A DNA stretch of 36,091 bases from a virus. A program made the translations under genes and the position numbers. The notes under the pieces were generated by a model, which made no database searches, was not told the DNA's origin, and saw only the letters and a program-made list of their open reading frames with translations. The stretch spans positions 1 through 36,091 of the IMG/VR virus record IMGVR_UViG_3300037486_000231; one strand, 5' to 3'. Positions 1 to 36,091 of this stretch are shown one piece after another. Within the stretch, counting starts at the first letter, position 1. Every line of letters starts with the position of its first letter.

Positions 1-288
1 CCGGCCGCCGCCAAGACGCGCATCGTAACCAAAGTCACCGTCGATCCCACCATCACCGAAGGCAAGCTCGACATGGACGCCCTCAAGGAGGCCGTCGCGG
101 CCGAGTCCAAGGTCGAGGCCGAGTACATCGAGTCCATCGTCGGGGCCGGCAAGGTCACCGACCAGGGCACGAAGAGCGGCGAGCCGACGCAGGACGAAGG
201 CAAGGTCAAGGAGAGCTTCAAGGACGGTCTGAGCAAGTTCTTCGGCCTGTCCGACGAAGCCGCACAGCGCGCCGTCGATGCGCGCTAA
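1..288 (+). CDS. C-terminal end of a phage head-morphogenesis protein (partial)
   Basis: The reading frame is open from the left edge and ends at 286-288, giving 95 visible residues and no start. The segment is charged and helical, rich in Glu, Lys, Asp and Ala, and ends with GLSDEAAQRAVDAR. Prohead proteases and scaffold-like proteins often end this way, and they usually sit just before decoration and capsid genes as here. This is inferred from position and composition; no catalytic motif is in the window. A scaffold is the main alternative to a protease tail. The next gene starts 17 bases downstream behind a clear GGAGG. Confidence 0.55.
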   Translation, partial: PAAAKTRIVTKVTVDPTITEGKLDMDALKEAVAAESKVEAEYIESIVGAGKVTDQGTKSGEPTQDEGKVKESFKDGLSKFFGLSDEAAQRAVDAR

Positions 289-304
289 CAGGAGGTAGAG
301 CGAA

Positions 305-661
305 GTGGCAACGAACGAGGTCTACAAAGAAGCGGCGTACATCCCGCTGACCGTGGGCGCCAGTGTGGCCGCCCGCAACCCGGTGCTCGTCGGCAAGGTT
401 CCCGGCGTCACCCTGACCGCGACCGGCGCCTCGGGCACCCAGGTCGCGACCGTCGCCACCGTCGGCATGTACCGCTGCGCGGTCCACGCCGACAACGGCT
501 CGAGCACGACGATCGCCCAAGGCGACATCATCTACTTCTCGGGCAGCAACGCCTCGCCGGTTCTCGACGTGAACACCGGCGGCACCCGCTGGGGATATGC
601 CGCCGAAGCCATCTCGGCAAGCGGCGCGTCCCAGACCATCAAAGTCATCGTCGGTTACTGA
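305..661 (+). CDS. DUF2190-type capsid decoration protein, short form
   Basis: A 118-residue protein starting at GTG 305, 9 bases after GGAGG (291-295). It has the pattern of the DUF2190 family, small beta-rich proteins encoded beside the major capsid gene and thought to decorate or stabilise the head. The pattern comprises PLTVGASVAAR near residues 15-25, a TLTATGASGTQ strand pair, and a QGDIIYF segment followed by a short C-terminal strand ending VGY. The next gene begins with nearly the same 50 residues and also ends LGY, so the two are tandem paralogues. Family assignment is from pattern and position; a role as head fibre anchor is also possible. Confidence 0.7.
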   Translation: MATNEVYKEAAYIPLTVGASVAARNPVLVGKVPGVTLTATGASGTQVATVATVGMYRCAVHADNGSSTTIAQGDIIYFSGSNASPVLDVNTGGTRWGYAAEAISASGASQTIKVIVGY

Positions 662-674
662 GAGTTGGTGACTG

Positions 675-1925
675 ATGGCGACGAATGAGGCATATCAGAA
701 GGCGTGGATCGTCCCGCTGACGGTCGGCGCGAGCGTCGCCGCTCGTACTCCCGTGTGCGTCAGCAAACTCTCTGGCGTCACACTCACCGCGACCGGATCG
801 AGCGGCACCCAGGTCGCCTCGGTGCTCCGCAAGGGCGTCGTGGACGTGACCGTGGACTCCGCTTGCGACGCGGTAACGCTCGCCTGCGCCAGCATCACCG
901 CGGCGCAGACGCTCATCATCAACGGCACTACCTGGACGGCGCACGGCACCGTCAACACCTGGAGCACCCGCACGACCTCGATCGCGGGCGCCGACGGCGC
1001 GGACGCGCTGCTGGTCGCGAAGGCTCTCAACGGCGGCCAGATCCTCACTCTGAGCGGCGTCACCGCCGGCCAGACGATCTCGCTGCTCGGCCTGACGTTC
1101 ACCGCGCACACCAGCACCACCACGGCGGCCAACCGCGAGTTCAGCATCTCTGGTGCCGACGCCGCGGACGCCACCGAACTCGCATCAGTCCTGAACGACG
1201 CCACCTACGGCATCGTGCCGCTCGGCTACATCGCCACCGCCGGTGGCGCAGCCGAGGTGCTCATCCAGCCGATGACGCTGTTCCCGACGGCCACCCTCCC
1301 GACGCCGGCCATCACAAAGGTCGCCGCCGGCATCACCATCTCTACCCTGGCGCCGGTCCCGAACTGCACGGCCACCGTCTCCTCGGCCACCGTCACGGTG
1401 CGCTCGAGCGAGGTCATCAGCGCCGTCACCGGCTCCGCGTCTGGGGCCACCGTGACGGTCGGCCACTCGGCCACCAGCGTGCGCGAGATCTCCGCTGGCG
1501 ACAGCGTCTACTGGACGAGTCCCAGCACCCTGAACTGCAAGGCTGAGACGGGCACGGCCTTCTTCGGCCGCGTCGCGAGTTCGCAGGCCATGCCGGTCAG
1601 CGACCGCAAGTTCACGATGGCGAGCGTCACGAACGGCACCACCATCATCATCAACGGGATTGTCTTCACCGCGCACACGAGCACTACCACCAAGAGCACG
1701 AGGAACTTCAGCATCGCCGGCACCGACACGCAGGACGGCGACGAACTGTGCTCCATCATCAACGACCCGATCTACGGTCTGGTCGGCTTCACCGCGACCA
1801 ACTCGACAGGAACCATCACCCTCGCCTACAGCGGCGACATCGCCATCACCGGGACCGCGCGCATCGCCGGCACGGTCACAGTGGCACCCGGCAGCCGCAA
1901 GGTGCGGGTCAAGCTCGGCTACTGA
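675..1925 (+). CDS. DUF2190-type decoration protein, long form with three inserted repeat modules
   Basis: A 416-residue paralogue of the preceding gene. Residues 1-50 match it closely (MATNEAYQKA, PLTVGASVAAR, TLTATGSSGTQVA). The EISAGDSVYW segment near 271-280 matches its QGDIIYF region, and both end in GY. The extra length holds three related modules, at about 79-120, 133-181 and 322-370. Each has an NG or LGL strand, then FTAH or WTAH, a Ser/Thr-rich turn, FSIAG or similar, then D-x-x-D and a helix. FTAHTSTTT is identical in modules 2 and 3. Two modules lie before the GDSVYW segment and one after. The likely place is the outer capsid surface. No promoter is visible; the gap to the previous gene is 13 bases. 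Confidence 0.7.
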   Translation: MATNEAYQKAWIVPLTVGASVAARTPVCVSKLSGVTLTATGSSGTQVASVLRKGVVDVTVDSACDAVTLACASITAAQTLIINGTTWTAHGTVNTWSTRTTSIAGADGADALLVAKALNGGQILTLSGVTAGQTISLLGLTFTAHTSTTTAANREFSISGADAADATELASVLNDATYGIVPLGYIATAGGAAEVLIQPMTLFPTATLPTPAITKVAAGITISTLAPVPNCTATVSSATVTVRSSEVISAVTGSASGATVTVGHSATSVREISAGDSVYWTSPSTLNCKAETGTAFFGRVASSQAMPVSDRKFTMASVTNGTTIIINGIVFTAHTSTTTKSTRNFSIAGTDTQDGDELCSIINDPIYGLVGFTATNSTGTITLAYSGDIAITGTARIAGTVTVAPGSRKVRVKLGY

Positions 1926-1943
1926 GCCAGAAGGAGAACCAAC

Positions 1944-3125
1944 ATGCCAGATGAGGTCATCACCAAGATCGAAGAGACGCAGGAAGTCGCATCGACCGAT
2001 GCCGACCTTCTGAGCGTCCTCGGTCGCGAGAGCGGTTTCGCGAAGAAGCGTTATTCGCCGGCCGTTCTCTCAGCCTTCATGGAGACGCTCGATCGCGCCT
2101 CCCAGGGCAGCAACCTCGCCTACTACCACCTGAAGGAGGCGATGGTCACCGCCGACTTCCCGTACCTGTTCGGTGACGTGCTCGACCGCTCCCTGATGGC
2201 CGCCTGGGGCACCACGATGCCGTCCTGGCGCAACTACATCGACGTGGGTACGGTGCGTGACTTCCGCGCCGCCAAGATGCTCGGCATCGAGGGCATGGGA
2301 GCCGTGCTGGACAGCGTCGGGGAGCGCGCTGAGTACCCCGAGCGTGGTCCGAGTGAAGAGACGCCGATCACCCGCCAGGTGAGCAAGTACGGCGGCCGGT
2401 TCGGCATCTCCTTCGAGGCCATGATCAACGACGACCTCGGCGCCCTGCGGGATCTCCCGCAGAAGCTGGTCGAGGCCGCGCGCCGCACCGAGGCTCTCGC
2501 GGCGAGCAAGATGTACGTCGGCACCGCCGGCTTCAACACGGCGCTCTACACCGACGGCTTCGACAACATCGTGAACACGCACGCCGGCGCCTCGGCCAAC
2601 AACCCGGCGCTGTCGCTCGCGAACCTCGCGCAGGCGTTCCTCGTCCTCGGCGGGCACAAGGACATCGACGGCTTCCCGATCGTCATCGACGCCGTCACCC
2701 TCGTGGTCGGCCCTGCGCTCCGCGTCACGGCCAACAACATCATCAACGCGACCGAGATCATGATCGCCAGCGGCGGCGGCGCCTACAACGCCTCCGACCA
2801 GATCCGCGTCGCCAACTGGATGCGGAACAACCTCACCGTCGAGGTCGATCCCTACATCTCGATGACCGCCACCAGCAACGCCTCCACCGCCTGGTTCCTC
2901 TTCGCCAGCAAGGGTGCGCCGCGCACGGCGGTCCACATGGACTACCTCCAGGGCCACGAGAGTCCTGAACTGTTCGTGAAGACGCCGAACGCCTCGCGCG
3001 TCGGTGGCGGCACCGTTCCCGAGAGCTTCGAGAACGATCAGCAGGAGTTCAAGGTCCGTCACATCTTCGGACTGACCCAGATCGCTCCGTACGCCACCGT
3101 GGCGTCGAACGGTAGCGGCTCCTGA
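1944..3125 (+). CDS. major capsid protein, HK97 fold
   Basis: A 393-residue protein with AAGGAG about 9 bases before ATG 1944. It has the layout of HK97-fold major heads of the gpT-like or Mu-like type. An acidic N-terminus precedes a helical region and an aromatic stretch (YLFGDVLDRSL, W near residues 88 and 95). A long central block follows with FGISFEAMINDDLGAL and VTLVVGPALR, and the C-terminus is beta-rich with FKVRHIFGL near residue 370. Size and position between decoration and connector genes fit the main shell subunit. There is no long N-terminal delta domain, which agrees with a separate protease or scaffold upstream. The assignment rests on motif pattern and gene order. Confidence 0.85.
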   Translation: MPDEVITKIEETQEVASTDADLLSVLGRESGFAKKRYSPAVLSAFMETLDRASQGSNLAYYHLKEAMVTADFPYLFGDVLDRSLMAAWGTTMPSWRNYIDVGTVRDFRAAKMLGIEGMGAVLDSVGERAEYPERGPSEETPITRQVSKYGGRFGISFEAMINDDLGALRDLPQKLVEAARRTEALAASKMYVGTAGFNTALYTDGFDNIVNTHAGASANNPALSLANLAQAFLVLGGHKDIDGFPIVIDAVTLVVGPALRVTANNIINATEIMIASGGGAYNASDQIRVANWMRNNLTVEVDPYISMTATSNASTAWFLFASKGAPRTAVHMDYLQGHESPELFVKTPNASRVGGGTVPESFENDQQEFKVRHIFGLTQIAPYATVASNGSGS

Positions 3126-3127
3126 CC

Positions 3128-3388
3128 ATGAGTCGCCATCCACACGACATCGTTCCGCGTGACGACAAGGACGAAGTCCTTCTCGCCATCTACGACGTGC
3201 TTGTGGAGATCCGCGATGCACTGGTTCCGACGCCGTCCGCGGCGTCGGAGCCGGTGTCACCGGAGACGCCAACGGGCGCGGGAACGGCAGATGAGACGCC
3301 AGTTCCCGCGCCGCAGGCGTCCCAGAAGGTTCCCGCCAAGCGCAAGCCGGCGGCCAAGAAGCCGGCGGCGAGGAAGAAGCCCGCATGA
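3128..3388 (+). CDS. small head-region protein with a Lys/Ala/Pro-rich tail
   Basis: An 86-residue protein starting 2 bases after the capsid stop. Residues 1-35 are acidic and helical (DKDEVLLAIYDVLVEIRDAL). Residues 36-65 are a Pro/Ala/Thr linker. The last 20 residues are strongly basic, with repeated KKPA-type units resembling histone H1 or HU tails. I do not recognise a family. It overlaps the next gene by 4 bases, so it belongs to the head operon. A basic tail could bind packaged DNA or bridge acidic head proteins; this is inference. Confidence 0.6.
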   Translation: MSRHPHDIVPRDDKDEVLLAIYDVLVEIRDALVPTPSAASEPVSPETPTGAGTADETPVPAPQASQKVPAKRKPAAKKPAARKKPA

Positions 3389-3774
3389 CCTGGACGTACG
3401 ACCCAAGCACCGCCATCGGGCAGGTACGCCTGCTCGTGTCCGACACCGACACGACGCGCCGCATCATGGACGACGAGGAGTACCAAGCGTTCCTCACCAT
3501 GAGCGGCGACTCCGTCGTGCTGGCCGCCGCGAAGGCGCTCGAGACGATCGCCGTCAACGAGATCCTGTGCCTCAAGGTCGTCAACCTCATGGGAGCCATC
3601 GTCACCGATGCCGCGTCCGCGGCGAAGCAGCTACTGGCGCAGGCCAAGACGCTGCGCTCCGAGTACGCGAGCATGGGTGACGGTGGCTCTGGGTTCATCT
3701 CCATCGAGATGGTCAACGGCCAGGAGATGCGCGACGAGAAGTTCTGGAAGGTGCAGGAGGCCGAAGAGGTCTGA
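3385..3774 (+). CDS. head-tail connector (adaptor) protein
   Basis: A 129-residue, mostly helical protein starting with an ATGA overlap. The opening TYDPSTAIGQVRLLVSDTD and the helix DDEEYQAFL are typical of HK97 gp6 and SPP1 gp15-type adaptors, which bind below the portal ring. A long helix with SAAKQLLAQAKTLRSEY follows. Length is normal for the family. It sits directly before the head-closure gene and shares one base with it (TGATG), the canonical order. The function is inferred from pattern and synteny. Confidence 0.7.
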   Translation: MTWTYDPSTAIGQVRLLVSDTDTTRRIMDDEEYQAFLTMSGDSVVLAAAKALETIAVNEILCLKVVNLMGAIVTDAASAAKQLLAQAKTLRSEYASMGDGGSGFISIEMVNGQEMRDEKFWKVQEAEEV

Positions 3775-4175
3775 TGGCGATCCGCTCCGCACAGATAGGC
3801 GGCTCGCCGCTCCGCACCGGCCTGGCTGGCTTCTTCAGCAGCACGGTGACGGTGCTGCGCGCCACCAACGCCCAGAACGCGGTCGGGGAGCCGATCCCCA
3901 CCTGGGCGCCGCTGCTCGACCACGTCGATCTCGACGCTCTGGTCACCGGCGGCGACGTGTCTGTGCGCCTCAAAAAGCAGGAGTTCCGCACCAGCAGCAT
4001 GACCGCAGAGGCCATCTACCGGCGCATCCTCCTGAACGGCTACTACCCGGCCATCGACAACGCTGACAGGATCACCGTCGAGGATCGGGACTGGGCCGTC
4101 ATCTCCATCGTCAACGACGCCACCAGCACGTTCACAGAGTTGCTGGTGGAGTCCATCGAGCCAGGGAACGTCTGA
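3774..4175 (+). CDS. head closure (stopper) protein
   Basis: A 133-residue beta-rich protein. An N-terminal strand (STVTVLRATN) precedes an NAVGEPIPTW loop. The C-terminal half has DRITVEDRDWAVISIVNDAT and a final strand, as in SPP1 gp16 and HK97 gp7-like head closure proteins, which plug the connector after packaging. Position between adaptor and gp10-like genes supports this. Start ATG 3774 overlaps the previous stop by one base, so translation is probably coupled. Sequence divergence in this family makes the call mainly positional. Confidence 0.65.
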   Translation: MAIRSAQIGGSPLRTGLAGFFSSTVTVLRATNAQNAVGEPIPTWAPLLDHVDLDALVTGGDVSVRLKKQEFRTSSMTAEAIYRRILLNGYYPAIDNADRITVEDRDWAVISIVNDATSTFTELLVESIEPGNV

Positions 4176-4657
4176 TGGTGACCGCCACCGTCATCGGAGA
4201 CGAGGCGCTGGCGGCAAAGTTCGTAGCCGCCATCGCGAGCATTCAGGCTGAGAAGCCCTACTGGTTGCACGATGTGGGCATCATCCTCAATGACTCCATC
4301 GAGACGAACATCGCCTCGCAGCGCCTCATTCGCAGCGGTGACCTCATCGACAGCGGCCGGGTGTTCGGCCAGACCAAGAACGGCATCAACGTCGGCTTCG
4401 GCAACATGCTCGGCTACGCCGCGTCACTCGAGTTCGGGGCACGGCCACACGAGATTGCGGCAGGCGCTGGCTGGTGGAGCGGCGCCAGCAATCTCTCGTT
4501 CTACTGGGCCGAGCGCGGGGAGTGGTTCTTCGGCCCCAAGGTCAACCACCCTGGCAACCCACCGTACCGCTTCATGTACAAGGGCGCACTCGCCGCAGTC
4601 ACGCCGATCGCCTTCTACTTCATGGAGCGCCTGCGCGCCATCTTCGGTGGCCTCTGA
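4175..4657 (+). CDS. HK97 gp10-like neck/tail completion protein
   Basis: A 160-residue protein with GDEALAAKFVAAIASI at the N-terminus and a central SGDLIDSGRV. A YAASLEFGARPHEI segment near residue 90 is the signature of HK97 gp10-like proteins, in which a Y-x-x-x-L/V-E-x-G motif precedes a proline. PPYRFMYKGA near 130 is the usual second element. These proteins sit at the head-tail interface. An aromatic stretch at about 96-122 is longer than usual. The gene overlaps its neighbours by 1 base at each end. Confidence 0.75.
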   Translation: MVTATVIGDEALAAKFVAAIASIQAEKPYWLHDVGIILNDSIETNIASQRLIRSGDLIDSGRVFGQTKNGINVGFGNMLGYAASLEFGARPHEIAAGAGWWSGASNLSFYWAERGEWFFGPKVNHPGNPPYRFMYKGALAAVTPIAFYFMERLRAIFGGL

Positions 4658-5019
4658 TGAGCTTCCAGTCAGACATCTACGGCTACCTCACCGCGGACGC
4701 CGGCCTCACGGCCCTCGTGGGTACGCGCCTGTACCCCAACGAGGCGCCGAGTGATCCGGTCGTGCCCTTCGTCATCTACTACGAGTTCGCCACGCCACGC
4801 GAGCAACTGATGAGCAACGCGGTCGGCGTCAGCAAGCCTCGCATCCAGTACAGCGTCTACGCCGACACCTACACCGATGCGCTGGCCGTCGTTGACGCCC
4901 TGCGCGCCGCAGTGCTCACGCTCCCGTACCCCATCGTCCTTGAGGACGAGCGCGGGAACCAGGACGTGACCACAGGACTGCACCGGCGGGATCTCGACGT
5001 GAGGATCGTCCATGTCTGA
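4657..5019 (+). CDS. DUF3168-type tail completion (tail terminator) protein
   Basis: A 120-residue protein starting at ATG 4657 in a TGATG overlap. The family pattern is clear. DIYGYLTADAGLTALVG is followed by RLYPNEAPSD, then VPFVIYYEF near residue 40, RIQYSVYADTY near 70, and a helix ALAVVDALRAAV. Such proteins close the tail tube before head joining (lambda gpU/Z-like role). It is followed by two small genes before the tube proteins, and overlaps the next by 8 bases. Confidence 0.75.
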   Translation: MSFQSDIYGYLTADAGLTALVGTRLYPNEAPSDPVVPFVIYYEFATPREQLMSNAVGVSKPRIQYSVYADTYTDALAVVDALRAAVLTLPYPIVLEDERGNQDVTTGLHRRDLDVRIVHV

Positions 5020-5245
5020 GTCGAGGGAGAAGCTCATCGCCAGCCTGATTGCCGCCCGCGGCGCGATCGACGCGCTGCTCCTTGAGGTGGCCGAAGAGTC
5101 GCCGCCCGCGCCGGCGGCCCCGGTCCCAGCCACGGCGTCGGGCGGCGACGCGATCTGCAAACACACCAACCGCGAAGACCAGCGTACCTTCGGCGTCACA
5201 GAGGCGTGGAAGTGCCTGGACTGCGGCTACGAGTACCGGAGGTAG
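5012..5245 (+). CDS. small zinc-ribbon-like protein
   Basis: A 77-residue protein. Residues 1-28 form a helix and 29-45 a Pro/Ala linker. The C-terminus has four potential zinc ligands (C49 and H51 in ICKHTN, then C68 and C71 in CLDCGYEYRR). The C-x-x-C-G-Y-E-Y-R end is typical of short phage zinc ribbons. I do not recognise a named family. It starts 8 bases inside the preceding gene and lies among tail genes, so it may be an accessory chaperone; that is inference. Confidence 0.55.
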   Translation: MSESREKLIASLIAARGAIDALLLEVAEESPPAPAAPVPATASGGDAICKHTNREDQRTFGVTEAWKCLDCGYEYRR

Positions 5246-5248
5246 AGG

Positions 5249-5482
5249 ATGCCGAAAACCTATCGGGCGAAGGTGGGCTTCCGCTGCCCTGCCGATCCCG
5301 AGTCCCTGAAGAAGTTGCAGCAGGCGCTCAAGCTCGGCCCCGGTGAGAAGGCTGACGCCCTCAACGCCGAGGTCGAGTGGATGGATGCCAAGAAGGGCGA
5401 CAAGGCTGTGCCCTACAACGAGGCCATCCTCGCGTCCTGGCTCGCCAACGAGGTCGTGGAGGAGGTGAAGACGAGTGGCTAA
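5249..5482 (+). CDS. small tail-region protein, unknown function
   Basis: A 77-residue protein with GGAGG a few bases before ATG 5249. It has CPADPESLKKLQQAL near the N-terminus and a final helix, YNEAILASWLANEVVEEV. No membrane segment or catalytic motif is visible. It overlaps the first tube gene by 8 bases and is therefore transcribed with it. The NEAILASWLANE-like end occurs in proteins beside phage tail tube genes, but I cannot name a family. Confidence 0.55.
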   Translation: MPKTYRAKVGFRCPADPESLKKLQQALKLGPGEKADALNAEVEWMDAKKGDKAVPYNEAILASWLANEVVEEVKTSG

Positions 5483-6239
5483 GTTCTCAAGCAAGGATGT
5501 CGGCTTCGCCCTCCTCGGCTCGTACAGCATCCTCGGCGCCATCAGCAAGTTCGATGACACCGCCACGCTGAAGCTCAACGAGACGTACGCGCTGGGCGAG
5601 ACGGACGAGTCCTACTGGTCGAGCGGTGCCAAGCAGACGGAGATCGTGCAGGAGGGCTGGTACGACGACGCCGTCGGCCAGCTTCACCAGGCCTTCGTCG
5701 GCACGTCGAGCTTGCCCATCCTCGGCCTTCCGCTGTCAATCGCTCCACACGGCAACACCAACGCCGCGCGCATCGACACCTACCCGTCCGTCCAGCGCGT
5801 CGGCTATACCGTCCAGTTGGCGACCAGCGAGGTGACCAAGGCACAGGCCCGCTACGGCCTCTGGTACGGCAAGCGCGAGACATACATCGTCCACGCGCTT
5901 GGCACCGAGACGACCGCCGGGTCCAGCGACACGCTCGATGTCCATCCCTACCTGACCAACACCAGCAACGGCGGCGCCGTCGTGCTCCACGTCACGGCTC
6001 TCAGCGGCTGCGCCAACTGCACGATCACAGTGCGTCACTCGACGGACGGCACCACCTGGGCCGACAAGCAAGCGTTCTCTGTGGTCACTCCCACCAACGT
6101 GACCGATGGCGCCGCCGCCGCCGGCCAGTACATCACGGTCACCGGGACGATGAACCAGTACTGGTCCGTCGCCTGGGCATACACGACACCCGCAACCCCG
6201 AGCGTCACGTTCATGGTCGGCGTCTACAGAGCGCCGTAA
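5475..6239 (+). CDS. tail tube protein with an extra C-terminal beta domain
   Basis: A 254-residue protein starting at GTG 5475 behind GGAGG. Residues 1-150 look like a tail tube fold, with KDVGFALLGSYSI, ALGETDESYW, EGWYDDAVGQLH, and a late strand VTKAQARYGLWY. Residues 165-254 form a separate beta domain. It has VVLHVTALSGC, TITVRHSTDGTTWAD, and YITVTGTMNQYWSVAW, a module often added to the end of tube subunits and exposed on the tail surface. The next gene repeats the TDE and EGWYDD features, so the two are diverged copies. Which one is the main tube subunit cannot be decided here. Confidence 0.65.
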   Translation: MAKFSSKDVGFALLGSYSILGAISKFDDTATLKLNETYALGETDESYWSSGAKQTEIVQEGWYDDAVGQLHQAFVGTSSLPILGLPLSIAPHGNTNAARIDTYPSVQRVGYTVQLATSEVTKAQARYGLWYGKRETYIVHALGTETTAGSSDTLDVHPYLTNTSNGGAVVLHVTALSGCANCTITVRHSTDGTTWADKQAFSVVTPTNVTDGAAAAGQYITVTGTMNQYWSVAWAYTTPATPSVTFMVGVYRAP

Positions 6240-6254
6240 GGAAAGGAGTTTCCC

Positions 6255-6686
6255 TTGGCGAAACATGGATCAAACGAGGTCGCATTCGAGTTGGACATTG
6301 CTGACGGCGGTGCGCTGTCGTCGGGCCTCGGCACCAACTACATCACCAAGATCAGCGACTACGTCGTCAACCGCGAGGCCGTGGAGTCCACGCCCTTCGG
6401 CGTCACCGACGAGCAGTACCTGATCGGCATCATCCGCAAGCGCGAGCCGCTCACCATCGAGGGCTGGTACGACGATACGGCCACGCAGGGACCGGACGCG
6501 ATCATGAACATCGGTCGCGTCACGCACGCGGCCACGCGCACCTTCCTGCTCACCTTCGCCACCGGCAAGACGGTGGGCGGTGAGTGCTGGATCGAGAAGT
6601 ACACCAGGACCATGAACATCGGTGACTACCACGGCTTCTCGGCGCAACTCCGCATGACCGGCACCATCACTGAAGCCTTCGCTTGA
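6255..6686 (+). CDS. tail tube-like protein, second copy
   Basis: A 143-residue protein starting at TTG 6255, supported by GGAAAGGAG 7-8 bases upstream and by MAKHGSNEV matching the MAKFSSKDV start of the preceding gene. Shared features are GVTDEQY, LTIEGWYDD, and a C-terminal GFSAQLRMTGTITEA strand pair. It lacks the added C-terminal domain of its neighbour. The likely role is tube subunit or tube initiator. The rare start codon and strong Shine-Dalgarno may set the ratio between the two copies. Confidence 0.65.
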   Translation: MAKHGSNEVAFELDIADGGALSSGLGTNYITKISDYVVNREAVESTPFGVTDEQYLIGIIRKREPLTIEGWYDDTATQGPDAIMNIGRVTHAATRTFLLTFATGKTVGGECWIEKYTRTMNIGDYHGFSAQLRMTGTITEAFA

Positions 6687-6718
6687 TCCTGAAGGCTTCC
6701 TGAAGCAGGAGTGAGAAC

Positions 6719-7063
6719 ATGGGACTTCTCAACCAGAAGAAGCGAGTTGACCTCGACGAGGGAGAGTGGGTGGACGTACGCCCACTCTCCCTCGTCGCCC
6801 TACGCCGGCTGCGCTCCGAGGTCGCCTCGGTGCAGCCCGCGGGCGAAGACGAGTCGCGTGAAGAGGCGCAGGGCTTCGCCATGACCCAGAGCGCGCTCGA
6901 GCAGTGCATCGTCGCCTGGAGCGACGAGGCTCCCGTCAACGCCGAGAACATCGGCCAACTGCCCTACGAACTCACCTTCAAGATCGCCGCCGCGATCGGA
7001 CTGGGGGAGGCCGAGCGCCCTTTGGCTACTGGGCCGAGTTCGACCGACACCTCCGAGGCGTAA
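6719..7063 (+). CDS. tail assembly chaperone, unshifted (lambda gpG-like) product
   Basis: A 114-residue acidic helical protein with GCAGGAGTGAG before ATG 6719. Features are DLDEGEWVDVRPLSL and a QSALEQCIVAWSDEAPV helix. It lies immediately before the tape measure gene, where tailed phages encode the G/GT chaperone pair that holds the tape measure during tail assembly. The last 12 codons after 7024 encode a low-complexity Ser/Thr tail, while the -1 frame carries a long conserved-looking sequence. The role is established for the family; this member is assigned by position and the frameshift arrangement. Confidence 0.75.
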   Translation: MGLLNQKKRVDLDEGEWVDVRPLSLVALRRLRSEVASVQPAGEDESREEAQGFAMTQSALEQCIVAWSDEAPVNAENIGQLPYELTFKIAAAIGLGEAERPLATGPSSTDTSEA

Positions 7064-7317
7064 AGGATGCGGAGGCGCCAGAGCCTTGGCTGACCAGCGT
7101 GATCTGTCAGGAGTTTGGATGCACACCGTCGCAGGCCGAGCAGGAGGATATCGGGGAGTGCCTCGAGATCATCGGCCTGCGGCGGTATGCAGAAGCCTGG
7201 CGGGCGGTCGAGGACGGGATGCCGCAGGAGGAACTGGCGCAGCGGTTCGGGAACTCGCAGGCGCTCAAGGACGTGATCACCGTGCAAGTCAAGCGAGTGA
7301 GAGGTGAGATTGACTGA
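6719..7317 (+). CDS. tail assembly chaperone fusion (lambda gpGT-like) made by -1 frameshift
   Basis: After position 7024 the -1 frame continues without a stop to 7317. It encodes FGYWAEFDRHLRGV, a PWLTSVICQEFGC helix and a MPQEELAQRFG end. It has no credible start of its own, because codons upstream of about 7003 in that frame look like an out-of-frame Arg/His-rich shadow. Slipping at CCCTTTG (7018-7024) would yield a fusion of about 199 residues. The fusion overlaps the tape measure start by 1 base. GPGT products of this kind bind tape measure and tube protein. The exact shift codon is inferred. Confidence 0.75.
7018..7024 (+). promoter_or_regulatory. programmed -1 ribosomal frameshift slippery heptamer
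   Basis: The bases read C CCT TTG in the zero frame. They re-pair as CCC TTT after a -1 slip, a perfect X-XXY-YYZ heptamer with X=C, Y=T, Z=G. It lies 39-45 bases before the zero-frame stop (7061-7063), in the overlap between the two chaperone frames. A run of five Gs at 7003-7007 is a weaker alternative because GAG to GGA mispairs. Confidence 0.7.
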
Positions 7318-10109
7318 TGGCTAACTTCTACGGCGAACTCGTCATCAGGATCACCAGCGACACCGCGGGCCTCAAGAAGGGACTCGCGGAGTCGGCTGCT
7401 GGGGTAGAGGCGCTCGGCACCAAGGCGACCAAGGCGGGCCGCTTCACGGCCGCGCGCATGGAGCATGTCGGCCGGCAGATGCAGAACGTCGGCCGGCAGA
7501 TGACGCAGTTCGTCACCCTCCCGATCGCCGCCGGCTTCGCGATCGCCGGCATCGCGGCCTTCAAGTACCAAGACCAACTGATGAAGATCCAGAACCTCAC
7601 GGGCACGACCGCGGCGCAGACGAAGGCGTGGGGAGACGAACTCATTCGCCTCGGAGGTGTCACTGGTCAGACGCCGATCAAGCTGGCCGAAAGCCTCTAC
7701 TTCGTCGCCAGTTCGGGGTTCAAGGGCGCAGACGCGATGAAGGTCATCGAGGTGTCGGCCAAGGCCGCCGCCGCCGGCATGGGCGACGTGATGGTGACGG
7801 CCGATGTGCTCACGTCTGCCATGAACGCCTACGGCCACTCCACCTACACGGCCGCGGAGGTCACCGACTACCTGATGAAGACGGTCGAAGTCGGTAAGGC
7901 CGAGCCGGTCGCGCTCGCCAACTCCCTCGGCCGCATCATGCCGGTCGCGGCGCAACTCAAGGTCGGCCTCGATGAACTCGGCGGTAACGTCGCCGCGCTG
8001 ACCCTCGGCGGCCTCTCGAGCGCGGAGGCGGTCACCGCCCTCCGCGGCACGATGATGGCCCTGGTCGCGCCGGCGAAGATGAGCATCGACCAACTGAAGG
8101 AGATGGGCTTCTCCTACCAGGAGGTCACCGACTCGATCGCCAAGAAGGGCTTGCTGCCGACGCTGAAGAAGCTCTGGGACGCCACCGGCCATGACATGCT
8201 GGCGATGCGGAAGATCGTGCCCAACGTGCGCGCCCTGAACGGCGTGCTCTCTCTGCTCGGCGCCAACTACGAGAACAACCTCAAGGTCATCGACAAGGTG
8301 GGCAACGCGCACGGCGCGCTCGACCGCGCGATGAAGAACACCGCCCAGCAGCCGGTGCAGAAGCTGCGCCAGGCATGGGCCTCGCTCCAGGGTTCGTTCA
8401 TCAAGATCGGCGCCGTCCTGCTGCCGTTCTTCGCCCAGGTGGCAGGCTGGCTCGCCCGACTGGCAGAGAGCTTCACGAAGATCTCGCCGGGTTGGCGTAA
8501 CTTCATCATGTGGGCTTTGGCGGCGGCTGCCGCCATCGGGCCTCTCGTGATGGTGCTGGGCACGCTCATCAACGGCATCGGCCTGCTGCGCGGCGCCCTC
8601 GGCGGCCTCACCCTCATCAAGGGCGTAGGCGCGGGCCTCTCCACCCTGTTCAGCGGCGGCGGCTTGGTCGCCTCTGTGACGGCCTTCGGGGCCGCTCTGG
8701 GTCCGGTGACCGTCGGTCTGCTGGCTGTGGCAGCGGCGATCGGCGTCCTCTACGGCGCGCACAAACTCTTCAACTGGTTGGACGGCACGACCGAGCGTCT
8801 CAAGAAGATGAACGCGGCGGTCGATCTTCTTGAAGACCCGAAGGTCGGGGAGAAGCTCACGAAGTGGTCCGACAAGATGGCCGGCGGGCACCTCGAGAAG
8901 ATCGGTGGACGGATCGTCTGGACGCCGGTGGTGGAGGTCAAGCCGAAGACTCCCGACGTGAGCGGCCTGGTCAAGTGGATCCACAAGCAGGGCCAACTCG
9001 CGCGCAACGCCATGCGCGAAGAGAACAAGATGAACCGCATCGAGATCATGCGTGGGAACCTTGCGACGATGCAGGAGATGGCGCAGCACGCGGAGATGAT
9101 GTCGAAGATCTCGCGGGTGCCCTCAGAGCGGACCAAGTGGGCGAACCTGTTCGGGGATTACACCAAGCAGGCAGAAGCGATGGGCATCACACTGTCGCAA
9201 CTCACTGGGCAGATGAGCACCCTGCAAGAGGCGGGCGGCAAGCGCGTCATCTTCGCGGCGATGGTGGACAGGGAAGACGCCATTGGCAAGCAGATCAAGA
9301 AGGTCGAGAGGCTCCGCGCCCTGGTCAAGAAAGATCCCGGCAACATCGAACTCGGCTTGAGGGCCGAGAAGGCCGAGCGCGGCCTCGCAAACCTCAAGCG
9401 GGAACTGAACGACTACAAGAACAAGAACTGGCAGGCGATCCTCGATGTCCGCACCGAGAAGGCCACGGCGCGTCTCAAGGCCATCGACAGGCATCTCAAG
9501 TGGCTCGAGAAGCAGAAGCCGAGTCCCGAGATCGACGCCCAGATCGAGGCGTTCGAGAAGAAGCGTGCTCGCGTCAAGGCCCGCCTGGAGGCGCTCGACG
9601 GCATGACGGTTGCGCCGACCATCGACGCGAACGGGCAGGCGGCCATCGATGAGGCGGGCCGGGTCCAAGCGGCACTGGACGCACTGAGGGACAAGTGGGT
9701 CACCATCCACATCCTGAAGGACAAGGACATCGGCGTCCACAGCGGCGGCATCGTCTCTGGCCCGCACACCGGCTACCCGATGACGCTGCACGGCAGGGAA
9801 CTCGTCCTCCCGCTCGACCATCCAGATCTCATCCCGAACTTGCTGCGGAGGGCTGGCCTCTCAGACAAGGGCAGGCGCGGCCCATTCAACGTGTCTCCCC
9901 AGCAGAGGCCCGTCATGGCGCCAGCGCCGGCGCGGTCGGCCACCGGCGGCGCGACGGAGATCCACCACCACTACAACAGCAGCGTGAGCCTTCCCGGCAG
10001 CATCGTGGTCGATGACACCGAGAAGTTCGCGAAGCGTCTGGCGCCGCACCAGGAGAACCAACTCCGCATCACCGCGCGCCGTCGGCAGAGAGGAATGGCG
10101 ACCCTGTAA
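7317..10109 (+). CDS. tape measure protein
   Basis: A 930-residue protein with the order expected of siphophage tape measures. The N-terminal ELVIRITSDTAGLKKGL is followed by repeated VGRQMQNVGRQM and a PhageMin_Tail-like core at about 65-340 (GTTAAQTKAWGDEL, VASSGFKGADAM, MNAYGHSTYTAAE). Hydrophobic segments lie at about 66-84, 398-425 and 450-478. A charged coiled-coil region spans about 560-770. The C-terminus has the common GIVSGPHTGYPMTLHGREL followed by LPLDHPD. It spans the tail lumen and sets tail length; at about 0.15 nm per residue this predicts a tail near 140 nm. No lytic transglycosylase or peptidase motif was seen. Confidence 0.9.
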   Translation: MANFYGELVIRITSDTAGLKKGLAESAAGVEALGTKATKAGRFTAARMEHVGRQMQNVGRQMTQFVTLPIAAGFAIAGIAAFKYQDQLMKIQNLTGTTAAQTKAWGDELIRLGGVTGQTPIKLAESLYFVASSGFKGADAMKVIEVSAKAAAAGMGDVMVTADVLTSAMNAYGHSTYTAAEVTDYLMKTVEVGKAEPVALANSLGRIMPVAAQLKVGLDELGGNVAALTLGGLSSAEAVTALRGTMMALVAPAKMSIDQLKEMGFSYQEVTDSIAKKGLLPTLKKLWDATGHDMLAMRKIVPNVRALNGVLSLLGANYENNLKVIDKVGNAHGALDRAMKNTAQQPVQKLRQAWASLQGSFIKIGAVLLPFFAQVAGWLARLAESFTKISPGWRNFIMWALAAAAAIGPLVMVLGTLINGIGLLRGALGGLTLIKGVGAGLSTLFSGGGLVASVTAFGAALGPVTVGLLAVAAAIGVLYGAHKLFNWLDGTTERLKKMNAAVDLLEDPKVGEKLTKWSDKMAGGHLEKIGGRIVWTPVVEVKPKTPDVSGLVKWIHKQGQLARNAMREENKMNRIEIMRGNLATMQEMAQHAEMMSKISRVPSERTKWANLFGDYTKQAEAMGITLSQLTGQMSTLQEAGGKRVIFAAMVDREDAIGKQIKKVERLRALVKKDPGNIELGLRAEKAERGLANLKRELNDYKNKNWQAILDVRTEKATARLKAIDRHLKWLEKQKPSPEIDAQIEAFEKKRARVKARLEALDGMTVAPTIDANGQAAIDEAGRVQAALDALRDKWVTIHILKDKDIGVHSGGIVSGPHTGYPMTLHGRELVLPLDHPDLIPNLLRRAGLSDKGRRGPFNVSPQQRPVMAPAPARSATGGATEIHHHYNSSVSLPGSIVVDDTEKFAKRLAPHQENQLRITARRRQRGMATL

Positions 10110-10546
10110 TGGCTACCGCAGTCACACTCGGCCACGGCGGCACGCCGGCCAACATCGACCTCAACAACCAGGCTACGCCGACCGGCTACTTCGTCGCCAA
10201 GGACGGCTTCCTTCCCGGCCTCGCGAAGACGACATGGGACGAGGCACCGAACTACGCCGGCGGCACGGGCCAGGTCAACGTCGTCACCAAGAACTTGGTC
10301 CCGGTCACCATCCCGATGATGGTCATCAGCAACTCTGTGGCGAACCTCAACACCGCTCTCGGCAACCTCTGGACGCTGGTGCAGACCTGTACCTTCGCGG
10401 ACCCTGGAACGCTCCAGATCGCCTCTGAGACATCGAAGACGATCGTCACCTCAAACCTGCCTGAAGACCTCGAGCGCGACACCGACTACGAGCTTGGCTT
10501 CCGCGCCTGGTTCACGCTCGTGCTCACCTGGAAGGCGTATACGTAA
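10109..10546 (+). CDS. distal tail / baseplate-associated protein
   Basis: A 145-residue beta-rich protein starting with a TAATG overlap to the tape measure. It has NIDLNNQATPTGYFVAKDG, VTIPMMVISNSVANLNTALGN and a C-terminal DYELGFRAWFTLVLTW. The position directly after the tape measure is that of distal tail (Dit-like) proteins. The LNTALGNLW helix resembles the ring-forming segment of such proteins. The assignment is positional and of moderate certainty. It overlaps the fibre gene by 1 base. Confidence 0.55.
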   Translation: MATAVTLGHGGTPANIDLNNQATPTGYFVAKDGFLPGLAKTTWDEAPNYAGGTGQVNVVTKNLVPVTIPMMVISNSVANLNTALGNLWTLVQTCTFADPGTLQIASETSKTIVTSNLPEDLERDTDYELGFRAWFTLVLTWKAYT

Positions 10547-13500
10547 TGGCGCTGACGGTCACTGGCCTGGACCCTGCGAGCGCGCCCGAGGGAACGCTCG
10601 TCGTCATCACCGGGACGGACTTCACCGAGGACACCAGCCGGGTGCGCTTCGGCACCTACGACTGCGGCCTCAACTACACGGTCATCAGCGACACAGAGAT
10701 CTCCTGCGTCGTGCCGGCGGGAACAGGCACCCAGTACGTCCTCGTGACCACGCCGGCGGGCACCAACCCGAACGGCGCCCAGTTCACCTTCGCCACCTAC
10801 GAGGGCGGCTCCAACAACGCGCCCACGATCAGCAGCGTGACGCCCAGCCAGACCGCCGGCTTCGACGGCGAGGGCGGCGACTCGGTGGTCATCGCCGGCA
10901 CCTACCTGACGACGACGCGCGCGGTCTTCTTCGGCCCGACGCTGGCGACCGCCGTTCAGGCGACCTTCACCGTGAACAGTTCGGTCCAGGTGACGGCGAT
11001 CGCGCCGCGCGGTGAGCCGGGAGTGCAAGCATACGTCTTCTTGGAGACGAACTACGGCACCGTCTCGACCACGACCACGGCGAACGACTTCCTCTACCAG
11101 TCGAGCGCCATCCCCACGGTGACCGGCCTCACGCCGGCGACCGCGCTACCGGGCTTCGAGGTCACGGTGACGGGCACGAACTTCACCTACACCACCGCCG
11201 TGCGCGTGGGCACGCTCTACGCCTCGTTCGTCATCGTGGACGCGACGACCATCAGGTTCATCGTGCCGGGAGACACGACCTTCCTCGGCAGCACCGCCGA
11301 GGTCTACGTCTCCAACTTCTGGGGAGAGTCCACCACCCACGCGACGCTCACCTACGCGACCGCCGGCACGCTGCGGACGACGCTCTCTTTGAGCACCGGC
11401 ACGCCGGCCATGTCGCCGCGGGACGGCTGGATCGTCACCAGCGGCTCCATCACTTGCACCCTGACGGCGACCTACACGCCGTGGTCGCTGGAGACGTACG
11501 TCGAGTCGAAGTGGTACAGGCGCGACAACGATGCGCCGGCCAGGTACACCGGCACCTTCACCGTCACCGGCGAGGGCAGCCACAAGATCGAGTTCTGGTC
11601 GGTCGGCAAGGACGGCGTCATCGAAACGGCGAACGTGCGCTACGTCAACATCGTCGCCACCGCCACGCCCACGCTGACGGCTACCGCTGGCATCGGCCAG
11701 ATCTCCTTCTCGTGGACGGCCATCAACATCCCTGGCGTCTACTACACCCTGTACTACGGAGCGTCGAACCCGCCGAGCACCAACCCGACGACGCTGAACG
11801 GCTGCGCCTTCGTCTACATGATCGCACCGGGCACCAACGTCTACGCGCGCGTGCGCGTCTACGGCCCCGATGGCGCCGACTACGGCTACTCCAACGTCAC
11901 CGGGCCGACGCAGTCGAACGGAGTCGCGGCATCGGACCTGGCCGACAACGCCATCACCTCCGCGAAGCTCGCGCCCGACATCACGCCGCCGCCGATCTTC
12001 GCCAGCGATCCCGCTGTCGGCGGCTACGTCAACGGCGACTACTACTACAACTCGACGGACAAGCAACTGCACATCCTGAGTGGCGGTGCCTGGACCCACG
12101 CCAGCGCCCAGAGTCTCGCCATCATCGGCCAGGCCGTGGCGGGAACGATCGCCGCCGCCGCCATCGGCGCGACGGAGATCGCCGCCGACTCCATCTTCGC
12201 CAAGCACCTCATCGTCGCGGACTACGAGAACCTCGTTGCCAACGCCAGCAGCGAACTCGCCCTGCCGTCGGGACTCAGCTACCCGGTGGCCTACGACAGC
12301 GCGGAGATCGAGTTTCGCGGCGTCATCAACACCAACGCCAACCGCGGCAACAACTGCCGGCGCGTCACGGGCAACACCGCGGCGGTGTATCTCACCCTCT
12401 GTGACCCGGTCCCGGCGAAGGCCGGCGACGTATTCCGCATCTCGGTGAAGTCGAAGGTGGGAACCACGGGAACCGCCCAGGTCGCGATCGCTGGCGTGAA
12501 CGCCAGCGGCTCCGACGTTGCCACGCCGACAGCCTCAACCGGCACCACCTCGACCAGCTACCAGTCCGACGGCCCACCCATCGTCACCGACTACGTCGAG
12601 TACACGGTGCCGACGGGTTCGGGAGCGTCGGCGGTCGTCGCCGTGCGCGCCTACCTCATGTACACCGGCGCCGCCGCCACCTACGGCTACTTCGATGACA
12701 TCCTCTTCCGCAAGATGCTGGCCGGCGAACTCGTCGTGGACGGTGCGATTACGGCAGCAAAGATCGCCGCCAACACCATCACCGCTACCTCTGGATGCAT
12801 CGCCTCACTGAACGCCGACTGGCTGACCGCCGGCGTCATCGACGCCGTGGACATCAACGGCGTTGATATCACAGGCTGCGTCATTACCGCTGGCGCGGCG
12901 ACTTCGGCCTGCGAGATCAACATCGCGGATCGCGGCTCCACCTCGGCAAGCATCGAGCTTTGGTCGGGGATGACTGGAGAAGACTTCCCAGGCAGCCTTC
13001 TCGTGCAAGACCTGACGACGAGCGCGCGGGTGAACCTGAACGGCGTCCAACTTGACGAGATGACGCGCCCGAGCATCGACATGATCTCTGGCACCGCCGA
13101 CTACGACACCTACATCGATATCGCGCCCGGTTCCAACTGCAACATCCGTCTCGACAACCTCGGGGCCAGCGGTGACGGCGAGATCTCCTACACCGCAGAC
13201 AGCGGGCACACGTTCACCGGGATCACCTACGTCGCCAAACTTCCGCGCCTGCGCCACTACAGCCACCAACTTCAGCACGAGTTCATCATGCCGGCGACCA
13301 GCTATGCCACTGGGGCTTACGCTGCCGAGTTCTACTCATCGGACATCAACAACGGTCTTGCCGCCGCAGGTGGCCTCGACTTGATCGACGGTGGGGCAGA
13401 GCATCCCGGCGTCATCCAGTACTACTCCGCGAGCACGGGCGGCGGCGCGAGCACCGGCAACGGACGGATGATCCGCACCAACATTGACGCCTTCTTCCCG

Positions 13501-13950
13501 CGCCCTGGCGACATCATGGAGTTCGTCATCTACTTCCCGTCCGGTCCCACCAGCCTCAACTGGCGCGGCGGCATCTTCAACGCATGGTCAACCACCGACA
13601 CCTCGACGCTGCCGACCTTGGGCTGCTGGCTGCGCGTGTATGGCAACGGAGGGACCGCCGGCTCGCAGACCCTGCGCGTCTACGGCTACTCGAACGCGAC
13701 CGCGACCACAGGCTACGCTACGCTGAACGAGGATACGTGGTACACGCTCCGCATCGAGGTCGGCACGAACACGGCCACCTTCACGGCGTTCACAGAGAAC
13801 GGCTCCGCTGTGACGTGGTCGAACAATACGGCCTCGGCCACCTTCTCCGACTCCTCTGGCTTCGGCGTCTACTCGTACAACACGGCAGTGACGAACGTCT
13901 ACATGATGAACCTCGACTACATGGCCCTCTCGTACAGGCGTGATCGCTGA
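10546..13950 (+). CDS. large tail fibre / receptor-binding protein with TIG and lectin-like domains
   Basis: A 1134-residue protein with three N-terminal IPT/TIG-type immunoglobulin-like domains at about 1-85, 88-185 and 190-276. Each has a VTG or SVTP start and a VTGTNF-like strand. A further beta domain and an FN3-like region reach to about 465. Next come DNAITSAKLAPD and GAITAAKIAANTI segments typical of fibre shafts. They flank a jelly-roll carbohydrate-binding-like domain at about 550-720 (ANASSELALPSG, GDVFRISVKSK, GYFDDILF). The C-terminal 220 residues resemble a LamG/concanavalin-type lectin (TWYTLRIEVGTNTATF). It is probably extracellular on the tail tip and binds surface glycans. 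Domain calls are from pattern only. Confidence 0.75.
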   Translation: MALTVTGLDPASAPEGTLVVITGTDFTEDTSRVRFGTYDCGLNYTVISDTEISCVVPAGTGTQYVLVTTPAGTNPNGAQFTFATYEGGSNNAPTISSVTPSQTAGFDGEGGDSVVIAGTYLTTTRAVFFGPTLATAVQATFTVNSSVQVTAIAPRGEPGVQAYVFLETNYGTVSTTTTANDFLYQSSAIPTVTGLTPATALPGFEVTVTGTNFTYTTAVRVGTLYASFVIVDATTIRFIVPGDTTFLGSTAEVYVSNFWGESTTHATLTYATAGTLRTTLSLSTGTPAMSPRDGWIVTSGSITCTLTATYTPWSLETYVESKWYRRDNDAPARYTGTFTVTGEGSHKIEFWSVGKDGVIETANVRYVNIVATATPTLTATAGIGQISFSWTAINIPGVYYTLYYGASNPPSTNPTTLNGCAFVYMIAPGTNVYARVRVYGPDGADYGYSNVTGPTQSNGVAASDLADNAITSAKLAPDITPPPIFASDPAVGGYVNGDYYYNSTDKQLHILSGGAWTHASAQSLAIIGQAVAGTIAAAAIGATEIAADSIFAKHLIVADYENLVANASSELALPSGLSYPVAYDSAEIEFRGVINTNANRGNNCRRVTGNTAAVYLTLCDPVPAKAGDVFRISVKSKVGTTGTAQVAIAGVNASGSDVATPTASTGTTSTSYQSDGPPIVTDYVEYTVPTGSGASAVVAVRAYLMYTGAAATYGYFDDILFRKMLAGELVVDGAITAAKIAANTITATSGCIASLNADWLTAGVIDAVDINGVDITGCVITAGAATSACEINIADRGSTSASIELWSGMTGEDFPGSLLVQDLTTSARVNLNGVQLDEMTRPSIDMISGTADYDTYIDIAPGSNCNIRLDNLGASGDGEISYTADSGHTFTGITYVAKLPRLRHYSHQLQHEFIMPATSYATGAYAAEFYSSDINNGLAAAGGLDLIDGGAEHPGVIQYYSASTGGGASTGNGRMIRTNIDAFFPRPGDIMEFVIYFPSGPTSLNWRGGIFNAWSTTDTSTLPTLGCWLRVYGNGGTAGSQTLRVYGYSNATATTGYATLNEDTWYTLRIEVGTNTATFTAFTENGSAVTWSNNTASATFSDSSGFGVYSYNTAVTNVYMMNLDYMALSYRRDR

Positions 13951-15677
13951 TGGCCTACGCTGGACTCCTCGACGGTGGCCTGACCATCACCGCCGGCTGC
14001 GCGTCCGACTGGACGGGCGGCACCAACATCACGTCCCTGGCGCACGGCCTCGAGTTTGAGACGACCGTCAACGGCATCGGCGGCGGCTCCTTCTGGATCG
14101 AGGTCACGAACCCGTTCGATGTGTCGGCCCTCACCTGGCTGATGCACGGCAAGCGTGTCAACGTCAGCCACACCTACGACGCCGTCACGAGCTACCTGTA
14201 TAAGGGCTACATCGTCAACGATCCGCGCCGCGGCATCGCCGGCGAGACGGCGCGCGTCACGGTCGAACTCGGCGGCCCGCTGGACGTGGCGAAGTGGCGC
14301 ACCGACTGCGCCTTCTTCTTCACCGACGCCGACACCAGCGAGAACTGGATCGTCAACAAGCGCAACAACAAGGTCTTCAACTGCCAGACCGGCGACTCCA
14401 TCGAGATCTCGGTGGACAAGGGCGACAAGGTGCCCGACAACTACCGCGGCGGCATCGTCGGCTATGTGCCCTACCTCGGCGCCCAGTACATGATCGGCAC
14501 CAGCGCACAGAACCGCTTCAACGGCGTGCGGCGCATCGACGGTCACATCAGCTTCGACCTGGGCGACAACATGCGCGCCCGCCTGCTGGCGAAGACCAGC
14601 GGCTACACCGACCAGCGCAACGTCGCCTCGTCCGAGTACGATGTCCTCCAGACCTGGACGGGCAAGGCCGACAACCGCTACTTCGACTCCAACAGTTGGT
14701 GGTCGCCGCCGACCGACGGCGTGAAGTACCTCGCCCTGGCGCTCTATTCGACGCCGGTGACCGGCGACAACAACGTGATGAACGCCGACCGCTTCGTCCG
14801 CATCGAGGACTGCCGCGTCTACTGCGGCACCGTCTCGCGGCGCATCGATGAGGGCATGTTGACGATCGCCAACTGGGTGAACATGCACACGCTCAACACC
14901 ACCGAGAGCGTCTACAGCGTCATCCCCAGCCTCTTCTCCCGGCCTCCCTGCTCGCCTGTGGACGCGATGACCGAGTTCTCCGTCCAGGCTGACAAGCTCA
15001 TGCAGTGGGGATGGTGGCCCGAGCGCGCCTCCAACAACGTCAGGTTCCGCGCCATCTACCTGCCCACGGCCGACATTCGCGCCGCGACCAACTGCTACAC
15101 CATCGACGCCACCGTACCCGGCGTCAACTGGGACGTGCGTCCGCGGCCAGAGGACGGCCAGGGCGACGTTCGCGCGCTGCGCTTCATCTACGGGCGCATG
15201 GGCCGCAAGACGGACTGGCCGGCGGGCACGCCGAACGCCGTCATCGGCCCCAGCGATCCCGGCTTCCGCAACACCGGCGGCCCGTTCCAGGGTTCGACCT
15301 CCATCGTCCCGACCGTGGACTTCAGCGATCGCAACTACAGCGACGAGCACGCCAAGCGCGTCGCCAAGAACCTCGGGCGCCAACTTCAGAACGCCGACAA
15401 GATGAGCGGCAGCGTGAGTTCCCGCGCGCTCGCGCTCGCGCGCACCACAGACTCAGCCGTCTTCCCCTACGCTTACATCCAGGGCGGCGAGTTCGTCGTC
15501 TCGACGCAAGAAGACGCCAGCAGCACCAAACCGCTACTGGTGACGCGCTGCCACGTTGACGTGGACAGCCAGACCGTGGAGATGGACGTGGGTCTGCCGG
15601 CCGACGCCCTCCTCCGTCAACTCGAGCAGGCCGGCCGCTTGGGCCGCACTCCAAAGTGGAACAAGCGCCGCCGATGA
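13950..15677 (+). CDS. tail hub-like minor tail protein
   Basis: A 575-residue protein starting in a TGATG overlap. The N-terminus is a beta-rich domain (DGGLTITAGCASDWTGG, HGKRVNVSHTYDAV, LYKGYIVNDPRRG) like the ring-forming domain of tail hub or Tal-like proteins. The middle has an aromatic carbohydrate-domain-like region (YFDSNSWWSPP). The C-terminus repeats hub-type features, ending FVVSTQEDASSTKPLLVTRCHVD and a basic RRR tail. It probably forms or decorates the tail tip next to the fibre. No peptidase motif was recognised. Confidence 0.55.
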   Translation: MAYAGLLDGGLTITAGCASDWTGGTNITSLAHGLEFETTVNGIGGGSFWIEVTNPFDVSALTWLMHGKRVNVSHTYDAVTSYLYKGYIVNDPRRGIAGETARVTVELGGPLDVAKWRTDCAFFFTDADTSENWIVNKRNNKVFNCQTGDSIEISVDKGDKVPDNYRGGIVGYVPYLGAQYMIGTSAQNRFNGVRRIDGHISFDLGDNMRARLLAKTSGYTDQRNVASSEYDVLQTWTGKADNRYFDSNSWWSPPTDGVKYLALALYSTPVTGDNNVMNADRFVRIEDCRVYCGTVSRRIDEGMLTIANWVNMHTLNTTESVYSVIPSLFSRPPCSPVDAMTEFSVQADKLMQWGWWPERASNNVRFRAIYLPTADIRAATNCYTIDATVPGVNWDVRPRPEDGQGDVRALRFIYGRMGRKTDWPAGTPNAVIGPSDPGFRNTGGPFQGSTSIVPTVDFSDRNYSDEHAKRVAKNLGRQLQNADKMSGSVSSRALALARTTDSAVFPYAYIQGGEFVVSTQEDASSTKPLLVTRCHVDVDSQTVEMDVGLPADALLRQLEQAGRLGRTPKWNKRRR

Positions 15678-15688
15678 AAGGGTAGCGA

Positions 15689-16267
15689 GTGGCCGACCAC
15701 TTCGAGAAAGCGAAGGATGAGATCCTGCTGAAGACCGACGGCAACGGCGGGCCGACGAACCGCGACATGCTCAAGGCGATGGGCGCACTGGCGCTCGACG
15801 TGGACGAGGCCATCGACGGCCTGGACAAGAAGAACAAGGCTCGCCATGACGAGACGCTCAAGGTGCTCGACATGCAGGGCGTCGAGATCACCTGTTGCCA
15901 GGAGGACATCGACGTGCTGGAGAAGTGGCGCACCGAGTCCTCGCTGACGTGCGTCTCCAAGGTCCGCGAGATCGCCGCCGAGGTGGCCGCCGACCTTCAC
16001 GGGCCGACGCACGAGAGGCACTTGCTGGAGCACCACAACGACAAGCCGCAGTCGGGCGTCTCACCGCTGGGCCGGGACTACGCCGATCCATCCGACTCGC
16101 AGTTCGGTGAGCACAGGGAGTCCGCGCACCCTCCAGAGGATGAGGAACTTGGCGATCTGCGCCGCTTCTGGCGCACCTTCAAGTGGTTCGTCATCACCTT
16201 CGGCGTCGCTGTTCTCGTCATGCTTGCCGACCAACTCGGCAACATCATCTTCGGAGGTCCGACGTGA
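15689..16267 (+). CDS. membrane-anchored coiled-coil protein next to the lysis genes
   Basis: A 192-residue protein starting at GTG 15689 after AAAGGGTAGCGA. Residues 1-105 are charged and helical, likely coiled coil. A His/Asp/Pro-rich linker follows, and one hydrophobic segment lies near the end (about 164-181, KWFVITFGVAVLVMLA). Placement between tail tip and endolysin genes and a single C-terminal membrane segment suggest a lysis accessory or membrane-anchored protein. I do not recognise a family, and a holin is unlikely at this length. Confidence 0.6.
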   Translation: MADHFEKAKDEILLKTDGNGGPTNRDMLKAMGALALDVDEAIDGLDKKNKARHDETLKVLDMQGVEITCCQEDIDVLEKWRTESSLTCVSKVREIAAEVAADLHGPTHERHLLEHHNDKPQSGVSPLGRDYADPSDSQFGEHRESAHPPEDEELGDLRRFWRTFKWFVITFGVAVLVMLADQLGNIIFGGPT

Positions 16268-16458
16268 GCCGTCGTAGGACACAGGTCACGGCGACCATCT
16301 ACGACACCGAAGGCTTCGTCTTCATCAGTTTCCGCGGCAACGCCCAGGACGTGGGCGACGCCGCGTCGATCTACGTGCTCAACGTGGCCCACCCGCTGGG
16401 CGGCTCCGAGCGCGCCGAGGTAGAGCTTGTCGAGGACCGCGAAGAGGAGGGACCATGA
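16264..16458 (+). CDS. small beta-rich protein, unknown function
   Basis: A 64-residue protein from GTG 16264 in a GTGA overlap with the previous stop, ending in an ATGA overlap with the endolysin. The sequence TATIYDTEGFVFISF suggests two beta strands and the C-terminus is acidic (VEDREEEGP). No family is recognised. The overlaps on both sides support it being a real, coupled gene of the lysis unit. Confidence 0.55.
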   Translation: MSRRRTQVTATIYDTEGFVFISFRGNAQDVGDAASIYVLNVAHPLGGSERAEVELVEDREEEGP

Positions 16459-17045
16459 AGGAGCACGTCAAGAGCAGTCCGAACTGGACGCCGAGGCCGA
16501 ACGGCCTGAACAGCGTCTGGGCCGTCATCCTGCACCACACGGCCACCGGCGGCGACACCGGGCAGGCCGTCGCCAACTACTTCGCCACGCGCGCGGCCGA
16601 GGTGTCGGCGCACGTCGTCATCGATGAGCACGGCGAGGTCTGGCGCTGCGTGGACATCTCCAAGGCCGCCTGGCACGCCGGCCAGTGCCGGCGCGTGGAC
16701 TGGGATCGCGACGGGAAGCTCGAGGACTGGGAGCAGTACGTCAACTCGATCAGCATCGGCATAGAGTTCTGCAACCGCGGCGGCAGCGACAGCTACCCGA
16801 ACGCGCAGATCTACTCGGCCGCCATGCTCATCCGTCGCTGGGACGCCAAGTGCCCCAACCTCAAGCTGCGGAACATCACCGACCACGCCGCCGTGAACCT
16901 CAACGGCAAGGTGGACGTGAGCGCGACGTTCCCGGCCGCGCGGCTCTTCTGGTACATCCTGCACCCGTACAAGGCGCCGCCGGCGAACATCTACGCCGCG
17001 CTCCCCAGTTGGGCGCAGCATCAGGTAGACCAGATCAAGAAGTGA
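16455..17045 (+). CDS. endolysin, N-acetylmuramoyl-L-alanine amidase (Amidase_2/PGRP type)
   Basis: A 196-residue single-domain amidase that would cut the bond between MurNAc and L-Ala in peptidoglycan. The zinc site is readable: H27 in VILHHTATG, H144 in ITDHAAV and D154 in GKVDVSATFP, with K152 in the catalytic position of T7-lysozyme-type enzymes. AHVVIDEHGEVW and KAAWHAGQCRR are the usual core strands, and SIGIEFCNRGG the next. There is no signal peptide, so it needs a holin, and no separate wall-binding domain beyond a short C-terminal helix. The start at ATG 16455 follows GAGGAGGGA. Confidence 0.88.
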   Translation: MKEHVKSSPNWTPRPNGLNSVWAVILHHTATGGDTGQAVANYFATRAAEVSAHVVIDEHGEVWRCVDISKAAWHAGQCRRVDWDRDGKLEDWEQYVNSISIGIEFCNRGGSDSYPNAQIYSAAMLIRRWDAKCPNLKLRNITDHAAVNLNGKVDVSATFPAARLFWYILHPYKAPPANIYAALPSWAQHQVDQIKK

Positions 17046-17194
17046 GCATACTGGTCGCGCTCCTCATCTTCTGCTGCCTCGTCGCCATCTGCGGCTGCTG
17101 GCTGGTGCTGGCCGACATCCGCGTCGAGATGCGACGAGCCGTGCGTGAATACGAGCGCGGCCTGTCCAAGGACGTACGCTCTCGGGTACAATAG
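17042..17194 (+). CDS. 50-residue single-span membrane protein of the lysis cassette
   Basis: It starts at GTG 17042 in a GTGA overlap with the endolysin. Residues 3-23 are strongly hydrophobic and Cys-rich (LVALLIFCCLVAICGCWLVL), followed by a charged cytoplasmic-looking helix. Such small proteins beside endolysins are often antiholins, pinholin-like proteins or accessory membrane proteins. Which applies cannot be told from sequence. The TACAAT of a possible promoter lies within its last codons. Confidence 0.55.
   Translation: MSILVALLIFCCLVAICGCWLVLADIRVEMRRAVREYERGLSKDVRSRVQ
17187..17192 (+). promoter_or_regulatory. possible -10 element upstream of the holin leader
   Basis: TACAAT matches the TAnnnT consensus well. 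The sequence 18 bases upstream (TGTCCA, 17163-17168) is only a weak -35. Predicted transcription would begin near 17199, just where the structured leader begins. Confidence 0.3.
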
Positions 17195-17196
17195 GC

Positions 17197-17278
17197 GTGC
17201 GCGGCCCTCAACGCGCGTGTCCACGGGCCGGCCAGGTGGTCGCTGCATGGCGCCTGGCCGGCTCGGCCTTTGCCGCAC
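17197..17278 (+). ncRNA. structured leader or small RNA upstream of the holin
   Basis: The 144 bases between 17194 and 17339 contain no gene but can fold. A perfect 10-bp stem pairs 17227-17236 with 17253-17262 (GCCGGCCAGG with its complement), extended by a G-U and a G-C pair around a 12-base loop. It is enclosed by GGCC 17203-17206 with 17265-17268 and GTGCG 17197-17201 with 17274-17278. No T-tract follows, so it is not a standard terminator. It could be a leader controlling holin expression or a separate small RNA. Confidence 0.4.
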
Positions 17279-17338
17279 CAGATATCGTGCCTGCGTCTGA
17301 GAGAATGACGGCACTGTCTCGTTCTGGGGAGGTGACAA

Positions 17339-17539
17339 GTGAACTGGATCCGTCTCCGCGGCGCCCTCATCCGCGCCTTCTGGACGTTCGTCTTCCCGAT
17401 GCTCGGCGTGCTCGTGCTCTGGCTGACCGACGTGACCAACTTGCAGTCCGTCGGCGTCGAAGACGCCATGTACGCCAGCCTCATCGCTGCGCTCCTCTAC
17501 GGTGTCAAGAAGCTCGTCTGGCCTGACACCACGATCTGA
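17339..17539 (+). CDS. holin
   Basis: A 66-residue protein starting at GTG 17339, 7 bases after GGGGAGG (17325-17331). Two hydrophobic segments (about 13-30 FWTFVFPMLGVLVLWL and 43-61) are joined by a short acidic loop (DVTNLQSVGVED), with positive charges at both ends. This is the profile of class II-type holins that permeabilise the membrane for the endolysin. It is the last gene before the late terminator. The call rests on topology and position. Confidence 0.7.
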   Translation: MNWIRLRGALIRAFWTFVFPMLGVLVLWLTDVTNLQSVGVEDAMYASLIAALLYGVKKLVWPDTTI

Positions 17540-17571
17540 CCCTCCACTGCGGCTCCTCTCTCGCCGCTCCC

Positions 17572-17615
17572 GGCCCCACGACCGCCGCTCCCGGTCGTGG
17601 GGCCACTTTCGTTTT
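17572..17615 (+). terminator. Rho-independent terminator ending the late operon
   Basis: A perfect 13-bp GC-rich stem pairs 17572-17584 with 17592-17604 around a 7-base loop. It is followed by ACTTTCGTTTT. It lies 33 bases after the holin stop. Confidence 0.85.
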
Positions 17616-17681
17616 GCCTCTTTCTTCTGTCCGCAGGGGGAGGTATGCTGCCCACAGCGCCGAAGAACGCACCGTCCACTA

Positions 17682-17693
17682 CCTTGAGGGAGG
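17682..17693 (+). promoter_or_regulatory. start-associated motif CCTTGAGGGAGG, copy 1 (plus strand)
   Basis: A 12-base motif containing the ribosome site, exactly 5 bases before ATG 17699. Four identical copies at the same spacing lie on the minus strand between 32.6 and 35.0 kb. The segment 17616-17681 between the terminator and this motif holds a TATGCT (17644-17649) that could be a -10 element, with no convincing -35. Confidence 0.75.
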
Positions 17694-17698
17694 TCACC

Positions 17699-17872
17699 AT
17701 GCAGCATCCCGCCGTCCGCTTCACGATCATCACCGCGGTACTCGGGTTCATCATCTTCGGCGTTCTGTTCCTCGGTGCCCAGGCGTCTGAGCACGTCCCA
17801 CTGTGGATCAGCGGGCCGCTCCTGTTCGCCATCGTCATCATCTGGGCGTTCTCGGAGTTCACCGATGGCTGA
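17699..17872 (+). CDS. 57-residue two-span membrane protein
   Basis: The start at ATG 17699 is chosen because the start-associated motif lies exactly 5 bases upstream, whereas longer in-frame starts would run into the terminator. Two hydrophobic segments lie at about 8-27 (FTIITAVLGFIIFGVLFLG) and 35-52. It is the first gene of the plus-strand early or middle block. The family is not recognised. Being first and carrying the special leader suggests a regulated early membrane function such as exclusion; that is inference. Confidence 0.6.
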   Translation: MQHPAVRFTIITAVLGFIIFGVLFLGAQASEHVPLWISGPLLFAIVIIWAFSEFTDG

Positions 17873-17969
17873 CGGCTGGAGTTGGTACATCGGCGGCGAC
17901 TACGACGCCTGGAAGACGACGCCGCCCGACGAAGAGGACGAAACGGAAGAGGAGGGAGAGGATGCGTGA
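17865..17969 (+). CDS. 34-residue acidic protein
   Basis: It starts at ATG 17865, overlaps the preceding stop by 8 bases and ends overlapping the next start by 8 bases. An aromatic N-terminal half (WSWYIGGDYDAW) is followed by a very acidic tail (DEEDETEEEGED). No ribosome site stands out, and it is short, so it may be a coupled small protein or a chance frame. The function is unknown. Confidence 0.4.
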   Translation: MADGWSWYIGGDYDAWKTTPPDEEDETEEEGEDA

Positions 17970-18489
17970 CCTCTTGGACGGGAAGGTGCTGGCTCACTAC
18001 AGCGCCAGCGACGAACTCTTCCCCGAGTCTCAGGAGCAGAAGGCCGACGCCGGCCGTAAGCCGCGCGGCCTATGGGTCAGCGTCGAGGGAGGCCGCACCT
18101 ACGGCTGGAAGGAGTGGGGAACGGAGAACTGCTACGGCGACTTCAGCCACCGCTTCACCGTGCTTCTCGCGCCCGATCACAACGTGCTCGTCACCGACGA
18201 CCTGTACGGCTTCCACGACGAGTACGGGCGGGCGCAGTACCCAGGCGAGGTCTACCGCTACGAGATGATCGACTGGGCGGCGGTAGCACGGCGCTACCAG
18301 GGCATCGTCATCCCGCACTACCACTGGGAGCATCGTTTCAACACGGCCATGAGCGACTGGTACTACTCGTGGGACTGCGCCAGCGGCTGCATCTGGGACG
18401 AGAGCGCGATCGCCAGCGTCACCTACGACAGCGACCACACGGCGCCGGTGAACGCGCCCGACATGACAGAGCAAGAGATCCCGTTCTGA
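17962..18489 (+). CDS. conserved phage protein with WDCASGCIWD motif, unknown function
   Basis: A 175-residue protein with GGAGGGAGAG before ATG 17962. Visible features are AHYSASDELF at 11-20, KPRGLWVSVEGG at 33-44, a strand HRFTVLLAPDHNVLV, DWAAVARRYQGIVIPHY, and WDCASGCIWD at 137-146. I recall this pattern from many actinobacterial and phage genomes, but know no function. The H-Y-S start plus a G-L-W-V-S strand loosely resembles ADP-ribosyltransferase-like folds; this is speculative. It lies just upstream of a membrane protein and the recombination module. Confidence 0.65.
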   Translation: MRDLLDGKVLAHYSASDELFPESQEQKADAGRKPRGLWVSVEGGRTYGWKEWGTENCYGDFSHRFTVLLAPDHNVLVTDDLYGFHDEYGRAQYPGEVYRYEMIDWAAVARRYQGIVIPHYHWEHRFNTAMSDWYYSWDCASGCIWDESAIASVTYDSDHTAPVNAPDMTEQEIPF

Positions 18490-18509
18490 GGGCGGGAGAA
18501 GGAGGGACC

Positions 18510-19088
18510 ATGAAGAAAGCACTCATCATCATCGGGGCCGTGTTCGCCGGCCTGATACTGCTGGTGCTCGTCGGGGCAGCCGTGGGGGAAGATCCGCAGC
18601 AGCCGGTCGTCGTCATCCAGAGCGCCGCGCCCGTCGCAGAGCCAACGGTCGCAGAGCCAACGCCGGTCCCGACGCCAGAGCCGGTGACCACGCTGACCAG
18701 CGACGAGCAGCGCGTCTACGAATTCATCTCGAGCGAGTTTCCCGATCTCTTGGAGAGGACTACCAAGCTCATCGCCATGCTCGAGAGCGACGCCTCCTAC
18801 GCGGCCATCGTCAAGCGCCTCTCGCATGACGGCGACGAGTTCGTCACCCTCACCAAGCGTTGGAACAACATCGACTGGGGATACGGCGAGGTCAGCGACC
18901 TCGAGGACGACTTCAACGCCTACATGAACGCCAGCCGTGCCTTCTACCGCAACTGGGCCAACGGCATTGTCGGCGGCGCCAACATAGACCAGTGCGCCAC
19001 GAACGCCGTCAAGGCCGAGATCAAGATGGACAAGGTCGCGCCGCGCGTCCAGGCGCACCTGGCCGACCTCGAGGGAGGTTCGTACTGA
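18510..19088 (+). CDS. membrane-anchored protein with Pro/Glu-rich stalk
   Basis: A 192-residue protein with GGAGGGA before ATG 18510. MKKALIIIGAVFAGLILLVL is an N-terminal membrane anchor or uncleaved signal, with no lipobox cysteine. Residues 45-60 are a PTVAEPTPVPTPEP stalk and the rest is a helical soluble domain (RVYEFISSEFPDLLERTTKL, VSDLEDDFNAYMNASRAFY). The soluble domain should face outside. This architecture is common in prophage surface or exclusion proteins, but the family is not recognised. Its stop overlaps the next start by one base. Confidence 0.6.
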   Translation: MKKALIIIGAVFAGLILLVLVGAAVGEDPQQPVVVIQSAAPVAEPTVAEPTPVPTPEPVTTLTSDEQRVYEFISSEFPDLLERTTKLIAMLESDASYAAIVKRLSHDGDEFVTLTKRWNNIDWGYGEVSDLEDDFNAYMNASRAFYRNWANGIVGGANIDQCATNAVKAEIKMDKVAPRVQAHLADLEGGSY

Positions 19089-20026
19089 TGCCGCGCGCAG
19101 TCGCAAAGCTGCACGAAGAGTTCGGCGGGATCACCGCGACGGCGGCCAGCGTGATAGCAGGCGTCAACCCGTGGACGAGTCCCTACGCGCTCTACCAGCG
19201 CATGATCGGCAACGAGCCGCCGCAGGAGCAGACCTTCCCGATGTGGCTCGGCAGCCAGATGGAGGGCATCGTCATCCGCGCCTTCACCAAGGAGACGGGC
19301 CTCAAGTGCCGCCGGCCGCACCGCGCGGTCGATCCCAACTTCTGGTTCACCACCGAGGAGTACGGCTTCCCGATGGGCTGCCTGCTCGACGCCTGGACGC
19401 TGGACCCTGACAAGACCGGCATCGAGGCGAAGACGGCGAGCGCGTTCATGTCGGCTGAGTGGGAAGACGACGTGCCCGTCCACTACCTGCTCCAGATCCA
19501 GCACCAGATGGCCTGCACCGGCTGGGGCCACTTCTACGCCGCCGCGATCGTCGGCAACAAGTTCGTCGTCCACCGCGTCCCGCGCGACGAGGAACTGATT
19601 GCGCTCCTGACCGACAAGGAGCGCGACTTCTACCTCAACCATCTCGTGCCGCGGGTGCCGCCGGCGGTGGACGGCCACGAGTCCACGAGCGCGGCCATCG
19701 CCCGCCAGTGGGGCCGCTCGACGCCTGAGTACGTCGAGGTCATCAACGATCCTGAGATCGAGCGCCTCGCCCAGGTGTACCAAGCGCAGGGGAAGCTCAT
19801 CGAGGAGCAGAAGCAGGCGCGCGAGGAAACGGCCAACCAACTCAAGGTCATCGTGGAGGACCGCGAGGCACTGGTGGCCGGCGAGTACAAGGTGGGCTGG
19901 AAGACCCAGACCTCCAAGCGCGTGGACACCAAGGCGCTGAAGGTGTCGGAGCCTGAAATCTGGGAGCGGTTCGCCTACGAGCAGACATCCCGTCCGCTCA
20001 AGGTCACCAAGACGAAAGGGAGTTGA
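19088..20026 (+). CDS. YqaJ-type viral recombinase (exonuclease)
   Basis: A 312-residue protein starting at ATG 19088. It has the PD-(D/E)XK nuclease order of the YqaJ/lambda-exonuclease family. IGGT-like ITATAASVIAGVNPW is followed by E59 in LGSQMEGIVIRAF, D101 in GCLLDAW, E113-x-K115 in GIEAKTAS, and QIQHQM at about 137-142. Such enzymes resect double-stranded ends 5' to 3' and feed strands to an annealase, here the RecT encoded two genes downstream. The C-terminal 110 residues are charged coiled coil. The catalytic set is complete. A start further upstream is unlikely because it would lie within the previous gene. Confidence 0.85.
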   Translation: MPRAVAKLHEEFGGITATAASVIAGVNPWTSPYALYQRMIGNEPPQEQTFPMWLGSQMEGIVIRAFTKETGLKCRRPHRAVDPNFWFTTEEYGFPMGCLLDAWTLDPDKTGIEAKTASAFMSAEWEDDVPVHYLLQIQHQMACTGWGHFYAAAIVGNKFVVHRVPRDEELIALLTDKERDFYLNHLVPRVPPAVDGHESTSAAIARQWGRSTPEYVEVINDPEIERLAQVYQAQGKLIEEQKQAREETANQLKVIVEDREALVAGEYKVGWKTQTSKRVDTKALKVSEPEIWERFAYEQTSRPLKVTKTKGS

Positions 20027-20031
20027 GGGCC

Positions 20032-20865
20032 ATGCAGCAGCCAGCAGCAGATTACGGAGCGGTCACCGTTGGAAGAAACGGACGCTCGCTCCAAGCGGCG
20101 TTTGTGGATGTGTCACCGGATCTCGCAGTCCAGTGGCTCAACCTGGAGCACCCAGAGAACCGCAAGAGTGCAACCACCACCGTGGATGACTACCGCACGA
20201 TGATGGGCAACAACGTCTGGAGTTGCATGACGGGAGAGCCGATCAAGTTCGACGTGATCGGACGCCTCATCGACGGAGGCCATCGCCTGCGGGCCATCAT
20301 CGCGTTGGGGGAGTCAGTCCCGATGTTCGTCGTCTGGGGATGCCCGGTCGAGACGTTCCATCTGCTCGACCAGGGACGTGCCCGTGGACGGCTTTGGTGG
20401 GAGACGCAGCGTGGTCGCGCGGTGAACCAACTCCTGGTCAAGTTCTACGGCGGGTCTTTCGCGGCGCACAGGGCGACGACCATCACTCTTCTGGAGTCGA
20501 TGAGAGTCCATCGCTCTGCCATCGAGTTCGCCTGCGAGGTCATGCCGACGAATGCGAGAGGCATCGCCACCGCGACCACGCGAGCGATCCTGGCGAGGGC
20601 GTCTTACACGGTGGACCCGCAAGTCCTCGTGGACTTCTCTGACGCCATCTGCGCGAAGCGCCTTGCTGACACCGACAGGCGCAAGTTCATGGTGGCAAAA
20701 CTCGTCGCCTACCTCACCGCTGGAGCGTCCAACGAGCAGAACCGCAGCGAGCGGTACTACAAGACGGAACGATACCTGAAGGCGTTCATTGACGACGAGT
20801 TGCTGACGAAGGTGTACAGGTCCAGCGTAGAACTGTTCCCGCTGCCGGGAGAGGAGTTGCCATGA
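20032..20865 (+). CDS. ParB-like nuclease-domain protein
   Basis: A 277-residue protein. ATG 20032 follows AAAGGGAG and is preferred to TTG 20023. The motif RLIDGGHRLRAI at about 78-89 is the ParB/sulfiredoxin-type signature (D-G-x-H-R). VPMFVVWGCP and HLLDQGRARGR follow, as in phage ParB-like proteins. The C-terminal half is helical. Its place between exonuclease and annealase suggests a role in replication or recombination, but true partition seems unlikely without a ParA. Codons AGA and AGG are more frequent than in its neighbours, hinting at separate acquisition. Confidence 0.7.
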   Translation: MQQPAADYGAVTVGRNGRSLQAAFVDVSPDLAVQWLNLEHPENRKSATTTVDDYRTMMGNNVWSCMTGEPIKFDVIGRLIDGGHRLRAIIALGESVPMFVVWGCPVETFHLLDQGRARGRLWWETQRGRAVNQLLVKFYGGSFAAHRATTITLLESMRVHRSAIEFACEVMPTNARGIATATTRAILARASYTVDPQVLVDFSDAICAKRLADTDRRKFMVAKLVAYLTAGASNEQNRSERYYKTERYLKAFIDDELLTKVYRSSVELFPLPGEELP

Positions 20866-21821
20866 CCCGCAAGACCAGCACAGAGGTCGCCGTCACCGGC
20901 GGCAAGGCGAGCCTGCTCGCCAAGTTCGGAGACAAGTACTCGATGGACCCGAAGGTGTTCCTCGACACCGTCCAGAAGACGGTCTTCAAGGACGCCAAGA
21001 ATATCGAACAGGTCATCACCCTGCTGATGGTGGCCGACCAGTACGGCCTCTCGCCGGTCACCAAGGAGATCTACGCCTTCCCCGACAAGGGCGGCGGCGT
21101 CATCCCGGTGGTCGGCGTGGACGGCTGGAACCGGATCGCCCAGCAGCACCCGCAGTTCGACGGCGTCGAGTTCCGTTACTCCGACGACGAGGTCGTGCCC
21201 GACGGCGGCAAGAAGTGCCCGACCTGGGTGGAGTGCGTCGTCTACCGCAAGGACCGCGAGCACCCGGTGGTCATCCGCGAGTACCTCGATGAGTGCTACC
21301 GCAAGACCGGCCCGTGGCAGAGCCACACCAAGCGGATGCTGCGCCACAAGGCGCTCATCCAGGGCTACCGCACCGCCTTCGGCTTCCACGGCATCTACGA
21401 CGAGGACGAGGCGCAGCGCATGTACGTCGAGAGCACCGCCACCGAGGCACCCTCTGGGCCGTCCAGCAGCGCCTCAAAGGCGCGTCAAGCCCTCGGTGCG
21501 ACTCCTACCACCACTGAGGCCGTAGACGAGCCAGAAACGGCTCCTGTGGACGACTACGAGGACGTTCCCGTGGACCCTGAGACGGGCGAGATCGTGGAAG
21601 GCGAGGTCGAGGAGGACGAGCAGGCGCCGCCGGCGCCGCTGGCGACCAAGCAGCAGCAGTCCGCGATCCACGCGGCGAAGCGCAACAACGGCTGGTCGGA
21701 CGCCGCCTACAGCCTGCTGCTCGCGGAGTACGACGCCGGCCACGCCCGCGAACTCTCACGCGAGGAAGCGGTCGAGGTCGTGCGGCAACTGATGGCCGGC
21801 CCCGGTGAGGAGGAGGCGTGA
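20862..21821 (+). CDS. recT: RecT/Bet-family single-strand annealing protein
   Basis: A 319-residue protein beginning in an ATGA overlap. The Bet/RecT core is clear. VADQYGLSPVTKEIYAF at about 57-73 and VVGVDGWNRIAQQHP at about 83-97 precede a TKRMLRHKALIQGYR helix and AFGFHGIYDEDEAQRM. This protein anneals complementary single strands coated by SSB, working with the upstream exonuclease. Beyond residue 195 there is a Ser/Thr and acidic linker and a small C-terminal helical domain (KQQQSAIHAAKRNNGW), which may contact SSB or DNA. Family assignment is secure; the tail role is inferred. Confidence 0.9.
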   Translation: MTRKTSTEVAVTGGKASLLAKFGDKYSMDPKVFLDTVQKTVFKDAKNIEQVITLLMVADQYGLSPVTKEIYAFPDKGGGVIPVVGVDGWNRIAQQHPQFDGVEFRYSDDEVVPDGGKKCPTWVECVVYRKDREHPVVIREYLDECYRKTGPWQSHTKRMLRHKALIQGYRTAFGFHGIYDEDEAQRMYVESTATEAPSGPSSSASKARQALGATPTTTEAVDEPETAPVDDYEDVPVDPETGEIVEGEVEEDEQAPPAPLATKQQQSAIHAAKRNNGWSDAAYSLLLAEYDAGHARELSREEAVEVVRQLMAGPGEEEA

Positions 21822-22396
21822 CCAGCACCCTGACCCGCGAGCCGGCGCACGGGACCATCCTCGAGTACGTCTCCTTCAACTGCCGCTGCCCGCTCTGCCA
21901 GGCGAACTGGGACGCCAACGCCGCGCGCTACTACTACGGGAAGAACCCAGACGACACGACGCGCAAGGTGCCAGCCGACGGCGCCCGTGACCACCTCGGC
22001 AACCTGCTCGACATGGGCTTCGACGTGGCCGCCATCGCGGACGCCGCCGGCATCACCCGCGACACGGTGCGGGCGATCGCCCGCGGCGACCAGCGCGAGA
22101 TGCAGCGGCGCACCGCCGACGCCATCCTCGCCGTGAACCCCGACGAGGCCATCCCCGGCCACCGGGTTCCCGGCATCATCGTGCGCCGTATGCTCGGCCA
22201 GATGCGCGCCTGCGGGCTGACCCTCAAGTGGATCTACAACACCGCCGGCGTGAACCCCAAGTTCAGCGGCAACTACTCCGGTGGTCGCGTCTCGTGGGAC
22301 AACTACATCAAGCTGCGCCACCTCTACGACCTCCTCCTCGACTCCAACCTGATCAAGCAGATGCTGAAGGAGGACGGCGATGGCGCGGCTTCGTAA
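21818..22396 (+). CDS. HTH DNA-binding protein with N-terminal Cys cluster
   Basis: A 192-residue protein from GTG 21818 behind GAGGAGG, overlapping recT by 4 bases. The N-terminus EPAHGTILEYVSFNCRCPLC has cysteines at 22, 24 and 27 that could bind zinc. Residues 70-92 (DVAAIADAAGITRDTVRAIA) form a helix-turn-helix. The C-terminal third has a second helical region (GLTLKWIYNTAGVNP). The arrangement is common in actinophage proteins of unknown regulatory role. It may control the replication genes that follow. Confidence 0.6.
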   Translation: MTSTLTREPAHGTILEYVSFNCRCPLCQANWDANAARYYYGKNPDDTTRKVPADGARDHLGNLLDMGFDVAAIADAAGITRDTVRAIARGDQREMQRRTADAILAVNPDEAIPGHRVPGIIVRRMLGQMRACGLTLKWIYNTAGVNPKFSGNYSGGRVSWDNYIKLRHLYDLLLDSNLIKQMLKEDGDGAAS

Positions 22397-23183
22397 CCGC
22401 ATCCTCAAGGCCGACTTCTGGTCGGACGGCGAGCTTCTGCGCTGGCCGCGCGAGAAGCGGTTCACCTACGCCGGCCTCTACGCGATGGCCGAGGACTCTG
22501 GCTGCATCGAGGATGACCCGTTCACCTGGAAGATCCTCATCTGGGGAAGCCCGCTCGACAACGACGTGACCGTGGAGATGATCGCCCAGTGGCGTGACGA
22601 CCTCTGCGACGCCGGGAAGCTCGTGCCCTACCACGAGGACGGGCAGCAGTACCTCTACATCAAGAGCTTCCACGAGCACGAGCACCCGCGGAACCCGCAG
22701 AGTCCCAGCATCCCGCTGCCGGCGTGGATCACCTACGTTCCCGGCAGCAAGGCCGACCACACCCGTGCCCGCTACGAGGTCAGCGAGATCGCCGCCAAGG
22801 CGAAGAAGAGGCCAGGCAAGGAGGTCGCCAAGACCAACGGCAACGGCGCCAGCCAGGACGCCAGCTTCGATGAGTTCTGGGCCGTCTACATGACGATGCG
22901 CCATGAGGACAAGCTCAAGGCCAAGACCGCCTGGAAGCGGCTGCCCAAGGGCGAGCAGATGCTGGCGCTCGGCGTCGCGCAGATCATGGCGACGCTCGTC
23001 CAGACCGGCAAGAAGGCGAAGAAGTACGTCCCATACGCCACGACCTTCATCCACGGCAAACGGTGGGAGGACTGGCGCGAGGGTGTGCCGGCCGACTGGC
23101 AGGACGAGGGCGAGGCGCAGGCCCAGGTGCAGCAGGACATCCTCGATGCCGCCATCCTCGCCGCCTACAAGGAGGAGTCATGA
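22380..23183 (+). CDS. phage replication initiation / replisome organiser-like protein
   Basis: A 267-residue protein with AAGGAGG before ATG 22380. The N-terminal 115 residues resemble phage replisome organiser winged-helix domains (FWSDGELLRWPREKRFTYAG, YIKSFHEHEHPR). After a basic linker, the C-terminal part has FDEFWAVYMTMRHEDKLKA and YATTFIHGKRWEDW. These are typical of DnaD/O-type proteins that recruit the helicase. Its neighbours (loader-like gene and SSB) agree. An origin inside the gene, as in lambda O, is possible, but no clear iteron array was seen there. Confidence 0.7.
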   Translation: MARLRNRILKADFWSDGELLRWPREKRFTYAGLYAMAEDSGCIEDDPFTWKILIWGSPLDNDVTVEMIAQWRDDLCDAGKLVPYHEDGQQYLYIKSFHEHEHPRNPQSPSIPLPAWITYVPGSKADHTRARYEVSEIAAKAKKRPGKEVAKTNGNGASQDASFDEFWAVYMTMRHEDKLKAKTAWKRLPKGEQMLALGVAQIMATLVQTGKKAKKYVPYATTFIHGKRWEDWREGVPADWQDEGEAQAQVQQDILDAAILAAYKEES

Positions 23184-23365
23184 GGGCGCGCATTCTGCCG
23201 GTGGCAGAACTTGAGAGGCTGGAGGCAGACGTTCGCGTCAAGTCGTTCGCCATTCTTGGGCGGCCTGATGGCAAGTTGTTCATGGCCGGGTACGTCTGCG
23301 CTCTCAGCGACATCCGCGACAACGCTCCCGAGGTGGAACTCGAGCCGTCCGAGGAGGAGACGTGA
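23180..23365 (+). CDS. 61-residue protein, unknown function
   Basis: It starts at ATG 23180 behind GGAGGAG and overlaps both neighbours by 4 bases. The sequence is mostly two helices around LGRPDGKLFMAGYV, with an acidic C-terminus (VELEPSEEET). No family was recognised and there is no membrane segment. The gapless overlaps support expression with the replication operon. Confidence 0.5.
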   Translation: MRARILPVAELERLEADVRVKSFAILGRPDGKLFMAGYVCALSDIRDNAPEVELEPSEEET

Positions 23366-23565
23366 CAGACCAGAAGTACGCCATCCTGGGCAGCGGCAGA
23401 GCGTGGCACATCTTCCGCGGCGACTACCGCACCGACCTCCTCTACCCCGAGCCGCAGGCGATCTGCGGCGTGATACTGCCCGAGCATGACACCACGATGG
23501 CGGTGAAGCGGCCGGTGCGCTGGGCGATGTGCAACCGCTGCCTCAAGGTCGAGGAGAAGCCGTGA
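23362..23565 (+). CDS. 67-residue Cys-containing protein, unknown function
   Basis: It starts at GTG 23362 in a GTGA overlap behind GAGGAG. The sequence has AWHIFRGDYRTDLLYPE, an AICGVILPEHD segment and CNRCLKVEEK near the end. H16, C35 and the C-x-x-C pair could form a zinc site, as in small phage zinc-finger proteins found beside replication genes. No family name can be given. Confidence 0.5.
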   Translation: MTDQKYAILGSGRAWHIFRGDYRTDLLYPEPQAICGVILPEHDTTMAVKRPVRWAMCNRCLKVEEKP

Positions 23566-23663
23566 GCGACATCCTCTGGAGCTACCCCCCGATGCTGCTC
23601 GTCATCGCCGGCTTCGTCATGGGCGTGTTCGTCACCTACGCCATCAGCAAGTGGAGCGACTGA
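23562..23663 (+). CDS. 33-residue single-span membrane peptide
   Basis: It reads from GTG 23562 (GTGA overlap, GAGGAGAAG upstream) to TGA 23661-23663. The peptide is one hydrophobic helix (MLLVIAGFVMGVFVTYAI) flanked by SDILWSYPP and SKWSD. Overlaps with both neighbours argue that it is translated. The function is unknown. Confidence 0.5.
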   Translation: MSDILWSYPPMLLVIAGFVMGVFVTYAISKWSD

Positions 23664-23842
23664 TGCCTTGGATATCGAAAAGAGAATGGCGCGACCTCAT
23701 GCAGAGGACGGAGGAGAACCGCGCCCAGATCTGGGAACTGTCGAGCGAGGTCATCGACGTGCGGATCGACAACGAGAACCTGCGCCGCAAGATCGAGGAG
23801 TACGACAACTTCCTCGGCGCCCTGCACAAGGTGAAGGCATGA
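23663..23842 (+). CDS. 59-residue coiled-coil protein
   Basis: It starts at ATG 23663 in a TGATG overlap; GTG 23651 is an alternative that would add four residues. The sequence is a continuous charged helix (EWRDLMQRTEENRAQIWEL, NENLRRKIEEYDNFL) with heptad spacing, so probably a dimeric coiled coil. The function is unknown. It overlaps the next gene by 4 bases. Confidence 0.5.
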   Translation: MPWISKREWRDLMQRTEENRAQIWELSSEVIDVRIDNENLRRKIEEYDNFLGALHKVKA

Positions 23843-24261
23843 GCGCCGACGAGACGCCCGTGCAGTGCAAGTACGCGCTGATGATCGCCGCGTTCCGCGA
23901 CCTGGGCGAGACGGTCAAGAAGCAGCAGGCCCGTATCGTTGAACTGGAGGAGGAGCTTGAGCAGATGGTCCCGAAGGGCTGGGAAGGTCTACTCACCATC
24001 CTGAACGAGGTGTATCCGCCGTCCATCTTCGGCGGCGCGGACGACGACTGGGAAGACCAGACCCGCGACCTCGGACCACGCCTGACCACGCTGGCACATC
24101 ATCTCGCTGCGGAGAGGGAGAAGCTGGCGCAGGCCGAGGCCGAGGTGGATAAGTGGAAGTTCATCGCGTTCCAGTATTCAGCCTTCGCGGCATCTCATCT
24201 GTACATGCCGACCATCGACACAATGCTGTCTCGCTGGGCCGAGCGCGGAGGTGAGAAGTGA
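23839..24261 (+). CDS. 140-residue helical protein, unknown function
   Basis: It starts at ATG 23839 (ATGA overlap). It has a predicted coiled coil at about 25-45 (KKQQARIVELEEELEQM), a central WEGLLTILNEVYPPSIFGG segment and a second helix (LAAEREKLAQAEAEVDKW). It ends 4 bases into the next gene. It resembles accessory coiled-coil proteins in phage replication operons; no family is recognised. Confidence 0.5.
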   Translation: MSADETPVQCKYALMIAAFRDLGETVKKQQARIVELEEELEQMVPKGWEGLLTILNEVYPPSIFGGADDDWEDQTRDLGPRLTTLAHHLAAEREKLAQAEAEVDKWKFIAFQYSAFAASHLYMPTIDTMLSRWAERGGEK

Positions 24262-24755
24262 ACGCCGACGAGATCCGCGAGGTCATCCACCGCATCGACG
24301 GCGTCTGGCCGCCGCCGACGCCGCCGACGCATGAGGAGCGCGCCGAGTGGGTGCGCTTCCTCCAGCCGATGGACGGGCCGGTCGCCACGCTGGCCGTCGA
24401 TGAACTGCGCGAGACGCACAAGTGGCGGCCGACGATGGCCGAGTTCAGGACCGCGTACTACGCCGCCGCCGCGCTGCCGGGTGACGACTTCGTTGCCCTG
24501 CCGGCCGGCGACGAGAAGCAGGCCACGCCGGCGCTCGAGGATGTGTACGGCACGAGGCGCGAGCAGTGGGTCTACTGCTGGCGCTGCGACATGGCACTCT
24601 CGCTCATGGACATGGAGGACAACCACGTCTACGAGGAGCGCCGCGGCCTGCGCCACAGCCGCTGCCCTGCGTCGGGATCGGCGCCGCTGATGCCGACCGC
24701 CGCCAGGCTGGAGCGCGAGGAGCACTGGCGCAAGATGAAGATCGGGAGGGAGTGA
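24258..24755 (+). CDS. replicative helicase loader-like protein
   Basis: A 165-residue protein from GTG 24258 (GTGA overlap, GGAGGTGAG upstream). The first half (ADEIREVIHRIDGVWPPP, ELRETHKWRPTMAEFRTAY) has the WRPTMAEFR pattern seen in small phage helicase loader or inhibitor-type proteins. The second half has cysteines in YCWRCDMALS and RHSRCPASG, possibly a zinc site. It follows the replisome organiser by about 1 kb and precedes SSB. The loader role is inference. Confidence 0.5.
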   Translation: MNADEIREVIHRIDGVWPPPTPPTHEERAEWVRFLQPMDGPVATLAVDELRETHKWRPTMAEFRTAYYAAAALPGDDFVALPAGDEKQATPALEDVYGTRREQWVYCWRCDMALSLMDMEDNHVYEERRGLRHSRCPASGSAPLMPTAARLEREEHWRKMKIGRE

Positions 24756-25081
24756 TGGAGGGACAGTTGAGCATCGACACCGTCGATCCGCTGGCGAAGG
24801 CGATTGCGTGGAAGGAGAAGAACGAGGTCGCCTACAGCCAGATCCTACTCTGGGCCGACGAGGATATGCGTCACGGCTCTCGTCCCAGCATCGGCCTCTA
24901 CGCCGAGCTTCTGCGCCGGCCGCACTTCGCCAACAAACTCAGGCTTGTCCGCTCGGACGTGTCGTTCCTCGTCAACAACAATCTGCGCGCCGACCTGGCG
25001 CGTCTCGTCATGCGGGAGTGGCCGCAGATCAAGTTCGAGACGCGAAGGGCCACGGCCGATGTATGGAATGGAGAAGCATGA
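24755..25081 (+). CDS. conserved phage protein upstream of ssb
   Basis: A 108-residue protein from ATG 24755 (TGATG overlap, GGGAGGGAG upstream). The C-terminal SDVSFLVNNNLRADLARLVM and PQIKFETR segments match a small phage protein type often found near recombination genes (pattern N-N-N-x-R-A-x-x-A-R-L followed by F-E-T-R). The function is unknown; DNA binding is plausible from the basic helix. It overlaps ssb by 4 bases. Confidence 0.6.
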   Translation: MEGQLSIDTVDPLAKAIAWKEKNEVAYSQILLWADEDMRHGSRPSIGLYAELLRRPHFANKLRLVRSDVSFLVNNNLRADLARLVMREWPQIKFETRRATADVWNGEA

Positions 25082-25524
25082 ACATCAACACCGTAGCCCT
25101 GACCGGCAACCTGACCAGAGATCCCGAACTCAAGGTGTTCGGGGAGACGACCGTGTGCAAGCTGCGCCTGGCCGTCAACGAGCGCGTGAAGGTCGGCGGC
25201 GAGTGGGGCAACGCGGCCATGTACTTCGACGTGGACGTGTTCGGGCGCATGGCCGACGCCTGCGCGCAGTACCTCACCAAGGGCAGCCACATCGCCATCA
25301 CCGGGCGCCTCAAGTGGCGCGAGTGGGAGAGCGATGCCGGCAAGCGCCAGGCTGTCTCGATCGTCGCCAACGAGGTCGAGTTCCCCAGCAAGAAGGAGGC
25401 CGAGCAGAGCGGTGCCTACCGCCCGCCGGCGCCGGCTGCCACGCCGCCGCAGCAGGACTTCCGCGAGCAGCAGCGCGAGGCCACCGACGCGACCTTCAGC
25501 GGCGACGACGATATACCCTTCTAA
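25078..25524 (+). CDS. ssb: single-stranded DNA-binding protein
   Basis: A 148-residue SSB starting at ATG 25078. The OB fold is evident: NTVALTGNLTRDPELK at 4-19, CKLRLAVNERV, YFDVDVFGRMADACAQYL near 50-68, GSHIAITGRLKWREW and VSIVANEVEF. A Pro/Gln/Ala linker leads to the acidic tip DDDIPF, which recruits partner proteins. It would coat the strands made by the YqaJ exonuclease for RecT. Length is usual for phage and bacterial SSBs. The 47 bases after its stop contain no gene. Confidence 0.92.
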   Translation: MNINTVALTGNLTRDPELKVFGETTVCKLRLAVNERVKVGGEWGNAAMYFDVDVFGRMADACAQYLTKGSHIAITGRLKWREWESDAGKRQAVSIVANEVEFPSKKEAEQSGAYRPPAPAATPPQQDFREQQREATDATFSGDDDIPF

Positions 25525-25571
25525 GAAATGGGATGTTGTATCATCTCCTCATCCGACCTGGAGGTGTGGAG

Positions 25572-26027
25572 ATGGGGAGGCCGACGAGTTGCTCGTGCGG
25601 AGAGTGCATCAAGTGCAAGAACCGTGAGAGGAACAGGCGCTGGTATCAGAACAAGTCCACTGAGGAGCGCAGGGCAATCGTACTCAAGCGGGACCGCAGC
25701 AAGGTGCGCGAGAATGACCGGAGGAGGCACGAACGTGACCGAGAGAAACGACTGCTTGCCATGCGCGAATACGCAGGAACGGATGCCGGGAGAACAGCCC
25801 GGTCAAGGGCCGAGAGACGCTATCTGGATGCCAGCCCCGAGAGGTATCGAGCGCACTATCTTGCCGGCAACGCGATCAGGGACGGTCGCCTCGTGCGGGG
25901 AGAGTGCGCCATGTGCGGAGCAGGCGGCAAGACGCACGGCCACCACAACGACTACAGCAAGCCGCTCGATGTGGTCTGGCTCTGCCACCCATGCCACCGA
26001 GCGGTCCATCGCACACTGTGGCCGTGA
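25572..26027 (+). CDS. HNH-type / zinc-binding protein
   Basis: A 151-residue protein from ATG 25572 behind GGAGG. Cysteines at 7, 9, 12 and 15 (CSCGECIKC) form a likely N-terminal zinc site. A very basic helix rich in Arg, Asn and Lys follows. The C-terminal 40 residues have CAMCG, GHHNDYSKPLDVVWLC and HPCHRAVH, a pattern shared with many phage HNH-like proteins. C-x-x-C pairs bind zinc and the H-H-N-D-Y region is the putative active site. It probably acts as a DNA endonuclease, though a non-catalytic zinc protein is possible. AGA/AGG codons and lower GC set it apart from its neighbours. Confidence 0.65.
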   Translation: MGRPTSCSCGECIKCKNRERNRRWYQNKSTEERRAIVLKRDRSKVRENDRRRHERDREKRLLAMREYAGTDAGRTARSRAERRYLDASPERYRAHYLAGNAIRDGRLVRGECAMCGAGGKTHGHHNDYSKPLDVVWLCHPCHRAVHRTLWP

Positions 26028-26033
26028 TCTCTG

Positions 26034-26270
26034 ATGAGGCCGCGACTCGTGATGCTGGGAGACATCGTCGTCTTCACGCAGGGCCACTACCTCTGGCTCC
26101 AGACAGCCAACAGGTGGCCCAACAAGAAGGCGCCGAGGCGCGACTACGCCGGCGACATCATCGAGGTGAGCGACGAGTACCCAGACGCTCCGCTGGTGCG
26201 CGTCAAGTGGCGCTACGGAAGAGCGACTTGGCACTTCGCGGACAACGTCGAGAAGGTGGGCAGCATATGA
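26034..26270 (+). CDS. 78-residue beta-rich protein, unknown function
   Basis: The start is either ATG 26034 or ATG 26052 (MLGDIVVFTQ); neither has a strong ribosome site. The body (DIVVFTQGHYLWLQTANR, RVKWRYGRATWHFADNVE) looks like a small beta barrel of the kind seen in accessory phage proteins. No family was recognised. It overlaps the VRR-NUC gene by 4 bases. Confidence 0.5.
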   Translation: MRPRLVMLGDIVVFTQGHYLWLQTANRWPNKKAPRRDYAGDIIEVSDEYPDAPLVRVKWRYGRATWHFADNVEKVGSI

Positions 26271-26653
26271 GCCGCAAGATGACCAGCGCCTACGAGCTTG
26301 AGGAAGAACTGGTCACCAAGTGCCACAAGGGCGTCTGCGAGCTTCGCGACACCTGGGGTATGCAGATCCACGGCGAGCGCATCAACCAGCGGCGCGCGGA
26401 CAAGGCCGGCAGCGACAAGGGATCGCCCGACTACCTGCTCTGCATCGGGAACTGGCACCACCCGCTGGAGTTCAAGCGCAGCACCGGCGGGAAGTTCAGC
26501 CTCGACCAGATGGTCGCCGCCGAGCGCCGGCGTAACGCGGGTGTGGAGACGTACGCGCCTACCAGCATCGCCCACTTCGACGCCTTGGTGAAGTGGTCGC
26601 ACCTGTACTGCAAGGGCGTCTGCCCTGACTGTCCCACGGTGCCTGCTCCTTGA
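26267..26653 (+). CDS. VRR-NUC-like nuclease
   Basis: A 128-residue protein from ATG 26267 (ATGA overlap). It has the compact PD-(D/E)XK order of phage VRR-NUC proteins: GSPDYLL (D55), LEFKRSTGGKFS (E68 and K70), then LDQ (Q81) and an AERRRNAG helix. These enzymes often resolve Holliday junctions or cut branched DNA. An extra C-terminal segment with C-K-G-V-C-P-D-C could bind zinc. It fits the replication and recombination module. Its stop overlaps the radical SAM start. Confidence 0.7.
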   Translation: MSRKMTSAYELEEELVTKCHKGVCELRDTWGMQIHGERINQRRADKAGSDKGSPDYLLCIGNWHHPLEFKRSTGGKFSLDQMVAAERRRNAGVETYAPTSIAHFDALVKWSHLYCKGVCPDCPTVPAP

Positions 26654-27573
26654 GGATTGCGATCGCCCAGATCGACGGCAAGTGGCCGAACCTGGCGCTC
26701 GCCAAGCTGGTCGCCCATCACCGCGCGCGAGGAAGCCACGTCGAGTGGTTCGATCCCCTGCATAGCGACGTGCAACTCGTGTACGCGAGCAAGGTGTTCC
26801 TCGACACGCCCGACAATCCATATCTGCCGGCGTGGAAGACGCAGCATGGCGGCGCCGGCTACCTCGATCACCCGAAGTTGCTGCCCGACGAGGTCGAGAA
26901 GACCAAGCCAGACTGGTCGCTGTGGCCGACCTGGGGCAGGGACATGGGCTTCACGACGAGAGGCTGCATTCGTCGGTGCAGTTTCTGCTCCGTCCACGGG
27001 CGCGAGGGAGATCTGCGCGTCGTTGCCGATCTCGAGGAGATCTCCACCGGCCGGCGTGAGATGGTGCTGCTTGATGCCAACATCACGGCGGCTCCTATCG
27101 AGCATCTGCGCCGGGTGACCGCTGATGCGACGCGACTGCGGGTCAAGCTCGACTACTCTCAGGGACTCGATGCGCGCCTGCTGACCGACGAACAGGCGAG
27201 CCTGATAGTGAAGGCGCCGCACAAGCGGGAGTTGCACATAGCCTTCGACCACGTCCGTGACGAGGACGCCGTGCGGCGGGCGACCGGCCTCTTCCAGGCC
27301 GCGGGACTCGACACGCGGCATGACCTCATGGTCTTCATCCTCGTCGGCTTCGATACGACGGAGGAAGAGGATCTCTACCGGATCGAACTGGTGCGGGATC
27401 TGGGAGCCGTGCCCTTCGTGATGCGCTACGATCGCGCGGATCGCTACCAGCAGAAGCTGGCCCGCTGGTGCAACCGCGCGTCCGTCTTCCGCTCCTGCTC
27501 GTGGGACGAGTACCGGCACAACAAGAAGGACAAAGACATCAAGGAGTCTGAGGGACAGCTCGCCATCGATTGA
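26650..27573 (+). CDS. radical SAM enzyme with N-terminal B12-binding-like domain
   Basis: A 307-residue protein starting at TTG 26650 in a TTGA overlap; no good Shine-Dalgarno is visible, so coupled translation is likely. The cluster motif C106-x3-C110-x2-C113 (TTRGCIRRCSFCSVHG) would hold a 4Fe-4S cluster that cleaves S-adenosylmethionine. Residues 1-90 (RIAIAQIDGKWPNLALAKL, VEWFDPL) look like a Rossmann or cobalamin-binding-type domain, without the DxHxxG motif. LDYSQGLDARLLT and HDLMVFILVGFDTTEEEDLY are typical of the barrel. The substrate is unknown; nucleic-acid or nucleotide modification is inference. It is the last gene before the bidirectional terminator. Confidence 0.8.
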   Translation: MRIAIAQIDGKWPNLALAKLVAHHRARGSHVEWFDPLHSDVQLVYASKVFLDTPDNPYLPAWKTQHGGAGYLDHPKLLPDEVEKTKPDWSLWPTWGRDMGFTTRGCIRRCSFCSVHGREGDLRVVADLEEISTGRREMVLLDANITAAPIEHLRRVTADATRLRVKLDYSQGLDARLLTDEQASLIVKAPHKRELHIAFDHVRDEDAVRRATGLFQAAGLDTRHDLMVFILVGFDTTEEEDLYRIELVRDLGAVPFVMRYDRADRYQQKLARWCNRASVFRSCSWDEYRHNKKDKDIKESEGQLAID

Positions 27574-27583
27574 GGGCAAAGGA

Positions 27584-27617
27584 AAAGGCCCGCCGGCGAG
27601 GGAACCGGCGGGCCTTT
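27584..27617. terminator. bidirectional Rho-independent terminator
   Basis: A perfect 13-bp stem pairs 27584-27596 (AAAGGCCCGCCGG) with 27605-27617 around an 8-base loop. It ends in TTT on the plus strand and, read from the minus strand, also in a T run (TTTTCC). It sits between the convergent radical SAM gene and the minus-strand zinc-finger gene. Confidence 0.88.
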
Positions 27618-27624
27618 CGTCTGC

Positions 27625-28128
27625 TCAGTCCCTGACGCCCTCGCCGGCCACCACCGTGGTGCCCAGCATCTCGTCCTTCAGCGTCAGCCGCGGCGTCGGG
27701 TGTTCGCCCTTGTGCTGTCCCTGCCAGCGGCCGGCGCAGCCCTGCGAGCAGAAGATCTTCTGGGCCTTCTTGGTGTCCAGTTCCTTGCCGCAGAAGCGGC
27801 AGTAGATGCCGCGGATCATGGCGGTCTTGCCGTTCTTCTTCGGCTCGACCGTCCACGGCCCGGTGTGCATCGCCATCTTCTGGAGGCCACGCACCTGGGT
27901 GATCGTCTCCTCCAGTGCGCCGCGCTGGATCGTCGCTTCGTCTCGCATCTGCCTAACTTCGTCGCGGATGCTGTCGCTGACCCTGACGAGGTCGTCCAGA
28001 CGCTCCGACGCCATCTCGGTGATGACCTCCTCAAGGTCTTCCTCTGCCAGCGGCACTGCGCTCCCGCGCACCGCCTTGAGGATGGTGAGGAACTCTTCGA
28101 CGCTCTCGATCTTCAGTTCAAGCCGCAT
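27625..28128 (-). CDS. zinc-finger protein with helical N-terminus, unknown function
   Basis: A 167-residue protein, last gene of the minus-strand block. AGGAAGAG precedes ATG 28128. Residues 1-95 are charged helix (EEDLEEVITEMASERLDDL, RVSDSIRDEVRQM), probably coiled coil. Residues 108-137 have CRFCGKELDTKKAQKIFC followed by SQGCAGRW, a four-cysteine zinc knuckle resembling short DNA- or RNA-binding fingers. It ends 8 bases from the bidirectional terminator. No family name can be given. Confidence 0.6.
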   Translation of the reverse strand: MRLELKIESVEEFLTILKAVRGSAVPLAEEDLEEVITEMASERLDDLVRVSDSIRDEVRQMRDEATIQRGALEETITQVRGLQKMAMHTGPWTVEPKKNGKTAMIRGIYCRFCGKELDTKKAQKIFCSQGCAGRWQGQHKGEHPTPRLTLKDEMLGTTVVAGEGVRD

Positions 28129-28147
28129 GTCTCTTCCTCTCTCTCGC

Positions 28148-28255
28148 TTACCAAAGTCCCAGTGCTGCTCCGAGTATGCCGAACATGAAGAACAGGACGA
28201 CGAGGCAGAACACGATCATCGCCACGGCGTACAGTGCCTTCAGTAGGTCGGTCAT
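28148..28255 (-). CDS. 35-residue single-span membrane peptide
   Basis: It starts at ATG 28255 behind GGGGAGGAGGG and ends at TAA 28148-28150. The start overlaps the methyltransferase stop (ATGA). The peptide is an almost unbroken hydrophobic helix (AMIVFCLVVLFFMFGILGAA) after a short MTDLLKALY start. A very strong ribosome site and the overlap support it as real. The function is unknown; small toxin-like or signalling peptides look similar, but so do many benign ones. Confidence 0.55.
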   Translation of the reverse strand: MTDLLKALYAVAMIVFCLVVLFFMFGILGAALGLW

Positions 28256-29946
28256 CCCTCCTCCCCTAACGCGCTTTCGATCTGCCTTCCCAGCCAGTTG
28301 ATCACGGGCACGGCCATGCTGTTGCCGATCGCCTTGTAGCGCGGCCCGTCAGGGCAGTCCTCCCACTCCTTTCCGCGCCATGCCACGCGCGTGTGGTTGT
28401 CGGGCATCCCTTGCAGCCGCTCGCACTCGATGGGTGTCAGGCGCCTGACCGCCATGCCCGCTTGGAGCGCCGGCCTGTTGTTGCCGCCACCGCCGCCTTC
28501 CAGTGTCGGAGCCATGTCCTCCTCGTAGCTGACGTTGCGCGAGGTGGCGCTCTGCCCTGGGCGAAAGCCAGCGACCGGATCGTCGTCGGGGGCAAGAACC
28601 ATGCGCTCGTCTGAGCGGCCACCTTCGCCTGGGTTGTTGAGCGAGTAGGCGATGTCCTCCTGCCACTCAAGGTTCTTCTCTCCGTCGCGGGTGCGCGAGG
28701 CGAGAGCCAGCGGCTCGCCCACGACGTTGTGCATCCTGAAGTTGTGACCTCCCTCGTTCGTGTAGGTCTTCTGCTCGTTTGCGCCGATGGGATCGGCCGT
28801 CTCGCCGTCGCTCGTGAAGACGCAGCAGACTGCCGGCGGCGACGGGATCTCCAGCCCGCTGCCGACCTTGACCGCCGGCGAGCCGTCATCCACAGCAGAG
28901 ACGCCGTGGGTGCCGCCGGTCGAGTAGAAGCCGATGGCTACCTGGCCGCCAGCGTTGGCGTTGCCGTCTATCTCGTTCATCGAGCGCAGCGTGGGCGACT
29001 GATCCTCGCTGGCGTCCTGCCCAGAATCCTTACAGGTGAAGGCGATCGGTGGATCCTTGTACTGCCTGGCACTCAGCGTGGTGCAGAGGTCCGTCGCGAT
29101 CTCCGCGTTGTAGTGCGCGCAGGCCATGATCGTGGTGTCATCAGCGATGAGGTGCCCTGCCTCCGCGTCGGCTACAATCTGCCCGCCTGCGGCATCCTCG
29201 ACTCCCGGCCATGCGCCGCCTGTAGTTCCGCGAGCCGCTAAGGTGTTGGCCGTGTTTGCGATGAAACCGCCGCCTCGAGAGCCGCGCGCAGGGCTGCCGG
29301 CAGGGCGCGTCCTCTCTTCGCGGCGCGGCGCAGGATCCCCGAACAGGCTTTCGCGCTCAAGTAGTACTTCTGCGGGATCGGTCCCGTCTCGAGGACATCG
29401 CGCAGCGAAGAGACGACGGCGCCTCTGTGGAACTCCGAAATACTGGGCATCGAAGACACGCCAGGCAAGGCGCGCTTCGGGTCCAGACACAAGACCCGCG
29501 TTCGTCCATCGCTTCCCTGACGGTCGGAGAGGCTCACCAGCGCCCACAAGCTCTCCCACGAAGCAGCCGAAGGCGTTGTCCTTGGTGGACAAGGCTCCCG
29601 GCACGTTCTCCCAGAGGAAGACTCTGGGGTTGATGAGTCGAACAAGTTCTGCTGTGAAGAGCGAGAGGTTGCCACGCGCGTCCTCCAGTGAGAGGCGGTT
29701 GCCGGCGACGGAAAACGCCTGACAGGGCGATCCCGCGACGATGACATCAGGGCGGCTGTTGTCGGCCAGCCACTGTTCCCAGTCCACGGCGGTGACATCC
29801 CCGAGGTTGGGAATGTCGGGCCATCGTTCGGCCAGCACCGCGGACGGGAAAGGCTCGATCTCGCAGAACGCCATCGGCTCCCAGCCCAGCGGCTCCCAAG
29901 CCAGAGTTGCGGCCTCGACGCCGCTGAACAGGGACAGGTACTTCAT
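28252..29946 (-). CDS. DNA (cytosine-5) methyltransferase
   Basis: A 564-residue C5 methyltransferase. Motif I is LSLFSGVEAATLAWEPLGW at 4-22, motif IV GSPCQAFS at 72-79 with catalytic C75, motif VI ENVPG at 113-117, motif VIII QRRRRLF at 174-180, motif IX RRLTPIECERLQGMP at 501-515 and motif X YKAIGNSMAVPV at 537-548. All core motifs are present, so activity is likely. The region between VIII and IX is about 320 residues, far longer than in typical enzymes, and consists of degenerate repeats (see findings). No restriction enzyme is adjacent, so self-protection against host restriction is plausible. It starts inside the integrase stop (ATGA). Confidence 0.9.
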   Translation of the reverse strand: MKYLSLFSGVEAATLAWEPLGWEPMAFCEIEPFPSAVLAERWPDIPNLGDVTAVDWEQWLADNSRPDVIVAGSPCQAFSVAGNRLSLEDARGNLSLFTAELVRLINPRVFLWENVPGALSTKDNAFGCFVGELVGAGEPLRPSGKRWTNAGLVSGPEARLAWRVFDAQYFGVPQRRRRLFAARCPRDGTDPAEVLLERESLFGDPAPRREERTRPAGSPARGSRGGGFIANTANTLAARGTTGGAWPGVEDAAGGQIVADAEAGHLIADDTTIMACAHYNAEIATDLCTTLSARQYKDPPIAFTCKDSGQDASEDQSPTLRSMNEIDGNANAGGQVAIGFYSTGGTHGVSAVDDGSPAVKVGSGLEIPSPPAVCCVFTSDGETADPIGANEQKTYTNEGGHNFRMHNVVGEPLALASRTRDGEKNLEWQEDIAYSLNNPGEGGRSDERMVLAPDDDPVAGFRPGQSATSRNVSYEEDMAPTLEGGGGGNNRPALQAGMAVRRLTPIECERLQGMPDNHTRVAWRGKEWEDCPDGPRYKAIGNSMAVPVINWLGRQIESALGEEG

Positions 29947-30929
29947 CGAGTCACCTCTTTCGGAGCGCGCGGATGAGAGCGCAGGTAGACGTTCTTCAGT
30001 TGTGTCTCGCTGACGCTAGTGTAGATCTGCGTCGTTGTGATGTTGGCGTGACCAAGGAACTCCTGAATCATCCTGATGTCCGCGCCCTCTTCCATGAGAT
30101 GAGTGGCGCAGGCGTGGCGCAGGGAGTGCGGGTGGATCTCCACGCCTGCGCGCTGACCGGCGCCGCGGACGATGCGGCGCACGTCGCTGGTGCTGAGAGG
30201 ATTCCTGCGCGTTGTGAGCAGGAGGTTGTCGGCCCGTGATTCCGGTCGGATGGCGAGCCATGCGTCGATCGCCGCCAGCGTGGCCGGTGCATACGGCACC
30301 ATGCGTGTCTTCTCTCCCTTGCCGCGGACGATGAGCATTCCCTGATCACGGCGCACGTCTGAGAGCCTGAGTTCACACACTTCCGCGGCGCGCAGGCCGC
30401 AGCCGTAGAGAAGCTCGAGGAGGGCGAGGTCGCGAATCTTCTGGCAGATCTCTGACCGGATCTCTGCCCGAATTTCGCCTCGGGAATCGGCCGGGAAACG
30501 ATCCGCAAAACGGCTGTCAACGATGGCCCGCTCTGCTCCCTCGAGAACCCGCTGCATCTCCTGCTGGCTTGGCACCAAGGGTAGCGAGCGTTTGCGCGCT
30601 GGTGCCCTGGCGGTGTCAGCGGCTCCCGCGGAAACGATCCCGGCCTCCGCAAGGAAGGCGACGAAGGCGCGCATCGATGTCAACTTGCGCGCGATCGTCG
30701 CCGGTGCCGCTCCGCTCGCCGCCAACTCAGAGGCGTACTCGCGGCAGACGCTGCGGCTGAGATGCGCCGCGGTCATCGACTGCTCGTCCAGCCACTTGAG
30801 AAGCTGAGTGAGGTCGGAGCGGTAGGCGCGTACCGTATGCTGGCTGACGCGCCGCCGTTCCAAGTCCTCGAGGAACGCATCGGCCTGTGTCGCCTGCTGC
30901 GTCACCTGTTGTCTCGTCTTGCGCTGCAT
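29943..30929 (-). CDS. int: tyrosine recombinase (XerC/D-type integrase)
   Basis: A 328-residue recombinase. ATG 30929 is chosen because GAGGGAGAAG lies 4 bases upstream; ATG 30944 would add MREKT without a good site. The N-terminal SAM-like core domain (residues 12-100) is followed by the catalytic set R180 (GLRAAEV), K205, H268 and R271 (HSLRH), H294 (LGHANITTT) and Y303 (QIYTSVS). All are present, so it should be active in site-specific integration. Residues about 138-166 are extra compared with normal XerC/D and are encoded by a repeat element also found near 35.1 kb. No attachment site could be identified. Confidence 0.88.
   Translation of the reverse strand: MQRKTRQQVTQQATQADAFLEDLERRRVSQHTVRAYRSDLTQLLKWLDEQSMTAAHLSRSVCREYASELAASGAAPATIARKLTSMRAFVAFLAEAGIVSAGAADTARAPARKRSLPLVPSQQEMQRVLEGAERAIVDSRFADRFPADSRGEIRAEIRSEICQKIRDLALLELLYGCGLRAAEVCELRLSDVRRDQGMLIVRGKGEKTRMVPYAPATLAAIDAWLAIRPESRADNLLLTTRRNPLSTSDVRRIVRGAGQRAGVEIHPHSLRHACATHLMEEGADIRMIQEFLGHANITTTQIYTSVSETQLKNVYLRSHPRAPKEVTR
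30443..30513 (-). repeat. repeat element copy inside the integrase gene
   Basis: About 71 bases in frame within the integrase gene resemble 35086-35168. Read on the minus strand both begin GCCGTTTT, continue with CGG and TCGTTTC, and end in two GAGATC-type units. By eye about three quarters of aligned bases agree, with one gap of around 12 bases. It encodes the extra FADRFPADSRGEIRAEIR region just before the catalytic arginine. Confidence 0.65.
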
Positions 30930-30970
30930 GGTCTTCTCCCTCATCTTCGTTTCGTTTCGCGCGCGCGCGC

Positions 30971-31360
30971 CTAGGCCAGGGACTTTTCGCCCTTTACTCG
31001 AAGGCCGGCGGTCGATCCGGTGCCAGGGTCAGGACTGCCCTCGCCGGCAGTCCTCGCCGCCTGCCGCCCGACCTCGCGAGCGGCGACCAGCCACTGCCCG
31101 TTCGGCACTCTCTGGACGGCGTCAATCTTGCCCGCCACTGCCCAGCGAACTGCCGTGCGATAGCAGACGCCGACGCGCGCGGCGAAGTCGCTGATCGGGA
31201 TCCTCGCGCGCTTGTCTGGGTCCGCTTCGCGGGCATCGATGCGCCAGACGCGACCTACCTTGGTCGCCCTCACGCGGCCCGTCCTCGCCCAGATCTCTGC
31301 CGTCTTCGGATGGATGCCGACGCGCGCGGCGAAGTCCTCCGTCGTCATGGTCTTCTTCAT
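30971..31360 (-). CDS. double helix-turn-helix protein (excisionase-like)
   Basis: A 129-residue protein from ATG 31360 behind GGAGGAGG, overlapping the previous stop (ATGA). It contains two MerR/excisionase-type HTH units, at about 6-47 and 56-98. They share DFAARVG and the following W-A-x-x-G-x-x pattern, ending VWRIDAREA and QWLVAAREV. The last 30 residues are a Gly/Ser-rich tail. It lies directly upstream of the integrase, so a directionality factor or integrase-operon regulator is likely. An XRE-type repressor is not supported. The 41-base gap to int contains an alternating GC run. Confidence 0.7.
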   Translation of the reverse strand: MKKTMTTEDFAARVGIHPKTAEIWARTGRVRATKVGRVWRIDAREADPDKRARIPISDFAARVGVCYRTAVRWAVAGKIDAVQRVPNGQWLVAAREVGRQAARTAGEGSPDPGTGSTAGLRVKGEKSLA

Positions 31361-31608
31361 GCGTCCTCCTCCAGTTCCGCGAGCAGCAGCATCTCCTCGT
31401 TGCCCGTCTCTTGCAGGCGCAGGAGTGCCAACGCCCAGACCTCTGGATGGTCGGCGGCAACGTGCGCCCATGCGTTTCTGGTCGCCGCTTCGATCGTGGA
31501 GCCGACCGCCGTGACCTCGCGCGCGGCGACCTCGATGACGCTGCCGATGACCGCGTCCGCAGCAGCGGCGAGGTCGGGCGGCAGCAGGCCGATGTTGGGT
31601 AGGTCCAT
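31357..31608 (-). CDS. 83-residue helical protein, unknown function
   Basis: It starts at ATG 31608 behind GAGAGGGAGAGG. The sequence is Ala/Glu-rich helix (PPDLAAAADAVIGSVIEVA, DHPEVWALALLRLQETGN), acidic at the end (LLLAELEEDA). There is no recognisable motif. It is coupled by ATGA to the double HTH gene and so belongs to the integration module. Confidence 0.5.
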   Translation of the reverse strand: MDLPNIGLLPPDLAAAADAVIGSVIEVAAREVTAVGSTIEAATRNAWAHVAADHPEVWALALLRLQETGNEEMLLLAELEEDA

Positions 31609-31646
31609 GCCTCTCCCTCTCTGTGTTGAGCCTGACTTGGGGAAGG

Positions 31647-31692
31647 GTAGGAGCCGCCCAGACCTCTGGGAGGCTCTAGAATCGGCTCCTAC
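31647..31692. promoter_or_regulatory. nested palindrome upstream of the integration module
   Basis: A perfect 10-bp inverted repeat, GTAGGAGCCG (31647-31656) and CGGCTCCTAC (31683-31692), encloses a second perfect 6-bp palindrome CCCAGA-CC-TCTGGG (31657-31670). It lies in the 102-base gap between two minus-strand genes. No T-run follows on either strand, so a simple terminator is unlikely. An operator, an Xis or integrase binding site, or an RNA switch are candidates. Confidence 0.5.
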
Positions 31693-31710
31693 GCCTTCGG
31701 ATTTCTCCTC

Positions 31711-32262
31711 TCAGTCGATTTCGCCCTCGCGAGGATCCAGAGCGGCATCCATCTGCTCTCCCTCTCCTGCCTCTGCCCACTTCAGGATCTCGTCCAGCGG
31801 CGCGAACGCTACCCAGCGGAGATGATCATTGCCGTCAGGCCAGTCGGCCAAGATGAAGTCCCGATGGACGCGAAGCAGCATGCTGCCATCGACGCGCGCC
31901 GCGGCAAGGTTGAACCACTCCGCAGCGTCGTCGTTCTCGATGGCCTCGACGCCGGCGACGCCGTCAGCGTCGCCCAGAACATCCACTGCCGTCGGCTCCG
32001 CGGCGGCGCGCGCCTCCGCGAGCCGCTCCTGCTGGTACTCGTCGGCACTGCGGATGAGCGCGCTCTCTGCCCAGATCTGGTACGCCCAACTCTCGACGCC
32101 CTCGACCTTCGCCTCAAGGGCGGCGCGGATCCCCGCGTACCCGCCGTCGGGGGAGATCGAGTCGATCAGTTCGTGCATGGTCCGCGCCGTCTTCCTGATG
32201 GCCTCTGCCTGCTCTTCGATGATGCTGACGTTGCGCTGGATATCTGTCATCCGGTCGGTCAT
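31711..32262 (-). CDS. 183-residue acidic helical protein, unknown function
   Basis: It starts at ATG 32262 in an ATGA overlap with the upstream gene, with AAGGACG nearby. MTDRMTDIQRNVSIIEEQAEAI begins a helical N-terminal half. The C-terminal half is acidic and more beta-like (MLLRVHRDFILADWPDGND, WVAFAPLDEILKWAEAGEG). No family is recognised. It belongs to the accessory minus-strand block. Confidence 0.55.
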   Translation of the reverse strand: MTDRMTDIQRNVSIIEEQAEAIRKTARTMHELIDSISPDGGYAGIRAALEAKVEGVESWAYQIWAESALIRSADEYQQERLAEARAAAEPTAVDVLGDADGVAGVEAIENDDAAEWFNLAAARVDGSMLLRVHRDFILADWPDGNDHLRWVAFAPLDEILKWAEAGEGEQMDAALDPREGEID

Positions 32263-32591
32263 TGCGCGTCCTTCCAGAAGGTCTTGGACAGGTACGTCTT
32301 GGTCGGCCTGCCGCTCTCGTTGCCCGTGCCGTTGCAGCAGTCGCAGGGCTTCCACTCGACGTGATCGCGGTCGATGAACTTGGCGACCATCTTGCCGTCG
32401 CCCATGCAGCAGTCGCAGATCTGGTCGCTGTCGATGACCTCGACGTGCAGGCCGATGGCGGTCGGGTATGTCTGCGGAGCCGCCAGAGCCGAATTCCTGG
32501 CGGCACTCAGCGAGGTCACGCCGATCTGGATGCGCGTCTCGCGCTCGCCGTTTGGCTCCTGCCACTCAAACACTACGTCGTACTCCTTCAT
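32259..32591 (-). CDS. DnaJ-type zinc-finger-like protein
   Basis: A 110-residue protein. ATG 32591 is fixed by the start-associated motif exactly 5 bases upstream. The N-terminal half is a small beta domain (EYDVVFEWQEPNGERETRI, TSLSAARNSAL). The C-terminal half has CDCCMGDGK and, 25 residues on, CDCCNGTGN. These are two C-x-x-C-x-G-x-G knuckles like the zinc region of DnaJ. It may hold partner proteins. It overlaps the next gene by 4 bases. Confidence 0.6.
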   Translation of the reverse strand: MKEYDVVFEWQEPNGERETRIQIGVTSLSAARNSALAAPQTYPTAIGLHVEVIDSDQICDCCMGDGKMVAKFIDRDHVEWKPCDCCNGTGNESGRPTKTYLSKTFWKDAQ

Positions 32592-32596
32592 CACTG

Positions 32597-32608
32597 CCTC
32601 CCTCAAGG
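32597..32608 (-). promoter_or_regulatory. start-associated motif CCTTGAGGGAGG, copy 2
   Basis: Identical 12-mer on the minus strand, 5 bases before ATG 32591. The rest of the 135-base gap (32609-32726) holds a hairpin element and no gene. Confidence 0.75.
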
Positions 32609-32670
32609 CCTCTCTGTCGCCGTCTGTGAGCCGATCTGCGGCCCTCTCGCGGCCTGCTGGTCTACTGACC

Positions 32671-32706
32671 CTTCTACTGCCAAAGGCCGCTCGCAGCGGC
32701 CCTTGG
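32671..32706 (-). repeat. leader hairpin element, copy A
   Basis: On the minus strand 32680-32706 folds as an 11-bp stem with one mismatch around a GCG loop. The 33 bases 32671-32703 match 33156-33188 at 31 positions. It lies between a stop (32727) and the start-associated motif of the next gene. Confidence 0.65.
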
Positions 32707-32726
32707 CTTGATCTGTACGCGCGCTC

Positions 32727-33128
32727 TCAGCGGACGCGGCTCTGGATCTTCTGGCCGCGCTTCTCGATCACGTCTCCGACGTTGAAGTGGTCCGCGAGCC
32801 GCGCCATCTCCTGCGCGTCGCGCTCTGCCCAGTGGCGCAGTTCGCGGTCGCTGCTCATCTCTGCCCAGCCACTCGCGAGCAGGGAGTCGAAGAGCAGCGT
32901 GGACAGCTTGCCGACCGTCAGATCGTCGCGCTCGATGACCTTGGCCGTCGTCGTCGCCTTCTTGCACTCGACGCCGCTGAACGAGCGGCGGCATCCGCAG
33001 CCGCCGTCGATCTTGCCGCGGTCGGCGTCGCACTCGAAACCGAACGTCAGGATCTCGTCTTCGGGAACCCAGCAGAAATCGCTCTTCCGCTCTCCCTGCG
33101 TCTGCTCTGTGGAAACCAGAACCTTCAT
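32727..33128 (-). CDS. conserved small protein (MKVLV...TQG type), unknown function
   Basis: A 133-residue protein. ATG 33128 is set by the start-associated motif 5 bases upstream. MKVLVSTEQTQGERKSDF, WVPEDEILTFG and DGGCGCRRSFSG followed by KATTTAKV match a pattern I recall from many actinobacterial proteins of unknown function. I cannot recall the family number reliably. The C-D-A-D-R and C-G-C-R-R cysteines could bind zinc. The last 50 residues are helical. The TGA at 32727 is followed by the hairpin leader of the next gene. Confidence 0.65.
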   Translation of the reverse strand: MKVLVSTEQTQGERKSDFCWVPEDEILTFGFECDADRGKIDGGCGCRRSFSGVECKKATTTAKVIERDDLTVGKLSTLLFDSLLASGWAEMSSDRELRHWAERDAQEMARLADHFNVGDVIEKRGQKIQSRVR

Positions 33129-33133
33129 CTCGT

Positions 33134-33145
33134 CCTCCCTCAAGG
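33134..33145 (-). promoter_or_regulatory. start-associated motif CCTTGAGGGAGG, copy 3
   Basis: Identical 12-mer on the minus strand, 5 bases before ATG 33128. Confidence 0.75.
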
Positions 33146-33155
33146 TCGATGGACT

Positions 33156-33204
33156 CTTCTACTGCCGATGGCCGCTCGCAGCGGCCCTCGACAGTCGTAT
33201 GTGG
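33156..33204 (-). repeat. leader hairpin element, copy B
   Basis: On the minus strand CCACATACGAC (33194-33204) starts 6 bases after the upstream stop. It leads into a 15-position stem (33180-33194 with 33162-33176) around a GCG loop, with one G-U pair and one mismatch. AGAAGAGTC follows, then the start-associated motif. No T-run follows the stem. Confidence 0.65.
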
Positions 33205-33209
33205 AGATC

Positions 33210-33692
33210 TCAGCAGGCGGCGACGCCGAAGAAGTACCAGAGGTTGCCCTTGCCGCGGTACGCGCCGCACGGTCCCCACTTGGGGAACGGCGAGGCTTCC
33301 TCGTCCACGCGCGAGCGGCTCCACATACCGTCGCTGATCATCGGCTGACCCTTGCGGGCGATAGCCTTGACGATGGAGCGGTGCAGCGGCGACAGACCTT
33401 TCAGTGCCCACTGCTTGTCAGGATCCTCGTAGGCGTACTCGTTCTTCTTCTTGTCCCAGTGCGCTTCGCCCTTGGGCATGTAGTTGAGAGCGCGCTCGCA
33501 GAGGTCGCGCTTGGTCGCCGCGCGGATGCCCTTGGGGAAGCAGTCGCTGATATCGACCGCGCCGTCCGTCGTCGAGATGCTGCCGTTGTACGGGTCATGC
33601 CCGTACTCGTAGAGCGCGTCCTGCACTGCGTTGCCGTATGCCTCGCGCAGCGTCTTGCCTCTCGCCTCTGTGGTGAATGTACAGCCGCCCAT
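33210..33692 (-). CDS. conserved phage protein (EYGHDPYNG type), unknown function
   Basis: A 160-residue protein. ATG 33692 is set by the start-associated motif 5 bases upstream. The N-terminal TFTTEARGKTLREAYGNAV and YEYGHDPYNGSIST form a pattern that I recall from many phage accessory proteins of unknown function. Later parts have LCERALNYMPKGEAHWDKK and a Gly/aromatic C-terminus (GPCGAYRGKGNLWYFFG). No catalytic motif was seen. Confidence 0.6.
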   Translation of the reverse strand: MGGCTFTTEARGKTLREAYGNAVQDALYEYGHDPYNGSISTTDGAVDISDCFPKGIRAATKRDLCERALNYMPKGEAHWDKKKNEYAYEDPDKQWALKGLSPLHRSIVKAIARKGQPMISDGMWSRSRVDEEASPFPKWGPCGAYRGKGNLWYFFGVAAC

Positions 33693-33697
33693 GATGA

Positions 33698-33709
33698 CCT
33701 CCCTCAAGG
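33698..33709 (-). promoter_or_regulatory. start-associated motif CCTTGAGGGAGG, copy 4
   Basis: Identical 12-mer on the minus strand, 5 bases before ATG 33692. Confidence 0.75.
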
Positions 33710-33723
33710 TCCGCTTGCTGAGT

Positions 33724-33775
33724 CTTCTCAGCCGAAAAGGTCCGACCACTGTGGACCCTTCGGCGTCGTATGTGG
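33724..33775 (-). repeat. leader hairpin element, copy C
   Basis: CCACATACGAC (minus strand, 33765-33775) again follows an upstream stop, as in copy B. The stem pairs GCCGAA (33759-33764) with 33731-33736, and GGTCC with GGACC inside it. The arms have a different sequence from copies A and B while the flanks are kept. GAGAAGACTC follows, then the start-associated motif. Confidence 0.6.
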
Positions 33776-33781
33776 GAGCGG

Positions 33782-34072
33782 TCAGTGGAGTTCCAGAGCC
33801 TCCTGCTCTGCCCACTGCCACTCCTTGCTGCCCTGCTCCATGACGCGACCGGAGCGGGTATGGACGCTGGGCACGGCGACCGTCTTGACGGAGAGGCCGT
33901 GATAGTCGATGGCCTCCTTCCACGGCAGGCCGTCGATCAGGTCGCGCTTGATCTTCAGGTAGCCGCGCTTGACCTGAGCAATGGCCTCGTCGCGCGTGGA
34001 GCCGAATCCGGTGATGTCCTCGTCGCCAACGTCTTCCATCGAGGCGACGTAGATGATCTGCTGCTTCTTCAT
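33782..34072 (-). CDS. 96-residue protein, unknown function
   Basis: It starts at ATG 34072, 11 bases after the previous stop, with GAGAGGA as ribosome site. The N-terminal IIYVASMEDVGDEDITGFG is followed by TRDEAIAQVKRGYLKIKRDL, a strand-then-helix pattern. The C-terminus is helical (EWQWAEQEALELH). It has no start-associated motif, in contrast to both neighbours. No family is recognised. Confidence 0.5.
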   Translation of the reverse strand: MKKQQIIYVASMEDVGDEDITGFGSTRDEAIAQVKRGYLKIKRDLIDGLPWKEAIDYHGLSVKTVAVPSVHTRSGRVMEQGSKEWQWAEQEALELH

Positions 34073-34083
34073 GGTCTGTCCTC

Positions 34084-34950
34084 TCAGTCGAAGGGAGAGC
34101 AGTTCGGGTCAGGGTCCACGCAGTTGGCGTGATAGGGGAAGCGGAGGATCTCGCCGTTGCCGCTGTCGCCCTCGCGCCAGACGGCCTTGCTGCGCGACAG
34201 GGAGCCGCCGCAGTGGGAGCAGGAGATGATCTCGTCGCCGTCAGGCTCGTCGTCGTAGTGAGTGCAGGCGTCGCACTCAGGCTGATCAGGGCCGCGCTTG
34301 TCGAGCCAAGTCGTCTCAACCCAAGTGGCCTCCGACGGCTTGATCATGGCCTCGCAGAGGTTGCAGGGAACGAGGCCGTTCTCTTCCTCGTTACTCACGT
34401 CGTCGGGATGGCACATGCCGATATCGAACAGCGGAGCCATGACCCAGTTGTCGCTACCGTCGTCCTTGGTCCCGATGTTGTCGAGGAAGCGGCCCAGATA
34501 GGTGACCTTCTGGTAGCCGTCGAAGACGTACTCGTGACCGTGGACGAACCAGACGGCCTCGCGGTCGCCGCCGTTCATCGACCAGCCGCGGTGCCAAGGC
34601 TTGGCATCGACCATGTAGATCTTGTGGCCCTCTGCCGTGACCTCGACGGTCGGCTCGTACTCGTCAATGTACCGCTGGTTGAAGTCCTCGATCAGGTCGG
34701 AGGGCGAGAAGCCCTCGTCCTCGACGTGGAGAACGTCGAGGTTCATGACGGCGACCGTCATGGTCTGCGGCAGGCCGGTGATGGCCTTGTCCCACTTCAC
34801 GTCCACGATGATCTCGCGGGAGGCGACGACGCTGCCGACCGCGGCGCGGTACTCCTCGACCATCTTCGGGTCCGCGCTGGGATGACCGATGAAGGTCATG
34901 AACGCATGGTTGAAGGCGACTCTGTCGCCCACTGTGAAGGTCTGCTGCAT
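34084..34950 (-). CDS. 288-residue zinc-binding protein, unknown function
   Basis: ATG 34950 is chosen because the start-associated motif lies exactly 5 bases upstream; the in-frame TTG 34965 lies within that motif. MQQTFTVGDRVAFNHAFMTF opens a beta-rich N-terminal half. The C-terminal third has C-N-L-C, C-D-A-C-T-H and C-S-H-C-G-G, up to three cysteine pairs that could bind zinc. Aromatic-rich stretches (KPWHRGWSMNGG, WFVHGHEYVFDGY) lie in the middle. No family was recognised. It is the first gene after the predicted promoter at 34987-35013. Confidence 0.55.
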   Translation of the reverse strand: MQQTFTVGDRVAFNHAFMTFIGHPSADPKMVEEYRAAVGSVVASREIIVDVKWDKAITGLPQTMTVAVMNLDVLHVEDEGFSPSDLIEDFNQRYIDEYEPTVEVTAEGHKIYMVDAKPWHRGWSMNGGDREAVWFVHGHEYVFDGYQKVTYLGRFLDNIGTKDDGSDNWVMAPLFDIGMCHPDDVSNEEENGLVPCNLCEAMIKPSEATWVETTWLDKRGPDQPECDACTHYDDEPDGDEIISCSHCGGSLSRSKAVWREGDSGNGEILRFPYHANCVDPDPNCSPFD

Positions 34951-34955
34951 GGTTG

Positions 34956-34967
34956 CCTCCCTCAAGG
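34956..34967 (-). promoter_or_regulatory. start-associated motif CCTTGAGGGAGG, copy 5
   Basis: Identical 12-mer on the minus strand, 5 bases before ATG 34950. This leader has no hairpin element but carries TGTACA and GGTATACC palindromes just upstream. Confidence 0.75.
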
Positions 34968-34986
34968 CCGTTGATCGTGTACAGAA

Positions 34987-35013
34987 GGTATACCCTCAGT
35001 TCTCGACAGTCAA
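34987..35013 (-). promoter_or_regulatory. candidate promoter of the minus-strand accessory block
   Basis: Read on the minus strand, TTGACT (35008-35013) is a good -35. TACCTT lies 17 bases on as a TAnnnT -10, with TATACC as an alternative at 15 bases. Transcription would run into the gene starting at 34950. The palindromes GGTATACC and TGTACA lie at the start region and could be operators. Confidence 0.45.
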
Positions 35014-35216
35014 GCCGAATCCTTTAGCAAAGACCCTTCCCTCGCGCGCGTGAGATAGCGGGCAGCAGTCGCCGGCGTTCGGAGCGCAGATCTCAGGCCA
35101 GATCTCAGGCCGCATTTCGTCCCAGAAATCGCGTCGGAAAACGGCTCCGAAACGAACCGGAAAACGGCGACGAAATGAGCCGCGGCGACGCCCGCCAGGA
35201 CTTCGTTAGTCCTCAT
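35010..35216 (-). CDS. doubtful 68-residue reading frame across the repeat element
   Basis: It begins at ATG 35216 in an ATGA overlap with the preceding gene, which favours translation. However, most of it (FRFVSEPFSDAISG onwards) is the repeat element, read in a different frame from the integrase copy. Its end overlaps the candidate promoter. The protein shows no motif. It may be an accidental frame created by the element. Confidence 0.25.
   Translation of the reverse strand: MRTNEVLAGVAAAHFVAVFRFVSEPFSDAISGTKCGLRSGLRSALRTPATAARYLTRAREGSLLKDSA
35086..35168 (-). repeat. repeat element copy near 35.1 kb
   Basis: About 83 bases similar to the integrase insert at 30443-30513. It contains a perfect tandem 12-mer (35087-35098 and 35099-35110). 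A 9-bp inverted repeat, CATTTCGTC (35113-35121) and GACGAAATG (35169-35177), overlaps its right side. Confidence 0.65.
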
Positions 35217-35509
35217 TTCGAGCCTGAAATGCCGCGGCGCCGCAGCGTTTCGGAGTACGCGCGGGAGATCTCGTCGGCCCGCTGGAGAGCCGCGAAGATC
35301 TCGCGGCAGCGGTCGATCATTCCCGCGGCGGCAGCGGCGCGCATGACCTTCTGCCGCGCCGCCCGCGACGACAGCATGAGGACGTGGACGGTGAACTGGT
35401 AGAGATCTCGATCAGCGGCGTCGGAGTACTGCTGGACGGCGCGACCATGCCGCGCGAGATCCCCGCGGCTCATCTGGTAGAGGATGCTCTCGTCTGTCGT
35501 CAGCGTCAT
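35213..35509 (-). CDS. 98-residue helical protein, first gene of the minus-strand block
   Basis: It starts at ATG 35509 with GAAGGGAGG 6 bases upstream, close to but not the same as the start-associated motif. The protein is nearly all helix (SILYQMSRGDLARHGRAV, LMLSSRAARQKVMRAAAAAGM, RADEISRAYSETLRRRG) and basic. It may bind nucleic acid. No family is recognised. TGTACA lies at about 35530, as it does before the gene at 34950, suggesting shared control. A short palindrome, CATTTC with GAAATG, sits at its end (35214-35231). Confidence 0.5.
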   Translation of the reverse strand: MTLTTDESILYQMSRGDLARHGRAVQQYSDAADRDLYQFTVHVLMLSSRAARQKVMRAAAAAGMIDRCREIFAALQRADEISRAYSETLRRRGISGSK

Positions 35510-35754
35510 GGCTTGCCTCCCTTCACTTATGTACAAGGAGGCTTCCGCTCTGAAGTGTCAGATCTGGGATCCTGCGCTGCCGTTTGTCTGGCTGGCTGGC
35601 GTTTCGCGCGCGCGCGCGGAAAATTCAGGGATATCGCGCCTGATACTCGAAGGAAAAAGTGAAAACGTGCAGGAGTGGCCTTGCGGCCCTCTCAGGCGCG
35701 GCGCGCGCGGCGGCGAAGCGGAAAGCGGACAAAAGAGGGCAGGATAGTCGCGAG

Positions 35755-35774
35755 GCGGTCGAAAGCGGTCGAAA
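35755..35774 (+). repeat. perfect tandem 10-mer GCGGTCGAAA
   Basis: Two identical adjacent copies, 35755-35764 and 35765-35774, within the terminal non-coding region. Confidence 0.8.
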
Positions 35775-35851
35775 TCCTAGCAGAGGGAGCGGCGAAATCT
35801 TGCGCGCGTTTCGATCGCGGGAGAGCCGCGGCGCGGCGCGCGGAGAGAGCC

Positions 35852-35870
35852 GCGGCGAGGATCCTGCCGC
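35852..35870. repeat. interrupted palindrome around AGGATCCT
   Basis: GCGGC, a single G, AGGATCCT, then GCCGC form a near-perfect palindrome at the point where the plus strand changes from purine-rich to pyrimidine-rich. AGGATCCT recurs at 36022-36029. Confidence 0.65.
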
Positions 35871-36091
35871 CGCTCCCTGCCGCTCTCTCTGCCGCTCTCT
35901 GCCGCCGCATTGCCTGCCCTCTCGCCGCTCTCTGCCGCTTGCCGGCACACTTAAACGCGAAAGCGGCAAACCCTGCCGCCGCTCCTGCCGTTGCCGTTGT
36001 CTCTCGTATCGTACGCGCGGCAGGATCCTTTAACACTCCCCTGCCGCGGGCAGGCCTGCCGCGCCGCTCCCTGCCCTCTGCCGCCGCGGGC
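35865..36091 (+). repeat. cluster of CTGCCGC / CTCTGCCGCT repeats (iteron-like)
   Basis: About a dozen TGCCG units in roughly 225 bases, the tightest being 35878-35904 where CTGCCGCTCTCT is nearly tandem. Spacing elsewhere is irregular. An inverted unit, GCGGCA, occurs at about 35963 and 36018. The cluster runs to the window edge. Confidence 0.6.

Follow-up and report, generated by a model that had tools for sequence, protein, structure and literature searches.

Start-associated sequences were described in the Cluster K mycobacteriophages, in which the SAS reads GGGATAGGAGCCC (Pope et al. 2011, PMC3203893). It is a repeated, near-invariant 12-13-mer a few nucleotides before start codons, mostly ATG, with a Shine-Dalgarno core past which conservation extends and with symmetric ends, and it precedes non-structural genes behind gaps of more than 50 bp, most genes being without it. 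At a subset of these sites an inverted repeat lies upstream (the extended start-associated sequence, ESAS); the ESAS repeats are conserved in sequence, pairing of their RNA was not supported (PMC3203893), and they contain SigA-like promoters (PMC11373665). A survey of hammerheads found that several of them can flank single genes in prophages near the integrase gene, and a role in transcript processing was suggested (Perreault et al. 2011, PMC3088659). What the start-associated sequences and their upstream repeats do has been an open question ever since the description of the Cluster K phages. The leaders reported here bear on this question, as they come from an independent phage group in which a start-associated site of this kind is preceded by an element with the behaviour of an RNA structure.

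The leftward operon and its start-associated 12-mer

The window, that is the whole stretch of DNA analysed, is a 36 kb viral record (36,091 nt) with tail and capsid genes on the left and integrase and DNA methyltransferase genes on the right. The leaders lie in a leftward operon on the minus strand, with gene starts at 34950, 34072, 33692, 33128 and 32591, the last of these genes being followed by a homologue of an HTH gene of the relative G004 and then by the integrase gene. Structural genes are shared with five viral contigs (G001, G002, G003, G004 and G005), and of these relatives G003 and G004 alone contain the right arm. A search of a phage collection for a near match to the window and a scan of viral contigs for a closer relative with the right arm found none, and searches of viral contigs and phages with the DUF7715 protein, together with GTDB scans, found no relative or host. 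The features are, in the order of the operon:

34956..34967, minus strand: 12-mer CCTTGAGGGAGG of the first operon gene (ATG 34950), without long hairpin
33765..33775, minus strand: 5' flank CCACATACGAC of copy C; its initial CTCCC can pair with the Shine-Dalgarno part of the 12-mer
33731..33764, minus strand: hairpin C; lower stem GCCGA/UCGGC, upper stem GGUCC/GGACC
33724..33730, minus strand: 3' flank TGAGAAG (AGAAG box) of copy C
33698..33709, minus strand: 12-mer CCTTGAGGGAGG, copy C, 5 nt before ATG 33692
33210..33692, minus strand: gene of 160 aa downstream of leader C; no family match
33194..33204, minus strand: 5' flank CCACATACGAC of copy B; its CTCC can pair with the Shine-Dalgarno part
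33161..33195, minus strand: hairpin B; lower stem GUCGA/UCGGC, upper stem GGCCGC/GCGGCC
33156..33162, minus strand: 3' flank GTAGAAG of copy B
33134..33145, minus strand: 12-mer CCTTGAGGGAGG, copy B, 5 nt before ATG 33128
32727..33128, minus strand: gene of 133 aa downstream of leader B; DUF7715 (Pfam, E 1.3e-35)
32679..32707, minus strand: hairpin A; lower stem GCCAA/UUGGC, upper stem GGCCGC/GCGGCC
32671..32677, minus strand: 3' flank GTAGAAG of copy A
32597..32608, minus strand: 12-mer CCTTGAGGGAGG, copy A, 5 nt before ATG 32591
32259..32591, minus strand: gene of 110 aa downstream of leader A; no family match
17682..17693, plus strand: 12-mer CCTTGAGGGAGG of the first gene of a rightward non-structural operon, before ATG 17699, without long hairpin

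The 12-mer occurs in five exact copies where 0.007 would be expected, also heads the repeated start-linked 10-mers of the genome, and in 5 of 5 cases sits 5 nt before an ATG in the orientation of the gene; it is a repeated, conserved sequence directly upstream of starts. For copy B the start itself is backed by the Pfam match, which begins at residue 1 of the DUF7715 protein. The parallel to Cluster K that the first-pass annotation had drawn is sound for this element: near-invariance over a similar length, the position before the start codon, conservation extending past a Shine-Dalgarno core and the placement before some non-structural genes behind larger gaps are all features of the SAS as well. 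However, the sequence is CCTTGAGGGAGG rather than the consensus GGGATAGGAGCCC, the window holds only five copies in a possibly partial genome, and the likeness comes without shown kinship of the phages. The 3' half of the 12-mer can pair with the anti-Shine-Dalgarno sequence while its CCTT part cannot. Instead, GAGG within the 12-mer itself is a possible partner for the CCUU, and folding predicts a small hairpin in 7/7 contexts in the window, G001 and G002; this self-fold (CCUU/GAGG with a GAGG loop), of which the symmetric ends of the SAS are reminiscent, is lengthened by a flanking A-U or G-C pair at five of the seven sites.

The 12-mer had been presented as part of the three leaders, which is correct for three copies and incomplete for the set, since the copies at 17682 (plus) and 34967 (minus) have no long hairpin, leaving the hairpin at 3/5 sites. 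By eye, these two sites precede first genes of operons with promoter-like sequences, the one near ATG 34950 being TTGACT...TATACC at about 34987-35013, which a strict scan missed. The 17682 copy has counterparts before the corresponding gene in G001 and G002, and the stretch at 17600-17693 (plus strand) is conserved in these two relatives as a promoter-like sequence with TATGCT and an AGAA box before the 12-mer. Scans for further sites yielded several candidates that were discarded: a first pattern scan for the 12-mer before an ATG returned mainly chance matches, with the exception of one relative (G001), five matches to AGAAG plus the 12-mer lay in unrelated sequence and were judged to be chance, and CTCGAGATGA, a repeat in G001 with a start-associated look, turned out to be a coding repeat.

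Hairpins with changing stems and kept pairing

All three internal operon gaps of at least 80 nt contain both a hairpin and the 12-mer, and the 11-nt gap contains neither. The gaps are 135, 81 and 89 nt long, all on the minus strand, with copy A between 32727 and 32591, B between 33210 and 33128 and C between the stop at 33782 and ATG 33692. Every element of the layout described in the first-pass annotation is present on this strand. The hairpin starts 15-19 nt after the preceding stop codon in the three leaders, and CCACATACGAC, said to follow the stop by about six bases in B and C, has exactly two occurrences, 6 nt (33765-33775) and 5 nt (33194-33204) past it; its last bases in copy B overlap the outer hairpin pairs. 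Leader A is without CCACATACGAC and some 50 nt longer than the others.

The reported identity of hairpins A and B at 31 of 33 bases was reproduced, the best value in 200 shuffles being 21, and copy C does have arms that differ and still pair: its lower stem is similar to those of A and B, and GGUCC/GGACC takes the place of GGCCGC/GCGGCC in the upper stem. Trimmed hairpin segments fold with z = -5.1 (A), -5.1 (B) and -3.2 (C), and the whole, untrimmed leaders with z = -2.7, -3.0 and -2.5. With Rfam covariance models, searched up to an E of 10, the leaders of the window gave no credible match.

A relative provides a fourth element, which still pairs with yet another stem. In G004 the first operon gene has a homologue (52% across the N-terminal part), and a hairpin follows it, with the lower stem GCUCA/UGGGC, the upper stem GGCUCCC/GGGAGCC and the flanks CATAC and TGAGAA; it has CATAC and the 9-mer GGCTGAGAA in common with copy C while its stem differs. 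G004 also has a start-associated sequence of its own, GAAAGGGGAC, which stands before starts in 8/9 places. The whole leader is not unusually stable in this relative (z -0.5), and a second gap of G004 holds a still longer hairpin (z -3.5). A further candidate copy in G001, where TGAGAAG lies beside a hairpin, was rejected because it overlaps a promoter-like region, for which reason that hairpin is probably not transcribed.

Pairs were counted after aligning the four elements by hand, MAFFT having misaligned them, and the alignment was checked against the sequence. In this comparison of A, B, C and the G004 element, which comprises four sequences and motif choices made after the data had been seen, every element has standard pairs at 10 of the 10 positions compared; four of these positions show two-sided changes, one of them in three forms (A-U, G-C, C-G). 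Arms swapped between copies pair less well (on average 3.6/5 in the upper and 4.3/5 in the lower stem). Selection on structure, left between RNA and DNA in the first-pass annotation, is thus supported by arms that differ and still pair, by a relative that keeps the element with another stem and by the two-sided changes, and an RNA structure is favoured over a DNA site because the palindromes share no sequence.

Hammerhead-like elements in a relative

The operon of G003 (L197) that corresponds to the one in the window contains two leaders whose flanks are conserved and whose stems differ yet pair; on one side of them is a homologue of the first operon gene, on the other are the HTH-integrase genes. 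Both appear to be putative self-cleaving hammerheads:

G003 37694, minus strand: apparent type I hammerhead, full core and three paired stems (descriptor)
G003 37291, minus strand: apparent type I hammerhead, full core and three paired stems (descriptor)

The core is CCTGC-CUGACGA-stem II-GAA-stem III-GUC-GCAGG. The two elements have flanks and stem II in common and differ in stem III, which pairs at 11/11 and 9/9 positions and at only 6/9 with the arms swapped. A type I descriptor search finds both, with 0 matches in 1.5 Mb of shuffled sequence. The first leader is followed by a Shine-Dalgarno sequence and an ATG, the second only by a frame of 14 codons. An Rfam search at E up to 10 did not detect the two elements; this is weak evidence against them, since a minimal, canonical-looking hammerhead found with the same descriptor in the unrelated viral contig L090 (minus strand near 5283, CTGATGAG...CGAAAC...GTC) reaches only about 20 bits, far below the gathering scores of 48-56.

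Hairpins A-C were considered as hammerheads too and rejected, as a scan of both strands of the window leaders for type I gave no match, not even when two core mismatches were allowed. The likeness to the prophage arrays (PMC3088659) lies in structured elements whose stems vary and which stand between individual genes in an operon leading to the integrase gene, whereas the three elements of the window are without the type I core and without an Rfam match. Cleavage in the window is therefore suggested by analogy only.

Readings of the leaders

Comparison of the sequences establishes the layout, its repetition and the pairing kept despite changing stems, and the scans matched neither a promoter nor a U-tail within the gaps. 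The leaders might best be explained as intercistronic RNA modules of a polycistronic phage operon, each made of a stem-loop that separates or processes cistrons and a phage-specific ribosome binding site, a reading that we put first, if tentatively, at close to an even chance. The GC-rich, stable stem-loop would begin just beyond the likely footprint of a ribosome terminating on the upstream gene, and the extended Shine-Dalgarno sequence CCTTGAGGGAGG stands 5 nt before the following AUG. Within the transcript the stem-loop would act as a cistron separator, shielding or marking the upstream message at its 3' end and leaving the downstream gene with a short 5' leader that carries the start-associated site. 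That the gaps separate or control genes at the RNA level is probable because the hairpins keep their pairing, the landing sequence is identical and hammerhead-like elements occupy the matching place in a distant relative. These findings connect start-associated sites, in a testable way, with either the processing of transcripts or translational coupling.

Such coupling could also operate by itself, as a switch. The CUCC(C) located 2-4 nt past the stop would bind GGAG in the start-associated site, with the hairpin clamping both, and a ribosome that completes translation of the upstream gene would cover this CUCC and release the downstream start. Predicted folds do pair CUCC(C) with Shine-Dalgarno bases in leaders B and C and in the first G003 leader (G003_HH1), and with the stop and 12 nt held single-stranded the cost of opening the site falls from 3.1 to 1.7 (B), from 6.9 to 3.3 (C) and from 3.4 to 1.6 kcal/mol (G003_HH1), that is by about 1.3-3.5 kcal/mol; moreover, CTCC follows within 10 nt after only 3-4.5% of stops in these genomes. 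However, leader A and the G004 leader have no CUCC, the cost does not fall in A (5.3 to 5.7) and changes from 4.5 to 3.6 in G004, the motif was chosen after the folds had been seen, and the 12-mer alone forms a small competing hairpin, so that the switch as a full explanation is possible but doubtful. Masking by CUCC would be compatible with cistron separation, and separation by processing and end protection remains our first choice, with masking second. It is rather unlikely that the hairpins are weak conditional terminators, or attenuators, inside the operon that antitermination overrides. GC-rich stems right after stop codons would suit them, as would UUU or UUUU after the upper stem in A, C and G004, and terminators with poor U-tracts are frequent in high-GC phages. 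In the Cluster K phage Adephagia a transcript ends at a 17-base stem between genes (PMC11373665). Against this, the full stems have no U-tail, the U3/U4 runs of A and C lie inside the full stem and B has no U run at all, and a consensus scan for U-tailed intrinsic terminators in the region gave 0 matches where 2.3 are expected in shuffles; the downstream genes would also need read-through, because no promoter was found between hairpin and start. The earlier argument against plain terminators therefore stands, with the short runs in A and C keeping termination possible.

A DNA-level control site of the ESAS kind, with inverted repeats over a promoter bound by a regulator, would share the order of inverted repeat, start-associated sequence and start codon at a subset of sites (PMC3203893), and it is here that the Cluster K parallel fails for the hairpin. 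While ESAS repeats are sequence-conserved, unpaired as RNA and promoter-containing, the leaders here have no 17-bp inverted repeats with a conserved consensus: the upper arms differ among C, A/B and G004, each pairs, and the changes preserve RNA pairing. A strict scan of 30900-36091 found no promoter hexamers, including no SigA-like -35/-10 pair inside the repeat, and a site of this kind is very improbable. Mosaic phages exchange single genes, and the near-identity of A and B over 33 bases resembles that left by a recent duplication; passenger palindromes, brought to gene boundaries by recombination or a small mobile element and devoid of a regulatory role, are nonetheless quite unlikely given a constant distance from the stop, the other stems with which C and the G004 element pair, and the start-associated site that follows every element. 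Within the reading as RNA modules there is a slim chance, smaller again than that of passenger palindromes, that CATAC-hairpin-AGAA is an unnamed RNA processing element, possibly self-cleaving, which replaces hammerheads before start-associated sites; if so, hammerheads and hairpins would be interchangeable cistron separators within one phage group.

Other repeats were observed in the same record. Similar runs of GATCTC/GATTTCG-type repeats lie at 30432-30510, inside the integrase gene, and at 35086-35180, in the gap upstream of the leftward operon, and the pair apparently recurs in G004; it is as though a repeat element had moved in frame into the integrase coding sequence. In the structural region, perfect 18-bp palindromic hairpins at 6755-6796 and 3218-3257 (both plus strand; -39 and -36 kcal/mol) lie within or at the start of open frames.
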